Assembly (NCBI RefSeq): GCF_020532625.1 | Contig: NZ_JAJAUY010000013.1 | Coordinates: 1-64,000 of the forward strand | Direction: 5' to 3' | DNA from: Streptomyces antimicrobicus | GTDB lineage: Bacteria; Actinomycetota; Actinomycetes; Streptomycetales; Streptomycetaceae | DNA length: 64,000 nucleotides | Shown here: piece after piece, positions 1-64,000 of the stretch | Numbering within the stretch: position 1 is the stretch's first letter | How the letters are laid out: every line of letters starts with the position of its first letter | Program-made: the position numbers and the translations under genes | Notes under the pieces: generated by a model | Seen by the model: the letters and a program-made list of their open reading frames with translations, nothing else | Databases searched by the model: none | Told to the model about the DNA's origin: nothing

Positions 1-381
1 TGGCGGGGGGTACCCAAAAACAACCCCCCCCCCCCCCCCCCCCCCCCACCCTCCGCCCCCACCCCTCGCCCCGGCGTTGACGGTCATGGGGGCGCCCACC
101 CCTCGGGCTGCCGCCTGGGGCGCCCACCCCTCACCCCGGCCGAGACGGCTCGAGGTACCCGCCGAGCAAGAGGCCCCGCCTCACGCCGCACTCAGCGCCT
201 CCGATTCCCCCACCCTCGGCCCCGCCTCGGCGCCTCGGACATCCGCACCCCGGGCCCCGCCTGGACGGTCATGGGGGCGGCCGCCTCTCGGCCTGCCGCC
301 CGGGCGGGAGCCCCGCCGAGCTGTGGCCGCGTCGCGCTCTCGGTGCGGCCTTGGGGGGTGGGGGCACTCGGGGGGGAAGGG
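1..381. other. Left-edge non-coding stretch with a 24-nt C homopolymer
   Basis: No gene is supported here. Open frames cross it, but none has a ribosome site, start or recognisable product. Bases 24-47 are an uninterrupted run of 24 C residues. Downstream there are loose repeats of a GGGCGCCCACCCCTC-like word around 90-130. The stretch lies beyond the stop codon of the minus-strand membrane protein gene, so part of it may be that gene's 3' untranslated region. Confidence 0.5.
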
Positions 382-1392
382 TCAGGTGCGGCGGGAGCGC
401 CAGGTGAGGTAGAGGGCCGAGGTGATGGCGGCGGCTCGTACGGTCCAGGGCCACAGGGACTCGAACGCCGGGGCCAGCTGGCCGTCGAGCAGCGGGTCGC
501 CCCAGCGGCCGTCGGCGCGGCCCCACAGCCAGACCACCGCCGCCGCGCACACCGTGCCGGGCAGGCCGAAGACGACCCACTTCTTCTCCGCCGGGCCGAG
601 CACCTTCGAGGCGTACGCGACCAGCCAGCCGGCGGCGAGCAGCAGCCAGTAGCCGGTCACCGTCCCCGCCACCAGGACCGCCGCGGCCAGCAGCAGGGCC
701 CCGTGCCGCTGGGGGCGCGCCGCCGGGGCCTCCGGCGGGGGCGGGGCGGCGGCCTTGCGGCGCCGGCGGCGTTCGCGGAGCGCGCGGACCACGGCGCGGG
801 CCCGGGAGCCCGTGCCGCCGGCGGCCGCGTCGTCATCGCCCTCCGCGCCCTGCGCCTTCCCGGCGGTCGCCGCTTTCCGGGCGTCGGCGGGTGCGTCCGG
901 CTCGGCCGGGTCGTCCTCGTCGGCCTGGGGCGGGCGGAACGCCGGGTACTCGATGCCGCCCGCGAACCCCTCCACCTCGGGCTCCGCCAGCGGCCCGCCG
1001 CCGCGGGAGCCCTGGGGCAGGCGCCACCAGTCCGGTTCCGGGCCGGGGTCGGACGGGCCGAGCTCGTCCAGGCCCGCCATGTGCGGCGGATTCGCGGCGG
1101 TGCGCTGCTGCGGCACGGCAGGGGTGAGCGGCGGCGCCGGGTCCGCGGCCGGGGGGCGCGCGGCCAGCGCCTGGTGCTCGTCCAGCACCTGTTCCGGCGT
1201 GCCGAGCCGGTTGAGGATCTGCCGGACGGAGGCCTCCGTCTCCGGCTCGAACCGGGCCCGGCGCCGGTCGATCTCGTCCCGCAGTCCCGCCACGAGCCGC
1301 ATCCGGTCCCCGCTGGGCAGCTGCCGGCGTTGGGCCAGGTCCCCGACCCGGCTCAGATACGCGTACACCAGCTGGTCGCTCTCGATCCCCAC
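382..1392 (-). CDS. HAAS-like domain membrane protein of unknown function
   Basis: This is a 336-residue protein. The GTG start at 1392 is chosen because a GGGAGGAG ribosome site lies just upstream. Residues 1-75 form a charged helical region (VYAYLSRVGDLA, then LVAGLRDEIDRRR) resembling the HAAS/DUF1700 type of N-terminal signalling domain. A long Pro/Ala/Glu-rich linker follows. The C-terminal third has about four hydrophobic membrane segments, starting near ALLLAAAVLVAGTVTGYWLL. The gene is divergent from the helicase-like gene at 1490, with about 100 bp between starts. Function is not known; a membrane sensor or scaffold is possible. Confidence 0.8.
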   Translation of the reverse strand: MGIESDQLVYAYLSRVGDLAQRRQLPSGDRMRLVAGLRDEIDRRRARFEPETEASVRQILNRLGTPEQVLDEHQALAARPPAADPAPPLTPAVPQQRTAANPPHMAGLDELGPSDPGPEPDWWRLPQGSRGGGPLAEPEVEGFAGGIEYPAFRPPQADEDDPAEPDAPADARKAATAGKAQGAEGDDDAAAGGTGSRARAVVRALRERRRRRKAAAPPPPEAPAARPQRHGALLLAAAVLVAGTVTGYWLLLAAGWLVAYASKVLGPAEKKWVVFGLPGTVCAAAVVWLWGRADGRWGDPLLDGQLAPAFESLWPWTVRAAAITSALYLTWRSRRT

Positions 1393-1489
1393 GCCGGGCT
1401 CCTCCCGTCCGCCCTCCGTACCGCCCCGGGGGAAAGGTAGCGCGTGCGCCCGTGGAGCCGCCCCGGGCGCAGCGGATAACGTTGGCCGG

Positions 1490-4144
1490 ATGGCGACCGG
1501 AACAGGCGACCAGGAGGCGACCGTGCCCGAGGCAAGCACCACGGGGAGCGCGGCACCGCGTTCCCTCGCCGAGGCGCTGCGCGCCCGCGACGACGCGGCG
1601 CTCGTGGCCCTGCTGCGCGCCCGCCCGGACCTGCTCAATCCGGTCCCCGGCGACCTCACCCAGCTCGCCACCCGCGCCGGCACCCGCGCCTCGGTGGTGC
1701 GCGCCCTCGACCACCTCGACCGCTTCGCCCTCCAGACCGCCGAGGCCCTGGCCGTGGCCCCCGACCCCTGCGACGTCACCACCCTCGAAACCCTCCTGAC
1801 CGGCACCCGGCCGGCCCCCGCCGTGGGCCCGGCCGACAGCACCGGGGCCGGGGCGAAGGCCGGCGCGGGCGCCGAGCGGACCGGCGGAGCCGCCGCACCG
1901 GGGGACGGGGCCGGCCCGGCCGGGGGCGAAGGCCCGGCCCGGGGCGAGGGCGAGGGCCCCGCCGGGGGCGAGGCCGCGGGCGAGGGGGCGTTCGGCAGCG
2001 AGCTGGTGGCCGAGGTGCGGCGCGCGTTGCCGGGGGCGCTGGCCACGCTGCGGGACCAGGCCGTGGTCTGGGGGGACGACCGGACGCTGCGGCTGGTACG
2101 GACCGCCCGCGAACTACTCGCGCCGTCGCCCTCCCGGCCCTCGCCCACGGGCCTCGGCCCCACCGTCGCCGAGGCCACCGCCGGCATGTCGCCCACCCGC
2201 ATCCAGGAGATCGTGGCCGCCGCCGGGCTCCCGGCCACCCACGACCCGGTCTCCGCCGTCGCGGCCCTGACCGGCCTGTTCACCGACCCGGACCGGATGT
2301 CCGCACTGCTGGCGCAGGCCCCGCCGGAGGCGCACCACGTGCTGGCCCGGCTCGTGTGGGGCCCGCCGTACGGCGAGGTCACCCCCGAGCCGACGGCGCC
2401 GGTGCGCTGGCTGCGCGACCGCGGCCTGCTGCTGCCCGCCTCCGCGCGCACGCTCGTCCTGCCCCGCGAGGTGGCCCTGCACCTGCGCGGCGGGCGGGCC
2501 CACCGCCGGATCGAACCGCTCGCCCCGCCCGTCGTCGCCGCCCACACGCACCGCCCGGAGCAGGTCGACGCCAACTCGGCCGGGCAGGCGCTGGCCGCCG
2601 TCGCGACCGTCGAGGAACTCGTCGGCTCCTGGGACCAGGGCGGTCCCCCCGTGCTGCGCGCCGGCGGCCTGTCCGTACGGGACCTCAAGCGGACCGCCGT
2701 CGCCCTGGACGTCGCCGAGCCCGTCGCCGCGTTCTGGATCGAACTCGCCTACGCCGCCGGTCTGCTGGCCAGCGACGGCGAGGCCGACGAGCGCTACGCC
2801 CCCACCCCCGCCTACGACGACTGGGTCGAGGCACCGCCCGCGCAGCGGTGGGCCCGGCTCGCCACCGCCTGGCTGCCGGCCACCCGCACGTCCGGGGTGG
2901 TGGGCGAGCAGGACGCCAAGGGCCGCACCCTGTCCGCGCTCGGGCCCGACCTGGACCGCTCGGCCGCGCCCGAGGTGCGCCGCCGGGTCCTGGAACTCCT
3001 CGCCGAGCTGCCGCCCGGCGGCGCCGCCGAGACCGGCTCCCTCCTGGAACGCCTCGCCTGGGAACGCCCCTTGCGCGGCACCAGCGAACTGCGGGCCCGA
3101 CTCGCCCGCTGGACGCTCGCCGAGGCGGAGCTGCTCGGCGTCACCGGGCGCGGCGCCCTGGCCGGCGTCGGCCGGGCCCTGCTGGCGGGCACCGACCCGG
3201 CGCCGCTGCTCGCGCCGCTGCTGCCGGAGCCCGTCGACCACGTGCTGCTCCAGGCCGACCTGACCGCCGTCGCCCCCGGCCCGCTGCGCCGGCCGCTGGC
3301 CGAGACCCTGGCGGTGCTGGCCGACGTCGAGTCCAAGGGCGGCGCCACCGTGTACCGGTTCACGCCGGCCTCGGTGCGCCGGGCGCTGGACGCCGGGCAG
3401 GCCGCCAGCGACCTGCACGACTTCCTGGCGGCGCACAGCATCACGCCCGTGCCGCAGCCGCTGTCGTACCTGATCGACGACGTGGCCCGGCGCCACGGCC
3501 ACCTGCGGGTCGGCGCGGCCTCGTCGTACGTGCGTTGCGACGACGACAGCGTGCTCGGCGAGATCCTGGCCGACAAGCGCTCGGCCGGCCTGGGCCTGCG
3601 CCGCCTGGCTCCGACGGTGCTCGCCGCCACGGTCGAACCGCCCGCCCTGCTGGACGGCCTGCGCGCCATGGGCTACGCGCCGGCGGCCGAGTCCCACACC
3701 GGGGACGTGCTGATCACCCGCGCGGGCGCCCGCCGCACCCCGCAGCGCACCCCGCCGGTCCCGGTCCCGGAGGGCCCGCCGGTCCCGGACACGACCCTGC
3801 TGGCCGCGGCGGTCCGGGCGATCCGGGCGGGCGACGTCGCGGCCACCGCCGTCCGCCGCGAACCGGCCGCCGCCGGCGCCGCCGCCGGCGCGCCGGCCCC
3901 CGGCGAACTCCCCCGCACCAGCGCGGCCGAGACCCTGGCCACCGTCCAGGCGGCGGCCCTGACCGGCTCGGCGGTGTGGATCGGCTACGTCAACGCGGAG
4001 GGCGCGGCCAGCCAGCGCGTGATCGCCCCGGTCCGCGTCGAGGGCGGCTTCGTCACCGGCTACGACCACACCGCCGACGAGGTCCGCACCTACGCCCTCC
4101 ACCGCATCACCGGCGTAGCAGAACTGGCCGAAGACCACCTCTGA
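1490..4144 (+). CDS. Helicase C-terminal domain-containing protein (XPB/Ssl2 partner-like)
   Basis: This protein of about 884 residues lacks Walker A/B motifs. It resembles the conserved actinobacterial helicase-like, DNA-binding protein found beside the XPB helicase (compare mycobacterial Rv0862c next to Rv0861c). The N-terminal region (ARDDAALVALLRARPDLL) is followed by a low-complexity Gly/Ala/Glu insert at about residues 104-167. The far C-terminus (VWIGYVNAEG) looks like a WYL-type fold. Two starts compete. ATG at 1490 sits 7 nt after a TAACGT -10 box, fitting leaderless expression. GTG at 1523 has AGGAGG at 1512-1517. A DNA-repair or transcription-related partner role is inferred from the XPB helicase gene 1.3 kb downstream. 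Confidence 0.85.
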   Translation: MATGTGDQEATVPEASTTGSAAPRSLAEALRARDDAALVALLRARPDLLNPVPGDLTQLATRAGTRASVVRALDHLDRFALQTAEALAVAPDPCDVTTLETLLTGTRPAPAVGPADSTGAGAKAGAGAERTGGAAAPGDGAGPAGGEGPARGEGEGPAGGEAAGEGAFGSELVAEVRRALPGALATLRDQAVVWGDDRTLRLVRTARELLAPSPSRPSPTGLGPTVAEATAGMSPTRIQEIVAAAGLPATHDPVSAVAALTGLFTDPDRMSALLAQAPPEAHHVLARLVWGPPYGEVTPEPTAPVRWLRDRGLLLPASARTLVLPREVALHLRGGRAHRRIEPLAPPVVAAHTHRPEQVDANSAGQALAAVATVEELVGSWDQGGPPVLRAGGLSVRDLKRTAVALDVAEPVAAFWIELAYAAGLLASDGEADERYAPTPAYDDWVEAPPAQRWARLATAWLPATRTSGVVGEQDAKGRTLSALGPDLDRSAAPEVRRRVLELLAELPPGGAAETGSLLERLAWERPLRGTSELRARLARWTLAEAELLGVTGRGALAGVGRALLAGTDPAPLLAPLLPEPVDHVLLQADLTAVAPGPLRRPLAETLAVLADVESKGGATVYRFTPASVRRALDAGQAASDLHDFLAAHSITPVPQPLSYLIDDVARRHGHLRVGAASSYVRCDDDSVLGEILADKRSAGLGLRRLAPTVLAATVEPPALLDGLRAMGYAPAAESHTGDVLITRAGARRTPQRTPPVPVPEGPPVPDTTLLAAAVRAIRAGDVAATAVRREPAAAGAAAGAPAPGELPRTSAAETLATVQAAALTGSAVWIGYVNAEGAASQRVIAPVRVEGGFVTGYDHTADEVRTYALHRITGVAELAEDHL

Positions 4145-4771
4145 CCACCGCCCCGCCCCCTGGGCCGGGGGAGGGGACGGGGCCGGGGGCGCGGGGCCCC
4201 TCAGCCGCCCCGGCCGGACCGAGCCGCCCGGGCCCCTGGCCCACCCGGGAGCCCGGGCCGCCACGCCCCCTGGGCCGGGCGGCGCCCGGGACCGGAGCGT
4301 GCCGGGCGGGGCCCGGGACCGGAGCCCCTCGGGCGGACCGGCGGACGGGGCCCGGGGCCCGCGGCCCCTCGGGCGGGTCGTGGGGCCGGGCCCGGAGCAT
4401 GCCGGGCGGGGCCTGGGCCCGGAGCCCCTCGGGCGGACCGGCGGACGGGGCCCAAAGCGTGTCGGGCGAAACTCGTGCCCAGAGCCCCTCGGGCGGGTCG
4501 TGGGGCCGGGACCGGAGTCCCTCGGGCGGAGCGGCGGGCGGGGGCCGGGGGCCGAACCCGGAGCCAGCCGAGCAGGCCGGGCCCGGGTCGCTCGGGCGGA
4601 GCGTGGGCGCGGGCTCGGGCCACTCGGGCGGGGCGATGGCCGGGGCCGTCTGGTCCGGGGTGAACGGGGAGAGTGGCGCGGGTGGGCGGGGATGGAGGGG
4701 CGGCCCGGCGGGGTTGGGGGTGGGTCGGAAATCGGGTGCGGGGTGGGGTGGGGATCGGCAAGGTGGTCGGC
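4145..4771. repeat. GC-rich intergenic repeat region with a 100-bp direct repeat
   Basis: No gene is supported in this 627-base gap. It holds a near-perfect direct repeat with a 100-bp period: a TGCCGGGCGGGGCC block starts at 4300 and again at 4400, and CCCCTCGGGCGGACCGG starts at 4325 and 4425. The word CTCGGGCGG recurs at least seven times between 4327 and 4640 at irregular spacing. Open frames across it are by-products of the repeats. Confidence 0.7.
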
Positions 4772-5380
4772 ATGCATGACGTTTCGGACGTGGCCGGTGA
4801 GCCGTACCGGCGGATCCGCGCCGCCCATACCGACAGCACGGTCACGGTCTATCAGGCCTACCACCCGCGCCTCGGCCTGCCGGCCGCCCGCGACGGGCGC
4901 TTCCCGGCGGAGTGGAAGCGGGAGCGGATGACCTGGATCAAGCCCTCCTTCCTGTGGATGATGTACCGCTGCGGCTGGGCCACCAAGGCCGACCAGGAGA
5001 CCGTCCTGGCCGTCGAGATCACCCGCGAGGGCTTCGACCACGCCCTGGCGAACGCCTGCCTGTCGCACCATGTGCCCGCCCTGCACGGCGACTTCGCGAC
5101 CTGGCAGGCGACGCTCCGGCAGTCCCCGGCCCGGGTGCAGTGGGACCCGGAGCGGGACCTGCACCTGAACCCGCTGCCCTACCGCTCGCTCCAACTCGGC
5201 CTGTCCGGCTCCGCCTCCCGCGCGTACGCCGACACGTGGACGGTCTCGATCCGTGACGTGACGCCCCTGGCCCGGGAGGTCCACGCGCTGGTCCGCGCCG
5301 GCCAGGACGAGGCGGCCCGCGCCCTGCTCCCGGTGGAGACGCCCTATCCGGCGGGCCCACTGCCCCACCTGGGCGCATAG
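4772..5380 (+). CDS. DUF4291 domain-containing protein
   Basis: This 202-residue protein carries the DUF4291 hallmarks: YRRIRAAHTDSTVTVYQAY near the start, then RERMTWIKPSFLWMMYRCGW and ITREGFDHALANACLSH. The biochemical function of the family is unknown. The ATG at 4772 is preceded by a modest AAGGTGG. It is chosen because the homologous region begins directly after it and the upstream extension is repeat-derived. It stands alone between the repeat region and the XPB helicase gene. A second ATG at 4776 is out of frame. Confidence 0.9.
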   Translation: MHDVSDVAGEPYRRIRAAHTDSTVTVYQAYHPRLGLPAARDGRFPAEWKRERMTWIKPSFLWMMYRCGWATKADQETVLAVEITREGFDHALANACLSHHVPALHGDFATWQATLRQSPARVQWDPERDLHLNPLPYRSLQLGLSGSASRAYADTWTVSIRDVTPLAREVHALVRAGQDEAARALLPVETPYPAGPLPHLGA

Positions 5381-5503
5381 CCGCGCCGCCCCCGGCGGCC
5401 CGCCCCCGATCGGCCCGCCGTCACGGCCGGCGATACGGCAGACTGGAGGTTTGGCCGTCCGCACCCGGGTGGCCACCCCCCTGCCGAAAGGGACACACGC
5501 CAG

Positions 5504-7165
5504 GTGAATGGGCCGCTGATCGTCCAGAGCGACAAAACCCTCCTGCTGGAGGTCGACCACGAGCTCGCCGATGCCGCGCGCCGCGCCATCGCCCCGTTCG
5601 CGGAGCTGGAGCGCGCCCCGGAGCACATCCACACCTACCGGGTGACGCCGTTGGGGCTGTGGAACGCGCGGGCCGCCGGGCACGATGCCGAGCAGGTCGT
5701 CGACGCGCTCGTGGAGTACTCGCGCTATCCCGTCCCGCACGCCCTGCTCGTGGACGTGGCCGAGACCATGGCCCGGTACGGCCGGCTGACCCTCAGCAAG
5801 CACCCCGTCCACGGGCTGGTGCTCACCACCACCGACCGGCCGGTGCTGGAGGAGATCCTGCGCTCCAAGCGGATCACCCCGCTGGTCGGTGCCCGGATCG
5901 ACGCCGACACCGTGGCCGTCCACCCCTCCGAGCGCGGGCAGATCAAGCAGACCCTGCTCAAGCTGGGCTGGCCGGCCGAGGACCTCGCCGGGTACGTCGA
6001 CGGGGAGGCGCATCCCATCGACCTCGCCGAGGACGGCTGGTCGCTGCGCCCCTACCAGCGGCAGGCCGTGGAGGGCTTCTGGCACGGCGGCTCCGGCGTG
6101 GTCGTGCTGCCCTGCGGCGCCGGCAAGACGCTGGTGGGCGCCGGAGCCATGGCCCAGGCCAAGGCCACGACCCTGATCCTGGTCACCAACACCGTCTCGG
6201 CCCGCCAGTGGAAGCACGAGCTGGTGCGGCGCACCTCGCTGACCGAGGACGAGATCGGCGAGTACAGCGGGACCCGTAAGGAGATCCGGCCCGTCACCAT
6301 CGCCACCTACCAGGTACTGACCACGAAGCGGAAGGGCATCTATCCGCATTTGGAGCTGTTCGACTCCCGGGACTGGGGCCTGATCGTCTACGACGAGGTG
6401 CACCTGCTGCCGGCCCCGGTCTTCAAGTTCACCGCTGACCTGCAGGCGCGGCGGCGGCTCGGGCTGACCGCGACCCTGGTCCGCGAGGACGGGCGCGAGT
6501 CGGACGTGTTCTCGCTGATCGGCCCGAAGCGCTTCGACGCCCCCTGGAAGGAGATCGAGGCCCAGGGCTACATCGCCCCGGCCGACTGCGTGGAGGTCCG
6601 GGTCAACCTGACCGAGAGCGAGCGGTTGGCCTACGCCACGGCCGAGACCGAGGAGAAGTACCGCTTCTGTGCGACCACGGCGACGAAGCGGAAGGTGACC
6701 GAGGCACTGGTCCGGCGCCACAAGGGCGAACAGACCCTGGTCATCGGGCAGTACATCGACCAGCTCGACGAGCTCGGGGCGCACCTGGACGCGCCCGTCA
6801 TCAAGGGCGAGACCTCCAACGCGCAGCGGGAGAAGCTCTTCGACGCCTTCCGGCAGGGCGAGATCAGCGTGCTGGTGGTCTCCAAGGTCGCGAACTTCTC
6901 CATCGACCTGCCCGAGGCGACCGTCGCCATCCAGGTCTCCGGCACCTTCGGCTCGCGCCAGGAGGAGGCGCAGCGGCTCGGCCGGGTGCTGCGGCCGAAG
7001 GCCGACGGGCACGAGGCCCGCTTCTACTCGGTGGTGGCCCGCGACACCATCGACCAGGACTTCGCGGCCCACCGCCAGCGCTTCCTGGCCGAGCAGGGCT
7101 ACGCCTACCGGATCATGGACGCCGACGAACTGCTCGCGGGCGAGGGCGACCGGTCCGACGGGTGA
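5504..7165 (+). CDS. DNA repair helicase XPB
   Basis: This is a 553-residue superfamily 2 DNA helicase of the bacterial XPB (Ercc3) type, close to the usual length of about 550. Residues 1-170 are the N-terminal damage-recognition-like region. Walker A is PCGAGKTLVG near residue 205, the DEAH-box equivalent is YDEVHLL near 297, and the second RecA lobe ends with QRLGRVLRPK, a motif VI with the arginine finger. The GTG start gives MNGPLIVQ. ATP-dependent unwinding in nucleotide-excision-type repair is expected from the family. Its usual helicase-like partner gene lies upstream at 1490. Confidence 0.95.
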   Translation: MNGPLIVQSDKTLLLEVDHELADAARRAIAPFAELERAPEHIHTYRVTPLGLWNARAAGHDAEQVVDALVEYSRYPVPHALLVDVAETMARYGRLTLSKHPVHGLVLTTTDRPVLEEILRSKRITPLVGARIDADTVAVHPSERGQIKQTLLKLGWPAEDLAGYVDGEAHPIDLAEDGWSLRPYQRQAVEGFWHGGSGVVVLPCGAGKTLVGAGAMAQAKATTLILVTNTVSARQWKHELVRRTSLTEDEIGEYSGTRKEIRPVTIATYQVLTTKRKGIYPHLELFDSRDWGLIVYDEVHLLPAPVFKFTADLQARRRLGLTATLVREDGRESDVFSLIGPKRFDAPWKEIEAQGYIAPADCVEVRVNLTESERLAYATAETEEKYRFCATTATKRKVTEALVRRHKGEQTLVIGQYIDQLDELGAHLDAPVIKGETSNAQREKLFDAFRQGEISVLVVSKVANFSIDLPEATVAIQVSGTFGSRQEEAQRLGRVLRPKADGHEARFYSVVARDTIDQDFAAHRQRFLAEQGYAYRIMDADELLAGEGDRSDG

Positions 7166-7220
7166 AACGACCGACCCGACGCAGCCGACCGACCCGACGG
7201 GAGCGCCAGGCGTAACGGCA

Positions 7221-7415
7221 TCAGCGACGTATGACGCCCGCGTCGGCGGAGTATTCGCCGAGCAGGACCACGCTGAAGGCCGTGCCCGCGAAGACCTTCG
7301 CGGCGCGCAGTACGCCGCCGACGCGGTGGCGCGGGTGGATGTGGGCGGGGGTGGTGGTGGCGGTGGCGCCGCGAGGGCGGCGGCCCTGGACCGGGATGTA
7401 GGTTGCGGTGCTCAT
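7221..7415 (-). CDS. Small conserved Streptomyces protein of unknown function
   Basis: This 64-residue basic protein begins MSTATYIPVQG and ends with a hydrophobic helix and polar tail (RAAKVFAGTAFSVVLLGEY then SADAGVIRR), a pattern I recognise from short Streptomyces proteins. The single hydrophobic stretch could be membrane-associated. The ATG at 7415 lacks its own ribosome site. A GGGAGGGGG site at about 7436-7445 instead precedes a 6-codon reading frame (7432-7412) whose TGA overlaps this ATG as ATGA, so translational coupling is possible. No function can be assigned. Confidence 0.6.
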   Translation of the reverse strand: MSTATYIPVQGRRPRGATATTTPAHIHPRHRVGGVLRAAKVFAGTAFSVVLLGEYSADAGVIRR

Positions 7416-7547
7416 GTGTCCATGGTCGGCATCCGCCCCCTCCCGCACATCGCCCTGCGGGCGGAACCCCGCGGCCCCGCCCTCATCCCCCCGGCTCATC
7501 CGCCACGCCGCCCCCTCTACCGGAAGTAGCACCCCCACCCGTAGCCC

Positions 7548-7569
7548 TCCCGTAGGGGCCCCTACGGGA
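7548..7569. repeat. 22-bp perfect palindrome followed by direct repeats
   Basis: CCCGTAGGGGCCCCTACGGG (7549-7568), extended by T and A at its ends, is a perfect palindrome. Just after it, GAAGGGGGTCGGG occurs twice in tandem. The palindrome has no spacer, so it looks more like a protein-binding site than a terminator. It lies between the small minus-strand gene and helR. Confidence 0.6.
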
Positions 7570-7622
7570 AGGGGGTCGGGGAAGGGGGTCGGGGAAGGGG
7601 ATCCGTCCGGCCGAGGGAGCCG

Positions 7623-7760
7623 CTCCTGCCCGGCCGGCGCGCGGCAAGGCACGGCCGCCCCGCCGCAAGGCCCGGCCGGAGCGCCGCAAGGCCTAACCGG
7701 CACGCCGCACGGCCCGGCCGCCCCGCCGCACGGCCCGGCCGCCCCGCGCAGGCCCGGCCG
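7623..7760. repeat. 21-bp-period tandem array upstream of helR
   Basis: A core GCAAGGC or GCACGGC followed by CGGCC recurs with starts at 7644, 7665, 7686, 7707, 7728 and (shortened) 7748, a period of 21, 21, 21, 21 and 20 bp. A weaker copy precedes from 7623. The words GCGGCAAGGC (7641-7650) and GCAAGGCCC (7665-7673) resemble the right half of the rifamycin-associated element that I recall upstream of rifamycin-responsive genes. The left half is not conserved. The array ends about 40 bp before the TACAAT box of helR. Confidence 0.65.
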
Positions 7761-7798
7761 GGCCGGGAAATCCGTTCGCGCCCCACCGGCGCCCTGAC

Positions 7799-7804
7799 TA
7801 CAAT
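7799..7804 (+). promoter_or_regulatory. Probable -10 box of helR
   Basis: TACAAT is a good match to the main-sigma -10 element and lies about 105 nt before the helR start codon. No clear TTGACA-like -35 is visible 17-18 bp upstream, so activation through the adjacent 21-bp array is possible. Confidence 0.45.
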
Positions 7805-7909
7805 CTCCGCTCTTGCCGCCTCCCGCCTGCCCCTGGGGAGAGCGCCGCCCGGTCGGGACCGGGCGGCAACCGCCGTCGTCCCTCACGCAGCTCAGCAGGA
7901 GGCAATTCC

Positions 7910-10171
7910 GTGTCCGCGCACGCCACCGACCTGGCCGACCAGTCCGACCAGACCCGCCCGGCCGCCCCGACCGACCCGACGGACCCCCTCGCCCGCGAGC
8001 GGGCCCACCTGGCCGCCTCCCGCGCCGCCCTGCGGGCGATGCGCGAGGACGTCGAGGCCCTCGACATCAGCGACGTCACCGCGAACTGGGTCAACGCGGC
8101 CGTCCTACAGGCCCAGATCGACGACCGCATCAAGGCGCTCGCGGACCTCGCCCACACCCCGCTGTTCTTCGGCCGCCTGGACTACCTCCACCCCGTCGGT
8201 GGAGAGCTCGCCGACGGCACACAGCGCCCCGCGGACGCCGAGGGCACCAAGGGCACCAAGGACACGGAGGGCGCCGCAGCCCAACAGCCCCTGCCGGAAG
8301 CGGCCGTCCAGCCGCTGTACATCGGGCGGCGCCACGTGCACGACGCCGAGGGCGACCCGATGGTCATCGACTGGCGCGCGCCCGTCTCCCAGCCCTTCTA
8401 CCGCGCCTCCAAGCAGGACCCGCAGGACGTCGGCATGCGCCGCCGCTTCGGCTACACCGGCGGCGAGCTCACCGCGTACGAGGACGAGCACCTCTCCGGC
8501 CCCACCGGCCCCAGCAGCCCCACCGGCCCCACCGGCGCCGAAACCGACCCCGCCGTGACCGAAGCCACCGTCAGCAAGCTCCTCCAGCAGGAGATCGAAC
8601 GCCCCCGCGTGGGCCCCATGCGCGACATCGTCGCGACGATCCAGCCGGAGCAGGACGAGATCGTCCGCGCCGGGCTGAGCGGCTCGGTCTGCGTCCAGGG
8701 CGGCCCGGGCACCGGGAAGACCGCCGTCGGCCTGCACCGGGTCGCGTACCTGCTCTACGCCCACCGCGAGCGGCTGGCCCGCACCGGCACCCTGGTCATC
8801 GGGCCGAACCGTTCCTTCCTGCACTACATCGAGCAGGTCCTGCCCGCGCTGGGCGAGCTGGAGGTCCAGCAGACCACCGTCGACGACCTGGTCGCCGGCG
8901 GCCACGAGGTGCGGGGCGAGGACTGCGCCGCGACCGCGGTCGTCAAGGGCGACGCCCGGATGGCGGAGGTGCTGCGCCGCGCGGTCCGCTCGCACGTCAC
9001 GCTGCCCACCGAGGCGCTGATGGTGGTGCGCGGCTCGCGCCGCTGGCGCGTCCCGGCGTACGAGCTCACCGAGATCGTCGAGGAGCTGCTGGCCCGCGAC
9101 ATCCGCTACGGCGCGGCGCGCGAGGCCCTGCCGCAGCGCATCGCGCACACGGTGCTGGTCCGCATGGAGCAGGCGGGCGAGGCCCCCGACGACCGGGTGC
9201 AGGACGCGGTGGCGCGCTCCGCGGCCGTGAAGGCGGCGGTCAAGGAGATCTGGCCGGTGGTGGACCCGGCGAAGCTGGTGCTGCGCCTGCTGTCGGACGA
9301 GGCGTTCCTCGCCGAGCACGCCGAGGGGCTGCTGACCGCCGACGAGCAGAAGCTGCTGCTGTGGGCCAAGCCGGCGCGCAGCGTACGTACGGCGAAGTGG
9401 TCGGCGGCGGACCTGGTGCTGATCGACGAGGCGGCCGACCTGGTCGTACGGACGCACTCGCTCGGCCACGTGGTGGTCGACGAGGCGCAGGACCTGTCGC
9501 CGATGCAGTACCGGGCGGTGGGCCGGCGCTGCACGACCGGTTCGGCGACGGTCCTCGGCGACCTCGCCCAGGGGACCACCCCGTGGGCCACCCGCAGCTG
9601 GGCCGAGGCGCTCGCGCACCTGGGCAAGCCGGAGGCGGCCGTGGAGGAGCTGACGGCGGGCTTCCGGGTGCCGCGCGAGGTCATCGCGTACGCCTCGCGA
9701 CTGCTGCCGGCGATCTCGCCGGGCCTGGCGGCGGTGGAGTCCGTCCGTGAGACGCCGGGTTCGCTGGTGGTCCGCGAGGTCGCCGACCCGGCGGAGCTGA
9801 CCGCGGCGGTGGTCGCCGCCTGCCGCGCGTCCCTGGCGCACGAGGGCTCGATCGGCCTGATCGCCGCCGACGCCCGCGTGCCGGTCCTCGCCGAGGCGCT
9901 GACGGAGGCGGGCCTGCCGTACCTCGCGCCGGGCGAGGAGACCACCGCCGACTCCCGGCTCACGCTGGTCCCGGCGTCGCTGGCGAAGGGCCTGGAGTAC
10001 GACCACGTGGTGCTGGACGAGCCGGCGGCCGTGGTCGACGGCGAGCCGGACGAGCGGACGGGCCTGCGCCGCCTGTACGTCTGCCTGACCCGCGCCGTGT
10101 CGGGCCTGACGGCCCTCCACTCCGCCCCACTGCCGGAAGCCTTGGCCACGACCGGCCCAGAGACGTCCTGA
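7910..10171 (+). CDS. helR: HelD/HelR-family RNA polymerase recycling ATPase
   Basis: This is a 753-residue UvrD-like superfamily 1 ATPase. Walker A is GGPGTGKTAVG near residue 265, Walker B is VVDEAQDLSPMQ near 523, and the C-terminal helicase lobe carries SLAKGLEYDHVVLDEP and LRRLYVCLTRA. The N-terminal arm (LDISDVTANWVNAAVLQ, then TPLFFGRLDYLH and WRAPVSQPFY) is typical of HelD-like proteins that enter RNA polymerase and release it from DNA. The best fit is the HelR class, which displaces rifamycins from RNA polymerase; this is from family knowledge, not tested here. The GTG start has AGGAGG 7 nt upstream. The tandem array before it may be regulatory. Confidence 0.85.
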   Translation: MSAHATDLADQSDQTRPAAPTDPTDPLARERAHLAASRAALRAMREDVEALDISDVTANWVNAAVLQAQIDDRIKALADLAHTPLFFGRLDYLHPVGGELADGTQRPADAEGTKGTKDTEGAAAQQPLPEAAVQPLYIGRRHVHDAEGDPMVIDWRAPVSQPFYRASKQDPQDVGMRRRFGYTGGELTAYEDEHLSGPTGPSSPTGPTGAETDPAVTEATVSKLLQQEIERPRVGPMRDIVATIQPEQDEIVRAGLSGSVCVQGGPGTGKTAVGLHRVAYLLYAHRERLARTGTLVIGPNRSFLHYIEQVLPALGELEVQQTTVDDLVAGGHEVRGEDCAATAVVKGDARMAEVLRRAVRSHVTLPTEALMVVRGSRRWRVPAYELTEIVEELLARDIRYGAAREALPQRIAHTVLVRMEQAGEAPDDRVQDAVARSAAVKAAVKEIWPVVDPAKLVLRLLSDEAFLAEHAEGLLTADEQKLLLWAKPARSVRTAKWSAADLVLIDEAADLVVRTHSLGHVVVDEAQDLSPMQYRAVGRRCTTGSATVLGDLAQGTTPWATRSWAEALAHLGKPEAAVEELTAGFRVPREVIAYASRLLPAISPGLAAVESVRETPGSLVVREVADPAELTAAVVAACRASLAHEGSIGLIAADARVPVLAEALTEAGLPYLAPGEETTADSRLTLVPASLAKGLEYDHVVLDEPAAVVDGEPDERTGLRRLYVCLTRAVSGLTALHSAPLPEALATTGPETS

Positions 10172-10188
10172 GCGGCTACGGCGGGCCC

Positions 10189-10757
10189 ATGACTGCCCTG
10201 CCCGAGTGGATGTATCCTCCGCGCGACGAGGGTTGGTTTGCCGATGATCTGGACCACCTGTCCGAGGCTCCCCGGCACACGGAACTCATTGACGGAGCGC
10301 TCGTCTTCATGATGTGGCCGCAGCGGTCCTGGCACGGCCGCCTGGTCACCGCCCTCACTACCGAGCTCATGACGCAGGCGCCTCCGGGGTTGGAAGTCGA
10401 ACGGGAGATGACGATCCGGCTGGACCACCGCAACCGGCCCGAGCCGGACCTGCTCGTCACCAGCTCACCGTACGATCCGGACCGCACCTGGTTCGCCCCG
10501 GAAGAGGTCCGACTGTCGTCGAGGTCGTCTCCCCCGAGTCCGCGCACCGCGACCGCACCGTCAAGCTGCGCAAGTACGCCGAGGCCGGGATCCCGCACTA
10601 CTGGTGCGTCGAGGACGAGGGCGGCGAGCCGGTCGTCCACGTCTACGAGCTGGACCGCCCGACCGGCCCGTACGTGCCGGCCGCGATCTTCCGCGGCGTC
10701 CTGCAGCGGCCCGTGCCCTTCCCCGTCGAGGTGGACCTGAGGGCCCTGACTCCGTAG
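10189..10757 (+). pseudogene. Uma2-family endonuclease, frameshifted
   Basis: Residues 1-107 in one frame (MTALPEWMYPPRDEGWFADD to WFAPEEVRL) match the start of a Uma2 (DUF820) PD-(D/E)XK-like nuclease. The rest continues in a different frame (VVEVVSPESAHRDRT, then KYAEAGIPHYWCVEDE) to the stop at 10757. Duplicating one G near 10513-10515 would restore a single protein of about 189 residues. The core motifs EPDLLV and VEVVSPES fall on opposite sides of the break. The gene is therefore broken or carries a sequencing error. Uma2 genes are often multicopy in Streptomyces and their role is unclear. Confidence 0.85.
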
Positions 10758-10763
10758 GGGCCG

Positions 10764-11453
10764 CTACCCGTCCAGCGCCCTGCGCCACTGCGCCACGGCG
10801 GCCGTGGAGACCGGGTGGGTCCAGCCCTCGGGGCGGGCCGCGCCGCCGATGTGGAAGGCGTCGATGCCGGCGCCGCGCAGCGCCGGCAGGTGGTCGAGCC
10901 GCAGGCCGCCGCCGACCAGGATGCGCGCCTCGTAGCCGGGCTCGCCGCGCCGCGCGGCCTCGGCGAGCAGGACCGGCAGGCCGGCGTCCACGCCGTCCGC
11001 CGCGCCCGCCGTCAGGTACGTGTCCAGCCCCGGCCGGTCGGCCAGCGCCTTGCGCAGGCCCTCGCGGTCGGCGGCGCGGTCCAGGGCCCGGTGGAACGTC
11101 CAGGGGCAGCCCTCCAGCTCGGCCGCCAGGGTCTCCACGGCGGCCAGGTCCGGCGCGCCGTCCGCCGTGAGGAAGCCGAGCACGAACTCCTGCGCGCCCT
11201 CGGCCCGCAGCGCCCGCGCCTCGGCGGCCAGCGCCGCCACGTCGCCCGCCGCGAAGCCGTCCGCGGCGCGCAGCATCACGCGCAGCGGGATGTCCACGGC
11301 CGCGCGGACGGCCGCGAAGACCGCGCGGGGCGGGGTGAGCCCGTCGGCCGCGATGTCGGTGACCAGTTCGAGGCGGTCCGCCCCGCCGGCCTCGGCCGCG
11401 ACCGCGTCCGCCGCGTCGAGGGCGATCACCTCCAGGAGCGCACGGTTGCTCAT
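10764..11453 (-). CDS. cutC: Copper homeostasis protein CutC
   Basis: This 229-residue TIM-barrel protein of the CutC family begins LLEVIALDAADAVAAEAGGA, followed by DRLELVTDIAADGLTPP and later FHRALDRAAD and ILVGGGLRLDHLP. CutC was linked to copper tolerance, but its biochemical role is uncertain. The start is ATG 11453, behind GGATGGGA. The longer reading frame upstream is composed of the adjacent repeat array and is not counted. The gene is convergent with the broken Uma2 gene and divergent from the HD-domain gene. A DasR-like site lies about 185 bp upstream. Confidence 0.93.
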   Translation of the reverse strand: MSNRALLEVIALDAADAVAAEAGGADRLELVTDIAADGLTPPRAVFAAVRAAVDIPLRVMLRAADGFAAGDVAALAAEARALRAEGAQEFVLGFLTADGAPDLAAVETLAAELEGCPWTFHRALDRAADREGLRKALADRPGLDTYLTAGAADGVDAGLPVLLAEAARRGEPGYEARILVGGGLRLDHLPALRGAGIDAFHIGGAARPEGWTHPVSTAAVAQWRRALDG

Positions 11454-11518
11454 CTGATCCCATCCTTCGGTTGGCGGCTGATACGCGTGTGGGCTGACCG
11501 CGGCCCGACCCGGGCCGA

Positions 11519-11632
11519 CTCCGGCCGGCCTGAGCCGGGCTCCGGCCGGCCCGGACCGACTTCGACCGGCCCGGACCGACTTCGGCCGGCCCGGACCGGC
11601 TTCGACCGGCATGACCGGCTTCGGCCGGTCCG
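11519..11632. repeat. 20-bp-period tandem array between cutC and the HD gene
   Basis: Six degenerate units begin at 11519, 11540, 11560, 11580, 11600 and 11619. Each starts CTCCGGCCGG, CTTCGACCGG or CTTCGGCCGG, most continue CCCGGACC, and the period is 19-21 bp. The array fills most of the gap between the divergent cutC and HD genes and ends 4 bp before a DasR-like palindrome. Confidence 0.75.
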
Positions 11633-11636
11633 TACA

Positions 11637-11652
11637 ACAGGTCTAGTCCAAT
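11637..11652. promoter_or_regulatory. dre-like (DasR) operator
   Basis: ACAGGTCTAGTCCAAT matches the DasR-responsive element consensus (ACTGGTCTAGACCACT type) at 13 of 16 positions and keeps the GGTCTAG core. It lies 64 bp before the HD-domain gene start and about 185 bp before cutC. Neither gene is a classical amino-sugar gene. Confidence 0.55.
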
Positions 11653-11715
11653 ATCAGGGTACGGCCCTCACCGGTCCCGCCACCAGCACCATCGCGCCAA
11701 CCGCAGAATGTCCGC

Positions 11716-12357
11716 ATGGATGAGACCACCCGCACGGAGGACCTCCGCACCCGCTGGCACCGCACCGCCCTGGCCGCCGGTGCCCGCCGCGACCCGGCCC
11801 CGTACGCCGACCGCCTGCTCGCCGCCTGGGCGGAGCCTGGACGGCGCTACCACACCACCGCCCACCTGGCCGCCGTCCTCGCGCACGTCGACACCCTCGC
11901 CGCGCACGCCGCCGACGTCGAGGCCGTCCGCCTGGCCGCCTGGTTCCACGACGCGGTCTACCGCCCCGACCGCTCCGAGAACGAGGAACGCAGCGCCGCC
12001 CTCGCCGAGCGCGCCCTGCCCGAGCTCGGCGTCGACGCCACCCGGACCGCCGAGGTGGCCCGCCTGGTGCGGCTGACCGTGACCCACGACCCGGCGCCCG
12101 GCGACACCAACGGCGAGGTCCTGTGCGACGCCGACCTCGCCGTGCTGGCCGGTGGGCCCGAGGCCTACGCGGAGTACGTCGCGGCCGTCCGCGCGGAGTA
12201 CGGCTTCGTGCCCGACGGCGCCTTCCGCGCCGGCCGCGCCGCCGTCCTGCGCCAGCTCCTCGACCTGCCCCGGCTCTTCCGCACCCCGTACGGCGGCGCC
12301 CACTGGGAGGCCCCGGCCCGCCGCAACCTCGCCGCCGAGCTGGACTCCCTGTCCTGA
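11716..12357 (+). CDS. HD-domain metal-dependent phosphohydrolase-like protein
   Basis: This 213-residue HD-superfamily protein carries YHTTAHLAAVL near residues 45-55, AWFHDAVY (the HD pair) near 75 and CDADLAVL near 137, consistent with a metal-binding nucleotide or phosphate hydrolase of unknown substrate. The ATG at 11716 follows CAGAAT (11704-11709) by 6 nt, so the transcript is probably leaderless. A 20-bp repeat array and a dre-like palindrome lie immediately upstream, so the gene may respond to DasR. Confidence 0.9.
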   Translation: MDETTRTEDLRTRWHRTALAAGARRDPAPYADRLLAAWAEPGRRYHTTAHLAAVLAHVDTLAAHAADVEAVRLAAWFHDAVYRPDRSENEERSAALAERALPELGVDATRTAEVARLVRLTVTHDPAPGDTNGEVLCDADLAVLAGGPEAYAEYVAAVRAEYGFVPDGAFRAGRAAVLRQLLDLPRLFRTPYGGAHWEAPARRNLAAELDSLS

Positions 12358-12376
12358 CGGCGCCCGCCGCCCCACC

Positions 12377-12452
12377 GCAGGGCCGACCCCCGCAGGGCCG
12401 ACCCCCGCAGGGCCGACCCTGCACGGCCGACCCCCCGCACGGCCGGGCCCGC
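12377..12452. repeat. 15-bp-period tandem array before the efflux gene
   Basis: Five units start at 12377, 12392, 12407, 12421 and 12437. The first two are identical GCAGGGCCGACCCCC; later ones read GCACGGCCGACC. The array lies between the HD gene and the MFS efflux gene, about 97 bp before the latter's start. Its GCA-N-GGCC core resembles that of the 21-bp array before helR. Confidence 0.7.
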
Positions 12453-12548
12453 CGCGCCCGCCGCCGCACCGCGCCGCGTCACACACCTGACACATACCTG
12501 CCACATCCGGGGGAATGCGGACACCCTCCGCCACCGTTGATCACGTAC

Positions 12549-13829
12549 ATGCCCGATACCGCCGCGCACCTCCCCACCACCCCCCGCCCCCGCCCCCGTC
12601 CCCGCATGCCCGTCGCCGTCTACGTCCTCGGCCTGTCCGTCTTCGCCCTCGGCACGAGCGAGTTCATGCTGTCCGGGCTGCTGCCGCCCATCGCCGACGA
12701 CCTGGACGTCACCATCCCGCAGGCCGGCCTGCTCATCTCGGCCTTCGCCGTCGGCATGGTGGTCGGCGCCCCGCTGCTCGCCGTCGCCACGCTCCGGCTG
12801 CCGCGCCGCACCACGCTGATCGCGCTGATCAGCCTCTTCGGCCTCGGGCAGGTGGCCGGCGCGCTGGCCCCGACGTACGAGCTCCTCTTCGCCTCCCGGA
12901 TCGTGGCGGCCCTGGCCTGCGCCGGGTTCTGGGCGGTCGGCGCGGCCGTCGCCGTCGCGATGGTGCCGGTCGACGCCCGGGCCCGCGCCATGGCCGTCAT
13001 GATCGGCGGTCTGTCCATCGCCAACGTGCTCGGCGTCCCGGCCGGCGCCTTCCTCGGCGAACACCTCGGCTGGCGCGCGGCGTTCTGGGCGGTGGGCGCG
13101 GCCTCCGCCGTCGCCCTGGCCGGCATCGTCGCGCTGATCCCGCGCATCCCGCTGCCCGAGCAGCGCCCCCGCCTCGCCCGTGAGCTGCGCATCTACCGCG
13201 ACCGGCAGGTCTGGCTGGCCATCGGCGTCACCGCGCTCGCGGCCGGCGGCGTCTTCTGCGCGTTCAGCTACCTCGCGCCGCTGCTGACGGACGTGGCCGG
13301 GCTGGACTCGACGTGGGTGCCGTGGGTCCTCGGACTGTTCGGGATCGGCGCGCTCGTCGGTACGACCCTCGGCGGACGGGTCGCCGACGCCCACCTGTTC
13401 GGTGTGATGCTGTGGGGCATCACCGCCTCGACCGTGTTCCTGGTGCTGCTGGCGCTGGTGGCCCCGGCCGCGATCGCCGCCGTCGCGCTGTCCTTCCTGA
13501 TCGGCGTCTCGGCGTTCTTCACCGCGCCCGCCCTCAACGCCCGGATGTTCAACGTCGCCGGCGCCGCCCCCACCCTGGCGGGCGCCACCACCACGGCCGC
13601 GTTCAACCTCGGCAACACCGGCGGCCCCTGGCTCGGCGGCACCGTCATCGACGCCGGCGCCGGCTTCGCCGCCACCGCCTGGGCGGGCGCGGTCATGACC
13701 GTGACCGCCCTCGGCCTCGCCGCGCTCGCCCTGCGCCTGGACCGCCGTACGCCGCACCGCCCGACCCGGGTGGTGACCTCCTCGGCGGACGCCCCGGCCC
13801 CGGTGGAACGCTCCGCGGCCGCGCACTGA
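12549..13829 (+). CDS. Cmx/CmrA-type MFS drug efflux transporter
   Basis: This is a 426-residue major facilitator with twelve predicted membrane helices. The opening MPVAVYVLGLSVFALGTSEF and the following MLSGLLPPIADDLDV are characteristic of the DHA1/Cmx-CmrA chloramphenicol-exporter group. GVPAGAFLGEHLGWRAAFW is the motif C-like region of helix 5. The substrate is not proved by sequence. ATG 12549 is used; the internal ATG at 12606 would remove a Pro/Arg-rich leader and could be the true start, and neither has a good ribosome site. The tail (residues 400-426) is hydrophilic. Confidence 0.88.
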   Translation: MPDTAAHLPTTPRPRPRPRMPVAVYVLGLSVFALGTSEFMLSGLLPPIADDLDVTIPQAGLLISAFAVGMVVGAPLLAVATLRLPRRTTLIALISLFGLGQVAGALAPTYELLFASRIVAALACAGFWAVGAAVAVAMVPVDARARAMAVMIGGLSIANVLGVPAGAFLGEHLGWRAAFWAVGAASAVALAGIVALIPRIPLPEQRPRLARELRIYRDRQVWLAIGVTALAAGGVFCAFSYLAPLLTDVAGLDSTWVPWVLGLFGIGALVGTTLGGRVADAHLFGVMLWGITASTVFLVLLALVAPAAIAAVALSFLIGVSAFFTAPALNARMFNVAGAAPTLAGATTTAAFNLGNTGGPWLGGTVIDAGAGFAATAWAGAVMTVTALGLAALALRLDRRTPHRPTRVVTSSADAPAPVERSAAAH

Positions 13830-13904
13830 GACACGCGCACGGAGACGGAATGCGCGCGCACCCGCCCGGGCGCCACACCGACCCGCGCCCGCGCCACGCC
13901 CGCG

Positions 13905-14174
13905 CTACGCCGGCCTGCGGTGCTTCGGTACCCGCAGCCCGGCCTCGGTGAGCCGGCGCACCAGCTCCTTGCTGCCCACCTCCACCGCGCCGGCCGCCAC
14001 GGCGGCGGCGTAGCGGGAGGAGGGCACGTCGTAGTGGTCCCGTTCGAAGGCCCGCGGCGGGCAGCCGATGCCCGCCGCGAAGGCGTGCAGTTCCTCGTAC
14101 GAGACGTCGCTGACCAGGTGGGACCACATCCTGCCGTGGCCCGGCCAGGTCGGCGGGTCGATGTAGACGGTCAC
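13905..14174 (-). CDS. DUF4031 domain-containing protein
   Basis: This 89-residue protein begins MTVYIDPPTWPGHGRMWSHL, followed by AFAAGIGCPPRAFERDHYD, which is diagnostic of DUF4031. Function is unknown. The GTG start at 14174 overlaps the stop of the upstream gene by 4 bp (GTGA), indicating translational coupling within a two-gene operon. The longer reading frame upstream simply reads through the neighbouring gene. Confidence 0.92.
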   Translation of the reverse strand: MTVYIDPPTWPGHGRMWSHLVSDVSYEELHAFAAGIGCPPRAFERDHYDVPSSRYAAAVAAGAVEVGSKELVRRLTEAGLRVPKHRRPA

Positions 14175-14551
14175 TCCGCGAAGCCCCCGAGCACCGGGCC
14201 GAGCGAACCGACGGCGGCCACCTTCACGCCCGCCTTGCCGCACACCCAGTGCGGGTCCGGACCCAGCTCCGGCTCGACGTCCAGGGCATGGGGGTCGCCG
14301 TGGCTGCACACCGGGCACAGCGGCCAGCGCCCGTACTTCGTCAGCAGGGCGTCCTGCACGTCCTGCGCGACGAGTCCGGGCAGGTAGTCGACCCCGTCCG
14401 GCCACTGCTCCACCCACCAGCGGCGGTGCGCGACCGAGTCCTCGACGAGGGAGACGACGTCGGCCTCGGCGACCTCGCCCGCGACGAGATCGGCGAGTAC
14501 CAGAGCACGGGCGGCGTGGAGCGCCTGTTCCAGGGGGGTCGCGTGGTCCAT
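14171..14551 (-). CDS. Conserved hypothetical protein with a Cys/His cluster
   Basis: This 126-residue protein has an acidic helical N-terminus (MDHATPLEQALHAARALVLA) and a C-terminal WPLCPVCSHGDPHALDVEP segment followed by HWVCGKAG. CPVC, two His and a later Cys suggest a small zinc-binding site. It is the first gene of the operon with the DUF4031 gene, whose start it overlaps. I recognise it only as a recurrent Streptomyces neighbour of DUF4031; no function is known. Confidence 0.85.
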   Translation of the reverse strand: MDHATPLEQALHAARALVLADLVAGEVAEADVVSLVEDSVAHRRWWVEQWPDGVDYLPGLVAQDVQDALLTKYGRWPLCPVCSHGDPHALDVEPELGPDPHWVCGKAGVKVAAVGSLGPVLGGFAE

Positions 14552-14610
14552 GGGCCCATTGTGAACCCGGGCCGGTACGGGGGTGAAGGTCGGCCGGGCG
14601 GGGTGGCGCC

Positions 14611-14639
14611 TTGACCGGCGCCCCCGCCGAAAATAGCTT
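14611..14639 (+). promoter_or_regulatory. murQ promoter
   Basis: TTGACC (14611-14616) and TAGCTT (14634-14639) are separated by 17 bp, a good fit to the Streptomyces principal sigma (HrdB) promoter. The predicted start point is about 33 nt before the murQ start codon. Confidence 0.65.
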
Positions 14640-14677
14640 GCGGAGGATCAGCCGGAGACCGCCGAGGGGAGCCCCGG

Positions 14678-15610
14678 ATGACCTCGTACGCCGCCCTGCG
14701 CGCCCAGCTGGACACCCTCACCACCGAGGCCTTCCGCCCCGACCTGGCGGGGATCGACCAGCTCCCCACCGTGGACCTGGTCCGGCTGATGAACGCCGAG
14801 GACGCCACCGTCCCCGCCGCCGTCGCCACCCAGCTGCCGGCGATCGCGGCGGCCGTCGACGCCGTCGCCGCGCGGATGGCCCGCGGCGGCCGGCTCGTCC
14901 ACGCGGGCGCCGGCACCGCCGGCCGGCTCGGCGTCCTGGACGCCAGCGAGTGCCCGCCCACCTTCAACACCGCCCCCGGCCAGGTGGTCGGCCTGATCGC
15001 GGGCGGGCCGGACGCCCTGGTCACGGCCGTGGAGGGCGCCGAGGACCGCGCCGACCTGGCCGTCGCCGACCTCACCGCGCTCGACCTGACCCCCGTGGAC
15101 ACCGTGGTCGGCGTCTCCGCCTCCGGCCGCACCCCGTACGCCGTCGGCGCCGTCCGGCACGCCCGCGCCCTGGGCGCCCTCACCGTCGGCCTGTCCTGCA
15201 ACGCGGGCTCGGCCCTCGCCGCGGCCGCCGAGCACGGCATCGAAGTGGTCACCGGCCCCGAGCTGATCGCCGGTTCCACCCGGCTCAAGGCGGGCACCGC
15301 GCAGAAGCTCGTCCTCAACCTGATCTCGACCGTCACGATGATCAAGCTGGGCAAGACGTACGGGAACCTGATGGTCGACGTACGGGCCACCAACGACAAG
15401 CTGCGCGCCCGGTCCCGGCGGATCGTGGCCCAGGCCACCGGCGCGCCGGACGAGGAGATCGAGGCCGCGCTCACCGCCACCGGCGGCGAGGTCAAGCACG
15501 CCGTCCTCGTCCTGCTCGCCGGGGTCGACGCCGCCACCGCGGCGCGGCTCCTCGACGCCCACCAGGGCCGGCTCCGGCCGGCCCTGCGCGAGGCCACCGC
15601 CTCCGGCTGA
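14678..15610 (+). CDS. murQ: N-acetylmuramic acid 6-phosphate etherase
   Basis: This 310-residue SIS-domain enzyme cleaves the D-lactyl ether of MurNAc-6-P to give GlcNAc-6-P and D-lactate in the cytoplasm. Diagnostic motifs are GAGTAGRLGVLDASECPPTF (residues about 76-95), VVGVSASGRTPYAVG near 146 and KAGTAQKLVLNLISTVTMI near 206, including the catalytic Glu of DASECPPT. The next gene, 38 bp downstream, encodes the matching PTS permease. The product feeds NagA (29164), placing the gene in cell-wall recycling or MurNAc use. Confidence 0.97.
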   Translation: MTSYAALRAQLDTLTTEAFRPDLAGIDQLPTVDLVRLMNAEDATVPAAVATQLPAIAAAVDAVAARMARGGRLVHAGAGTAGRLGVLDASECPPTFNTAPGQVVGLIAGGPDALVTAVEGAEDRADLAVADLTALDLTPVDTVVGVSASGRTPYAVGAVRHARALGALTVGLSCNAGSALAAAAEHGIEVVTGPELIAGSTRLKAGTAQKLVLNLISTVTMIKLGKTYGNLMVDVRATNDKLRARSRRIVAQATGAPDEEIEAALTATGGEVKHAVLVLLAGVDAATAARLLDAHQGRLRPALREATASG

Positions 15611-15648
15611 CCCGCCCCTCCGTACGTCCGCACAGCGAGGCCTCCCCC

Positions 15649-17142
15649 ATGGCACCTGCCCCCACACCCCCGGCCGACCGGCACCGCGCCACCGCCGCCG
15701 CCCTCCTGCCGCTGGTCGGCGGCCCGGACAACGTCACCTCCGTCGCGCACTGCATGACCCGGCTCCGGATCGGGCTGCGCGACCGGTCCCTGGTCCAGGA
15801 CGCGGCGGTCCGGGCCGTGCCCGGGGTGCTGGGCGTCGTCGAGGACCGGGGGGCACCTCCCGGCGGTAGCGGGGCGAACTACCAGGTGGTGCTCGGGCCG
15901 GGCACGGTCGCCCGGGTCACGCCGGAGTTCGAGGCGCTGGTGGCGGCCGGCCGCCGCGAACCGGCGGGCGGCACCGCGGCCGAGCTGGCCGCACGCGGCG
16001 CCGCCCTGAAAGCGGCGCGGAAGGAACGCAACGCCACGCCGCTGAAGCTGCTCCTGCGCCGCGTCGCGAACATCTTCGTCCCGCTGATCCCCGCCCTGAT
16101 CGGCTGCGGCGTCATCGCCGGGCTGAACGGCCTGCTCACCAACCTCGGCCTGCTGCCCGCCCTGGTCCCGGCGCTGACCGCGACGGCTTCCGGCTTCATG
16201 TCGCTGCTCGCGGTCTTCGTCGGGATCAACACCGCCAAGGAGTTCGGCGGGACCCCGGTCCTCGGCGGGGCGGTCGCCGCCGTCATCGTGTTCCCCGGCG
16301 TCACGAAGATCACCGCGTTCGGGCATCCGCTCGCGCCCGGCCAGGGCGGGGTGCTCGGCGCGCTCGCCGCGGCGCTGCTCGCCGTCCAGGTCGAACGGTG
16401 GTGCCGCCGCCGGGTCCCCGAGGCACTCGACGTACTGCTCACCCCGACCCTGACGGTGCTGGTCCCGGGCCTGGTGACGCTCTACGGGCTGATGTTCGTG
16501 GCCGGTGAGGTCTCCCGGGCGGTGGGGTCCTTCGCCACCTGGCTGCTGGCCTCCGGCGGCGCGTTCGCCGGGCTGGTGCTCGGCGGGCTCTTCCTGCCCC
16601 TGGTCATGCTCGGGCTGCACCAGGCGCTGATCCCGCTGCACACCACGCTCATCGAGCAGCAGGGGCACACCGTGCTGCTGCCGATCCTGGCCATGGCCGG
16701 CGCCGGCCAGGTCGGGGCGGCGCTCGCGATCCGGGTCCGGTTGCCGCGCAACGCGTCGCTGCGCGCCACCATCCGCTCCGCCCTCCCGGCGGGCTTCCTG
16801 GGCGTCGGCGAACCGCTGATCTACGGTGTCTCGCTGCCGCTCGGCCGGCCGTTCGTCACGGCGTGCGTCGGCGGGGCGGCCGGCGGCGCCTTCGTCGGGC
16901 TGTTCCACCAGCTCGGCGTGAGTTTCGGCTCCACCGCGATCGGCCCGTCCGGCTGGGCCCTGTTCCCGTTGCTGGACGGCGCCTCGGGGATGCTCGCGAG
17001 CGTGACGGTGTACGCGTGCGGGCTGGGCGTGGGCTACCTCGCCGGCTTCGTGACCACGTACTTCTTCGGTTTCACCCCGGCGATGCTGACGGCCCTGGAC
17101 GCGCCGGCGACAGCGGAGCCGGAGCCGGCGCGGCTGCCGTAG
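15649..17142 (+). CDS. murP: PTS EIIBC permease, probably MurNAc-specific
   Basis: This is a 497-residue fused EIIB-EIIC transporter. The EIIB domain (residues about 10-90) contains the phosphorylated cysteine in SVAHCMTRLRIGL. The EIIC domain (about 125-485) has roughly ten membrane helices and the motif ALPAGFLGVGEPLIYGVSLP (GEPLIYG). It imports and phosphorylates a sugar. MurNAc specificity is inferred from the adjacent murQ in the same operon. There is no EIIA domain, so a general EIIA (Crr-like) must supply phosphate. The ATG at 15649 lacks a strong ribosome site. Confidence 0.88.
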   Translation: MAPAPTPPADRHRATAAALLPLVGGPDNVTSVAHCMTRLRIGLRDRSLVQDAAVRAVPGVLGVVEDRGAPPGGSGANYQVVLGPGTVARVTPEFEALVAAGRREPAGGTAAELAARGAALKAARKERNATPLKLLLRRVANIFVPLIPALIGCGVIAGLNGLLTNLGLLPALVPALTATASGFMSLLAVFVGINTAKEFGGTPVLGGAVAAVIVFPGVTKITAFGHPLAPGQGGVLGALAAALLAVQVERWCRRRVPEALDVLLTPTLTVLVPGLVTLYGLMFVAGEVSRAVGSFATWLLASGGAFAGLVLGGLFLPLVMLGLHQALIPLHTTLIEQQGHTVLLPILAMAGAGQVGAALAIRVRLPRNASLRATIRSALPAGFLGVGEPLIYGVSLPLGRPFVTACVGGAAGGAFVGLFHQLGVSFGSTAIGPSGWALFPLLDGASGMLASVTVYACGLGVGYLAGFVTTYFFGFTPAMLTALDAPATAEPEPARLP

Positions 17143-17242
17143 GCAGCCGTGTGCGGTCAGACCTTTTCCATACGCGTACTTGTGGCCGTGCAGCCCGGCG
17201 GTGGCATTTTGAATGCCCTAGCGAGCGTCGTGATCGAGCGGG

Positions 17243-17911
17243 TCAGCCCCGGGCCGAGCGCGCCGCCTCGATGAAGGACCTGATCAGGGCCGGGGACTTC
17301 ACGCCCCGGCTGCTCTCCACGCCGCTGGAGACGTCCACGCCCCAGGCGCCGGTGGTCTTCACGGCCTCGGAGACGTTCCCGGGGGTCAGGCCGCCGGCCA
17401 GGAGCCAGCGGCCCTCGGGGGCGGTGAAGGACGGCGCGCCCCAGTTCCAGGGCTTGCCGGAGCCGGGGTCGGGGGCGTCCAGGAGGAGCAGGTCCTCGCC
17501 GTACTCGCCGCAGCGCCGCACGTGCTCGGCGGTGGCGCGCAGCAGGGTGCGGCCCTCGGCGCGCAGCGCCTCGTAGTACTCCTGGCCCTCGTCCCCGTGC
17601 AGCTGCACGCCGCGTACGCCGCTCTCCTCGGTCAGGCGGCGGACCTCCTCGACGGGCTGGCCCCGGAAGACACCGACCGTGAGCACCCCGGCGGGCACCA
17701 GCGCCGCCAGGCGCCGGGCGGTCGGCGCGTCCACGGTGCGCGGGCTGCCGGGGGCGAAGACGAAGCCGACGGCATCGGCGCCGGCCGTGACCGCCACGTC
17801 GAGGTCCTGCTCGGTCCGCAGGCCGCAGATCTTGATGAACACGCCGTTCCCGCCGCCCCTGCGCACTTCGCCCGCCGTCCTGTCGCCCGTCGTCCTGTCG
17901 CCCGCCGTCAT
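17243..17911 (-). CDS. trpF: Phosphoribosylanthranilate isomerase (TrpF)
   Basis: This TIM-barrel enzyme isomerises phosphoribosylanthranilate in tryptophan synthesis. The catalytic Cys is in FIKICGLRTEQDLDVAV, and the general acid Asp is probably that of LLLLDAPDPGSGKPWNW. Phosphate-binding motifs RWLLAGGLTPGNV and WGVDVSSGVESSRGVKSPA are intact. Two starts are possible: ATG 17911 (222 residues, GAGGCGG upstream, coupled by ATGA to a 5-codon frame at 17925) or GTG 17842 (199 residues), which begins exactly at the conserved domain. Many streptomycetes lack TrpF and use the bifunctional PriA, so its presence next to groEL2 and murP is notable. Confidence 0.9.
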   Translation of the reverse strand: MTAGDRTTGDRTAGEVRRGGGNGVFIKICGLRTEQDLDVAVTAGADAVGFVFAPGSPRTVDAPTARRLAALVPAGVLTVGVFRGQPVEEVRRLTEESGVRGVQLHGDEGQEYYEALRAEGRTLLRATAEHVRRCGEYGEDLLLLDAPDPGSGKPWNWGAPSFTAPEGRWLLAGGLTPGNVSEAVKTTGAWGVDVSSGVESSRGVKSPALIRSFIEAARSARG

Positions 17912-17981
17912 GTCGTCCGCCTCATGTCGTCCGTCCCTCCCGCGTTCCCTCCCATTGCACCAGACCCGCAGCCCGGGAAAG

Positions 17982-18025
17982 CGCCGAGGGCGGCACCCTC
18001 CCCGTCGGGGAAGGGTGCCGCCCTC
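17982..18025 (-). terminator. groEL terminator hairpin
   Basis: A 16-bp perfect stem (CCGAGGGCGGCACCCT and its complement) encloses a 12-nt loop. It begins 35 nt beyond the groEL stop codon in the direction of groEL transcription and separates groEL from trpF. Confidence 0.85.
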
Positions 18026-18059
18026 GGTCAGGCGGAGCAGCCGATCGACCTGAAGTCGA

Positions 18060-19833
<1,774 letters not shown>

Positions 19834-19839
19834 CGCCAA

Positions 19840-19868
19840 TGATTAGCACTCGGGCATGCCGAGTGCAA
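19840..19868 (-). promoter_or_regulatory. groEL2 promoter
   Basis: Read on the minus strand, TTGCAC (19868-19863) and TAATCA (19845-19840) are 17 bp apart. The promoter lies inside CIRCE operator 2, with the expected start near 19833 inside CIRCE operator 1. Confidence 0.7.
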
Positions 19869-19869
19869 G
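19843..19869 (-). promoter_or_regulatory. CIRCE operator 2 (HrcA), promoter-overlapping
   Basis: TTAGCACTC-N9-GAGTGCAAG has one perfect arm and one arm with two mismatches to the CIRCE consensus. Its centre is 36 bp from that of operator 1. The apparent inverse palindrome between them (GAGTGCTAA then TTAGCACTC) is just the facing arms of the two operators. Confidence 0.85.
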
Positions 19870-19944
19870 CGGCTCCCGCGAACCGGACCCCGCGGCGCGA
19901 GCGCGCCACGAGGAGTCGCCCGCACGCCCCCGGCGCCCGGGCAC

Positions 19945-19990
19945 GCGCGAGGGGCCCGCATCTCCCTCCGGGATGCGGGCCCCTCGTGCG
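19945..19990 (-). terminator. Terminator of the cold-shock gene
   Basis: A strong hairpin has arms GAGGGGCCCGCATC (19949-19962) and its complement (19972-19985), extended by flanking CG pairs. It starts about 50 nt beyond the stop codon of the cold-shock protein gene and separates that gene from the groEL2 control region. Confidence 0.8.
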
Positions 19991-20036
19991 TCTGTGTCAG
20001 TGGTGGTCGATCGCGTGCGGATCAGCCAGGACTCGA

Positions 20037-20240
20037 TCAAACGGCGAGCTTGACCATGTCCGCCTGCGGGCCCTTCTGACCCTGCGAGATCTCGAACTCG
20101 ACCCGCTGACCCTCTTCAAGGGTGCGGTACCCGTCCATCTGGATGGCGCTGTAGTGGACGAACACATCCGCACCACCGTCGACCGCGATGAAGCCGTAGC
20201 CCTTCTCCGCGTTGAACCACTTGACGGTGCCCTGAGCCAT
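20037..20240 (-). CDS. Cold-shock domain protein (CspA family)
   Basis: This 67-residue OB-fold RNA/DNA-binding protein has both nucleic-acid motifs: [14 protein letters not shown] (RNP1 in KGYGFI) and DVFVHYSAI (RNP2). It starts [13 protein letters not shown] and ends QADMVKLAV, the standard Streptomyces cold-shock length. GGGGAG precedes the ATG. The long, relatively AT-rich leader upstream, with a stable hairpin 31-51 nt before the start codon, suggests post-transcriptional control of an RNA chaperone gene. Confidence 0.97.
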
Positions 20241-20572
20241 GCCTAACTCCCCTATTACTGGCCCTTGCGCGGGACCACACTTCGTGGTCCCGGGTCAGAA
20301 CTTGCGTCGGAACGCGTCGACCGCGGCTGAATGTATCTGGACCGACGCTGTCTGCAACAGGTCATTCCGACGAGAAATCTGGACACGCGGATACGCCGAA
20401 GAAGCGTGAAAAGTTGGCATATTCCTGGGCAACTCGGACCCGACATATACCGTCAATGCCCCATATCGCTCGCGCACATTGACCCGATGTCGACCATGGC
20501 GCGACCCGCTCATATGCACCGGGCAAGAACAGGGGAGGGGACTTCCCCAACTCTACCGCGCCCAACCAAGCA
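20241..20572. other. Long AT-richer leader/promoter region of the cold-shock gene
   Basis: No gene is supported. This region is clearly less GC-rich than its surroundings. At 20271-20291 a hairpin GGGACCAC-N5-GTGGTCCC lies in what would be the 5' leader of the cold-shock mRNA. The remainder presumably contains the promoter, but I cannot place -35 and -10 boxes with confidence. Confidence 0.5.
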
Positions 20573-20608
20573 GAATTACCCCCTCCGCTTTCGCGCAGGG
20601 GGTAATTC
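20573..20608 (-). terminator. Terminator after the sulfur-carrier gene
   Basis: A 12-bp perfect stem (GAATTACCCCCT and AGGGGGTAATTC) has a 12-nt loop. It begins 15 nt beyond the stop codon of the ubiquitin-like carrier gene and ends the thrC-like/carrier operon. Confidence 0.8.
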
Positions 20609-20622
20609 GGAGGTTGCGCGTG

Positions 20623-20901
20623 TCAGCAGCCGCCGGCGACGGCGGGGATGATCGAGACGCCCGCACCGTCCGGCGTCGCGGCCTGCAGCCCGCCCTCGAA
20701 ACGCACGTCGTCGTCGTTGACGTAGACGTTGACGAAACGGCGCAGCTTGCCCTGGTCGTCCAGGATGCGCGCGCCGATGCCCGGGTGGTTGGCGTCGAGC
20801 GAGGAGATGACCTCGGCGAGGGTGGCGCCCTCGGCCTTCACCTCGGCCTCGCCGCCGGTGTAGGTACGCAGGATGGTGGGGATGCGGACGGTCACGCTCA
20901 T
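20623..20901 (-). CDS. MoaD/ThiS-family ubiquitin-like sulfur carrier (MetO-like)
   Basis: This 92-residue beta-grasp protein (MSVTVRIPTILRTYTGGEAE start, FVNVYVNDDDVRFEGGLQ middle) resembles CysO/MoaD carriers that deliver sulfur as a C-terminal thiocarboxylate. It ends SIIPAVAGGC, one Cys beyond the functional GG, so a processing step or a cysteine-dependent mechanism would be needed before activation. It follows the threonine-synthase-like gene by 38 bp in an operon under a SAM riboswitch. A sulfur-donor role in homocysteine formation is inferred. A generic MoaD role in molybdopterin synthesis is less likely in this context. Confidence 0.88.
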   Translation of the reverse strand: MSVTVRIPTILRTYTGGEAEVKAEGATLAEVISSLDANHPGIGARILDDQGKLRRFVNVYVNDDDVRFEGGLQAATPDGAGVSIIPAVAGGC

Positions 20902-20939
20902 GGCGCTACTGCCTTTCCGGTAGTGCTGGAGGAGAAGGG

Positions 20940-22220
20940 TCAGGCCAGGCCGGCGGCGCGGAACGCGTCCAGGCTCGGGCGGATCGTGGCGGTCTGGCCG
21001 CTGTCGGCGGCGACCGCCTCCAGGGTCTTGAGGCCGTCACCGGTGTTGAGGACCACCGTGGTCAGGGTCGGGTCCAGGACGCCGTTCTCGATGAGCTTCT
21101 TCGTCACGCCGACGGTCACGCCGCCCGCGGTCTCGGCGAAGATGCCCTCGGCCCGCGCCAGGATCTTGATGGCCTCGACGACCTGCTCGTCGGTGACGTC
21201 CTCCACGAAGCCGCCGGTGCGCCGGGCGATGTCCAGGACGTACGGACCGTCGGCCGGGTTGCCGATGGCGAGCGACTTGGCGATGGTGTTCGGCTTCTGC
21301 GGGCGCACCACGTCGTGGCCGGCCTTGAAGGCCGTCGACACCGGCGAGCAGCCCTCGGCCTGCGCCCCGAAGATCTTGTACGGCTTGTCCTCGACCAGGC
21401 CGAGCTTGATCAGCTCCTGCAGACCCTTGTCGATCTTCGTCAGCTGGGAGCCGGAGGCGATCGGCACGACGATCTGGTCGGGCAGCTGCCAGCCGAGCTG
21501 CTCGCAGATCTCGTACGCCAGGGTCTTGGAGCCCTCGCCGTAGTACGGGCGCAGGTTGACGTTGACGAAGCCCCAGCCCTCGCCCAGCGGGTCGCCGATG
21601 AGCTCGGAGCAGAAGCGGTTGACGTCGTCGTAGTTGCCCTCGATGCCGACCAGGTCACCGCCGTAGACACCGGCCATGACGACCTTGCCCTGCTCCAGGT
21701 CGTGCGGGATGAACACGCAGGAACGGAAGCCGGCGCGGGCGGCCGCGGCGCCGACGGCGCCGGCCAGGTTGCCGGTGGAGGAGCAGGAGAGGGTGGTGAA
21801 GCCGAAGGCGCGGGCGGCCTCGACGGCGATCGCGACGACGCGGTCCTTGAAGGAGTGCGTCGGGTTGCCGGAGTCGTCCTTGACGTAGAGCTTGCCGGTG
21901 ACGCCCAGCTCCTTGGCCAGGTTCTGCGCGTCCACCAGCTTGGTGAAGCCCGGGTTCAGACTGGGCTTGCCGGCCACGTCCGCCGGGACGGGCAGCAGCG
22001 GGGCGTACCGCCAGATGTTGTCCGGGCCCGCCTCGATGGCCGCGCGCAGGGCCTCCGGGTCGCCGGCCGGGAGTTCGTAGGCCACCTCCAGCGGGCCGAA
22101 GCACTCGGCGCACGCGAAGATGGGGCCGAGCTCGAAGCGGGTACCGCACTCGCGACAGGAGAGTCCGGTCGCGGGACCGAGGTCGACGGTGGTGGAGGTT
22201 GCGACAGTCTGTGCAGCCAT
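20940..22220 (-). CDS. thrC: Threonine synthase-like PLP enzyme, probably MetM-type homocysteine synthase
   Basis: This 426-residue fold-type II PLP enzyme would be annotated as threonine synthase. An N-terminal zinc-ribbon-like motif (CRECGTRFELGPIFACAEC) is followed by the PLP lysine in NPTHSFKDR and the phosphate-binding STGNLAGAVGAAAAR. The SAM riboswitch in its leader and the co-transcribed sulfur-carrier gene argue for methionine rather than threonine synthesis. I recall recent work on a Streptomyces O-phosphohomoserine-dependent homocysteine synthase (MetM with carrier MetO) that this would match. ATG 22220 is used because the upstream in-frame ATG at 22244 lies inside the riboswitch P1 helix. 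AAAGGG is 10 nt upstream. Confidence 0.9.
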   Translation of the reverse strand: MAAQTVATSTTVDLGPATGLSCRECGTRFELGPIFACAECFGPLEVAYELPAGDPEALRAAIEAGPDNIWRYAPLLPVPADVAGKPSLNPGFTKLVDAQNLAKELGVTGKLYVKDDSGNPTHSFKDRVVAIAVEAARAFGFTTLSCSSTGNLAGAVGAAAARAGFRSCVFIPHDLEQGKVVMAGVYGGDLVGIEGNYDDVNRFCSELIGDPLGEGWGFVNVNLRPYYGEGSKTLAYEICEQLGWQLPDQIVVPIASGSQLTKIDKGLQELIKLGLVEDKPYKIFGAQAEGCSPVSTAFKAGHDVVRPQKPNTIAKSLAIGNPADGPYVLDIARRTGGFVEDVTDEQVVEAIKILARAEGIFAETAGGVTVGVTKKLIENGVLDPTLTTVVLNTGDGLKTLEAVAADSGQTATIRPSLDAFRAAGLA

Positions 22221-22239
22221 GACGGCGAGGCCCTTTCTC

Positions 22240-22375
22240 CTCATCTTCCTCGCGACGCACTTCGCCGCGAGACGGATTTGGCACCTTCCCTAGCCGGGGA
22301 CCTCGCTGCTGCGAGAACCGACTGGAGGGTTGCCGGGGCTTCAACGGGCCGTTTCCCTCTGCCCCTCTGGATGAG
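22240..22375 (-). promoter_or_regulatory. SAM-I (S-box) riboswitch
   Basis: On the minus strand the leader carries the S-box core in order: CTCATCCAGAGG, GCAGAGGGAAACGGCCC, TGAAGCCCCGGCAACC and GGAAGGTGCCAAATCC. A P4-like hairpin (TCGCG/CGCGA) and GAAGATGAG follow. P1 pairs CTCATC (22375-22370) with GATGAG (22245-22240). The 3' P1 strand runs directly into GGAGAAAGGG, the ribosome-binding region of the thrC-like gene, so SAM binding probably blocks translation rather than terminating transcription. A TACAGT -10 candidate lies at 22472-22477. Confidence 0.93.
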
Positions 22376-22579
22376 CGGTATGGCGCGGGACACCGCGCGC
22401 CATGGCGCGTTCCCGAGCGTTTGTGCGTGCGTGGGGACCCCGACATGCGGGGGTCCTCCGCGTTGTTCAAGACTGTAACCGAAGGGTCGGGCTGTTGAGA
22501 CTGCCGTCCGATCCGCGAGATGGATCACACCGGACGGCACATCCGGACCGCGCACAGGATCACACAGGGGAGCCCACAC

Positions 22580-23575
22580 GTGCTGGAAGAGGTGGAGCGC
22601 TGGCTGGCCGACCGCTCCTGGTCCGCTGCCGACCGGCCGCTCGACCAGCTGCTGGAGGCCAAACGGGCGTCCGGCAGCACGGTCAGCGTGGTCCTGCCGG
22701 CACTCGACGAGGAGGCCACCGTCGGCGCCATCGTGGAGAAGGTCCGCCGCGACCTGATCGAGGGCCTGCCGTTCCCGCTGGTGGACGAGCTGGTCGTGGT
22801 CGACTCGGGTTCGAGCGACCGTACGGCGGCCGTCGCGGCCGCGGCGGGCGCCCGGGTCGTGCGCCGCGACGAGGTGCTGCCGCGGATCCCGGCCCTGCCG
22901 GGCAAGGGCGAGGTGCTGTGGCGCTCGCTGCTGGTGACCGGCGGGGACATCGTCTGCTTCGTGGACGCGGACCTGCGGGACTTCTCCTCGGCGTTCGTGT
23001 CGGGGATCGTCGGGCCGCTGCTGACCGAGCCGGACGTGCAGTTCGTCAAGGCGATGTACGACCGCCCGTGGGACGGCGCGGCGGCCGCCCCGGGCGCCGT
23101 CGAGCAGGGCGGCCGGGTCACCGAGCTGGTCGCCCGGCCGCTGCTGAACCTGCACTGGCCGCAGCTGGCCGGCTTCGTGCAGCCGCTGGGCGGCGAGTAC
23201 GCCGTCCGCCGCTCGCTGCTGGAGCGGCTGCCGTTCCCCGTCGGCTACGGCGTGGAGCTCGGCCTGCTGGTCGACGCCCTGCACACGGTGGGCCTGGACG
23301 CCCTCGCCCAGGTCGACGTGGGCGTGCGCCGGCACCGGCACCAGGACGGGCGGGCGCTGGGCCGGATGGCCGCCGCGATCTACCGCACGGCGCAGCTGCG
23401 CCTCTCCCGGGGGCACTCCCCCGGCCACCGCTGGGGGTACCCCCTGGTGCGACCGGAGCTGATCCAGTTCGAGCGGGGTCCGGACGGGTTCGTGCCGCAC
23501 GCCTATCCGGTGGACACCGAGGAGCGGCCGCCGATGGCCGAGATCGAGGAGTACGCGCTGCGCCGCGCGGCGTGA
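22580..23575 (+). CDS. gpgS: Glucosyl-3-phosphoglycerate synthase
   Basis: This 331-residue GT81-type (GT-A) glycosyltransferase transfers glucose from an NDP donor to 3-phosphoglycerate. SVVLPALDEEATVGAIV begins the Rossmann-like donor site, VDSGSSDRTA and VCFVDADLRDF (DAD metal motif, residues near 137) follow, then LLNLHWPQLAGFVQPLGGEY and GYGVELGLLVDA. The GTG start has AGGGGAG 7 nt upstream. It neighbours otsA, so this is a small compatible-solute/polysaccharide-precursor group. Glucosylglycerate or methylglucose lipopolysaccharide precursors are plausible products. Confidence 0.93.
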   Translation: MLEEVERWLADRSWSAADRPLDQLLEAKRASGSTVSVVLPALDEEATVGAIVEKVRRDLIEGLPFPLVDELVVVDSGSSDRTAAVAAAAGARVVRRDEVLPRIPALPGKGEVLWRSLLVTGGDIVCFVDADLRDFSSAFVSGIVGPLLTEPDVQFVKAMYDRPWDGAAAAPGAVEQGGRVTELVARPLLNLHWPQLAGFVQPLGGEYAVRRSLLERLPFPVGYGVELGLLVDALHTVGLDALAQVDVGVRRHRHQDGRALGRMAAAIYRTAQLRLSRGHSPGHRWGYPLVRPELIQFERGPDGFVPHAYPVDTEERPPMAEIEEYALRRAA

Positions 23576-23691
23576 GGAGCGCCGCCACCGGCCCGCGGGC
23601 CGCCCGCGCGCCGGTGGCGGCGTGGCGGACGTCTCGCCGCGCCGGGCGGAACGGACGTTTGAGCGGGAGCCGCCCCGGCTAGGTTGGCCGC

Positions 23692-25137
23692 ATGGCTTCC
23701 CAGGTGCTCGTTGCAGCGAACCGCGGCCCCCTGTCCTACGTCCTCGGCGACGACGGCGCGCTGGAGTCCCGGCGCGGCGGAGGCGGTCTCGTCTCCGGCC
23801 TGTCGGCGGCCCTCGCGGAGCAACCGGAGGCGCTGTGGATCTGCGCGGCGCTCTCCGAGGCGGACCGCGAGGCGGTGCGCCGGGGGGTGAGCGAGCCGGG
23901 CGTCCGCATGCTGGACATCGATCCCACCATCTACGACGACGCGTACAACGGCATCGCGAACTCGGTGCTGTGGTTCACCCACCACGTCCTGTACGACATC
24001 CCGCGCGAGCCGGTCTTCGACGCGGAGTTCCGCCGGCGCTGGGAGTCGTACGAGGCCTACAACCGGGCCTTCGCCGAGGCGCTGGCGCAGGAGGCCGCCG
24101 AGGGCGCCTCGGTGCTGGTCCAGGACTACCACCTGGCGCTGGTGCCGGGCCTGCTGCGGGTGCTGCGCCCGGACGTGCGGATCGCGCACTTCACCCACAC
24201 CCCGTGGGCGCCGCCGCACTACCTGCGCATGCTGCCGGACTACGCCCGCGAGACCCTGGTGTGGGGCATGCTCGGCGCGGACCGGCTGGGTTTCCACACC
24301 CAGGCCTGGGCGGACGCGTTCCTCGGGTGCACGGACCTGGACGACGCCTGGGGCCGGGCCGAGCCGGGCGCGGACCGGGTCGAGCACCGCCGCTACACGG
24401 TGTGGAAGCGGCGCACCACGCACGTGGCGGTGTACCCGCTGGGCGTCGACGGGGACGAGCTGCGGGCGCTCGCGCACCGGCCGGAGGTCGACGAGCGGCT
24501 GGCGGCGCTGCGGACGGAGACGGGCGGCTGCCGCACGATCGTGCGGGTCGACCGCACGGAGCTGTCGAAGAACATCGTCCGCGGGCTGCTGGCCTACCGG
24601 GAGCTGCTGGCCGGGCAGCCGGAGTGGCGCGAGCGGGTGGTGCACATGGCGTTCGCCTACCCCTCCCGGCAGGACCTCGCGGTCTACCGCGACTACACCG
24701 CGGCGGTGGCTCAGCTGTCGGCGCAGATCAACGAGGAGTTCGGCACGGCCGACTGGACGCCGGTCCACCTGCACGTCAAGGACGACTTCGCGCGGTCGCT
24801 GGCCGCGTACCGGCTGGCGGACGTGGCCCTGGTCAACCCGGTCCGCGACGGCATGAACCTGGTCGCCAAGGAGATCCCGGTGGTCTCCGACGCGGGCTGC
24901 GCGGTGGTGCTGTCGCAGGGCGCGGGGGCGTACGGGGAACTGCGCGAGGACGCGCTGACCGTGAATCCCTACGACGTCACGCAGACGGCCAAGGCCCTGC
25001 ACCGGGCGCTGTCGATGCCGGAGGCGGAACGGGCCGAGCGGACCAAGCGGCTGGCGGCAGCGGCGACGGCGCTGCCGCCGGCCCGGTGGTTCGCGGCGCA
25101 GTTGGCCGACCTCCGGGAGTCGGCGCAGACGTCGTAG
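23692..25137 (+). CDS. otsA: Trehalose-6-phosphate synthase
   Basis: This 481-residue GT20 enzyme makes trehalose-6-P from a nucleotide glucose and glucose-6-P. Active-site segments are VAANRGPLSY at the N-terminus, LVQDYHLALVP near residue 143, FTHTPWAPP, VDRTELSKNIVRGL near 284 and the donor-binding NPVRDGMNLVAKE near 383. TAGGTT at 23680-23685 lies 6 nt before the ATG, so expression is probably leaderless. It converges on otsB with only 27 bp between the stops, so the two steps of the pathway are transcribed separately. Confidence 0.97.
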   Translation: MASQVLVAANRGPLSYVLGDDGALESRRGGGGLVSGLSAALAEQPEALWICAALSEADREAVRRGVSEPGVRMLDIDPTIYDDAYNGIANSVLWFTHHVLYDIPREPVFDAEFRRRWESYEAYNRAFAEALAQEAAEGASVLVQDYHLALVPGLLRVLRPDVRIAHFTHTPWAPPHYLRMLPDYARETLVWGMLGADRLGFHTQAWADAFLGCTDLDDAWGRAEPGADRVEHRRYTVWKRRTTHVAVYPLGVDGDELRALAHRPEVDERLAALRTETGGCRTIVRVDRTELSKNIVRGLLAYRELLAGQPEWRERVVHMAFAYPSRQDLAVYRDYTAAVAQLSAQINEEFGTADWTPVHLHVKDDFARSLAAYRLADVALVNPVRDGMNLVAKEIPVVSDAGCAVVLSQGAGAYGELREDALTVNPYDVTQTAKALHRALSMPEAERAERTKRLAAAATALPPARWFAAQLADLRESAQTS

Positions 25138-25164
25138 GGCGGGGCCTCGGCCCCGGGCGGGATC

Positions 25165-26040
25165 TCAGTCCCGGCCCGGGTCCTGGGCCCGGGTGCGCAG
25201 GGCCGCGGCGAGCCGGGCGAGGAAGTCGGCGACCGCGGCCGGCCCGGCGAGGACCAGGTCCGCGCGGGCGGCGAGTTCGGGGACCTCGGCCGAGCCGCTG
25301 CACACCAGCAGGCCCGGGGTGCCGTCGGTGCGGAGCTTCTCCACGGCGGCGTAGGCGGCGAGGTCGCCGAGGTCGTCGCCGGCGTAGAGGACCGCCTCGG
25401 CGCCGGTCTCGGCCAGGTACTCGGTGAGGGCCACGCCCTTGTCCATGCCGGGCGGGCGAAGTTCGAGGACGGCCCGGCCGGGCTCGACGATCAGGCCGTG
25501 CCGCTGGGCCAGCTCCGCGAGCGGCTCGCGCAGCGCGGCGAAGGCCGCCGCCGGGTCCTCGGCGCGCCGGGTGTGCACGGCCAGGGCCCGGCCCTTCTCC
25601 TCGATCCAGGTGCCGTGCCAGGCCCCGATCGCGTCGAGGAACCCGGGCAGTTCCGCGCGGACGGCGGCCACCCCCGGGTGCTCGGCGGGCGCGTGCACGA
25701 TCCCGCTGACGGCGTCCCAGCGTTCGGCCCCGTAGTGGCCGAGGACGACGAGGTGCTCCAGGCCGGCCACTCCGGCGAAGCCGCCGTGGCGGACGGCGAC
25801 CCCGGCCGGCCGGCCGGTGACCACGGCCACCGAGGCGACCTGCGGCGCCAGCGCGGCCAGGGCCGGGACGGCGGCGGGGTGGGCCCGGGCCTGGTCGGGG
25901 TCGGGGACGATGTCGGCGAGGGTGCCGTCGAAGTCGAGGGCGACCACGGATCGGCGGGGTGCGCGCAGCAGGGCTTGAAGCCCCTCGCGTCCCGCGGCGG
26001 TGTCGGGCATCGGCAGTTCGTGCGGATGGCTACTCCCCAT
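25165..26040 (-). CDS. otsB: Trehalose-6-phosphate phosphatase
   Basis: This 291-residue HAD-superfamily phosphatase removes phosphate from trehalose-6-P. The nucleophile motif is VVALDFDGTLADIVPDP (DFDGT), the cap carries LGHYGAERWD and GTWIEEKGRALAVHTRR, and the C-terminal metal motif is AVLYAGDDLGDLAAY. TAGGGT at 26053-26048 (minus strand) lies 7 nt before the ATG, consistent with a leaderless transcript. It is convergent with otsA. Confidence 0.96.
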   Translation of the reverse strand: MGSSHPHELPMPDTAAGREGLQALLRAPRRSVVALDFDGTLADIVPDPDQARAHPAAVPALAALAPQVASVAVVTGRPAGVAVRHGGFAGVAGLEHLVVLGHYGAERWDAVSGIVHAPAEHPGVAAVRAELPGFLDAIGAWHGTWIEEKGRALAVHTRRAEDPAAAFAALREPLAELAQRHGLIVEPGRAVLELRPPGMDKGVALTEYLAETGAEAVLYAGDDLGDLAAYAAVEKLRTDGTPGLLVCSGSAEVPELAARADLVLAGPAAVADFLARLAAALRTRAQDPGRD

Positions 26041-26144
26041 GGCTACGACCCTACCGGCGCCGCCGGTCCGCCGCCCAGGCTTCCGCCGGCCCGGCCGTCC
26101 GGGTGACCCGGCGGCGTGTCGGTGGTCGGCGTTAGTGTGGCGGT

Positions 26145-26381
26145 ATGACGGACGACGCGCAGCTGACGGCGGTCGAGGCCGCCGTGCTCGCGTACGAGGG
26201 GCGGACCTGGCCGGGCCCCGGTGCCAAGGAGCGGGCGATACGCGAGGGCCTGGGCCTGACCCCGGTCCGCTACTACCAACTGCTCAACGCCCTCCTGGAC
26301 GACCCCCGCGCCCTGGCCCACGCCCCCACGACGATCAACCGCCTCCGCCGCCTCCGCACCACCCAACGCTCCCGCCGCTGA
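26145..26381 (+). CDS. DUF3263 domain-containing protein
   Basis: This 78-residue protein contains AVLAYEGRTWPGPGAKERAI and GLTPVRYYQLLNALLDDPRAL, diagnostic of DUF3263, a small actinobacterial helix-turn-helix-like family probably binding DNA. The tail is Arg-rich. TAGTGT at 26133-26138 lies 6 nt before the ATG, so it is likely leaderless. It is divergent from otsB with about 100 bp between starts, and is followed by a 132-bp inverted-repeat element. Confidence 0.93.
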   Translation: MTDDAQLTAVEAAVLAYEGRTWPGPGAKERAIREGLGLTPVRYYQLLNALLDDPRALAHAPTTINRLRRLRTTQRSRR

Positions 26382-26463
26382 CCCCCTGCAGAGGCCTCCG
26401 AAGCCCGGCCGGACGGAAACCGCCGGAGACCACACGGGGCGGCGCCTTCGAAGCACGGCCCAG

Positions 26464-26595
26464 GTCGGGGGCGCAGGGTGGGGGTGTTCGGGACGTAAAG
26501 CGTGATTTGTGGCGTGGTCACTGCACGAGCTGCGGAATCAGCCGGAACCGCCATAAATCATGCAGTCCCGAACACCCCCACCCGGAGCCCCCGAC
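26464..26595. repeat. 132-bp inverted-repeat element, copy A
   Basis: The element has outer arms GTCGGGGGC/GCCCCCGAC (26464-26472, 26587-26595), perfect 18-bp inner arms GGTGGGGGTGTTCGGGAC/complement (26477-26494, 26565-26582), and an inner near-match of GCGTGATTTGTGGCG to CGCCATAAATCATGC. The central 40 or so bases are not paired. The same element occurs in reverse orientation at 41443-41574, with a compensating change in the 18-bp arms. It lies between convergent genes. No transposase is present. Confidence 0.85.
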
Positions 26596-26742
26596 CCCCG
26601 AAGCCAAGCCCGGAAGCACCGCGCAGCGCGCTCCAGCCCGCCCGCCACGCTCCAGCCCGCCCACCGCGGGGCAGCCCGCCCGCCGCGGGCCCGCCGCGGG
26701 GCAGCCCGCCCCACCGGGCAGCCCCCGCCCCACCGGGCAGCC

Positions 26743-28041
26743 TCAGCGAGGATCGTTCGCCCGCGCAGCAGTCGCGATCTCCGACAGCACGCGGTCCGGG
26801 GAGCCCCCCGGAGCCACCGCCTTGCCGATGTTCTGCTTGATGTCCTCGCTCACGCCCGGCCACGACTTCTTGCCCGCCGGGTACAGCCGCGAGCCCGGCA
26901 GCGCCTGCAGGAACGTCTTCAGCTGGGCGCTGTTGCCGCCCGTGCTCGCGTTCGTCGCCCGGTAGCCGCTGGTGGTCACCGGCAGCAGGTCGTACGTGCT
27001 GGTGAACGCGGTCTGGTTCTTCGCCGTGTACACGAAGTCCAGGAACAGGCCCGTCTCCTTGCGGTGCTTGTTCTTGAACGCCATCATCCAGTCGGCCACG
27101 CCCATGCTCGGCTTGTCCGAGCCGTCCACCGTCGGCATCGGCACCATGCCGAAGCGGACCCCCTTGGCCGCGGCCTGCTTCAGCAGCGTCGGGTGCCCGT
27201 TGAGCATGCCGACCTCGCCGCGCGTGAACGCGTCGAACGCCGCCTGCCGGTCCAGCTTGCCCGGCTCGACCGGCCCGGTCAGGCCCTGGCCGACCATCCG
27301 GTCGCGCAGGAACTCGAAGGTCTTGACGTTCTCCGGCGAGTCGATCGCGTACTGCTCCTCGTTGTCGGTGTAACCGCCACCGCCCGCCAGCAGCCACATC
27401 ATCGTCTCGGCCTGGGCCTCCTCGCGGCCCAGCGGCAGCGCGAACGGCGTCGGCACGTTCGCCGCCTTCAGCTTCTTGGCCGCCGCCTCCAGGTCCGCCC
27501 ACGTCCTGGGCGCCCACGGCCGGCCGCCGGCGGTGATCCCGGCGTCCGCGAACAGCTTCTCGTTGTAGAACAGCAGCCGGGTGCTGGCCACGAACGGCAT
27601 GCCGTACTGCACCCGCTTGACCTTGCCGGCGTCGGCGAGCGGCGCGAGGAAGTCCGCCTCGGTCTGCACGGCGAGCAGCTCGTCGGTGGTGTAGAGCTTG
27701 CCGTCGGCGGCGTAGTCGGCGTAGGCGCCGATCTGCGCGATGTCGGGGGCCTTGCCCGCCTTGACCATCGCGGCGACCTTGTTGTCCACCTCCGACCAGG
27801 AGTACACGCTCACCTCGACCTTGACCCCGGGGTGGTCCTTGGTGAACTCGCCGGCCAGCTTCTTCCAGTACGCCGCCGACGAATTCGACGGATTGTCGCC
27901 GTAGTCGGCCGCCACGACCCGCAGGGTCACCTCGTTGTCCCCCGTGACGCTGCCGCACCCGGCCAGCGTCACGGTCAGCGACAACGCCGCTCCCGTCGCG
28001 GCCAGGCCCAGGTAACGATTGCGACTACGGCTCCGGCCCAT
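26743..28041 (-). CDS. Sugar ABC transporter substrate-binding lipoprotein (orphan)
   Basis: This 432-residue extracellular solute-binding protein has a signal peptide and lipobox (TVTLAGC, Cys near residue 30). Typical family-1 segments include LFYNEKLFADAGI, PRTWADLEAAAKKL, FTRGEVGMLNGHP and DWMMAFKNK. It should sit on the outer membrane face and deliver a carbohydrate to an ABC importer. No permease genes are adjacent, so it must share membrane proteins encoded elsewhere, with MsiK (46839) as the likely ATPase. The divergent nagK and the dre site at 28092 suggest an amino-sugar ligand. GTG 28044 is an alternative start. Confidence 0.92.
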   Translation of the reverse strand: MGRSRSRNRYLGLAATGAALSLTVTLAGCGSVTGDNEVTLRVVAADYGDNPSNSSAAYWKKLAGEFTKDHPGVKVEVSVYSWSEVDNKVAAMVKAGKAPDIAQIGAYADYAADGKLYTTDELLAVQTEADFLAPLADAGKVKRVQYGMPFVASTRLLFYNEKLFADAGITAGGRPWAPRTWADLEAAAKKLKAANVPTPFALPLGREEAQAETMMWLLAGGGGYTDNEEQYAIDSPENVKTFEFLRDRMVGQGLTGPVEPGKLDRQAAFDAFTRGEVGMLNGHPTLLKQAAAKGVRFGMVPMPTVDGSDKPSMGVADWMMAFKNKHRKETGLFLDFVYTAKNQTAFTSTYDLLPVTTSGYRATNASTGGNSAQLKTFLQALPGSRLYPAGKKSWPGVSEDIKQNIGKAVAPGGSPDRVLSEIATAARANDPR

Positions 28042-28091
28042 CACAGCTCTTCGTCCATCCCGACGTTGTACGTACGATCCTCGTAAGGTCT

Positions 28092-28107
28092 ACAGGTCTA
28101 CACCACT
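28092..28107. promoter_or_regulatory. dre (DasR) operator between the sugar-binding and nagK genes
   Basis: ACAGGTCTACACCACT matches the DasR consensus ACTGGTCTAGACCACT at 14 of 16 positions. It lies 51 bp from the lipoprotein start and 116 bp from nagK, in a divergent control region. Confidence 0.8.
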
Positions 28108-28186
28108 TGAGTTCCGCCGTCACGCCCGATGCCCCGACCTGCGCGCCGACTTTGTATGGCCGCTCAACAAAACCCTGCAATGGACT

Positions 28187-28202
28187 AGACCTTTCCCCGC
28201 CG
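28187..28202. promoter_or_regulatory. Second dre-like (DasR) operator, nagK-proximal
   Basis: AATGGACTAGACCTTT matches the DasR consensus at 12 of 16 positions and keeps CTAGACC. It ends 20 bp before the nagK start codon, where binding would block transcription or its start point. Confidence 0.65.
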
Positions 28203-28222
28203 AGCACGCGAGACTGTCCCCT

Positions 28223-29164
28223 GTGAAACCCGTGAAACACGTCATCGCCCTCGATGTGGGCGGCACCGGGATGAAGGCCGCCCTCGTCGCCGAGGACGGC
28301 ACCCTGCTGCACGAGGCGCGCCGCGCGACCGGCCGCGACCGGGGCCCGGAGGCCGTCGTCGAGTCGATCCTCGACTTCGCCGCCGACCTGCGCGACCTCG
28401 GCACCGAGACCTTCGGCCGGCCCGCCTCGGCCGCCGGCGTCGCCGTCCCCGGCATCGTCGACGCCGAGAACGGCATCGCCGTGTACGCGGCGAACCTCGG
28501 CTGGCGCGACGTACCGCTGCGCGAGCTGCTCGGCCGGCGCCTCGGCGGCCTCCCGGTGGCCCTCGGGCACGACGTACGCACGGGCGGCCTCGCCGAGGGC
28601 CGCATCGGCGCCGGCCGGCACGCCGACCGCTTCCTGTTCGTCCCGCTCGGCACCGGCATCGCCGGCGCGATCGGCATCGCCGGCCGCATCGAGGCCGGGG
28701 CGCACGGCTACGCGGGCGAGATCGGGCACATCGTGGTCCGCCCCGGCGGCCCCGACTGCGGCTGCGGCCAGCGCGGCTGCCTGGAGACCCTGGCCTCCGC
28801 CTCCGCCGTCTCCAGGGCCTGGGCCGCCGCCAGCGGCGACCCCGGCGCCGACGCCGCCGACTGCGCCCGGGCCGTGGCCGCCGGCGACGTACGCGCCCAC
28901 GCCGTGTGGCGGACGGCGGTCGACGCCCTCGCCGACGGCCTGGTCACGGCGCTCACCCTGCTGGACCCGCGCACGCTGATCATCGGTGGCGGCCTCGCGG
29001 AGGCCGGGGAAACCTTGTTCACACCGCTACGGACGGCCGTCAAGGAGCGCGTGACGTTCCAGCGGCTGCCCCACATCGTGCCGGCGGCCCTCGGGGACAC
29101 CGCCGGCTGCCTGGGCGCAGGGCTGCTCGCCTGGGACCTACTCGCCACGGAGGTAACCGCCTGA
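28223..29164 (+). CDS. nagK: N-acetylglucosamine kinase (ROK family)
   Basis: This 313-residue ROK sugar kinase carries an ATP-binding VIALDVGGTGMKAALV at the N-terminus, sugar-binding GHDVRTGGLAEGR (DV in the catalytic motif), HGYAGEIGHIVV (E-G-H) and the ROK zinc motif CGCGQRGCLETLAS. It phosphorylates GlcNAc to GlcNAc-6-P. Its TGA overlaps the nagA ATG (TGATG), so the two are translationally coupled. GTG 28223 is chosen; GTG 28232 is also possible and neither has a strong ribosome site. Two dre sites upstream imply DasR repression relieved by glucosamine-6-P. Confidence 0.93.
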   Translation: MKPVKHVIALDVGGTGMKAALVAEDGTLLHEARRATGRDRGPEAVVESILDFAADLRDLGTETFGRPASAAGVAVPGIVDAENGIAVYAANLGWRDVPLRELLGRRLGGLPVALGHDVRTGGLAEGRIGAGRHADRFLFVPLGTGIAGAIGIAGRIEAGAHGYAGEIGHIVVRPGGPDCGCGQRGCLETLASASAVSRAWAAASGDPGADAADCARAVAAGDVRAHAVWRTAVDALADGLVTALTLLDPRTLIIGGGLAEAGETLFTPLRTAVKERVTFQRLPHIVPAALGDTAGCLGAGLLAWDLLATEVTA

Positions 29165-30315
29165 TGTCCGGACGCGCACACAGCACCGTTCTCTCCGGCG
29201 CCAGGGTGGTGCTGCCCACCGGGACCGTCGTCGGCGGCCGGGTGATCGTCGAGGGCGCCCGCATCGCGGGCAGCGCCCCGGAGGGCGCCGAGGTCCTCGA
29301 CCTGTCCGGGCACTGGATCGTCCCCGGCTTCGTGGACATCCACAACCACGGCGGCGGCGGCGCCTCCTTCACCTCCGGCACCCAGGAGGAGGTCCTGCAC
29401 GGGGTGCGCACCCACCGCGCGCACGGCACCACCACCCTGGTCGCCTCCACCGTCACCGGCGAACTGGACGAACTCGCCCGGCGCGCCGCGCTGCTGGCCG
29501 AGCTGACGCAGGCCGGCGAGATCGCGGGCATCCACTTCGAGGGGCCGTTCATCAACCCCTGCCGCAAGGGCGCGCACAAGGAGGACCTGCTGCGCCACCC
29601 CGACCCGGCGGAGGTGCGCAAGCTCGTCGACGCCGCCCACGGCGCGGCCCGCATGTTCACCCTGGCCACCGAACTGCCCGGCGGGCTGGACTCCGTACGG
29701 CTGCTGGCCGAGCACGGCGTGATCGCGGCGATCGGCCACACCGACTCCACCTACGAGCAGACCCGCCAGGCCATCGACGCCGGCGCGACCGTGGCCACCC
29801 ACCTGTACAACGCGATGCCCGGCATGGAGCACCGCGCGCCCGGTCCGATCGCCGCGCTGCTGGAGGACGAGCGGGTCACCGTCGAGCTCATCAACGACGG
29901 GGTGCACCTGCACCCGGCCATGCTGGAACTGGCGTTCCACCACGCCGGCGCCGCCCGGGTCGCCCTGATCACCGACGCCATGGACGCGGCCGGCTTCGGC
30001 GACGGCACCTACCACCTGGGCCCGTTGGAGGTCGAGGTCAAGGACGGCGTGGCCCGGCTGGTCGAGGGCGGCTCGATCGCCGGGTCCACGCTCACCCTGG
30101 ACACCGCCTTCCGACGGTCCGTCACCATCGACCGGCTGCCGGTGGAATCGGTGGTCCAGGCCATCTCGGCCAATCCCGCCAAGCTCATCGGCCTGTACGA
30201 CGAGGTGGGTTCGCTGGAGCCCGGCAAGTACGCCGATCTCGTCGTCCTCGACGAGGACTTCGCGCTCAAGGGCGTCATGCGGCGCGGCGCGTGGGTGGTC
30301 GACCCGCTGCGCTGA
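29164..30315 (+). CDS. nagA: N-acetylglucosamine-6-phosphate deacetylase
   Basis: This 383-residue amidohydrolase converts GlcNAc-6-P to glucosamine-6-P and acetate. VPGFVDIHNHGGGGASF is the first metal motif (HxH), GIHFEGPFINPCRKGAH carries the metal Glu, IGHTDSTYEQT and TVATHLYNAMPGM the His ligands, LINDGVHLHPAML the substrate region and ALITDAMDAAG the catalytic Asp. It overlaps nagK by one base and is co-transcribed. Its product glucosamine-6-P is the known DasR effector, closing a feedback loop on the dre sites upstream. Confidence 0.97.
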   Translation: MSGRAHSTVLSGARVVLPTGTVVGGRVIVEGARIAGSAPEGAEVLDLSGHWIVPGFVDIHNHGGGGASFTSGTQEEVLHGVRTHRAHGTTTLVASTVTGELDELARRAALLAELTQAGEIAGIHFEGPFINPCRKGAHKEDLLRHPDPAEVRKLVDAAHGAARMFTLATELPGGLDSVRLLAEHGVIAAIGHTDSTYEQTRQAIDAGATVATHLYNAMPGMEHRAPGPIAALLEDERVTVELINDGVHLHPAMLELAFHHAGAARVALITDAMDAAGFGDGTYHLGPLEVEVKDGVARLVEGGSIAGSTLTLDTAFRRSVTIDRLPVESVVQAISANPAKLIGLYDEVGSLEPGKYADLVVLDEDFALKGVMRRGAWVVDPLR

Positions 30316-30408
30316 GCGGGTAGGCGTGGCCGGGTGGCCGGACCGGGGACTGGGCCGGCCGCCCGGACTTTGGCATGATCCCGGCACCGAGATTCTCCGG
30401 GGGGTGCC

Positions 30409-31326
30409 ATGATCCTGACCGTCACGCTCAACACCGCGCTCGACGTCACGTACCGCGTGCCGAGGCTGCTTCCGCACACCTCCCACCGCGTCTCCGAGGT
30501 GATCGAACGGCCCGGCGGCAAGGGCGTCAACGTCGCCCGGGTGCTGGCCGCGCTCGGTCACGAGGTCACCGCGACCGGCTTCGCCGGCGGACCGGTCGGC
30601 GAGGTGCTGCGCTCCCTGCTGGCGGACTCGCCCGGTGTCACCGACGCCCTGGTGCGCTGCTCGGGCACCACCCGGCGCACCCTGGCCGTGGTCGACTCCT
30701 CGACCGGGGACACGACCCAGTTCAACGAGGCCGGACCGTTCATCGAGGCCGTGGAGTGGGCGGAGTTCCTCAACGGCTACAACCGGCTCGTCCGCCGGGC
30801 CCGGGCCGTCGCCCTGTGCGGCAGCCTCCCGCCCGGCGTGCCGGTCGGCGCGTACGCCGTCCTGGTCCGCACCGCCCGTACGGCCGGGGTGCCGGTCCTG
30901 CTGGACACCAGCGGTGAGCCGCTGCGCCGCGGCGTCGCGGCCCGCCCGGAGATCATCAAGCCGAACGCCGCCGAACTCGCCGAGCTCACCGGCTCCCGCG
31001 ACCCGCTCCCGGCCACCCGCGACGCCCGCCGCCGCGGCGCGCACGCGGTGGTCACCTCGCTCGGCCCCGACGGCCTGCTCGCCGTCACCCCCGAGGGCAC
31101 CTGGCAGGCGGCCCCACCGCGCACGCTGGCCGGCAACCCCACCGGAGCCGGCGACTCCGCCGTCGCCGGCCTGCTGTCCGCCCTCGCCGAGGGCCTGGAC
31201 TGGCCCGAACGCCTGGCCCGCGCGGTCGCCCTGTCGGCGGCGACCGTCCAGGCCCCGGCGGCGGGAGAGTTCGACCCCCGCACCTACGAGGAGATGCGGG
31301 GGTCGGTGAAGGTCACCCAGCCCTGA
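30409..31326 (+). CDS. PfkB-type hexose-phosphate kinase (1-phosphofructokinase family)
   Basis: This 305-residue ribokinase-superfamily kinase starts MILTVTLNTALDVTYRVP and contains the PfkB signature 1 region ERPGGKGVNVARVLAALGH and signature 2 LAGNPTGAGDSAVAGLL, with the catalytic Asp in GAGDS. It phosphorylates a hexose-phosphate; fructose-1-P, fructose-6-P or tagatose-6-P cannot be told apart here. A GGGGGGTG ribosome site precedes the ATG. It follows nagA by 93 bp and may belong to the amino-sugar operon, converting downstream fructose-6-P. Confidence 0.92.
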   Translation: MILTVTLNTALDVTYRVPRLLPHTSHRVSEVIERPGGKGVNVARVLAALGHEVTATGFAGGPVGEVLRSLLADSPGVTDALVRCSGTTRRTLAVVDSSTGDTTQFNEAGPFIEAVEWAEFLNGYNRLVRRARAVALCGSLPPGVPVGAYAVLVRTARTAGVPVLLDTSGEPLRRGVAARPEIIKPNAAELAELTGSRDPLPATRDARRRGAHAVVTSLGPDGLLAVTPEGTWQAAPPRTLAGNPTGAGDSAVAGLLSALAEGLDWPERLARAVALSAATVQAPAAGEFDPRTYEEMRGSVKVTQP

Positions 31327-31347
31327 GGGGCCGGAGCTCCGTGAGCG

Positions 31348-32370
31348 CTACATGCGCTCCAGCCACAGCTGGTCGAGGTTGACGTCGCAGGAGTTGCCGG
31401 GCTCGCAGGAGATCCGGACGGTGTTGCTGCCCTGCTTCAGGTCGACCTGGACCCAGGTGTTGGTCCAGCCCTTCTCCCAGTCGCCGGGGGCGGCCTTCGC
31501 GAAGTTCTTCATGTTGATCTTGCGTAGGTCGGTGGCGTCGTTGAGGCGGAAGCTCATCTCGGCGTCCTTGCCCGGCACCCCGTAGGTCATCTTCAGCTTG
31601 TACGTACCGGCCTTCGGCACGTCCAGCGTCCATGTCACCGACGCGCCGGGGTTGTTGAGACCGCCGACGTACAGCCCGTTGCCGCCCTTGGCGCCCTTGA
31701 TGGTGGACTGCGGGGACGCCCCGCCGGCCAGGCTGAAGCCCGTGCCGCTCGCGTCCGCCTTGGGCAGCGGGGCCTCCGGCGACGCCGACGTGCTCGGCGC
31801 GGCGGTCGGGTCCTTGGGAGCCGCCGACGGCGTCTGGCCGCCGCCGGCCTGGTTCTGCGCGCCCTTGTCCTTGTCCTTGTCCTTGTCCCCGCCGAAGGCC
31901 AGGGCCGCGCCGATGCCGATCGCGACCGCGGCGACCACCGCGACCGCGGCGATCAGCATGCCGCGGCGGCTGGAGCTGGTGCCGCCGCCGTGGCCGGAGC
32001 GCGGCAGCGGCTGCGCCTGCGGGGCCGGGCCGCCCTGCGGCGGGACGCCGTAGCCACCGGCCTGGAGGGTCTCCGGGGCCGGGTACTGGGGCTGGTAGCC
32101 CTGCGGCTGCTGCTGGGCGGGGACCTGCCCGCGCTGGCCGCCGTACGTGCGCTCGCCGACGGTCCGCACCTGGTTGTACGAGGTGCGCGGAACGCCGGGC
32201 TGGCCGCCGGGGTGACCACCGACCGTCGGACCCGGGTAGCCGTAACCGCCACCGGGCGGGGGCGGCGTGGCGCCGCCGGCCTGGCCGTCCGCGTAGAGGT
32301 AGCCGAACGGGTCGTCGTCCTCGGGCTGGTTGGCCCCGCCGTTCCGGCCGTTGTTCGCGGGCGTCGTCAT
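31348..32370 (-). CDS. Membrane-anchored carbohydrate-binding (CBM35-like) protein
   Basis: This is a 340-residue protein. Residues 1-133 are a Pro/Gly/Gln-rich cytoplasmic region, followed by one membrane helix (GMLIAAVAVVAAVAIGIGAA), a DKDKDKDK spacer, a Ser/Ala/Pro linker and a C-terminal beta-sandwich domain (about 205-340). That domain contains VGGLNNPGASVTWTLDVPKA and NMKNFAKAAP and ends CDVNLDQLWLERM, as in CBM6/35 domains. It probably binds sugar at the cell surface. The Lys-Asp repeat is encoded by a simple CTTGTC repeat. It converges on the PfkB gene. Confidence 0.85.
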   Translation of the reverse strand: MTTPANNGRNGGANQPEDDDPFGYLYADGQAGGATPPPPGGGYGYPGPTVGGHPGGQPGVPRTSYNQVRTVGERTYGGQRGQVPAQQQPQGYQPQYPAPETLQAGGYGVPPQGGPAPQAQPLPRSGHGGGTSSSRRGMLIAAVAVVAAVAIGIGAALAFGGDKDKDKDKGAQNQAGGGQTPSAAPKDPTAAPSTSASPEAPLPKADASGTGFSLAGGASPQSTIKGAKGGNGLYVGGLNNPGASVTWTLDVPKAGTYKLKMTYGVPGKDAEMSFRLNDATDLRKINMKNFAKAAPGDWEKGWTNTWVQVDLKQGSNTVRISCEPGNSCDVNLDQLWLERM

Positions 32371-32449
32371 CGCAGGTCACTCCTTTCGACCCCCGGGAGC
32401 CTACCTCGAACAGGCGCACCCCCGGTGATCCACCGGGGTCACCGGGGGG

Positions 32450-34183
32450 TCATCCGGCGCGCCGGTGCGCCTTGGAACGCGACCTTTTCTCGATGTACAT
32501 CCGCTGGTCGGCCGAGCGCAGCACTTCCTCCGCGGACATCCCGCAGGACGCCCAGCCGATGCCGAAACTCGCGCCCACGCGGACCGCGCGGCCGTCCACC
32601 CGGATCGGCGGGATGATCGCGTTGCGCAGCCGCACGGCGAGGTCGGCGGCGTCGGCCGCGCCCAGGCCGTCGGCGAGCACGACGAACTCGTCACCACCCA
32701 GCCGGGCGACCGTGTCACCGTCCCTGACGCCCGTCGTCAGCCGCCGGGCCACCTCGATCAGCACCGCGTCACCGGTGTGGTGGCCGAACCGGTCGTTGAT
32801 CGACTTGAAGCCGTCGAGGTCGCAGAAGAGGACCGCGAGCCCCTTGGTGCCGTCGTCGAGGTCGGTCGGCGCCACCGTGTGCACGTGGTGCTCGAACGCC
32901 CCCGGGACCGGCCCGGCACCGCCCGGCGCGTCGAAGGCGGCGTGCGCCTCGAAGGACCCGTGCGGCTCGTAGGGGCCCGCCTGCTCGTAGGAGCCGTGGC
33001 CGCCCCGGTAGCCGGCGTCCGACGGGAACTCGTGCTCGCCCCCCTCGCCCGCCCGGCTCTCGTACGCCGCGTCCAGCGCCTCCACGGCGGTCGCCCGGGC
33101 CGCCTGCGGCCGGCGGCACAGCCGCGCCGAGAGCCGCGAGCGCAGCTCGGCGCTGTTGGGCAGGCCGGTCAGCGAGTCGTGGCTGGCGCGGTGGGCGAGC
33201 TGGAGCTCGTGCCGCTTGCGCTCCTCGATGTCCTCGACGTGCGTGAGCAGGAAACGGGGCCCGTCGGCCGCGTCGGCGACGACCGAGTTGCGCAGGGACA
33301 CCCACACGTACGTGCCGTCGCGCCGGCCCAGGCGCAGCTCGGCCCGGCCGCCCTCGGCGGAGGTGCGCAGCAGCGTGCCGATGTCCTCGGGGTGGACGAG
33401 GTCGGAGAAGGAGTAGCGGCGCAGCACCGAGGCGGGCCGGCCCAGCAGCCGGCACAGGGCGTCGTTGGTGCGCAGCAGCCGGCCGTGCTGGTCGCCGCCC
33501 ATCTCGGCGATCGCCATGCCGCTGGGGGCGTACTCGAAGGCCTGCCGGAACGACTCCTCGCTGGCCCGCAGCGCCTGCTGCTCGCGCTCCAGGCGGACCA
33601 AGGCGCGCTGCATGTTCGCGCGCAGCCGGGCGTTGCTGATCGCGATGGCCGCCTGGAAGGCGTACATCTGGAGCGCCTCGCGGCCCCAGGCGCCCGGGCG
33701 GCGGCCGTTGCGGGGCCGGTCCACCGAGATCACGCCCAGCAGCTCGCCGCCGGCCGCGTACATGGGCGCGTAGAGCCGGTCCTCGGGGTGCCACTCGTCC
33801 TCGAACCGGGGATCGGGGCCGTCGGTGTGCCATTGCGGCACGTCGTCCTCGATCAGCACCCAGCCCTCGGTGTGCGGGATGAAGCGCAGGTCCCCCCACG
33901 ACTCGCCCATGGTCAGGCGGCGCTCCCAGGAGGCTCGGGAGCCGACGCGGCCGGTGATGAGGGCCTCTGCGGCGGGGTCACCGGCGAAGGCGGCGACGAC
34001 GAGGTCGCCGTCGGGGCGGACGAGGTTGACGGCGGCGAGCTCGTAGCCGAGGCCCACGACGATGCCGTCCACGACGGTCTGCAGCGTGTCCGCCAGGCTC
34101 CGCGCCGTGTTGAGCTCGGCCACCACCTGGTGAAGCTGCCGCAGGGTCGTAAGACGGACGTACGGCTCCGACTCGGTCTCCAT
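32450..34183 (-). CDS. cdgB: Diguanylate cyclase CdgB (GAF-PAS-GGDEF)
   Basis: This 577-residue soluble protein matches the developmental cyclase CdgB of Streptomyces. GAF-like residues about 10-175 (MGESWGDLRFIPHTEGWVLI), PAS about 200-330 (RQAFEYAPSGMAIAEMG) and GGDEF about 340-570 are present. The active site is ARLGGDEFVVLAD, preceded by the inhibitory I-site RDGD five residues earlier, so product feedback is expected. About 85 residues of low-complexity sequence interrupt the GGDEF domain after the SLTGLPNSAEL motif. GGGGAGAG precedes ATG 34183. A Crp-like palindrome lies about 130 bp upstream. Confidence 0.95.
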   Translation of the reverse strand: METESEPYVRLTTLRQLHQVVAELNTARSLADTLQTVVDGIVVGLGYELAAVNLVRPDGDLVVAAFAGDPAAEALITGRVGSRASWERRLTMGESWGDLRFIPHTEGWVLIEDDVPQWHTDGPDPRFEDEWHPEDRLYAPMYAAGGELLGVISVDRPRNGRRPGAWGREALQMYAFQAAIAISNARLRANMQRALVRLEREQQALRASEESFRQAFEYAPSGMAIAEMGGDQHGRLLRTNDALCRLLGRPASVLRRYSFSDLVHPEDIGTLLRTSAEGGRAELRLGRRDGTYVWVSLRNSVVADAADGPRFLLTHVEDIEERKRHELQLAHRASHDSLTGLPNSAELRSRLSARLCRRPQAARATAVEALDAAYESRAGEGGEHEFPSDAGYRGGHGSYEQAGPYEPHGSFEAHAAFDAPGGAGPVPGAFEHHVHTVAPTDLDDGTKGLAVLFCDLDGFKSINDRFGHHTGDAVLIEVARRLTTGVRDGDTVARLGGDEFVVLADGLGAADAADLAVRLRNAIIPPIRVDGRAVRVGASFGIGWASCGMSAEEVLRSADQRMYIEKRSRSKAHRRAG

Positions 34184-34310
34184 CGTTCGCTCTCCCCGAG
34201 ACCTCGACAGCAACTCCAGGTTCGTCATCGGCGGTTCGTTGCGGTGTCCCGTCCACTGAATCACAGTGAGCTGTTCCCCAGGTACACAGGGTCAACAAAT
34301 CTTGCTCTCT

Positions 34311-34324
34311 GTGACTCAAGTCAC
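34311..34324. promoter_or_regulatory. Crp-like binding site upstream of cdgB
   Basis: GTGACTCAAGTCAC fits GTG-N6-GNCAC, the motif reported for Streptomyces Crp as I recall it, and is part of the 16-bp near-palindrome TGTGACT-CA-AGTCACA. It lies between divergent cdgB and the flavin reductase gene, about 130 bp and 105 bp from their starts. It does not have the spacing of a standard BldD box. Confidence 0.55.
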
Positions 34325-34429
34325 ACGATCGGATCATAGGAGGAGGGCAGACCTAGGGCCGCGGTCGCGGGTCGGGCTCGGGCCGGGGCCCGATGTGGGG
34401 CACGGGACGCCGAGGCTAGCGTCGGGGAC

Positions 34430-35011
34430 GTGCTGAAGACGAGCCCCTCGAACACCCTGGTGCAGCCCGGTCCGGGACCGAAGCCTCATCCTGAGGGGGT
34501 GAGCAACGACGAGTTCCGGGCCGCGATGTCCCGCCTGGCTGCGGGCGTGGTGCTGGTCACCGCGCACGAGCCGCCGCTGACCGAGGACGGCCCGCGCGGC
34601 GAGGACGTCGGGATGACGGCGACGGCCTTCCTGTCGGTGTCCCTGGACCCGCCGCTGGTCCTGGTGAGCCTGCGCGAGGGCTCCCGCATGGACGACCTGC
34701 TGGCGGAGCAGCCGCTGTGGGCGGTGTCGGTCCTGTCCGACCACCAGCGGCAGGTCGCGGGCCGGTTCGCCATGAAGGGCCGGATCAGCGACCGGCTGCT
34801 CTTCGCCGACCTCCCCCACACGCGCGGCGCCGCCTCGGGCGCCCCGCTGATCGACGGCGCCCTGGCCACGCTGGAGTGCCGTACGGAGTCCCGGGTCGCG
34901 GCGGGCGACCACACGCTGGTCATCGGCCGGGTGCTGAGCACGGCCCTGCCGTCGCCGGAGGCCTCGCCGCTGACGTACTTCAGGGGGCGCTACCGGCAGT
35001 TGGGGGCGTAG
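34430..35011 (+). CDS. Flavin reductase family protein (FMN-binding)
   Basis: This 193-residue protein has the flavin-reductase split-barrel: FRAAMSRLAAGVVLVTA, VGMTATAFLSVSLDPPLVLV and WAVSVLSDHQRQVAGRFA. It likely reduces FMN with NAD(P)H for a monooxygenase, but no partner oxygenase is adjacent. GTG 34430 lies 7 nt after TAGCGT (34417-34422), so the mRNA is probably leaderless and begins at the start codon. It is divergent from cdgB. Confidence 0.9.
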   Translation: MLKTSPSNTLVQPGPGPKPHPEGVSNDEFRAAMSRLAAGVVLVTAHEPPLTEDGPRGEDVGMTATAFLSVSLDPPLVLVSLREGSRMDDLLAEQPLWAVSVLSDHQRQVAGRFAMKGRISDRLLFADLPHTRGAASGAPLIDGALATLECRTESRVAAGDHTLVIGRVLSTALPSPEASPLTYFRGRYRQLGA

Positions 35012-35072
35012 GGGCGCGGGAGCGGGCGCTGCCGTGCGGCCCGGGCGCGGACCGGCTCGGCGCCCGCGGGGG

Positions 35073-35498
35073 TCACCAGTCGCGGGAAGAGCGGTTCCGC
35101 TTGGTCTCGGAGCGGGCCTTCTTCTCCCGCAGGCGGCGTTCGTTGATGCCCCGCGGGATCTTCGTCGGGCGCCGGGGCTTGGGCGGCGGCGCGGTGGCCT
35201 CCGCCAGGAGGGCGGCCAGGCGGACCGCCGCCATCTCGCGGTTGCGCCACTGGGAGCGGTGCTCCGAGGCGCGCACGGTGAGCACGCCGTCCACCAGCCG
35301 GCCGGCCAGCCGCTCCAGCGCGCGCTGCTTCCACACCTCCGGCAGCGCCTTCGTGGCCCCGAGGTCGAACAGCAGCTCGACCCGGCTGTCGGAGGTGTTC
35401 ACGTGCTGACCGCCCGGCCCCGAGGAGCGGGAGAACCGCCACGACAGTTCGGCCTCGGGCAGCACGACCGAGCCGCGGATGGGATAGGGACCAGGCAT
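35073..35498 (-). CDS. arfB: Alternative ribosome-rescue factor ArfB (peptidyl-tRNA hydrolase)
   Basis: This 141-residue class-I release-factor-like protein has the catalytic GGQ in SRSSGPGGQHVNTSDSRVEL and a C-terminal basic tail (PRRPTKIPRGINERRLREKK, then ARSETKRNRS) that enters the mRNA channel of stalled ribosomes. It hydrolyses peptidyl-tRNA on non-stop ribosomes. ATG 35498 is used; a longer upstream frame lacks homology. It is convergent with the flavin reductase gene. Confidence 0.94.
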   Translation of the reverse strand: MPGPYPIRGSVVLPEAELSWRFSRSSGPGGQHVNTSDSRVELLFDLGATKALPEVWKQRALERLAGRLVDGVLTVRASEHRSQWRNREMAAVRLAALLAEATAPPPKPRRPTKIPRGINERRLREKKARSETKRNRSSRDW

Positions 35499-35667
35499 GA
35501 CCCCATGATTCCGCCCCGGCCGCCGCCGCGTCACCCGCATTTCCCCCGAGTTCGACGACGGGGAACCGGCCCGGCCCCTCCCGACGTTATGGGGATGAGC
35601 GGTAACTTCACCGCGACAAGCCCGCCGCGCGAGCGCGGGCGGGAGCGAATGAGGAAAGGGACATCCC

Positions 35668-36243
35668 ATGGCTGTAAGCCTGTCCAAGGGCGGCAACGTC
35701 TCGCTGTCGAAGGAGGCTCCTGGCCTCAGCGCCGTCACCGTCGGCCTCGGCTGGGACGTCCGCACCACCACCGGCGTCGACTTCGACCTGGACGCCTCCG
35801 CCATCGCGGTCAACTCCCTGGGCAAGGTCGTCTCCGACAGCCACTTCGTCTTCTTCAACAACAAGTCCACCCCGGACCAGACCATCGTCCACACCGGTGA
35901 CAACCGCACGGGCGAGGGCGCCGGCGACGACGAGGCCATCAACGTCAACCTGGCGGGCCTCCCCGCCGACGTCGACAAGATCGTCTTCCCCGTCTCGATC
36001 TACGACGCCGAGTCCCGCTCGCAGAACTTCGGCCAGGTCCGCAACGCCTACATCCGCGTCGTGAACCAGGCCGGCGGCGCCGAGATCGCCCGCTACGACC
36101 TCTCCGAGGACGCGGCCACCGAGACCGCCATGGTCTTCGGCGAGCTCTACCGCAACGGCGCCGAGTGGAAGTTCCGCGCCGTCGGCCAGGGCTACGCCTC
36201 GGGCCTGGCCGGCATCGCCCAGGACTTCGGCGTCAACGTCTGA
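35668..36243 (+). CDS. TerD-family stress protein
   Basis: This 191-residue TerD-domain protein starts [20 protein letters not shown], with the calcium-binding acidic motifs [32 protein letters not shown] and [20 protein letters not shown]. TerD proteins bind calcium and are linked to tellurite, phage and oxidative-stress phenotypes; their biochemistry is unresolved. GAAAGGGAC precedes the ATG. It stands alone and ends in a strong hairpin terminator. Confidence 0.96.
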
Positions 36244-36283
36244 CCCCACCGGGCCCGGCGGCGGTGCTCCGGCACCCGCAGCA

Positions 36284-36328
36284 CGGCGGAAGCCCCCTCC
36301 CGGCCGTCCGGGGAGGGGGCTTTCGCCG
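36284..36328 (+). terminator. terD terminator
   Basis: A long hairpin has a GCGGAAGCCCCCTCCC arm pairing with GGGAGGGGGCTTTCGC. It starts about 40 nt after the terD stop and ends about 9 nt before the -10 box of the next gene. Confidence 0.85.
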
Positions 36329-36348
36329 TCAGCCGCTAGGGTCGGCCG

Positions 36349-36867
36349 GTGATGCTCGAATCCCTCTCCCCCCCGGACGGCACGCCGTGCGGGCCGGTGC
36401 TCGACGAGGTCACCGCGCTCTACGCCTCCAACCGGGCGTTCTTCGAGCTCAGCGGCGACTTCCCCGACCCCGCCCGGATCACCTCCGGCCAGGTCGCCCG
36501 GGCCCTCGCCGCAGAGCTGGCACAGCCCGGCGCCGAAGTGCTGCTGGCCCGCTGCGGCGGCCGGCTCGTCGGGCTCGCCGCCACCTTGGCCCACCACCCC
36601 GACCCCGCCGCCGGGGACCCGGACCCGTGGATCGGCCTGCTGCTGATCGAGGCCGGCGCCCACCGGCGCGGCCACGGCCGCGCCCTCGCCGGCCGGGTCG
36701 AGGACCGGTTCCGCGCCGCCGGGCGGGACGGCGTACGCCTCGCCGTGCTGGACGACAACCCCGGCGGGCTGGCGTTCTGGCGGGCGCAGGGCTACGCCTT
36801 CCTGCGCCACGCCCGCGACCTTGAGCGCGGCCGGGCCTGCACGGTGCTGCGCAAACCCCTGGCATGA
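36349..36867 (+). CDS. GNAT-family N-acetyltransferase
   Basis: This 172-residue GNAT protein has its acetyl-CoA motif in WIGLLLIEAGAHRRGHGRAL (R-R-G-H-G-R) and the C-terminal motif VLDDNPGGLAFWRAQGYAF. The acceptor is unknown. Starts GTG 36349 and ATG 36352 are adjacent. TAGGGT at 36337-36342 lies 6 nt before the GTG, consistent with a leaderless mRNA. It is the only gene between the terD terminator and the convergent M1 peptidase. Confidence 0.9.
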   Translation: MMLESLSPPDGTPCGPVLDEVTALYASNRAFFELSGDFPDPARITSGQVARALAAELAQPGAEVLLARCGGRLVGLAATLAHHPDPAAGDPDPWIGLLLIEAGAHRRGHGRALAGRVEDRFRAAGRDGVRLAVLDDNPGGLAFWRAQGYAFLRHARDLERGRACTVLRKPLA

Positions 36868-36948
36868 CCCTTCCGGGCCGCGGAAGCCGGTGCCCGGGGG
36901 CGGGGCGGAGGCGGAGGCGGAAGCGGAAGCGGGCGTCCGGGGCGGAGG

Positions 36949-38367
36949 TCAGCGGCGCGGTGCCTTCGGCCGGTCCTGCCCGTACAGCCAGACGTCCCAC
37001 ACCTCGTCCAGGTCCTGCCCGGTCCGCTCCTCGGCGTAGGCGGTGAAGTCGGCCGTGGTGGCGTTGCCGTGGCGGCGCTCGGCCGCCCAGCCGCGGACCA
37101 GGTCGAAGAAGGCCTCGTCCCCGGCCTCCTGCCGGATCCGGTGCAGCACCATCGCCCCGCGGTAGTACACGGGGGCGTCGGAGATCCGCGCGGGCCCCGG
37201 CGGCACGGCCGGCGGGAACGCCGCCCAGTCCTCCAGGGCCGAGGGATCGACGTCGGTGTCACCGTCGAGGAAGGCCTCGAAGCGCTCCTGCGCGCGGACT
37301 CCCCCGTGCTGCTCGCTCCACAGCCACTCGGCGTACGTCGCGAACCCCTCGTTGAGCCACATGTCCTTCCAGGACGCGGGCGAGACGCTGTCGCCGAACC
37401 ACTGGTGGGCCGTCTCGTGCACCACCAGCTCCACCTCGGGCGCCCCCGAGTACACGGGCCGGGTCTGGGTCTCCAGCGCGTACCCGAGGGTGCCGGAGCG
37501 TTCGACGATCGCCCCCGCCGAGGCGAACGGGTACGGGCCGAACAGCCGGCTGCCCCAGTCCACGACCTCCGGCAGCCGCTCCAGCGCGGGGGCACTGCCG
37601 GCGGCCTCCTCCGGGACGACCGCGTTCAGCACGGGCACACCGCCCGGGCTGCGGGTCGTGGAGATCTTGTAGCGGCCGATCGCCGCGGTCGCCAGATAGC
37701 TCGCCATCGGCTCGGCCGCATGCCAGGCGAAGACCGTACGGCCCTGCCCGTCGTCGGCGCGGGAGCGCAACTCGCCGTTGGACACCGCCTCGTAGCCCTG
37801 CGGCACGCGCAACGTGATGTCGTACGTCGCCTTGTCGCTGGGGTGGTGGTTGCCGGGGAACCAGGCCATGGACCCCACCGGCTCACCGACGCCGACCGCG
37901 CCGTCGTCCGTGCGGATCCAGCCCTCCTCGGAACCGTCGCCGTCCTCGACGGTCCGCGGACGTCCGGCGTAGCGGACCTCGGCGCGGAACTCCTCGCCCT
38001 TCTCCAGCTCGCCCGCCGGACGGATCGTCAACTCGTGGCCGGTCCGGTTGAACCGGGCCCCGGCCCCCTGCACCGTCACACCCTGGACGTCGAGGCCGTC
38101 GAGGTCGAGGTTGAAGGAGCTCAGCCCCTGCGTGGCGGTGGCCGTCAGCACGGCCGTGCCGGACAGCCGGCCGGTGTCGGGCTCGTAGGTCAGGTCGAGG
38201 CCGTAGTGCCGGACGTCGTACCCGCCGTTGCCGGCCTTGGGGAAGAACGGGTCGCGCAGCCCGGACGCGCCCGGCCGCCCCTGCACCGTGGTGCCGGTGC
38301 ACGCCGTGGTGACGGCGAGCAGGGCGACGACGGCGGGGGCGGCGAGGCGGAGCGCGCGGTGGACCAC
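36949..38367 (-). CDS. M1-family zinc metallopeptidase (exported)
   Basis: This 472-residue aminopeptidase-N-like enzyme has an N-terminal signal segment (LAAPAVVALLAVTTACTG) with a possible lipobox Cys, so it is probably exported and lipid-anchored. Zinc site HETAHQWFGD (HExxH) is followed by LNEGFATYAE with the third ligand Glu, and VERSGTLGYALETQTRP holds the substrate-side region in place of canonical GAMEN. It is shorter than full M1 peptidases and lacks the large C-terminal helical domain. GTG 38367 follows TAGGAT by 7 nt on the minus strand (leaderless). Confidence 0.92.
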   Translation of the reverse strand: MVHRALRLAAPAVVALLAVTTACTGTTVQGRPGASGLRDPFFPKAGNGGYDVRHYGLDLTYEPDTGRLSGTAVLTATATQGLSSFNLDLDGLDVQGVTVQGAGARFNRTGHELTIRPAGELEKGEEFRAEVRYAGRPRTVEDGDGSEEGWIRTDDGAVGVGEPVGSMAWFPGNHHPSDKATYDITLRVPQGYEAVSNGELRSRADDGQGRTVFAWHAAEPMASYLATAAIGRYKISTTRSPGGVPVLNAVVPEEAAGSAPALERLPEVVDWGSRLFGPYPFASAGAIVERSGTLGYALETQTRPVYSGAPEVELVVHETAHQWFGDSVSPASWKDMWLNEGFATYAEWLWSEQHGGVRAQERFEAFLDGDTDVDPSALEDWAAFPPAVPPGPARISDAPVYYRGAMVLHRIRQEAGDEAFFDLVRGWAAERRHGNATTADFTAYAEERTGQDLDEVWDVWLYGQDRPKAPRR

Positions 38368-38401
38368 GCGTCCGATCCTAAGCGCCGGGTACGACGCGCA
38401 C

Positions 38402-38493
38402 GGACCGGACGGGACCGGACCGGACGGGAGTGGACCGGACCGGACGGGGCCGGAGCGCACGGGACCGGACCGCACAGGACCGGACCGCGGCAG
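38402..38493. repeat. 15-bp-period GGACCGGACGGG tandem array
   Basis: GGACCGGACGGG occurs at 38402, 38417 and 38437, with degenerate copies at 38452, 38467 and 38482, giving spacings of 15, 20, 15, 15 and 15 bp. The array fills the gap between the hbpS stop and the leaderless promoter of the M1 peptidase gene. Confidence 0.75.
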
Positions 38494-38496
38494 GGG

Positions 38497-39039
38497 CTAG
38501 TTGTTCAGGGAGTCGACGCCGGCCTTGGCGTACTTCTCGTCCAGGTCGCCGCTCGGCGCGCCGGCCACACCGATGCCCGCGACCGGGGCGCCGTCCTTCT
38601 GGACGGGGGCGCCGCCGCCGAGGAACAGGGTGCCGGGGATGTCCTTGAGGTTCGGCGCCTGGGCGAGGCGGCCGACGAGCACGGAGGTCGGGGCGTTCCA
38701 GGACACCGCGGTGAAGGCCTTGCGCTGCGCGGACTCGTACGACTGCGGGCCGGCGCCGTCGCCGCGCAGGGTGACGATCGTGTTGCCGTTGCGGTCGACG
38801 ACCGCGACCGTCACCTTCTGGTTCTCCTTCTGCGCCGCCTCCAGCGCGGCCTGCGCGGCGCGGGTCGCGGCACCGATCGTCAGGTGCGTGCTGGTGGTGA
38901 AGGTCTGGTCGTCGCTCTTCTTGGCGACGGCGGCGGGCGCGGAGGCCGGCGCGGCGGTGGCACTGACGGCCCCGAAGGCACCGGCCCCCAGGGCGACGGC
39001 GAGGGCGGTACCGGTGAGGACGCGGGTGCGGTTGTTCAT
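38497..39039 (-). CDS. hbpS: HbpS-type extracellular heme/iron-binding sensor protein
   Basis: This 180-residue secreted protein has a Sec signal peptide (RVLTGTALAVALGAGAFGAV, cleavage after SATAAPA) and a GlcG/HbpS (DUF336) domain: TIGAATRAAQAALEAAQKEN, VAVVDRNGNTIVTLRGDGAG and KAFTAVSWNAPTSVL. In S. reticuli HbpS binds heme and iron and controls the kinase SenS under redox stress. Here it is divergent from a matching kinase-regulator pair, the same arrangement. AGGAGAT precedes ATG 39039. Confidence 0.92.
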   Translation of the reverse strand: MNNRTRVLTGTALAVALGAGAFGAVSATAAPASAPAAVAKKSDDQTFTTSTHLTIGAATRAAQAALEAAQKENQKVTVAVVDRNGNTIVTLRGDGAGPQSYESAQRKAFTAVSWNAPTSVLVGRLAQAPNLKDIPGTLFLGGGAPVQKDGAPVAGIGVAGAPSGDLDEKYAKAGVDSLNN

Positions 39040-39152
39040 GTCGGCATCTCCTGTGACGGGGACGGGCTCGGTGCTCCGCCTGCTGCACCTCCATGCTGGG
39101 TCCGCACCCCCCGCCCGCCGGTCCCCGGACCGGCTGCCCCCGGCTGCCGCAC

Positions 39153-39174
39153 CGGATGACCCCGGGGTCATCCG
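39153..39174. promoter_or_regulatory. 22-bp perfect palindrome in the hbpS-senS control region
   Basis: CGGATGACCCC and its exact complement form a spacerless 22-bp palindrome, 114 bp from hbpS and 233 bp from senS. The 367-bp intergenic region (39040-39406) has no gene. It also holds a perfect 13-bp tandem duplication, GGGTCGTCCACGC at 39262-39274 and 39275-39287, and several GACGTCG words. SenR is the obvious candidate to bind one of these, but this is inference. Confidence 0.6.
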
Positions 39175-39406
39175 ATCGGTCGATGCGCGCCCGGGGCACA
39201 GGGCTTTGGCTGGACGTCGAGGGGACGTCGGACGCAGGACGACGACGTGGGACGTCGACGTGGGTCGTCCACGCGGGTCGTCCACGCGGCGCGACGGCCC
39301 GGGGCGTCCGCACCGGACGACGACGCCGGCCCCGCTTCGTCGCCGCGAGGCCCCCGCCGGCGCGCCGGGGGAGGATGGTCGCAGGCAGGCGCACCAGGAG
39401 AGAGCA

Positions 39407-40597
39407 GTGAACGAAGTGAACGCCGCGGGAGAGCGGACCCGGGTGCTGGCCGCCGTCATGCACACGGCGTTCTTCCTGCTGCTCGGCGCCTCCCTCCTGC
39501 GCTTCCTGCTGCGCCACCCGGGCGAGCCCCGCACCCCCTGGATCATCGCCCTGAGCCTGGCCCTGGCCCTGCTCTACGTCCTCGGACCCGCCCTCGGCGC
39601 CGCACCGACCCTGCGCCGCCTGCTCTGGCTCGGCCTGGTCGTCGCGACCTGGCTGGTGCTGGTCGTCCTCGCGCCCAGCTTCGCCTGGTGCGCCGTACCG
39701 CTCTTCTACACCGCTCTGCGCACCCTGCCGCCGCGGGCCGCGGTCGCCCTGGTCGCCCTGCTCACCGTCTTCGTCGTGCTCGCCCAGCTCGAACTGGCCG
39801 ACACCTTCGACCCCAACCTGATCGTGGCACCGCCTGCCGTCGCCGCCATCGCCACCGCCGTCTTCATCCACATGGAACGGCAGAGCCAGGCCCAGCGCGG
39901 CCTGATCGACGACCTGATCCGCACGCGCCGTGAGCTGGCCGCCACCGAACGCCGCGAGGGCACCCTCGCCGAGCGGCAGCGCCTGTCCATGGAGATCCAC
40001 GACACCCTCGCCCAGCACCTGTCCAGCCAGCAGATGCTCCTCCAGGCCGCCGACCGCACCTGGGACACCGACCCCGCCACCGCCCGCGCCCACGTCCGCA
40101 CCGCCACCGGCATCGCCGCCCGCGGCCTGGCCGAGGCCCGCCGCCTGGTGCACGACCTGGCCCCGCCCGAGCTGGCCGGCGGCGCCGGACTGCCCGACGC
40201 GCTGCGGGCCCTGGACGCCGGACCCGACATCACCGTCCGCTTCCACCTGGAGGGCACCCCCGTCCCCCTGCCCGACCGCGCCCAGTCCGCGCTGCTGCGC
40301 ATCGCCCAGGGCGCGCTGGCCAACGTACGGGAGCACTCGCACGCCCGGACCGCCGCGCTGACCCTGTCCTTCCTCGGCGACCAGGTCGTCCTGGACATCG
40401 CCGACGACGGCCGCGGATTCACCGCGCCGCACCCCAGCGGCACCGACCGCGGCCACGGCCTGCCCGCGATGCGCGCCCGGGCCGGCCAGCTCGGCGGCAC
40501 CCTGACCGTGGAATCGGCGCCCGGCGAGGGAACGGTCCTCTCGGCGGCCATTCCCCTGGACAGCACCCCGCACCACAGAACGGACCCCGGGCCATGA
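39407..40597 (+). CDS. senS: NarL-type sensor histidine kinase SenS
   Basis: This 396-residue membrane kinase has about five N-terminal membrane helices (residues 14-145, from LAAVMHTAFFLLLGASLL), a HisKA_3 dimerisation domain with the phospho-His in LSMEIHDTLAQHLSSQQM near residue 205, and a HATPase region with NVREHSHARTA (N box) and DIADDGRGF (G1). The GTG start has AGGAG 6 nt upstream. Its last 4 bp overlap senR. The arrangement with divergent hbpS matches the known HbpS-SenS-SenR redox-sensing system. Confidence 0.92.
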   Translation: MNEVNAAGERTRVLAAVMHTAFFLLLGASLLRFLLRHPGEPRTPWIIALSLALALLYVLGPALGAAPTLRRLLWLGLVVATWLVLVVLAPSFAWCAVPLFYTALRTLPPRAAVALVALLTVFVVLAQLELADTFDPNLIVAPPAVAAIATAVFIHMERQSQAQRGLIDDLIRTRRELAATERREGTLAERQRLSMEIHDTLAQHLSSQQMLLQAADRTWDTDPATARAHVRTATGIAARGLAEARRLVHDLAPPELAGGAGLPDALRALDAGPDITVRFHLEGTPVPLPDRAQSALLRIAQGALANVREHSHARTAALTLSFLGDQVVLDIADDGRGFTAPHPSGTDRGHGLPAMRARAGQLGGTLTVESAPGEGTVLSAAIPLDSTPHHRTDPGP

Positions 40598-41217
40598 CGA
40601 CGATCCTGCTGTGCGACGACCACGTCGTGGTCCGGGCCGGCCTGCTGGCACTCCTCGGCAGCGAACCCGACATCGAGGTCCTCGGCGAGGCCGGCAGCGG
40701 CGAGGAAGCCGTGGCCCTGGCCGCCAAACTGCGCCCCGACGTGGTCCTCATGGACCTCCAACTCGGTCCGGGCATCGACGGCGTGGAAGCCACCCGCCGC
40801 ATCACGGCCCTGCCCGAGCCTCCGCACGTCCTCGTCCTGACCACGTACGACACCGACGCCGACATCACCCGTGCGATCAACGCCGGGGCCACCGGCTATC
40901 TGCTGAAGGCCGAGCGGCCGGAGGAGCTGTTCGCGGCGATCCACTCCGCGGCCCAGGGCCACACCACCCTCTCGCCACCGGTCGCCAACCGTGTGATGGC
41001 CCAGATGCGCGGGGCGCGTCCCACCCTGACCGACCGCGAACTGGACATCCTGGGCCAGCTCGCCCACGGCCTGGGGAACCGGGAGATCGCCCGGGCCCTG
41101 TTCATCAGCGAAGCCACGGTCAAGACGCACCTGGGCCGCATCTACGACAAACTCGGCGTGGACACCAGGGCTGGCGCAGTTGCGGTGGCCAAGGAGCAAC
41201 GCCTTCTGCCGTCGTAG
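40594..41217 (+). CDS. senR: NarL/LuxR-type response regulator SenR
   Basis: This 207-residue regulator has a receiver domain (MTTILLCDDHVVVRAGLLAL, with phosphorylated Asp in PDVVLMDLQLGPGIDG and Lys in GYLLKAERPEEL) and a C-terminal LuxR helix-turn-helix (LTDRELDILGQLAHGLGNRE, then IARALFISEATVKTHLGRIY). It is translationally coupled to senS (ATGA). In S. reticuli SenR controls hbpS and catalase-peroxidase genes; here the palindrome upstream of hbpS is a candidate target. Confidence 0.93.
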   Translation: MTTILLCDDHVVVRAGLLALLGSEPDIEVLGEAGSGEEAVALAAKLRPDVVLMDLQLGPGIDGVEATRRITALPEPPHVLVLTTYDTDADITRAINAGATGYLLKAERPEELFAAIHSAAQGHTTLSPPVANRVMAQMRGARPTLTDRELDILGQLAHGLGNREIARALFISEATVKTHLGRIYDKLGVDTRAGAVAVAKEQRLLPS

Positions 41218-41221
41218 CCGA

Positions 41222-41700
41222 GCCGGGCCGGGCTCCGCTCCGGCTCGGCTGCGGTGGGGCCGGGTCGGGCCAGCGGCCGGGCTACGACAGAAGCGGCCCC
41301 TGTCCCCGGGCCAAGCCGGGCCGGGCTCCGCTCCGGCTCCGCTGCGGTGGGGCCGGGTGGGGCCAGGGGGCCGGGCTGCGGCAGGAGCGGCCCGCGCACC
41401 CCGGCCAGGCCGAGCCGGGGCGCTCCGGGTCGACGTCAGGGGGCCGGGGGCTCCGGGTGGGGGTGTGCGGGACTGCATGATTTATGGCGGATCCGGACGA
41501 TCCAGCACCTTGCGCGGCGGTTACGCCACAAATCACGCTTTACGTCCCGCACACCCCCACCCTCCGCCCCCGACCCAGCCGGGCTACGACAGGAGCGGCC
41601 CCTGTCCCCGGGCCGAGCCGGGCCGGGCCCTGCTCCGGCTCCGCTGCGGTGGGCCCGGGTCGGGCCAGGGGGCCGGGCTGCGGCGGGAGCGGCCCCTGTG
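41222..41700. repeat. 93-bp-period GC-rich repeat array, interrupted
   Basis: Units beginning GCCGGGCCGGGCTCCG start at 41222 and 41315 (93-bp period), and a third starts at 41617. Each carries GCTGCGGTGGGGCCGGGT and CCGGGCTACGACAG-like words. The spacing between the second and third units is 302 bp because the 132-bp element B and flanking sequence lie between them. No gene is supported in the 639-base gap (41218-41856). Confidence 0.75.
41443..41574. repeat. 132-bp inverted-repeat element, copy B
   Basis: This is the reverse-oriented partner of the element at 26464-26595 and has exactly the same length. Its 18-bp arms read GGTGGGGGTGTGCGGGAC/complement (41456-41473, 41544-41561): the T-A pair of copy A is a G-C pair here, with both arms changed together. 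The inner words GCATGATTTATGGCGG and CGCCACAAATCACGCTTTAC are identical to copy A read on the other strand. The unpaired centre differs. It sits within a repeat array downstream of senR. Confidence 0.85.
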
Positions 41701-41856
41701 GTGGGGGGTCGGGCTGGTTCGGTCGGTGGAATCCGGTCGGGGCAGCCCTGTCTTCGGCCAAGCCGGGCGCCAGCCTTGTCGTGCACCTGCCGTATGCGGC
41801 ATTCCGCTGGCAGCCTCGCCAGGGCCACCCACGGCCCACCCCGCGAAGGAGCCAGA

Positions 41857-42975
41857 GTGTCCCACCCGCACTCCCCGCGCCCCCGCCCGGCAACCCCGGT
41901 CGCCCTCGCCCTGGCGACACTGGCCGCGGCCTGCCTGGCCACGGCGACCCCCGCCGCGGCGATCCCGGCGGCGGCAGCCGCCCCCGCGCCCGGCCCCGCC
42001 CTCGGCACCGGCCTGAGCCAGCACGCCGGCGCCGTCCCTCTCACCACGTACTGGACCGGCACGACCTACCAGCTCCGCGACCCCACCCGCGGCGACACCC
42101 GCACCCTCGACGCCATGAACCAGAGCACCGGCTCCGGTGGCGTCCTGTTCACCGACCCCGACAACACCTGGGGCGACGGCACCCCCGCCCACCGCCAGAC
42201 CGCCGCCGTCGACGTCCAGTACGGCTCCGCCGTGACCTGGGACTTCTACCTGGCGGCCTTCGGCCGCAAGGGCGTCCGCGGCGACGGCCGCGGCGTCACC
42301 TCCCGCGTCCACGTCGGCTCCGCCCACCCCGGCGCCCACTGGGACGACAGCTGCGGTTGCGTCGGCTACGGCGACGGCGCCCCCGGCGGCAAGGCCCCCA
42401 CCTCGCTCGACATCGTCGGCCACACCCTCGCCCAGGGCCTCGTCAGCAGCACCGGCAACCTCGCCTACAGCGGCGAGCCCGGCGCCCTGCGCGTCGCGAC
42501 CGCCGACATCCTCGCCGCGGGCGGCGAATTCTTCGCCGACAACCCCACCGACGTCGGCGACTACCTCTTCGGCGAGCGCCTCCAGCCCGACGCGCCCCTG
42601 CGCCGCATGGACCGCCCCAGCTCCGACGGCCGCTCCCCGGACTACTGGTCCAAGGACATCGGCCGGCTCGACCCCTACGCCGCCTCGGGTCCGGCCCGCC
42701 ACTTCTTCTACCTCCTCGCCGAAGGCAGCGGCACCAAGACGATCAACGCGGTCACCTACGACTCCCCCACCCACGACGGCTCCCGGCTCCCCGGCATCGG
42801 CCGCGACAAGGCCCTGCGCATCTGGTACCGCGCCCTGACCCTGAACATGACCTCCACCACCTCCTACGCCGGCGCCCGCACCGCCACCCTGCGCGCCGCC
42901 ACCGACCTCTACGGACCCGCGAGCCCGGAGGCCACCGCCGTGGCCGCCACCTGGACGGCGGTCAACGTCCGCTGA
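41857..42975 (+). CDS. Secreted thermolysin-like (M4) protein lacking the catalytic site
   Basis: This 372-residue protein has an Ala-rich signal peptide (residues 1-40) followed directly by an M4 peptidase fold: TYWTGTTYQLRDPTRGDTRT, GVLFTDPDNTWGDG, YDSPTHDGSRLPGIGRDKAL and YAGARTATLRAATDLYG. The zinc/catalytic motif HExxH is HTLAQ (189-193), the region holding the third ligand Glu reads GALRVATADIL (Val at 213), and the VHxxSG His region reads PYAASG. It also lacks the FTP/PepSY propeptide. It should therefore be a non-enzymatic secreted protein. GTG 41857 has GAAGGAG upstream. Confidence 0.88.
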   Translation: MSHPHSPRPRPATPVALALATLAAACLATATPAAAIPAAAAAPAPGPALGTGLSQHAGAVPLTTYWTGTTYQLRDPTRGDTRTLDAMNQSTGSGGVLFTDPDNTWGDGTPAHRQTAAVDVQYGSAVTWDFYLAAFGRKGVRGDGRGVTSRVHVGSAHPGAHWDDSCGCVGYGDGAPGGKAPTSLDIVGHTLAQGLVSSTGNLAYSGEPGALRVATADILAAGGEFFADNPTDVGDYLFGERLQPDAPLRRMDRPSSDGRSPDYWSKDIGRLDPYAASGPARHFFYLLAEGSGTKTINAVTYDSPTHDGSRLPGIGRDKALRIWYRALTLNMTSTTSYAGARTATLRAATDLYGPASPEATAVAATWTAVNVR

Positions 42976-43040
42976 CCCCCGGCCGGGGCGGACGCCACCG
43001 CCCGCCCCGGCCGCCCCCGGCGCATGACACCATCGGAGGC

Positions 43041-43544
43041 GTGCTCGACATCGGCTACTCCCTCTCCCGGCGCTTCCCGGACCCCCCGCAGACCGACTAC
43101 CGGACCGCGGACGTCCACACCCTGCGCCACGACCTCTTCTGCGGCGACGTCTACCTCGCCGACACCAAGGAGGACCGGGAACTGTCCACAGCCTGGGGAT
43201 GGGTGCCCGTGCTCGACTTCGCCTGGGCCCTGTGCGACATCGTCGAGCAGCTCGACCAGGACCCCCACGGCAGCCGCGCCTCCCGCAGCCAGTACGCCGA
43301 GCTCGACTTCACCGAGTCCACCGACCGCATGCTCTTCGAACGCCGCTTCGGCTGGGTCGACATCGAAGCCGACTGGATGCCCGCGGAAGAACCCCCGCTC
43401 ACCTTCGCCCACCGCCTCCTGCGCCGCGAGGCCCGCGACTTCCTGCACGACCTGATCGCCGACCTGACCGACATGCACGAAGGCCTCGCCGACAACCCGA
43501 CCATCTGGACGCTCCAGTCCCGCTTCCCCCGCGTCCCCGCCTGA
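43041..43544 (+). CDS. Conserved hypothetical protein, acidic
   Basis: This 167-residue acidic protein starts MLDIGYSLSRRFPDPPQTDY and contains WGWVPVLDFAWALCDIVEQL and FERRFGWVDIEADWMPAEEP. No catalytic motif or membrane helix is visible, and I recognise no function. The GTG at 43041 has GGAGG only one base upstream, too close for normal use. CACCAT at 43029-43034 lies 6 nt before it, so a leaderless transcript is possible. It follows the M4-like gene by 65 bp. Confidence 0.75.
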   Translation: MLDIGYSLSRRFPDPPQTDYRTADVHTLRHDLFCGDVYLADTKEDRELSTAWGWVPVLDFAWALCDIVEQLDQDPHGSRASRSQYAELDFTESTDRMLFERRFGWVDIEADWMPAEEPPLTFAHRLLRREARDFLHDLIADLTDMHEGLADNPTIWTLQSRFPRVPA

Positions 43545-43603
43545 CCCGGTAGCCGGCCGTGCGCCGGCGCAGCGCCGCCGCACCGGCGCGCACCGGCGCG
43601 CGC

Positions 43604-44074
43604 CTAGGCCGCGAACCGCGCCAGCGCCTCGTCCGTCAGCCGGTACACCGTCCACTCGTCCTGCGGACGCGCCCCCAACCGCTCGTAGAACTCGATCGCG
43701 GGCCGGTTCCAGTTCAGCACCGACCACTCCAGCCGCTCGTAACCCCGCGCCACGCAGATCCGCGCCAACTCCGCCATCAGCTCCCGCCCGTACCCGCCGC
43801 CGCGCGCCTCCGGGCGGACGTACAGGTCCTCCAGGTAGATCCCGTGGACACCGCGCCACGTGGAGAAGTTCAAGAACCACAACGCGAAACCGACGACCTC
43901 CCCCTCGGCCGTCTCCGCGAGGTGCGCGAACGCCGCCGGCCGCTCCCCGAACAGCGCGGCACCCAGCTGCTCCTCCGTCGTGCGCACCTCGTGCAGGCAC
44001 TTCTCGTACTCCGCCAGCTCGCGGATCATGGCCAGAAGGGCCGGAACGTCATCGATCGTGGCTCTACGAATCAT
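43604..44074 (-). CDS. GNAT N-acetyltransferase, spermidine/diamine acetyltransferase-like
   Basis: This 156-residue GNAT enzyme starts MIRRATIDDVPALLAMIREL and carries YEKCLHEVRTTEEQL, GFALWFLNFSTWRGVHGIYL, EDLYVRPEARGGGYGREL (acetyl-CoA loop RGGGYG) and WSVLNWNRPAIEFYERLGA. This set is typical of SSAT-type amine acetyltransferases. The amine substrate is not known. It is 29 bp downstream of the APH-like gene on the same strand and may be co-transcribed. Confidence 0.93.
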   Translation of the reverse strand: MIRRATIDDVPALLAMIRELAEYEKCLHEVRTTEEQLGAALFGERPAAFAHLAETAEGEVVGFALWFLNFSTWRGVHGIYLEDLYVRPEARGGGYGRELMAELARICVARGYERLEWSVLNWNRPAIEFYERLGARPQDEWTVYRLTDEALARFAA

Positions 44075-44103
44075 GCGCGCAGCCTAAGCGGCGAACCCCG
44101 CCC

Positions 44104-45030
44104 CTACGCCCCCGGCAGCCGCTCCACCAGAGCCACCTGCTCCCCGTCGAGCCGCCGCTCCCCCTCCTCGACGTCCCACACCGCGTTCTGCAGCACCCGC
44201 GCCAGCGTCCACACCCGCGCCCGCCGCCGGTCCAGCCCCAGCGCCTCGGTCATCAGGTCGAACCGCCACCGCACGTCACCGGCGTCGAAACGGTCCCGCA
44301 GAGCGGGCAGCAGATCGAAGCCCGGATCCCCCGCCAGCGGCTTCGGGTCGATCGCCAGCCACGGCTCCCGGCCCGCCGCCAGCACGTTGTCGAAATGCAG
44401 GTCCCAGTGCAGCAGCCGGTCCCCCGACTCACCCGCCACTTCCGCCACCTGCGCCCCCCATGCCCGTACCAGCCCCCGCTCCACCGGATCGGCCAACCGC
44501 CCCACCACCGCCGGCACCCGCGCCAGCAACCCCCGCACCTCGTCCTCCAACCGCCGCAGCCCCGCCGGCGCCGGCACCGCCGTCAGCCGCGCGAGCAGCC
44601 CCGCGACCACCTGCACCGCCGCCCGAGGCTCGTCCTCGGCCACCACCGACAGGTGCCGGCCGTGGTCCAGCCGCTCCAGCAGCAGCGTGCCCGTCGCCGG
44701 ATCGTGCTCCAGCAACCGCACGCACCCCTCCCCCGCCCACCGCCGCAACGCCACCGGCTCGCCCGCGCTCTCGTCGTCCGGCATCGACACCTTCAACGCC
44801 GCCCCGGAACCGTCCCGCCGCCGCACCGGCAGCACCAGCGCCGTCACCCCGTGCAGCACCGGACCGTCCCGCCGCAGCTCCCACCGCTCCAGGAACTGGG
44901 CCACCCGCCCCGGCAACGCCGCCACGAACGCCCGCCCGGCCTCCCCGTTGAACCGGAGCTGCGCCCGCGCCAGCCCCTCCGGCACCTCGACCGCGTCACC
45001 GACCCCGCCGGCCCCACCGACCTCGCTCAT
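44104..45030 (-). CDS. Aminoglycoside phosphotransferase-like protein (APH(6)/streptomycin 6-kinase family)
   Basis: This 308-residue kinase-fold protein carries the catalytic loop LLHWDLHFDNVLAAGREPWL followed by AIDPKPLAGDPGFDLLPALR, as in APH(6)-type enzymes; the catalytic Asp is in HWDLHFDN. The N-lobe has VTALVLPVRRRDGSGAALKV with the ATP Lys. Resistance cannot be concluded, because many chromosomal homologues act on other substrates. ATG 45030 lies 6 nt after TACCGT (minus strand), consistent with leaderless expression. It is followed by the GNAT gene. Confidence 0.9.
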   Translation of the reverse strand: MSEVGGAGGVGDAVEVPEGLARAQLRFNGEAGRAFVAALPGRVAQFLERWELRRDGPVLHGVTALVLPVRRRDGSGAALKVSMPDDESAGEPVALRRWAGEGCVRLLEHDPATGTLLLERLDHGRHLSVVAEDEPRAAVQVVAGLLARLTAVPAPAGLRRLEDEVRGLLARVPAVVGRLADPVERGLVRAWGAQVAEVAGESGDRLLHWDLHFDNVLAAGREPWLAIDPKPLAGDPGFDLLPALRDRFDAGDVRWRFDLMTEALGLDRRRARVWTLARVLQNAVWDVEEGERRLDGEQVALVERLPGA

Positions 45031-45089
45031 GCCCCGACGGTAGCCCCCGACCCTGGACACGCATCCGGAACGCGGTGTACCACTCCCCC

Positions 45090-46490
45090 ATGACCACCAG
45101 CTCGACGATCAACGGCGGCATCTCCTTCTGGTACGCGGACCAGGGCACCCCGCCACCCCGCGCACCCCTCACCGGGGACACCACCGCCGACGTGGTCATC
45201 GTCGGCGGCGGCTACACCGGCCTGTGGACGGCCTACTACCTCAAGCGAGCCGCACCCTTCCTCCGGATCACCGTCCTCGAACAGAAGTTCTGCGGCTACG
45301 GCGCCTCCGGCCGCAACGGCGGCTGGCTCTACAACGGCGTGGCCGGCCGCGACCGCTACGCCCGCCTCCACGGCCACGACGCGGCCAAACGCCTCCAGCA
45401 GGCCATGAACGACACCGTCACCGAAGTCGTCGAGACCGCCGCCAAGGAAGGCATCGACGCCGACATCCACCGCGGCGGAGTCCTCGAAGTCGCCCGCACC
45501 CCCGCCCAACTCACCCGCCTCAAGGCCTTCCACGAGGCCGAGACGGCGTTCGGCGAGACCGACCGCACCTTCCTCTCCGCCCTGGAGACCCGCGAGCGCA
45601 TCGACATCGCCGACGCCGTCGGCGCCAGCTGGACCCCCCACGGCGCCCGCATCCACCCCGCCAAACTCGTCACCGGCCTCGCCGACACCTGCGAACGCCT
45701 CGGCGTCACCATCCACGAGTCCACCCCGGTCACCGAGATCGCCCCCAAGCGCGCCGTCACCCCCTACGGCACCGTCCGCGCCCCCTACGTCCTGCGCTGC
45801 ACCGAGGGCTTCACCGCCGCCCTCAAGGGCCACAGACGCTCCTGGCTCCCCATGAACTCCTCCATGATCGTCACGGCTCCCGTCCCCGCCGACGTCTGGG
45901 ACCGGATCGGCTGGAGCGACCGCGCCACCCTCGGCGACATGGCCCACGCCTACATGTACGCCCAGCGCACCGCCGACGACCGCATCGCCCTCGGCGGGCG
46001 CGGCGTCCCGTACCGCTACGGCTCCCGCACCGACCACGACGGCCGCACCCCGCCCACCACCGTCAGGGCCCTCGCGGACCTCCTCACCGCCTTCTTCCCC
46101 CAGCTCGCCGGCATCGAGATCACCCACGCCTGGTCCGGCGTCCTCGGCGTCCCCCGCGACTGGTGCGCCACCGTCGCCCTGGACCGCGCGACGGGCCTGG
46201 GCTGGGCCGGCGGCTACGTCGGCTCCGGCGTCGCCACCGCCAACCTGGCCGCCCGCACCCTGCGCGACCTGGTCCAGCAGGACTCCGGCCAGGGCGGTCC
46301 CACCGACCTGACCACGCTGCCCTGGGTCGACCACCGCGTCCGCCGCTGGGAGCCCGAACCCTTCCGCTGGCTGGGCGTCCACGCCCTCTACGCCGCCTAC
46401 CGCGAGGCCGACCGCCACGAGTCCCGCACCCACACCCCGACCACGGCGCCCCTGGCCCGCCTGGCCGACCGCGTCGCGGGCCGCCACTGA
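45090..46490 (+). CDS. FAD-dependent oxidoreductase (DAO family)
   Basis: This 466-residue flavoprotein has the dinucleotide-binding TTADVVIVGGGYTGLWTAYY near residues 31-50, the CGYGASGRNGGWLYNG active-site segment typical of gamma-glutamylputrescine/amino-acid oxidases, and LGWAGGYVGSGVATANLAAR near the C-terminus (second FAD contact). The substrate is unknown; a small amine is plausible. ATG 45090 is used; GTG 45075 is in frame but has no ribosome site. It is divergent from the APH-like gene and ends in a strong hairpin. Confidence 0.92.
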   Translation: MTTSSTINGGISFWYADQGTPPPRAPLTGDTTADVVIVGGGYTGLWTAYYLKRAAPFLRITVLEQKFCGYGASGRNGGWLYNGVAGRDRYARLHGHDAAKRLQQAMNDTVTEVVETAAKEGIDADIHRGGVLEVARTPAQLTRLKAFHEAETAFGETDRTFLSALETRERIDIADAVGASWTPHGARIHPAKLVTGLADTCERLGVTIHESTPVTEIAPKRAVTPYGTVRAPYVLRCTEGFTAALKGHRRSWLPMNSSMIVTAPVPADVWDRIGWSDRATLGDMAHAYMYAQRTADDRIALGGRGVPYRYGSRTDHDGRTPPTTVRALADLLTAFFPQLAGIEITHAWSGVLGVPRDWCATVALDRATGLGWAGGYVGSGVATANLAARTLRDLVQQDSGQGGPTDLTTLPWVDHRVRRWEPEPFRWLGVHALYAAYREADRHESRTHTPTTAPLARLADRVAGRH

Positions 46491-46518
46491 GACGGGCCGG
46501 ACGCCGGCCGGACACACC

Positions 46519-46552
46519 GAAGGCCTCGGACCACAACCGGTCCGAGGCCTTC
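46519..46552. terminator. Bidirectional terminator between the oxidoreductase gene and tRNA-Thr
   Basis: A 14-bp perfect stem (GAAGGCCTCGGACC and complement) encloses a 6-nt loop. It lies 29 nt after the oxidoreductase stop and 9 nt beyond the 3' end of the minus-strand tRNA gene, so it can serve both convergent transcripts. Confidence 0.85.
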
Positions 46553-46560
46553 GCGCACTG

Positions 46561-46634
46561 AGCCCCCTGTCGGGTTCGAACCGACGACCCCCGCTTTACA
46601 AGAGCGGTGCTCTGGCCAGCTGAGCTAAGGAGGC
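46561..46634 (-). tRNA. tRNA-Thr (anticodon TGT)
   Basis: A 74-nt cloverleaf is readable on the minus strand: acceptor GCCTCCT/AGGGGGC with discriminator T, D-arm GCTCAGCTGGCCAGAGC, anticodon loop CTTGTAA with TGT at 46600-46598, and T-arm GTCGGGTTCGAACCCGAC-like. CCA is not encoded. It reads ACA and, by wobble, other threonine codons. Confidence 0.95.
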
Positions 46635-46763
46635 ACGCCCGTGCAGTGTACCCAGGCCCGGGCCGCCCGACTGTCGAAAATCTCACGGTGCGTCCCGCGG
46701 TCGGGGCCGGCGCGGGTGCTGACATCCGGGCGCACGCCAGGTAGCGTCACCAGCGGTCCACTT

Positions 46764-46779
46764 CGTGGACTAGACCAAG
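46764..46779. promoter_or_regulatory. dre-like (DasR) operator upstream of msiK
   Basis: CGTGGACTAGACCAAG matches the DasR consensus AGTGGTCTAGACCACT at 12 of 16 positions with an intact CTAGACCA core. It lies 60 bp before the msiK start and partly overlaps a GTCCAC-TTC-GTGGAC hairpin (46756-46770). msiK is a known type of DasR target. Confidence 0.7.
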
Positions 46780-46838
46780 ACACTCCTTCCACTCGGATCG
46801 TCCGGCACGTTCCTGCCGGTAGAAGGGATGCATCACCC

Positions 46839-47927
46839 ATGGCTTCTGTCACCTTCGACAAGGCGACCAGGCTCTACCCCGGCGGCGAGAAGCCGGCCGT
46901 CGATCAGCTGGAGCTGCACATCGAGGACGGCGAGTTCCTCGTGCTCGTCGGGCCCTCGGGCTGCGGCAAGTCGACCTCGCTGCGGATGCTCGCCGGCCTG
47001 GAGGACGTCAACGGCGGCGCCATCCGGATCGGCGACCGCGACGTCACACACCTGCCGCCCAAGGACCGGGACATCGCGATGGTGTTCCAGAACTACGCGC
47101 TGTACCCCCACATGAGCGTCGCCGACAACATGGGCTTCGCCCTGAAGATCGCCGGCGTCGAGAAGGCCGTCATCCGCAAGAAGGTGGAGGAGGCCGCGGA
47201 CATCCTCGACCTGCGCCCCTACCTGGACCGCAAGCCGAAGGCGCTGTCCGGTGGCCAGCGCCAGCGGGTGGCGATGGGCCGGGCGATCGTGCGGCAGCCG
47301 CAGGTGTTCCTCATGGACGAGCCGCTGTCGAACCTCGACGCCAAGCTGCGCGTGTCCACGCGTACCCAGATCGCCTCGCTCCAGCGGCGCCTCGGCATCA
47401 CGACCGTCTACGTCACGCACGATCAGGTCGAGGCCATGACCATGGGTGACCGGGTGGCGGTGCTGAAGGACGGCGTGCTGCAGCAGGTGGACACGCCGCG
47501 CAACATGTACGACCGGCCGGCGAACCTGTTCGTCGCCGGGTTCATCGGCTCTCCCGCCATGAACCTGGTGGAGGTGCCGATCGCCGACGGCGGTGTGAAG
47601 TTCGGCGAGAGCGTGGTGCCGGTGTCGCGCACGGCGCTGTCGGCCGCTGCGGACGCGGGTGACCGTACGGTGACCGTCGGCGTGCGGCCGGAGCACTTCG
47701 ACCTGAGCGAGGAGGGCGGTCTGGCCGTCACCGTGAACGTGGTCGAGGAGCTGGGCGCGGACGGTTACGTCTACGGCACGGCCGAGGTCGGCGGCGCGCG
47801 GCAGGACCTCGTGGTCCGGGTGAACGGCCGGCAGGTTCCGGAGAAGGGCGCCACGCTGCACGTGACGCCGCGCTCCGGTGAGACGCACGTGTTCGCGACG
47901 TCGTCGGGCGAGCGCCTCTCCGACTGA
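46839..47927 (+). CDS. msiK: Multiple-sugar ABC transporter ATPase MsiK
   Basis: This 362-residue ABC ATPase of the MalK/UgpC type energises many sugar importers in streptomycetes. Walker A is VGPSGCGKSTSLRML near residue 40, the Q-loop VFQNYALYPHMSV, the signature LSGGQRQRVAMGRAI near 135, Walker B VFLMDEPLSNLDAKL and the switch His in YVTHDQVEAMTMGD. C-terminal MOP/TOBE-like residues 240-362 begin FIGSPAMNLVEVP. No permease genes are adjacent, consistent with a shared ATPase, for example for the orphan sugar-binding protein at 26743. GAAGGGA precedes the ATG. Confidence 0.97.
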   Translation: MASVTFDKATRLYPGGEKPAVDQLELHIEDGEFLVLVGPSGCGKSTSLRMLAGLEDVNGGAIRIGDRDVTHLPPKDRDIAMVFQNYALYPHMSVADNMGFALKIAGVEKAVIRKKVEEAADILDLRPYLDRKPKALSGGQRQRVAMGRAIVRQPQVFLMDEPLSNLDAKLRVSTRTQIASLQRRLGITTVYVTHDQVEAMTMGDRVAVLKDGVLQQVDTPRNMYDRPANLFVAGFIGSPAMNLVEVPIADGGVKFGESVVPVSRTALSAAADAGDRTVTVGVRPEHFDLSEEGGLAVTVNVVEELGADGYVYGTAEVGGARQDLVVRVNGRQVPEKGATLHVTPRSGETHVFATSSGERLSD

Positions 47928-48125
47928 CCGCGTTCCGGGAGGGGTTCGGGTGCGGGGCGCCCGTGCCCCTCCCGCGTTTGCGGGGGGCTTCCGGTCATTT
48001 CCCCGGCGAACGGGGGCATTTCGAGCGGCGTGCGTCAACACCCCATTCGAAAAACCACGTCGAACCGTCCCTCGACAGGGTGACTAAATGTCGCCATATC
48101 TTCACCGAGCGCTACTCTCGCCCTC

Positions 48126-48542
48126 GTGACCCACACTGCACGCCGTATCGGCCGTTCCCTCGCCCTGGTCCTGCCCGTCGTTCTGGTCCTGTCCGGGACC
48201 CTCGCGGTCACCATGGTCCCTTGGGCCGACAACACGCCGTCCCAGATGCTGACCGCCTCCGCCGAGGACGTCTCCGTGCCGCAGAAGCCGGCCGCCGCGC
48301 ACGAGGTGCTGCGCGACAAGCTGCTGAGCGAGCTGCAGCAGGGGACGGATCCGGGCGTGGTCCTCACGCACCTCCAGCAGGAGGTGGACAAGCGGCCCAC
48401 GACGCTCGCCGCGCACTGCGTGGGCATCGCGCGGGCGCTGGGTGAGGCGGCCGTGAAGGTGGTGGGTCCGACGAAGGCCCAGTCCTACGCCCGCCCGGTG
48501 TGTGACACGTCGTACGCCACGGGGGTCCTCTCGGCGAGCTGA
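48126..48542 (+). CDS. Small exported protein of unknown function
   Basis: This 138-residue protein has a Sec-type signal/anchor (SLALVLPVVLVLSGTLAVTM) and a mature region with only two Cys (AAHCVGIA and RPVCDTSY), which could form a disulfide. The middle (ELQQGTDPGVVLTHLQQEVD) is helical. TACTCT (48113-48118) lies 7 nt before GTG 48126, so the transcript is probably leaderless. No family was recognised. Confidence 0.78.
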   Translation: MTHTARRIGRSLALVLPVVLVLSGTLAVTMVPWADNTPSQMLTASAEDVSVPQKPAAAHEVLRDKLLSELQQGTDPGVVLTHLQQEVDKRPTTLAAHCVGIARALGEAAVKVVGPTKAQSYARPVCDTSYATGVLSAS

Positions 48543-48591
48543 CGGGCCGTTCCGGCCGCGTCGTGCGGTCGGGGGTCCTTAGGCTGCCGCC

Positions 48592-49359
48592 ATGTCGGCA
48601 CCTTTTCCTGTTCCGTCCTCCGTTCCTCCCGCAGCCGCGCGTCCTGCGGCGCCCACCCAGGCGGTCGTCCTGGCGGGCGGCCAGGGCTCGCGGCTGCGGC
48701 CGTACACGGACGACCGTCCCAAGCCGATGGTGGAGATCCCCGGTAGCGGTCTGCCGATCATCGGGCACCAACTGGCCTGGCTGGCCGCCGAGGGCGTCAC
48801 GGACGCCGTGGTCTCGTGCGGTCACCTGGCGGAGGTCCTCCAGGAGTGGCTGGCGGCGGCGGTGCTGCCGCTGCGCGTGACGACCGTGGTGGAGGAGGAA
48901 CCGCTGGGCCGCGGCGGCGGGTTGAAGTTCGCGGCGGCGCGACTGCCGTTCCCGGAGCAGCCGTGGTACGCGACCAACGGCGACGTGTGGACGCGGTTCT
49001 CGCTGCGCGAGATGGCGGCGTTCCACGAGGAGCGGGGGGCGCTGGCGACGTTGGCGCTGGCGCGGCCGCGGATCCCGTGGGGGGCGGTGGAGACCGACGA
49101 GTCGGGGCAGGTGCTGGACTTCGTGGAGGCGCCGCCGTCGCCGTACCTGATCAATGCCGGGGTGTACGTCTTCGCGACGGGCTTCGCCGCGCTGCTGCCG
49201 GAGCTGGGGGACCACGAGCGGTCGACGTTCCCGAGGCTGGCGCGCGAGCGGCGGCTGGCGGGCTTCCCGCTGCCGCAGGGGGCCTACTGGCGGGCGATCG
49301 ACACGGCGAAGGACTTGGCCGAGGCGGCACGGGAATGGGGCGCTCAGGCGGCCGTCTGA
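48592..49359 (+). CDS. Nucleotidyltransferase (NDP-sugar pyrophosphorylase-like)
   Basis: This 255-residue protein has the sugar-nucleotidyltransferase fold: AVVLAGGQGSRLRPYTDDRP and KPMVEIPGSGLPIIGHQ (signature G-x-G-x-R plus the KP motif), VVEEEPLGRGGGLKFAAARL, WYATNGDVWTRF (metal Asp) and YLINAGVYVFATG. It is shorter than GlmU or GlgC, lacking the C-terminal hexapeptide domain. The donor and sugar are unknown. TAGGCT at 48580-48585 lies 6 nt before the ATG (leaderless). Its stop is followed by a strong hairpin. Confidence 0.92.
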   Translation: MSAPFPVPSSVPPAAARPAAPTQAVVLAGGQGSRLRPYTDDRPKPMVEIPGSGLPIIGHQLAWLAAEGVTDAVVSCGHLAEVLQEWLAAAVLPLRVTTVVEEEPLGRGGGLKFAAARLPFPEQPWYATNGDVWTRFSLREMAAFHEERGALATLALARPRIPWGAVETDESGQVLDFVEAPPSPYLINAGVYVFATGFAALLPELGDHERSTFPRLARERRLAGFPLPQGAYWRAIDTAKDLAEAAREWGAQAAV

Positions 49360-49380
49360 GCCCTGCGCGCGGGGTACGGC

Positions 49381-49420
49381 GACGGGGCCCGGTGCACCTG
49401 GTGGTGCGCCGGGCCCCGTC
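49381..49420. terminator. Bidirectional terminator between convergent genes
   Basis: A hairpin has a GACGGGGCCCGGTGCACC arm pairing with the complement ending at 49420, with a very short loop. It lies between the stops of the nucleotidyltransferase gene (49359) and the convergent DoxX gene (49444). Confidence 0.85.
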
Positions 49421-49443
49421 GGGTGTGTCGGGCGGGGTGGCGG

Positions 49444-51003
49444 TCAGCCGAGGAGGCCGCCGACGAGGCCGGAGCGGCTGCCGCCGGAGGTGCCGCTGCC
49501 GGAGCCGCTGCTGCCCGAGGAGGTGGGCGTCCTGGGCGAGGTGGTCGCGGTGGATCCGCTGCGGGTGGTGCTGCTCCTGGGGGTCTGCTGGCCGCCGGTG
49601 CCGCGGGTGGCGGTGGGGGATTCGGAGCCGGTGGTGGTGCGGCCGGTGGTGCCGGGGGTGGCCTTGCCGGTCCTGGCCGGTTCGGACGCCTTGGCGGAAG
49701 GCGTGGCGGGGGCGGAGGGCTGCTGGGGCGGCGGGCCCTGCTGCTTGCGGGAGGTGGAGGGCTGCTGCTGCGGGAGCGGCTGCCCGGGCAGGTAGTTGGT
49801 GGGGGCCCGGCCCGGTCCGGGCACGGTGACGACGGTGCTGGAGCGGACGGCGCCGCCGAGGACGGAGCCGACGAGCAGGGTGAGCCCGCAGACGACGGCG
49901 GCCATGACGGCGCCGCGGCGCAGCACGCGGCGGCGCAGTTGCCAGACCTCGGAGCGGGGGCCGAGGGTGCGCCAGGCCTCGCCGGCGAGGCGTCCGTCGA
50001 GGGAGTAGACGGGCGCGCCGGCGATGATCAGGGGGCTCCAGGCGGCGAGGTAGATGATGTCGGGCGCGTCGTAGGCGGGGACGGTCTTCCAGCTGACGGT
50101 CATCAGCAGGGCGGCGGAGAGCAGGGCGCCGATGCAGGCGGCCAGTCGCTGCCAGAGGCCGAGGACGGTGAGGACGCCGACGACGACCTGGAGGAAGGCG
50201 ACGCTGAGGCCGGCTCCGACGGGGTGGGCGAGGGCGAAGTCGCGCAGCGGTTCGGCGAGGGCCCACGGGTGCAGGGTGTGCAGCCAGGTGACCATGGACC
50301 CGCGTTCGCCGCCGTCGAAGTAGACGGGGTCGCACAGCTTGCCCATGCCGGCGTAGATGGAGATGAAGCCGAGGAAGATGCGCAGCGGCAGCAGGACGAC
50401 GCCGAGGTTCATCCGGCGGCCGGGGTAGTACGAGGCGTGGCCGCGGGCGTCGGCCTGGGTCCGGCCGGCGCGGTCGGCGGGGCCGGTGCCGGGCGGGGGC
50501 TGGTGCGGGGGGCGGCCGGTGTACGGCAGGTCCCGTACGGCGGCCATGGCGCGGGTGTCGCGGTCGTCGTCGGCGTCGCGGTAGCTGCGCTGGCCGATGA
50601 CGGTGGGGGTGGGGAGGGTGTCGTCGGCGAGGTCGTGCGCGAGGTCGACGCGCGGGATGACCTGGGTGGCGCCTCCGTCGTACTCGTCGTGGCCGCGGCC
50701 GGACTCCCGTACGGCCTGGAGCAGTCCGCCGGTGGCCGCGGAGTCGCCGGGGGACGACTTGCCGGACCAGACGACGGGGGCGCGGCGGCGGGTCGCGCCG
50801 GCCGCGGCCACCGCGGCGCCGCTGAGGGCGGGGATGCCGGCGGGGGTCTTCGCGGGCTGGTGGGGACGCGCGCTCGGGCTCGGTGCGAGCCGCACGCGGA
50901 AGCTGGCGTGGTTCACGATGACCTGTGCCGGGTCGCACGGCACCTTGACCATGCTCAGGGCAGGCTGGTCGTCGAACCGGGGCGTTCTGGTGTCCACACT
51001 CAT
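49444..51003 (-). CDS. DoxX-family membrane protein
   Basis: This is a 519-residue protein. A disordered N-terminus (about 1-195) is followed by a DoxX domain with four membrane helices (RIFLGFISIYAGMGKLCDPV, AFLQVVVGVLTVLGLWQR and others), one further helix near VMAAVVCGLTLLVGSVLGGA, and a Ser/Thr/Pro/Gly-rich tail ending GGSRSGLVGGLLG. The DoxX role is unclear; links to thiosulfate oxidation or oxidative-stress complexes exist for homologues. A CAGTGT-N5-ACACTG inverted repeat lies 14 bp before the start. Confidence 0.9.
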   Translation of the reverse strand: MSVDTRTPRFDDQPALSMVKVPCDPAQVIVNHASFRVRLAPSPSARPHQPAKTPAGIPALSGAAVAAAGATRRRAPVVWSGKSSPGDSAATGGLLQAVRESGRGHDEYDGGATQVIPRVDLAHDLADDTLPTPTVIGQRSYRDADDDRDTRAMAAVRDLPYTGRPPHQPPPGTGPADRAGRTQADARGHASYYPGRRMNLGVVLLPLRIFLGFISIYAGMGKLCDPVYFDGGERGSMVTWLHTLHPWALAEPLRDFALAHPVGAGLSVAFLQVVVGVLTVLGLWQRLAACIGALLSAALLMTVSWKTVPAYDAPDIIYLAAWSPLIIAGAPVYSLDGRLAGEAWRTLGPRSEVWQLRRRVLRRGAVMAAVVCGLTLLVGSVLGGAVRSSTVVTVPGPGRAPTNYLPGQPLPQQQPSTSRKQQGPPPQQPSAPATPSAKASEPARTGKATPGTTGRTTTGSESPTATRGTGGQQTPRSSTTRSGSTATTSPRTPTSSGSSGSGSGTSGGSRSGLVGGLLG

Positions 51004-51016
51004 CTAACCGAGTGAT

Positions 51017-51033
51017 CAGTGTTTAGGACACTG
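51017..51033. promoter_or_regulatory. Inverted repeat before the DoxX gene, possible operator
   Basis: CAGTGT-TTAGG-ACACTG is a perfect 6-bp inverted repeat with a 5-bp spacer, 14 bp upstream of the DoxX start codon. It has the size of a dimeric repressor site. No regulator gene is adjacent. Confidence 0.4.
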
Positions 51034-51199
51034 CCTTGACAGCGTTGATCTGTCCGAGGCCCGTCAAGGCGCGATTTCCGGCCATCCGGCGGAGCCGGTG
51101 TCGCCCGGGAGGCGGGCGGTGCGGGCGGGCGGGTTTGGGCGGGTGTCCCACCCGGTCGGCGGCGGTGCGAGCCGCCGACCGGGGGAATCCGCACCGTGG

Positions 51200-52156
51200 T
51201 CAGCCGCGTCGGCGGGCGGCCTCGTAGAGGACGACGCCGGCCGCGACGCCGGCGTTGAGGGACTCGGCGCCGCCGGGCATGGGGATGCGCACGAGGTAGT
51301 CGCAGGTCTCGCCGACGAGGCGGCCCAGGCCCTTGCCCTCGGAGCCGACGACGATGACGACCGGGCCGCCCAGGGCTTCGAGGTCGCCGATCTCGTGCTC
51401 GCCCTCGGCGGCCAGGCCGACGACGGTGATGCCGGCCTTCTTGTAGTCCTGCAGGGCGCGGGTGAGGTTGGTGACGCGGGCGACCGGGGTGCGGGCCGCG
51501 GTGCCGGCGGAGGTCTTCCAGGCGCCGGCGGTCATGCCGGCGGCGCGGCGCTCGGGGATGACCACGCCGTGGCCGCCGAAGGCGGAGACGGAGCGGATGA
51601 TCGCGCCGAGGTTGCGGGGGTCGGTGACGCCGTCGAGGGCGACGATGAGGGGGTCCTCGCCGTCGTCGTAGGCCTCGGCGGTGAGGTCGTCGGGGTGGGC
51701 GTACTCGTACGGCGGGACCTGCAGGACGAGGCCCTGGTGGTTGAGGCCGCCGGTCATCCGGTCGAGCTCGGGCCGGGGGGCCTCCATCAGGTTGACGTTG
51801 CCGCGTTCCTGGGCGAGGGCGAGGGCCTCGCGCACGCGCTCGTCGTTGTCGATGAACTGCTGGACGTAGAGCGTGGTCGCGGGGACGCCGTCGCGCAGGG
51901 CCTCGTAGACCGGGTTGCGGCCGACGACCATCTCGCTGGTGCCCTTGGGGCCGCCGCGGCGGGGCGCGGGGCGGCGCCGCTCGGCGGCCTTCGCCTTGGC
52001 GTTGGCGATGCGGTTCTTGACGTGGCCCTTGCGCATCGAGGCGGGCGGGGTCGGACCCTTGCCTTCCAGGGCCCGGCGCCGCTGGCCACCGCTGCCGACC
52101 GTGGCGCCCTTCTTGTTGGACGTGCGGCGGTTCCTGCGCTGGCTGTTCCCGGCCAT
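51200..52156 (-). CDS. rlmB: 23S rRNA (guanosine(2251)-2'-O)-methyltransferase RlmB
   Basis: This 318-residue SPOUT (TrmH-type) methyltransferase has a basic, Arg/Lys-rich N-terminal extension (1-75), a substrate-binding domain beginning [20 protein letters not shown], and the knotted catalytic domain with [20 protein letters not shown] (motif 1, NLGAI), [16 protein letters not shown] (motif 2) and [20 protein letters not shown] (motif 3, SLN). ATG 52156 is chosen for its AGGTAG site. It follows cysS by about 80 bp on the same strand, the standard neighbour order. Confidence 0.96.
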
Positions 52157-52235
52157 GACTACCTGTCTCTGTGAAAAGTACGAACGTATCACCAGTGTGC
52201 CGCCCACAGCCTGTGGGCGGCACGTCCGGCTGGTC

Positions 52236-53636
52236 TCAGCGGGGGCCGAGCGTCCAGCGCGGCCCGGTGGGGCTGTCCTCGATGACCAGGCCCGACTGCT
52301 GGAGCTGGTCGCGGATGGCGTCGGCGGTGGCCCAGTCCTTGCGGCCCCGGGCCGACTCGCGCTGGTCCAGGACCAGGCGTACGAGGGAGTCCACGACGCC
52401 GTGGAGGTCCTCGCCGCGGTCGGTCTCGCCGGCCCAGTGCGGGTCGAGCGGGTCCAGACCGAGGACGCCCAGCATGGCCCGTACCTCGGCGAGGCGGGCG
52501 ACGGCGGCTTCCTTGTCGTCGGCGGCCAGCGCGCTGTTGCCCTGGCGGACGGTGGTGTGGACGACGGCCAGGGCCTGCGGCACCCCGAAGTCGTCGTCCA
52601 TGGCCTCGGCGAACGCGGGCGGCACGTCGGCGGCCGGTTCGACGACGCCCCCGGCCTTCTCCACGACGCGCTGGACGAAGCCCTCGATGCGCGCGAAGGC
52701 GGACTCCGCCTCGCGCAGGGCCTCCTCGCTGTACTCGATCATCGAGCGGTAGTGCGGGGTGCCGAGGTAGTAGCGCAGGACGATCGGACGCCAGTTCTTG
52801 ACCATCTCGGAGACGAGCACCGAGTTGCCCAGGGACTTGGACATCTTCTCGCCGGACATGGTGACCCAGGCGTTGTGGGCCCAGTACCGGGCGAACTCGT
52901 CGCCGTAGGCCTTGGCCTGGGCGATCTCGTTCTCGTGGTGGGGGAAGACCAGGTCGAGGCCGCCGCCGTGGATGTCGAAGGCGCTGCCCAGGTACTTGTG
53001 CGCCATGGCCGAGCACTCCAGGTGCCAGCCGGGGCGGCCGCGGCCCCACGGGGTCTCCCAGGAGGGCTCGCCCGGCTTGGCGGCCTTCCACATCGCGAAG
53101 TCGCGGGGGTCGCGCTTGCCGGTCTCGCCCTCGCCGGAGGGCTGCAGGAGGTTGTCCAGGTCCTGGTTGGACAGGGCCAGGTAGTCCGGGTAGGAGCGCA
53201 CGTCGAAGTAGACGTTGCCGTCGGCCTCGTAGGCGTGGCCGCGCTCGATCAGGCCGCGCATCATCTCGACCATCTCGGTGACGTGGCCGGTGGCGCGGGG
53301 CTCGTAGGTGGGCGGGAGGCAACCGAGGGCGGAGTAGCCGTCGTTGAAGGCGCGCTCGTTCTCGTAGCCGATGGCCCACCAGGGGCGGCCCTGCTCGGCC
53401 GACTTGGCGATGATCTTGTCGTCGATGTCCGTGACGTTCCGGACGAAGGTCACGTCGTAGCCCCGGTGGGTGAACCAGCGGCGCATGATGTCGAAGTTCA
53501 GACCGGAGCGGATGTGCCCGATGTGCGGGGCGGCCTGCACGGTCGCACCACACAGGTAGATCGAGACGCAGCCCGGCACGAGCGGGGTGAAGTCGCGGAT
53601 CTGCCGGGCGCTGGTGTCGTACAGGCGAATAGTCAC
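52236..53636 (-). CDS. cysS: Cysteinyl-tRNA synthetase
   Basis: This 466-residue class I synthetase has the HIGH equivalent [20 protein letters not shown] near residue 36, the zinc ligands CGATV and [14 protein letters not shown] (Cys near residue 212) with [12 protein letters not shown], and the KMSKS motif [17 protein letters not shown] near 269. It charges tRNA-Cys. The gene lies in the rlmB-cysS-ispF-ispD-carD block, all on the minus strand. Confidence 0.97.
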
Positions 53637-53774
53637 GGCAACCAGGGTAGTGCGCCTGCGGCAGTGCCCCGCGACCGTTTGCGGGCGCGGGGCGGCTTTG
53701 TCGCCGGACGGCGGCCCCGCCGAGCGGCGCTCGGGCGGGGCCCAGGTGCACCGGCAGGCCGGTGCGAGCGGTGC

Positions 53775-54299
53775 TCAGGCGGGGTTCGTGCGGTACACCA
53801 GGGCGGTGGCGATCGCGGCCAGGCCTTCGGCGCGGCCGGTCAGGCCCAGGCCGTCGGTGGTGGTGCCGGAGACGGCGACGGGGGCGCCGACGGCCTCGCC
53901 GAGCGCCTTCTGCGCCTCGTCGCGGCGCTTGCCGATCTTCGGGCGTACGCCGATCACCTGGACGGAGACGTTGCCGATCTCGAAGCCGGCCGCGCGCACG
54001 ATCCGGGCCGCCTCGGCGAGCAGGGTGACGCCCGAGGCGCCCGACCACTCGGGCCGGGAGGTGCCGAAGTGGGCGCCGAGGTCGCCGAGGCCGGCGGCGG
54101 AGAACAGGGCGTCGCAGGCGGCGTGGGCGGCGACGTCGCCGTCGGAGTGGCCGGCCAGGCCGTACCCGCCGCTGTCGGCGTCGTCCCACCGCAGGCCGGC
54201 GCACCACAGCTCGCGGCCCTGCTCGAAGGCGTGGACGTCGGTGCCGATGCCGACGAGCGGCAGCACCGGGGGCGTGGGCGTCGGGGTGTCAGTAGGCAT
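53775..54299 (-). CDS. ispF: 2-C-methyl-D-erythritol 2,4-cyclodiphosphate synthase
   Basis: This 174-residue MEP-pathway enzyme forms the cyclic diphosphate from CDP-ME-2-phosphate. GIGTDVHAF gives the Asp/His zinc ligands (DVH), [20 protein letters not shown] the second motif, and [27 protein letters not shown] and [18 protein letters not shown] the rest of the trimer active site. It overlaps ispD by 11 bp, so the two are co-translated. Confidence 0.97.
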
Positions 54300-55044
54300 C
54301 GGTGGCCCTCCTGCGGGCGAGTACGGCCTCGGCGAGGACCAGGTCGAGCGGGCGGGTGACCTTGAAGGCTTCTTCGTGGCCGGGGACGACCACGACGGTG
54401 ACGCCGGTCTTTTCCACCATTCCGGCGTCGTCGGTGGCGCCCTCGCCGTTGACGGCGACGCTGTCGTGGGCGCGCACCAGGGTGGCGCGGTCGAAGCCCT
54501 GCGGGGTCTGCACGGCCCGCAGCCGGGACCGTTCGGGGGTGGCGACGACCGGCTCGGGCTCGCCGGGCCGGCCGGGCTCGACCTCCTTGACGGTGTCGGC
54601 CAGCGGCAGGGCGGGCACGACGGCCGGGGCGCCGGCGCGGACGGCCTCGACCACGGCGTCGACGGTGTCGACGGGGACGAGGGGGCGCGCGGCGTCGTGC
54701 ACGAGGACGTCGGTGACGTCCTCGGGCAGGGCGTCGAGGCCGGCCCGTACGGATTCCTGGCGGGTCTCGCCGCCGGGCACGACGAGGATGTCGGTCCGGT
54801 CGGGCAGGGCGTGCTCGTCGAGGAGGTTCTTCACCTCGCCGGCGCCGTCGGCGGGGGCGACGACGACCACCAGGGAGACGGCACGGGAGCGGGCCATGGC
54901 GCGGACGGCGTGGATCAGCATCGGCGTGCCGCCGAGCGTGCGCAGGGCCTTGGGCGCGCCGGGTCCGAGCCGGACGCCGCGGCCGGCGGCGGGGATCACC
55001 GCGGCGGTGCGGCGGGGGCGCTCGGGGCGCGATTCGTCATACAT
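54289..55044 (-). CDS. ispD: 2-C-methyl-D-erythritol 4-phosphate cytidylyltransferase
   Basis: This 251-residue CTP-dependent enzyme has [19 protein letters not shown] (Gly-rich CTP loop with Arg and Lys), [51 protein letters not shown] (TPQ motif) and [19 protein letters not shown]. It precedes and overlaps ispF, giving consecutive MEP-pathway steps. A 410-bp gap separates it from carD upstream, so it may have its own promoter there. Confidence 0.97.
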
Positions 55045-55454
55045 CGGGTAGCTCCGCTAGCTCCGGGGAATCGGCCAGGTTTGTGGCTTCGGCCGACGTG
55101 GGTATGGCCTGAAGGGTGCCGGGTGCGCTGCCCTCGCCCCTTCCGTGACGACCGGTCGAGCCGGCTGCCCGGACCCGGCACACGCCAGTACGCCGGCGCT
55201 CCGGCACGCCGGTGGTGCAGCACGGCGGTGCGGCGGTGTGTGATGTGGGTCCGGTGCGTGGAGGGCGACGTCGCGCGCGGCGTGCGGCGTGGTGTGCCGC
55301 GAGGTGGTGTGCGGGGCGCAGCAGGGTGCGTGAGGGATGTGCGCGGCGGGTGGGGCCAGACATGCCGCAGCGCCCGGCGACAGGCCTCCCGGACGAAAAA
55401 AGGGAGGCGCCGTCATCGGGCACCGCGGCACACTGTGTGGAACGGTCCGTCGCG
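55045..55454. other. Intergenic region between carD and ispD
   Basis: No gene is supported in 410 bases. A short inverted repeat, GCCTCCC (55384-55390) with GGGAGGC (55402-55408), encloses a run read as TTTTTT on the carD strand and could be a weak terminator for carD. The rest is rich in GCCGG/CGGTG words without clear order and presumably carries the ispD promoter. Confidence 0.5.
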
Positions 55455-55937
55455 TCAGGACGCGAGAACCTCGTCGAGGAGGGCCTCGGCCTTGTCCTCG
55501 TTGGTGTTCTCAGCGAGCGCGAGCTCGCTGACCAGAATCTGACGCGCCTTGGCGAGCATGCGCTTCTCGCCCGCCGAGAGCCCGCGCTCGCGCTCACGAC
55601 GCCACAGGTCACGCACCACTTCGGCGACCTTGATGACGTCGCCAGAAGCGAGCTTCTCCAGATTTGCCTTGTAGCGACGGGACCAGTTCGTCGGCTCTTC
55701 GGCGTACGGTGCACGCAGCACCTCGAAGACCCGGTCCAGCCCGTCCTGGCCGACTACATCGCGAACGCCGACGAACTCCGCATTGTCCGCAGGCACACGA
55801 ACCGTCAGGTCGCCCTGGGCGACCTTGAGCACCAAGTAGGTCTTGTCCACGCCTTTGATCTGGCGAGTTTCGATGGCCTCGATCAGCGCGGCCCCGTGAT
55901 GGGGATAGACCACGGTGTCGCCAACCTTGAACGTCAT
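55455..55937 (-). CDS. carD: CarD-family RNA polymerase-binding transcription regulator
   Basis: This 160-residue CarD/CdnL protein has an N-terminal Tudor-like RNA polymerase-interaction domain ([20 protein letters not shown], then [18 protein letters not shown]) and a C-terminal helical DNA-binding domain ([20 protein letters not shown] with the conserved Trp, then [20 protein letters not shown]). It stabilises open promoter complexes, notably at rRNA promoters. GGAAGGGG precedes the ATG. Confidence 0.97.
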
Positions 55938-56529
55938 GTGACAGGTACCCCTTCCGTGGCTATCCAGGGTAACACGAGAACTGACTGTTCTGAATGGCGT
56001 TTTCGCAGGTCAGGGCATATCTCGGGGCTTGACAACAGCGCGGGGGGCGTGCTGCGGAGGGCTTCCGGAAGGGGGTATTCGCAGGTCGGAGGCGCTGTGC
56101 GGACACGCCGAAACGGCCACGTTACACCTGCCGGGCGACCCGGTCGACGTGATGTACGTCCCGTTTTGCCTGGTTCGGCGGGGCCGCGGCGAACTACTCC
56201 GTTCGGCTGTCGGCCCTCCGTACGGAGCGGTTCCGGCCCAATCCTGAATTGATCACCGCGCCCGTTCGAAGGAATCCGGGAAATTGATCACCGGCGGGTG
56301 CCCGCCGGACGATCACCGGCGATTTACGGACGCGCACCGGAAGTGCGGCGGGAATGAAAGATCGGCGAGCCGGGAGCGGCGCGCCCGGCCGCACCCCCGC
56401 GGCACCGGAGGGTCGGGTGCGGGGGCGGGGCGGCGGCTCGGTAACCTAAGCGCGCTGACTGACCCTTAGGGCGGCTTTACCTTCGCCCGCACGACCCTCC
56501 GTCCGTACGTCCAAGGAGTTGCCGCCGCC
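55938..56529. other. Divergent control region between carD and the lipoprotein gene
   Basis: No gene is supported in 592 bases. TAACCT at 56442-56447 is a plausible -10 box for the lipoprotein gene. CCGGCGGG-TG-CCCGCCGG (56291-56308) is a strong short hairpin flanked by two GATCACCGGCG words (56286 and about 56311). The carD promoter lies at the left end but cannot be placed exactly. Confidence 0.5.
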
Positions 56530-57237
56530 GTGAGCCGCAGCCTTCGACGCGGCGCCCTCGCCGCCGCCGCCATCGTGTTCTCGATCGGATCGCTCGCCGC
56601 ATGCGGTGCGGGCAACGACGCCCAGACGCTGCAGATCAAGCCGGACAACGCGGCCGTCACCAAGGGCGACATCAAGATCCAGAACGCTCTGGTGATCACC
56701 CAGGGCGAGAAGGAGAAGAAGGGTCCGGCCGTGGTGTCCGCGACCATCTTCAACGCCGGGACCAAGCCCGAGACCCTTGAGGCGATCACCCTCGGCGGCT
56801 CCAAGGGCCGGGTGGAGCTCAAGCCCGCGGCCGGCGGCACCGGCAAGATCGTCGTCCCGGCGGGCGGCTCGGTCGTGCTCGGCGGCAAGGGCAACGCCTC
56901 CGCCGTGATCGAGGGCGGCCGCGAGGCCGTCAAGGACGGCGACGCCCAGAAGGTCCAGTTCAAGCTCTCCAGCACCGGCGACGTCGCGCTGGAGGCCTTC
57001 GTGGTGCCGAGCACCGGCTACTACGCGGGCTTCGGCCCGACCGAGGCGCCCGCCGCGGCCGGTGCCACCCCCTCCGGCTCCCCCTCGGGCAGCCCGCAGG
57101 CCGGTGCCACGCCGTCGGGCGCGCCGTCCGGCAGCCCGCAGGCCGGTGCCACCCCGTCCGGCAGCCCGTCCGGTGCCGCCGCGGGCAAGCCGTCCGGTTC
57201 CCCGTCGGGCTCGCCGTCCACGGGCGCCGGTCACTGA
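56530..57237 (+). CDS. Lipoprotein with a Ser/Pro/Gly repeat tail (DUF461-like)
   Basis: This 235-residue protein has a signal peptide and lipobox (SIGSLAACGAG, Cys near residue 25), so it is a membrane-anchored lipoprotein. Residues 35-170 form a beta-rich domain (VKDGDAQKVQFKLSSTGDVA) like the DUF461/copper-chaperone-type fold, but without a clear His/Met copper motif. The tail repeats GSPSGSPQAGATPSGAP-type units of about 12 residues, a likely wall spacer. GTG 56530 is used. It sits between carD and phoP but is convergent with phoP. Confidence 0.87.
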   Translation: MSRSLRRGALAAAAIVFSIGSLAACGAGNDAQTLQIKPDNAAVTKGDIKIQNALVITQGEKEKKGPAVVSATIFNAGTKPETLEAITLGGSKGRVELKPAAGGTGKIVVPAGGSVVLGGKGNASAVIEGGREAVKDGDAQKVQFKLSSTGDVALEAFVVPSTGYYAGFGPTEAPAAAGATPSGSPSGSPQAGATPSGAPSGSPQAGATPSGSPSGAAAGKPSGSPSGSPSTGAGH

Positions 57238-57316
57238 CACCGGTCACCGTTCACCGGCACCGGCACCAGACCGGTCACCGGTACCGGCCAGCCGGCCGGC
57301 CGGCCGATCGAACGCC

Positions 57317-57355
57317 GAAGGGGCCCCGTCCGCGCGATGCGGACGGGGCCCCTTC
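57317..57355. terminator. Bidirectional terminator between the lipoprotein gene and phoP
   Basis: A 17-bp perfect stem (GAAGGGGCCCCGTCCGC and complement) has a 5-nt loop. It lies between the convergent stops of the lipoprotein gene (57237) and phoP (57383). Confidence 0.9.
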
Positions 57356-57382
57356 GTGTCCCGGCTCCGCCGGGCGGGCGCT

Positions 57383-58063
57383 CTACGGCTCGAACTTGTA
57401 GCCGAGGCCCCGGACCGTCACCAGGTAGCGCGGAGCACCCGGGTCCGGCTCGATCTTGGCGCGCAGGCGCTTGACGTGGACGTCGAGCGTCTTGGTGTCG
57501 CCCACGTAGTCCGCGCCCCAGACCCGGTCGATCAGCTGCATGCGGGTCAGCACGCGGCCCGCGTTGCGCAGCAGCATCTCCAGCAGGTCGAACTCCTTGA
57601 GCGGCAGGTCCACCTTCGCACCCGCGACGGTCACCACGTGACGGTCGACGTCCATGCGCACCGGGCCGGCCTCCAGCGCCGCGGGGGTGACCTCCTCCGG
57701 CTCGCCGCGGCGCCGCAGCACCGCGCGGATGCGGGCGACCAGCTCCCGCGAGGAGAAGGGCTTGGTGACGTAGTCGTCGGCTCCTATTTCCAGGCCGACC
57801 ACCTTGTCGATCTCGCTGTCCTTGGCCGTCACCATGATCACGGGGACGTTGCTGCGGCCGCGCAGCTGCCGGCAGACCTCGGTGCCGGGCAGGCCCGGCA
57901 GCATCAGGTCCAGCAGCACGAGGTCGGCGCCGTTGCGCTCGAACTCGTCCAGGCCGTCGGGCCCGGTCGCCGCGATCGCGACCTCGAAACCCTCCTTGCG
58001 GAGCATGTAGGACAGGGCGTCGCTGAAGGATTCCTCATCCTCGACGACGAGCACTCGGGTCAC
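57383..58063 (-). CDS. phoP: Phosphate response regulator PhoP (OmpR family)
   Basis: This 226-residue regulator has a receiver with VLVVEDEESFSDALSYML, phospho-Asp in LVLLDLMLPGLPGTEVC and Lys in DDYVTKPFSSRELVARI. The winged helix is VDLPLKEFDLLEMLLRNAGR followed by TLDVHVKRLRAKIEPDPGA. It is the RegX3-like PhoP that activates or represses genes with PHO boxes under phosphate limitation. The GTG start overlaps the phoR stop by 4 bp (GTGA), and GGAGG precedes it. Confidence 0.95.
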   Translation of the reverse strand: MTRVLVVEDEESFSDALSYMLRKEGFEVAIAATGPDGLDEFERNGADLVLLDLMLPGLPGTEVCRQLRGRSNVPVIMVTAKDSEIDKVVGLEIGADDYVTKPFSSRELVARIRAVLRRRGEPEEVTPAALEAGPVRMDVDRHVVTVAGAKVDLPLKEFDLLEMLLRNAGRVLTRMQLIDRVWGADYVGDTKTLDVHVKRLRAKIEPDPGAPRYLVTVRGLGYKFEP

Positions 58064-59283
58064 GGAAGGACCTCCGGGGCAGGGGTGGTGGCTGGTACGG
58101 ATTCGGAGTCGGCGGCGGTCGTCCGGGTGGCTGCGGCCTCCGGAAGCCTGAGGGTGAAGGTGGAGCCCTGTCCTTCGGAGCTCCACACGGTGACCTCCCC
58201 GCCGTGCGAGGCGGCCACGTGCTTCACGATCGCCAAGCCCAGCCCGGTCCCTCCGGTGGCGCGGGAGCGGGCGGGGTCGACGCGGTAGAAGCGCTCGAAG
58301 ATGCGCTCGCGGTCCTTCTCGGGGATGCCGATGCCCTGGTCGGTGACGGCGATCTCGATCAGGTCGCCGCCGGGGCCGGAGACGCGGCGGCCGGCTATCC
58401 CGACGCGGGTGCGCGCCGGGCTGTAGTTGACGGCGTTCTCCACCAGGTTGCCGAGGGCCGCCGCGAGCTGGCTGCGGTTGCCCCAGACGCGCAGGTCGGC
58501 GGTGCCGCCCGCGGCCATGGTGATGTGCTTGGACTGCGCCGTGTGGCGGCAGCGGTCGATGGCCTCGGCGACGAGCGTGTCGACCCGGACCGGCTCGGCG
58601 TCCTCCAGCGGGTCGTCGTTCTGGACGCGCGAGAGGTCGATGAGCTCCTGCACGAGGTTGGTCAGCCGGGTCGCCTCGATCTGCATGCGGCCGGCGAAGC
58701 GCATGACCGCCTCGGGGTCGTCGCTGGCGTCCATGACGGCCTCCGAGAGCAGCGAGAGCGCGCCCACGGGCGTCTTCAGCTCGTGCGAGACGTTGGCGAC
58801 GAAGTCCCGGCGGACCGCCTCGATGCGGCGGGCCTCGGTGAGGTCCTCGACCAGCAGCAGCACCAGCCGGGAGCCCAGCGGGGCCACCCGGGCGGAGACG
58901 GCCAGCGCCTCGCCGCGGCCGGTGCCGCGGCGCGGCAGGTCGAGCTCCACCTGCCGTATCTCGCCGTCGCGGCGGGTGTCGCGGGCCATGTGGAGCATCG
59001 GCTCGACCGCCAGCTTGCCGCCGCGCACGAGCCCGAGGGCGTACGCCGCCGAGCTGGCCTTGACCACCGCGTCGGCCTCGTCGAGGACGACGGCGGAGGA
59101 GCGCAGCACGGACAGGACGGTGTCCACACCCGGGGGCAGCACGGCGTTGATGTCGGGGCGCATGGAGCTCCGGGTGGGGCGGGCCTGGTCGCGCTCGCTC
59201 CAGCGGAACGCCAGCATGGCGATCACGCCGGTGCACAACCCGGCGATCGCGGCCACTGCGGCGACCGCCGCGTTCACGTCCAT
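58060..59283 (-). CDS. phoR: Phosphate sensor histidine kinase PhoR (SenX3-like)
   Basis: This 407-residue kinase has one N-terminal membrane helix (AAIAGLCTGVIAMLAFRW), a PAS-like region (60-160), the phospho-His in RDFVANVSHELKTPVGALSL near residue 170, and ATP-binding motifs NLVENAVNYSP (N), VTDQGIGIPEKDRERIFERF (G1/F) and GGTGLGLAIVKHVAASHGG (G2). It has no large extracellular domain, so sensing is probably indirect, through PhoU and the Pst transporter. It is translationally coupled to phoP and divergent from phoU with a PHO box between. Confidence 0.95.
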   Translation of the reverse strand: MDVNAAVAAVAAIAGLCTGVIAMLAFRWSERDQARPTRSSMRPDINAVLPPGVDTVLSVLRSSAVVLDEADAVVKASSAAYALGLVRGGKLAVEPMLHMARDTRRDGEIRQVELDLPRRGTGRGEALAVSARVAPLGSRLVLLLVEDLTEARRIEAVRRDFVANVSHELKTPVGALSLLSEAVMDASDDPEAVMRFAGRMQIEATRLTNLVQELIDLSRVQNDDPLEDAEPVRVDTLVAEAIDRCRHTAQSKHITMAAGGTADLRVWGNRSQLAAALGNLVENAVNYSPARTRVGIAGRRVSGPGGDLIEIAVTDQGIGIPEKDRERIFERFYRVDPARSRATGGTGLGLAIVKHVAASHGGEVTVWSSEGQGSTFTLRLPEAAATRTTAADSESVPATTPAPEVLP

Positions 59284-59356
59284 GCATCCAGGTTAAGCAG
59301 GCACGACGACGGTTCCACAGCCGTTCGGGTGGCACCTCGAACACTCGTCGCCCAGA

Positions 59357-59389
59357 GTTCACCGTGGCGACGGAGGTGATTCACTTCCG
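59357..59389. promoter_or_regulatory. PHO box (PhoP-binding direct repeats)
   Basis: Three 11-nt direct-repeat units read GTTCACCGTGG, CGACGGAGGTG and ATTCACTTCCG, with units 1 and 3 close to the PhoP consensus GTTCACC. They lie in the phoR-phoU divergent region, 74 bp from the phoR start and 111 bp from phoU, so autoregulation by PhoP is expected. Confidence 0.75.
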
Positions 59390-59499
59390 GTGTCGCAGTC
59401 GGACGCGTTCTCGGCCGACCGTGTCGATGTGGGGCAAAGGGCCCCGGCCTCCCGGGCCGGACGCAACCGCCCGGGCCGGACACAAGAGAGGGACACCCA

Positions 59500-60177
59500 A
59501 TGCGGGACGCGTACCACGAGGAACTGGACTCGATCGGGGAGAGCCTGGTCGAGATGGCCCGGCTGGTCGGGTCCGCGATCGGGCGGGCGACGACCGCCAT
59601 GCTCGACGCCGACCTCAAGCTCGCCGAGAGCGTCATCGCGGCGGACCAGAAGATCGACGACCTCCAGCACGACCTGGAGGCCCGCGCCATCGCCCTGCTG
59701 GCCCGCCAGCAGCCGGTCGCCACCGACCTGCGGATCGTGGTCACCTCGCTGCGCATGAGCGCCGACCTGGAGCGCTCGGGCGACCTGGCCCAGCACGTGG
59801 CCAAGCTGGCCCGGCTGCGCTTCCCCGACTCGGCCGTGCCGCGCGACCTGCACGCGACCATCCTGGAGATGGGCCAGCTGGCGCAGCGCCTGATGGCGAA
59901 GGCCGCCGAGGTGATCATCACCAAGGACGTGGACCTGGCGATGCAGCTGGAGACGGACGACGACGAGATGGACCAGCTGCACCGCACGCTGTTCCAGCAC
60001 CTGATGGACGACCGCTGGAAGCACGGCATCGAGACGGCCGTGGACGTCACCCTGCTGGGCCGCTACTACGAGCGCTTCGCCGACCACGCGGTGTCGGTGG
60101 CCAAGCGCGTGGTCTACCTGGTCACGGGCGAGCACGCGGACGACTTCCAGGCCCCGACGCAGGTCGAGGGCGCCTGA
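59500..60177 (+). CDS. phoU: Phosphate signalling regulator PhoU
   Basis: This 225-residue protein of two three-helix PhoU repeats starts MRDAYHEELDSIGESLVEMA. The signature LRIVVTSLRMSADLERSGDL lies near residue 85, and the second-repeat equivalent VDVTLLGRYYERFADHAVSV near 190. The E/D-rich loops bind metal clusters. It links the Pst phosphate transporter to PhoR. AGAGAGGGACACCC precedes the ATG. It is divergent from phoR-phoP across the PHO box. Confidence 0.97.
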   Translation: MRDAYHEELDSIGESLVEMARLVGSAIGRATTAMLDADLKLAESVIAADQKIDDLQHDLEARAIALLARQQPVATDLRIVVTSLRMSADLERSGDLAQHVAKLARLRFPDSAVPRDLHATILEMGQLAQRLMAKAAEVIITKDVDLAMQLETDDDEMDQLHRTLFQHLMDDRWKHGIETAVDVTLLGRYYERFADHAVSVAKRVVYLVTGEHADDFQAPTQVEGA

Positions 60178-60336
60178 GCCGCCGACGGCGTACGGGCGGT
60201 CGGCGCGCTGCGGGGCCGGCGCGCCGCCGCGGGCGTGCGGCCGAGCCACAGTGCGCCGTTGACGCGCCTGCCGGCCTGGGCATGAATGAGGCGAAAGGCA
60301 GTACGAACCGACCCCGTACGCCTGCGAGGAGGAACC

Positions 60337-60483
60337 ATGCCCGATTCCCCCGTTCCCATCACCCCGGAGCAGGAGCAGCCCCAGCGGCCGGAGCCGGTGC
60401 GCCTGCCCCTGCTGGCCGCCTGCGGCTGCGGCTCGGGCTGCGGCTGCGGCTGCCAGTCCGGCGCACCGTGCCAGTGCGGCTGA
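60337..60483 (+). CDS. Small cysteine-rich protein, metallothionein-like
   Basis: This 48-residue protein has a Pro/Glu N-terminus (MPDSPVPITPEQEQPQRPEP) and a tail with seven cysteines in the last 21 residues (ACGCGSGCGCGCQSGAPCQC plus G). No signal peptide is present. The perfect GAGGAGG 5 nt before the ATG supports translation. The cysteine pattern suggests metal binding or modification, but no known metallothionein motif is matched. It lies between phoU and a strong terminator on the same strand, 159 bp after phoU. Confidence 0.8.
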   Translation: MPDSPVPITPEQEQPQRPEPVRLPLLAACGCGSGCGCGCQSGAPCQCG

Positions 60484-60505
60484 GCGCACCACCGCTGCAC
60501 ACGGC

Positions 60506-60545
60506 GAGGGGCCCCGCCCCGGGCGTACCCCGGGCGGGGCTCCTC
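60506..60545 (+). terminator. Terminator after the Cys-rich gene
   Basis: A GC-rich hairpin pairs GAGGGGCCCCGCCC with the complementary arm ending GGGCTCCTC at 60545, with one mismatch. It starts 23 nt after the stop of the Cys-rich gene and separates it from the convergent membrane protein gene. Confidence 0.8.
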
Positions 60546-60565
60546 GTCGTGCGTGCGCCGCGCCC

Positions 60566-60916
60566 TCAGGCCGGGCGGCCGGCGGCCTCCGCGCGCGGGG
60601 CGGCGCACACCACCATCGAGGTGAAGACGTCCGCGCGGGAGCTGACGACGTAGGTCCGCTTCGCCCCCGGCACCCGGAAGCACAGCAGGGCGTCGTCCTC
60701 CCCCTCGAACACACCGAGCACCACCTCGCGGGCCCCGGCCTCCTGGCACCCGACCTGCTCGGGCCGGTCCCGCCGGTCACCGGTCAGGCAGTCGCCGACG
60801 GCGATGCCGCCGTGCTGCTCGCGCCAGTCGTCGGCGTAGGCGTAGACCGTCAGCGCCAGCAGCACCGCGACGCCCAGCCCCCCGCACACGCGGTTGATCC
60901 TGCTCCCCGTCCCCAT
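60566..60916 (-). CDS. Small membrane-anchored protein of unknown function
   Basis: This 116-residue protein has one N-terminal membrane helix (VCGGLGVAVLLALTVYAYAD) and an outside domain with four Cys (GDCLTGDR, VGCQEAG, LLCFRVPG and VVCAAPRA), probably forming two disulfides. The GDCL...C pattern resembles small exported proteins of the LppU type. It is separated from the downstream gpmA terminator by about 35 bp. Function is unknown. Confidence 0.82.
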   Translation of the reverse strand: MGTGSRINRVCGGLGVAVLLALTVYAYADDWREQHGGIAVGDCLTGDRRDRPEQVGCQEAGAREVVLGVFEGEDDALLCFRVPGAKRTYVVSSRADVFTSMVVCAAPRAEAAGRPA

Positions 60917-60950
60917 GGCCGGATCTTGTCAGAGGAGCGGGAGCAGGAGA

Positions 60951-60984
60951 AGGCCCCCCGCCCGCCGGTGCGGGCAGGGGGCCT
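60951..60984 (-). terminator. gpmA terminator
   Basis: A hairpin pairs AGGCCCCCC (60951-60959) with AGGGGGCCT (60976-60984) around an inner CCCGC/GCGGG stem. It begins 29 nt beyond the gpmA stop codon on the minus strand. Confidence 0.85.
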
Positions 60985-61013
60985 CTCACGGGTCGTGCGG
61001 GGTGGGGCCGGGC

Positions 61014-61775
61014 CTACTTCTTCTTGCCCTGGTTCTTGACGGCCTCGATGGCGGCCGCGGCGGCCTCCGGGTCGAGGTAGGTGCCGCCCGGGTTCAGCGG
61101 CTTGAAGTCGGCGTCCAGCTGGTAGGAGAGCGGGATGCCGGTCGGGATGTTCAGGCCCGCGATGTCGGCGTCGGAGATGCCGTCCAGGTGCTTGACCAGG
61201 GCGCGCAGGCTGTTGCCGTGGGCGGCGACCAGGACCGTGCGGCCGGCCAGCAGGTCCGGGACGATGCCGTCGTACCAGTACGGCAGCATGCGGACGACGA
61301 CGTCCTTCAGGCACTCCGTCCGCGGGCGCAGCTCCGGCGGGATCGACGCGTAGCGCGGGTCGTCCGACTGGGAGAACTCCGTACCGTCCGCGAGGGCCGG
61401 CGGCGGGGTGTCGTACGAGCGGCGCCACAGCATGAACTGCTCCTCGCCGAACTCGGCGAGGGTCTGGGCCTTGTCCTTGCCCTGCAGGGCGCCGTAGTGG
61501 CGCTCGTTCAGGCGCCAGGAGCGGTGGACGGGGATCCAGTGGCGGTCGGCGGCCTCCAGCGCGAGCTGCGCGGTGCGGATGGCGCGCTTCTGGAGGGAGG
61601 TGTGGACCACGTCGGGCAGCAGGCCGGCGTCCTTGAGCAGCTCACCGCCGCGGACCGCCTCCTTCTCGCCCTTCTCGTTGAGGTTGACGTCCACCCAGCC
61701 GGTGAACAGGTTCTTCGCGTTCCACTCGCTCTCGCCGTGGCGGAGGAGGATCAGCTTGTACGGTGCGTCGGCCAT
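61014..61775 (-). CDS. gpmA: Phosphoglycerate mutase (2,3-bisphosphoglycerate-dependent)
   Basis: This 253-residue glycolytic enzyme interconverts 3- and 2-phosphoglycerate. The phospho-His motif is [18 protein letters not shown], and the active-site Arg/Glu are in [20 protein letters not shown]. The second His is in [20 protein letters not shown]. Length and motifs match the dPGM type. It is divergent from the MFS transporter gene and ends in a strong hairpin. Confidence 0.97.
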
Positions 61776-61833
61776 GGCGTCGAGCCTAATGGACGCCCCG
61801 GGGCGGTCGCGCGCCGCCCGGCGGGGGCTGTGG

Positions 61834-61852
61834 ATTGACGGTCCGCGTCAAT
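61834..61852. promoter_or_regulatory. Inverted repeat between gpmA and the MFS gene, possible operator
   Basis: ATTGACG-GTCCG-CGTCAAT is a perfect 7-bp inverted repeat with a 5-bp spacer, 59 bp from the gpmA start and 79 bp from the MFS start. It contains TTGACG, which could be a -35 element. Repression of the transporter by a dimeric regulator is possible, but no regulator gene is adjacent. Confidence 0.4.
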
Positions 61853-61930
61853 TCGGTGGCGCCTCGCACGGCCCCATTTGTAACGTGCCGAGTGCTGAGG
61901 AGCCGCTTACACCGCCGGGGGGAATTCCGT

Positions 61931-63319
61931 ATGTCCGTCGCATCCGTCGGACGGGCCGCGCGCGCGAGCGTGTCCGGTCTGCCGCGCGCCTTCTGGTGGC
62001 TGTGGGCCAGCACCCTGGTGAACCGGCTCGGAGCCTTCGTCGCCACCTTCATGGCCCTGTACCTGACCCTGGAGCGCGGCTACTCGGCCTCCTTCGCGGG
62101 CCTGGTGGCCGCCCTGCACGGGCTGGGCGGGGTCGTCTCCTCCCTGGTCGCGGGGGTGCTCACGGACCGGCTCGGGCGGCGGCCGACCATGCTCGCGGCG
62201 AACGTCGCCACCGCCGTGACGGTGGCGCTGCTCGGCTTCATGGAGCATCCGGTGGCCATCGCGGTGGTGGCGCTGCTGGTCGGCATGGCCTCCAACGCCT
62301 CGCGCCCGGCGGTGCAGGCGATGATGGCCGACATCGTGGCCCCCGAGGACCGGGTGCGGGCGTTCGCGCTGAACTACTGGGCGATCAACCTCGGCTTCGC
62401 CGTGAGCTCGGTCGGCGCCGGCTTCATCGCCGAGTTCAGCTACCTGGCCGGCTTCCTGGTGGAGGCCGCGCTGACGCTGGCCTGCGCCGTGCTGGTCTAC
62501 GTCAAGCTGCCGGAGTCCCGTCCGGTGCGGGACGCGGCGGCCGGCGGGGACGGGCGGGCCGACGGGGAGCTCGGCCTGGGGTCGGTGCTGCGCGACGGCC
62601 GGTTCATGGCCGTGGTGGGCCTGTCGTTCCTGGTGTCGCTGATCTTCACCCAGGGCTCGGTGGGGCTGCCGGTGGCGATGGGCTCGGAAGGGTACTCGCC
62701 CGCGGACTACGGCCTGGTCATCGCGGTGAACGGGGTGCTGATCGTGCTGGTCCAGCTGCCGGTGACCCGGTACGTCGAGCAGCGCGACCCGCGGCGGGTG
62801 CTGGTGCTGTCGGCGCTGCTGGTCGGCTACGGCTTCGCGCTGACGGCCTTCGCCGGATCGCTGGCGGTGTACGCGCTGACGGTGTGCGTGTGGACGCTGG
62901 GCGAGGTGATCAACTCGCCGGTCCAGATGGGCCTGGTCGTCCGCCTCTCGCCGGTCCACGGCCGGGGCCGCTACCAGGGCGTGTACACGATGTCCTGGGC
63001 GGTGGCGGCGCTGGTGGCCCCGCTGATGGCGGGCTTCGTCATCGACGGCTTCGGCGCGGTCTGGCTGTGGGCGGGGACGGGCGTGCTGGGCACGGTGGCC
63101 GCGGCCGGCTACTGGTTCCTGATGCGCGACCTGCCGTCGGCCGCGGCGTCCGGGGCCGAGGCCTGCGCCGGGACGACCTCGGCGGAGACCCGGGCCGGGG
63201 CGGAACCCCCGGAGGCGGGGGCCGGGGCGGGGGCTCCCGGTGCCGGGGCCGGGGCCTCCGAGACCGGGGCCGGGGCCTCCGAGACCGGGGCCGGGGCCAA
63301 GGCCGGCGCGACAACCTAG
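61931..63319 (+). CDS. MFS transporter (drug or metabolite efflux)
   Basis: This is a 462-residue major facilitator with about twelve membrane helices. The loop 2-3 motif DRLGRRPTMLAANVATAV is a clear motif A, and WAINLGFAVSSVGAGFIAEF lies in the first half. The last 45 residues are an Ala/Gly/Glu-rich hydrophilic tail with repeated GASETGA units, probably disordered. The substrate is unknown. GGGGGGAATTCCGT precedes ATG 61931. Confidence 0.92.
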   Translation: MSVASVGRAARASVSGLPRAFWWLWASTLVNRLGAFVATFMALYLTLERGYSASFAGLVAALHGLGGVVSSLVAGVLTDRLGRRPTMLAANVATAVTVALLGFMEHPVAIAVVALLVGMASNASRPAVQAMMADIVAPEDRVRAFALNYWAINLGFAVSSVGAGFIAEFSYLAGFLVEAALTLACAVLVYVKLPESRPVRDAAAGGDGRADGELGLGSVLRDGRFMAVVGLSFLVSLIFTQGSVGLPVAMGSEGYSPADYGLVIAVNGVLIVLVQLPVTRYVEQRDPRRVLVLSALLVGYGFALTAFAGSLAVYALTVCVWTLGEVINSPVQMGLVVRLSPVHGRGRYQGVYTMSWAVAALVAPLMAGFVIDGFGAVWLWAGTGVLGTVAAAGYWFLMRDLPSAAASGAEACAGTTSAETRAGAEPPEAGAGAGAPGAGAGASETGAGASETGAGAKAGATT

Positions 63320-63356
63320 CCGCGGGCGCCGGCGTACGGGCCGGCGCCGCCCGGCG

Positions 63357-63845
63357 TCAGGCCGACGGCCGGGTCAGGTGCTTGAAGGCGTCCAGGTTGC
63401 GCGTGGACTCCCCGCGCGCCACGCGCCATTCGTACTCGCGCCGGATCGCGCCGGCGAAGCCGAGCTCCAGCAGGGTGTTGAAGGCGCCGTCCGCGGCCTC
63501 CAGGACCGTGCCGAGGACCCGGTCGAGCTCCTGCGGCGTGACCGCGGACAGCGGGAGCCGGCCGGCGAGGTAGATGTCGCCGAGCGGGTCGACCGCGTAG
63601 CCGACGCCGTAGAGCTTGAGGTTGCGCTCCAGCAGCCAGCGGTGCACGCCGGCCTCGTTCTCCTCGGGGTGCCGGATGACGAACGCGTTGACCGACAACG
63701 AGTGCCGCCCGAGCTTGAGCGAGCAGGTCGTGGACAGCTTCCGGGTGCCGGGCAGCTGGACGACGTACGAGCCGGGCTGGGGCGACTCCCAGGTCAGGCC
63801 GGCGTCGGCGAGGGTGCTCTCGATGATCTCCGCGGGGTCAGCCAT
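63357..63845 (-). CDS. YbjN domain-containing protein
   Basis: This 162-residue protein has the YbjN/type III chaperone-like fold: IIESTLADAGLTWESPQPGS, KLSTTCSLKLGRHSLSVNAF and WLLERNLKLYGVGYAVDPLG, then DIYLAGRLPLSAVTPQELDR. Family members are regulators or chaperones with unclear targets. It overlaps the end of mshA by 8 bp, so the two are translationally coupled, the usual actinobacterial order. Confidence 0.93.
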   Translation of the reverse strand: MADPAEIIESTLADAGLTWESPQPGSYVVQLPGTRKLSTTCSLKLGRHSLSVNAFVIRHPEENEAGVHRWLLERNLKLYGVGYAVDPLGDIYLAGRLPLSAVTPQELDRVLGTVLEAADGAFNTLLELGFAGAIRREYEWRVARGESTRNLDAFKHLTRPSA

Positions 63846-64000
63846 GGAGGGAGCGTACGCGACGGCGGTGCTCGTGCATGGCCGCGGTGTACACGTCGGC
63901 GGTGCCGCTCGCGGCGGTGTCCCAGCCGAAGAACTGGGCGTGCCGCGCGGCCTCCCGGCCCATGCGTTCGGTCAGGCCCGGGTCGTCGGCGAACCGGCGC
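63838..64000 (-). CDS. mshA: D-inositol-3-phosphate glycosyltransferase MshA (C-terminal part)
   Basis: Only the last 53 or so codons lie in the window; the rest is beyond the right edge. The visible C-terminus reads RRFADDPGLTERMGREAARH followed by FGWDTAASGTADVYTAAMHE and ends RVRSLHG, matching the end of actinobacterial MshA, the first mycothiol-synthesis enzyme (GT4 glycosyltransferase). Its stop codon overlaps the YbjN start (ATGGCTGA). The YbjN neighbour and gpmA nearby support the call. Confidence 0.85.
   Translation of the reverse strand, partial: RRFADDPGLTERMGREAARHAQFFGWDTAASGTADVYTAAMHEHRRRVRSLHG

Follow-up and report, generated by a model that had tools for sequence, protein, structure and literature searches.

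What kind of element is a long palindrome that occurs twice, in opposite orientations, in 64,000 nucleotides of Streptomyces antimicrobicus DNA? The whole of this stretch is referred to here as the window. The first-pass annotation, which had placed both copies (A and B) correctly and had recognized their opposite orientation, left the choice between a MITE-like or REP-like element and a structured RNA or bidirectional terminator. The features that bear on this choice are listed in Table 1.

Table 1. Positions of the two palindrome copies, their structural parts and the adjoining features in the window.
Feature	Position	Strand	Remarks
Copy A, whole palindromic element	26463..26596	+ (sense)	core 26470-26585, 121.4 bits with covariance model R1
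Copy A outer helix, 5' perfect arm GGGTGGGGGTGTTCGGGAC	26476..26494	+	
Copy A conserved 5-nt internal loop GTAAA, single A opposite	26495..26499	+	
Copy A inner helix, 5' strand GCGTGATTTGTGGCG	26500..26514	+	
Copy A variable apical region	26515..26548	+	64% mean identity among the 16 host copies (96% in the arms)
Copy A inner helix, 3' strand CGCCATAAATCATGC	26549..26563	+	
Copy A outer helix, 3' perfect arm GTCCCGAACACCCCCACCC	26565..26583	+	
Copy B, whole element	41445..41574	- (sense)	core 41453-41568, 117.9 bits with model R1
DUF3263 protein gene, left of copy A, pointing at A	26145..26381	+	
Solute-binding protein gene, right of copy A, pointing at A	26743..27972	-	
LuxR-type response regulator gene, left of copy B	40594..41217	+	
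M4 peptidase gene, right of copy B	41857..42975	+	
Array of an approximately 93-bp unit, interrupted by copy B	41217..41704		

The innermost arms are perfect in both copies, as had been claimed, and measure 19 bp in each rather than the 18 bp given. Copy A carries a T-A pair where copy B has G-C, with both sides changed; the inner words are the same in the two copies, and the center, described earlier as unpaired, does differ but is partly paired in single folds. When interruptions are included, the arms of copy A span 32 nt (26463-26494 and 26565-26596) and are 94% complementary. The outermost bases at the end of copy B (...GAGCCCCCGGCC) do not show the GTC/GAC type of pairing of copy A. As RNA, the plus strand of copy A is predicted to fold with -95.9 kcal/mol (z = -10.8), and none of 200 shuffled sequences was as stable; the opposite strand gave -87.5 kcal/mol. 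The 21-nt core word, with up to three mismatches allowed, matched the window twice, exactly in both cases, and had no match in 100 shuffles.

Copy A sits tail to tail between the DUF3263 and solute-binding protein genes, which converge on it. Copy B is downstream of the LuxR-type response regulator and upstream of the M4 peptidase gene. The earlier remark that no transposase is present holds for the element and for the scanned genes adjoining A and B, which encode DUF3263, a solute-binding protein, a trehalose-phosphatase, a histidine kinase, the LuxR-type response regulator and the M4 peptidase. The DUF3263 gene (26145-26381) and the solute-binding gene occupy opposite strands here and share a strand in 17 of 18 relatives' loci, pointing to a local gene inversion beside copy A. 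No second element bordering this inversion was found. In the other opposite-strand case (L240), another palindrome-type repeat lies alongside in direct as well as inverted copies.

Further copies, whose absence the first-pass annotation had named as the result that would speak against its proposal, were found in large numbers in the host and in related Streptomyces. A whole-genome search with copy A gave at least 16 full copies in the host, a lower bound obtained by scoring the best 40 of 49 candidates, together with three partial copies (at the ends of contigs C255 and C227, and a 30-nt piece on C259). On the sense strand, the full copies follow one plan, in which the two outer arms enclose GGGACGTAAAGCGTGATTTGTGGCG (or a sequence close to it), a variable stretch of about 35 nt and CGCCATAAATCATGCAGTCCC, in this order. 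Mean identity among the 16 host copies is 96% in the arms and 64% in the tips. A GAAGCC tail is common to 8 of the 15 host copies with a readable 3' flank.

A covariance model (R1) built from 28 members identified carriers in 14 of 99 genomes of the order, host included, all of them Streptomyces; there was no match among the 15 of them outside the genus. Copies per carrier genome range from 1 to at least 32 on the sense strand. The largest carrier, Streptomyces sp. NBC_00249 (G107), gave 37 matches including antisense ones, which represent at least 32 sense-strand places; match counts in this search include antisense and come from scoring the best 37 candidates per genome, and are therefore lower bounds. 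With BLAST, 7 of 100 genomes were carriers, again including the host. Since BLAST had scored as empty a genome (G018) in which the model found a member (L244:91-203, minus strand, 55.3 bits), the prevalence figures are also lower bounds. A pattern scan of named genomes returned at least 94 stretches, and all 80 listed titles were Streptomyces. BLAST gave no match in phages, the core pattern had no exact match in viral contigs, and 1 of 72,556 plasmid records matched; phage or plasmid cargo was rejected on these results. The element is thus a dispersed long-palindrome family of patchy distribution, found only in Streptomyces so far.

Above threshold, the Rfam matches in the window were a SAM riboswitch (22238-22377, minus), a tRNA (46561-46634, minus) and the msiK RNA (46777-46835, plus), with no family for the element. 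For host copy C212, the best matches were three microRNA models and one lncRNA model, all far below threshold. A known RNA family was accordingly rejected, no score for the element having exceeded an Rfam gathering threshold. No tRNA or tmRNA was found in the four G169 loci scanned. Among the titles listed by topic and sequence-word searches of the open-access literature, none described the element. The hairpin family is seemingly undescribed, although an entry elsewhere is possible. It falls into the same category, multicopy structured motifs, as the mobile or repeat candidates of an ncRNA discovery pipeline (PMC11109978), and may be identical with one of those candidates.

In its general plan, the hairpin has a variable tip, a near-fixed inner helix with conserved G-U pairs, in most cases an approximately 5-nt bulge on one side, and an outer helix that is variable but paired. 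The element is 110-150 nt long. For 28 members collected without a pattern, RNAalifold gave 31 pairs, 16 of them with two-sided changes; the inner helix was nearly invariant, and its G-U pairs were kept in 26 of 28 and 28 of 28 rows. In 54 rows from other loci (alignment A4), 96.7% of cells pair and two-sided changes occur at 17 of the 19 outer-helix pairs. The covariation score of these rows was 0.374, compared with 0.130 for shuffled alignments (0 of 500 as high) and at most 0.065 when the partner was slid. Most rows of A4 stem from the 80 listed loci. The pattern used to pick these loci prescribes the inner helix, whose invariance in A4 is a matter of construction, and only the outer helix counts there; one row is the antisense of L087. 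Compensated inner-helix changes were seen in the distant members G060, G131, G136, G158 and G169. Of 15 members folded, 13 have a bulge or internal loop on one side, 5 or 6 nt long, which is lacking in G134 and in L036 of G038, and in 14 of the 15 folds the sense strand was more stable than the antisense strand. The covariation noticed between copies A and B is therefore strong in additional members, in the 28-member as well as the 54-row alignment. The sequence is maintained as one long base-paired hairpin whose outer helix is free in sequence and still paired.

The element is intergenic and lies mostly at the 3' ends of genes. For the count of locations, genes were called with a custom codon-usage script rather than a published caller, and six motif matches with at least 17 edits were dropped. 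The 148 uncollapsed motif matches comprised 52 convergent, 69 co-directional and 10 divergent sites; the other matches were at the edge of a contig or locus (14) or fell within a called gene (3). Collapsing gave 81 independent loci (two of which mix classes), 35 convergent, 39 co-directional and 7 divergent, compared with 49, 237 and 123, respectively, for element-free intervals of at least 20 bp at the same loci. The odds ratio was 12.6 for convergent versus divergent intervals (p = 1e-10) and 4.3 for convergent versus co-directional ones (p = 3e-7). At co-directional sites, the element had the same orientation as the gene in 21 cases and the opposite one in 22 (13 and 17 for independent loci). 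As there is no orientation preference relative to the preceding gene, a strand-specific structured RNA is disfavored. The higher stability of the sense strand would fit a function of the RNA strand, yet gene orientation is unbiased. A replication-strand bias was likewise rejected (15 of 25 in a hand count of fork direction, p = 0.42). For one distant member (L092:2013-2095), the surrounding sequence was called as a long open frame (1248-4115, minus), which reflects either an in-frame insertion or an error in gene calling.

At several loci, the element occupies the same place in three to six species. In 59 orthologous pairs, identity is 90% in the arms, 63% in the tip and 57 and 64% in the flanks, with 45-63% for shuffled sequences; this comparison took in sets S4 and S5 minus L091 and L118, and omitted S6 as well as four sets of two species. 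With tip and flanks near the shuffled level, the arms have been kept while their surroundings were largely lost. Conversion by other copies may contribute to this conservation at shared loci. For six copies that occupy such loci in NBC_00249, values average 0.87-0.92 with 25 paralogues and go no higher than 0.74-0.86 with orthologues, which argues against simple vertical descent, and a GGGAT/ATCCC version of the bulge-side helix end is common to 20 of the 21 NBC_00249 copies read. Nevertheless, the concerted pattern is not universal across copies. At locus S3, which adjoins a putative pssA gene, the avidinii and CG926 copies matched orthologues best (0.84-0.91, versus 0.75-0.77 for the best paralogues), and several other copies from outside NBC_00249, for example L139 of lavendulae and L025 of G038, also favored orthologues. 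The 18 relatives' loci holding both genes that flank copy A had no model match between these genes. The host and NBC_00249 carry the element in different intergenes of one gene cluster. Copy number and positions thus differ between species.

The borders of the repeated unit also vary. In NBC_00249, all 15 matches to a leader pattern with at most one mismatch immediately precede the element on its 5' side; the five matches with two mismatches are all elsewhere. Another dispersed repeat (CTCAAACGCCGG type; CTCCGCCCCAGACCCC...CCTCAAACGCCGGCGGGGCTG) lies up to 190 nt upstream of 13 of the 21 copies inspected in this genome (L056-L074), in the same order, giving a two-family mosaic. The unit of G169 is mostly a composite of about 580 bp with two inverted hairpins (L076-L083). 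These composites have a conserved non-coding middle without an Rfam family, and L054 matches L142 from S. abyssalis. Differences in unit borders between species speak against a transposase acting on fixed ends. The array around copy B (41217-41704), between the response regulator and M4 peptidase genes, has a GC-rich unit, of which there are 2.2 clean tandem copies and one more on the far side of B. Its boundaries are ambiguous and gave no clean reading of a target duplication, and the four other site comparisons were too diverged and had ambiguous borders. A neighboring gene carried along with the element was rejected as well, since the 25 largest clusters of neighboring genes looked like orthologous loci and not like a travelling gene.

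REPs are dispersed extragenic palindromes with a conserved imperfection, which prefer gene ends and are homogenized within genomes; they measure about 20-40 nt and carry a GTAG-type tetranucleotide. Like the REPs or palindromic units, BIMEs and REPINs of enterobacteria and Pseudomonas, the Streptomyces element is an imperfect extragenic palindrome in many dispersed copies (at least 16 in the host; 81 intergenic loci), with a conserved imperfection, a location at gene ends, some inverted pairs and homogenization. It differs in its greater length (110-150 versus about 20-40 nt), its far fewer copies and its outer arms, which vary between species, and there is no constant GTAG at the stem foot in the copies inspected. 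According to PMC2817692, which also describes the BIME layout, more than 100 copies per genome are usual for REPs. Of 17 carriers, 3 had a match to the Y1/RAYT transposase domain PF01797, as did 8 of 20 non-carriers; there was none in the host, NBC_00249, G169, G042 or G039. A RAYT partner was rejected on this pattern, 14 of the 17 carriers searched having no RAYT match. Together with the differences in length and copy number, it means that the family cannot be filed under REP/BIME.

The element also shows what is expected of a U-less bidirectional transcript-end hairpin, namely a stable hairpin at 3' ends, with convergent genes favored. A scan of 26380-26745, which covers copy A, found no terminator-like site of the canonical kind (hairpin plus U tract). 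According to PMC8269248, 353 of 1,427 transcript 3' ends of S. clavuligerus are strong stem-loops lacking a U tract and are likened to I-shaped terminators; on that account, the missing U tract at copy A is no obstacle. The Streptomyces element shares with these I-shaped, or HS-U-lack, ends a GC-rich, stable and U-less hairpin at 3' ends that is usable from both sides, and is distinguished from them by a much longer stem, a large variable tip, a conserved inner sequence and bulge, and its nature as a repeated family. Convergent transcripts commonly overlap, according to PMC3765725, which would give a barrier at such sites a plausible use.

The explanation favored here, to which we give about an even chance, is a REP-like palindrome family that is not RAYT-linked, serves as a transcript-end hairpin in both directions and contains an inner motif read by a protein, its function being inferred. 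Transcription from either side would produce a long RNA hairpin. This hairpin may end or protect the transcripts of neighboring genes, in the manner of an I-shaped, U-less terminator that works in both directions or of a barrier at 3' ends. Sequence-free paired arms, gene ends, both orientations and the retention of arms at shared loci fit such a two-way transcript-end hairpin. Because gene-end position and shape are kept while the sequence changes, the family probably helps to end or protect transcripts. Purging of insertions close to promoters would also leave the element at gene ends. The conserved asymmetric bulge and inner sequence would be superfluous in a plain terminator, and the conservation of bulge and G-U whichever the gene direction suggests that termination alone is insufficient and that a protein reads the DNA. 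The inner motif may be read at the DNA level by a putative protein, in double-stranded form or as an extruded or single-stranded hairpin; reading of DNA is made more likely by the retention of the asymmetric motif in both orientations to transcription. The copies would spread and be homogenized within a genome without fixed ends, most simply by recombination or gene conversion. Among the identities first proposed, REP-like and bidirectional-terminator-like agree with location and structure, MITE-like lacks support, and strand-specific structured RNA is disfavored. We also entertain, tentatively, a genus-wide class of bulged hairpins read as single-stranded or extruded DNA by a putative trans-acting protein, with copies evolving concertedly to the genome's version and also serving as two-way transcript ends, REP-like without RAYTs.

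Bulge and wobble features of hairpins serve as recognition for HUH enzymes. The element could accordingly be a non-autonomous mobile hairpin, moved as single-stranded DNA by a putative nuclease through an IS200/IS605- or RAYT-like mechanism, with bulge and G-T wobbles recognized and gene-end position reflecting tolerance. We regard this as doubtful. The conserved one-sided bulge and G-U/G-T wobbles, the independence of orientation, copy numbers from 1 to at least 32, inverted pairs and composites recalling BIMEs, and the expansions in NBC_00249 and AcH 505, which look young and have arms that are nearly identical, are all in its favor, whereas the occurrence of PF01797 (3/17 carriers against 8/20 non-carriers), the lack of a significant fork-direction bias (15/25, p = 0.42), the orthologous-looking loci without a travelling gene in the 25 largest neighbor clusters, and unit borders that vary by species, with leaders dragged along, speak against it. 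A classic MITE, which would have arisen from a DDE-type insertion sequence by internal deletion and would show terminal inverted repeats as well as target duplications, is very unlikely. MITEs are likewise short, non-coding, inverted-repeat and multicopy, the element is absent between the copy A flanking genes in 18 relatives' loci holding both, and the G169 composite of about 580 bp has inverted ends; however, there are no fixed termini across species and no readable target duplication, the 93-bp array showing no clean one at copy B, the search for PF01797 yielded no partner transposase, the arms are conserved at orthologous loci, and the outer arms vary freely yet stay paired, unlike transposase-bound terminal repeats.

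If instead the two inverted TGATTTRTGGCG half-sites were the target of a nucleoid, gyrase-like or regulatory protein on duplex DNA, the hairpin would be secondary. Nearly invariant inner half-sites, orientation independence and the species version of the inner motif in 20 of 21 NBC_00249 copies read are consistent with this. Nevertheless, the spacing from half-site to outer arm is unequal (8 versus 4 nt in copy A) and long sequence-free paired outer arms are needless for a dimer site, which makes such a site unlikely. Template-switch correction of quasi-palindromes during replication can yield two-sided changes without selection, and the arms of neutral leftovers might match through this process only. 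We consider that highly improbable, as such correction is expected to remove the conserved bulge and the asymmetry of the G-U pairs and could not account for arms at 90% identity amid nearly randomized flanks.

The original two-copy observation therefore holds and is larger than stated, the copies belonging to a genus-scattered family. It bears on how Streptomyces ends convergent transcripts, many of them without U tracts, and on whether REP-like repeats can arise and persist without RAYT transposases. With a covariance model, dozens of loci, orthologous retention and one genome with apparent concerted change, both questions are directly testable.
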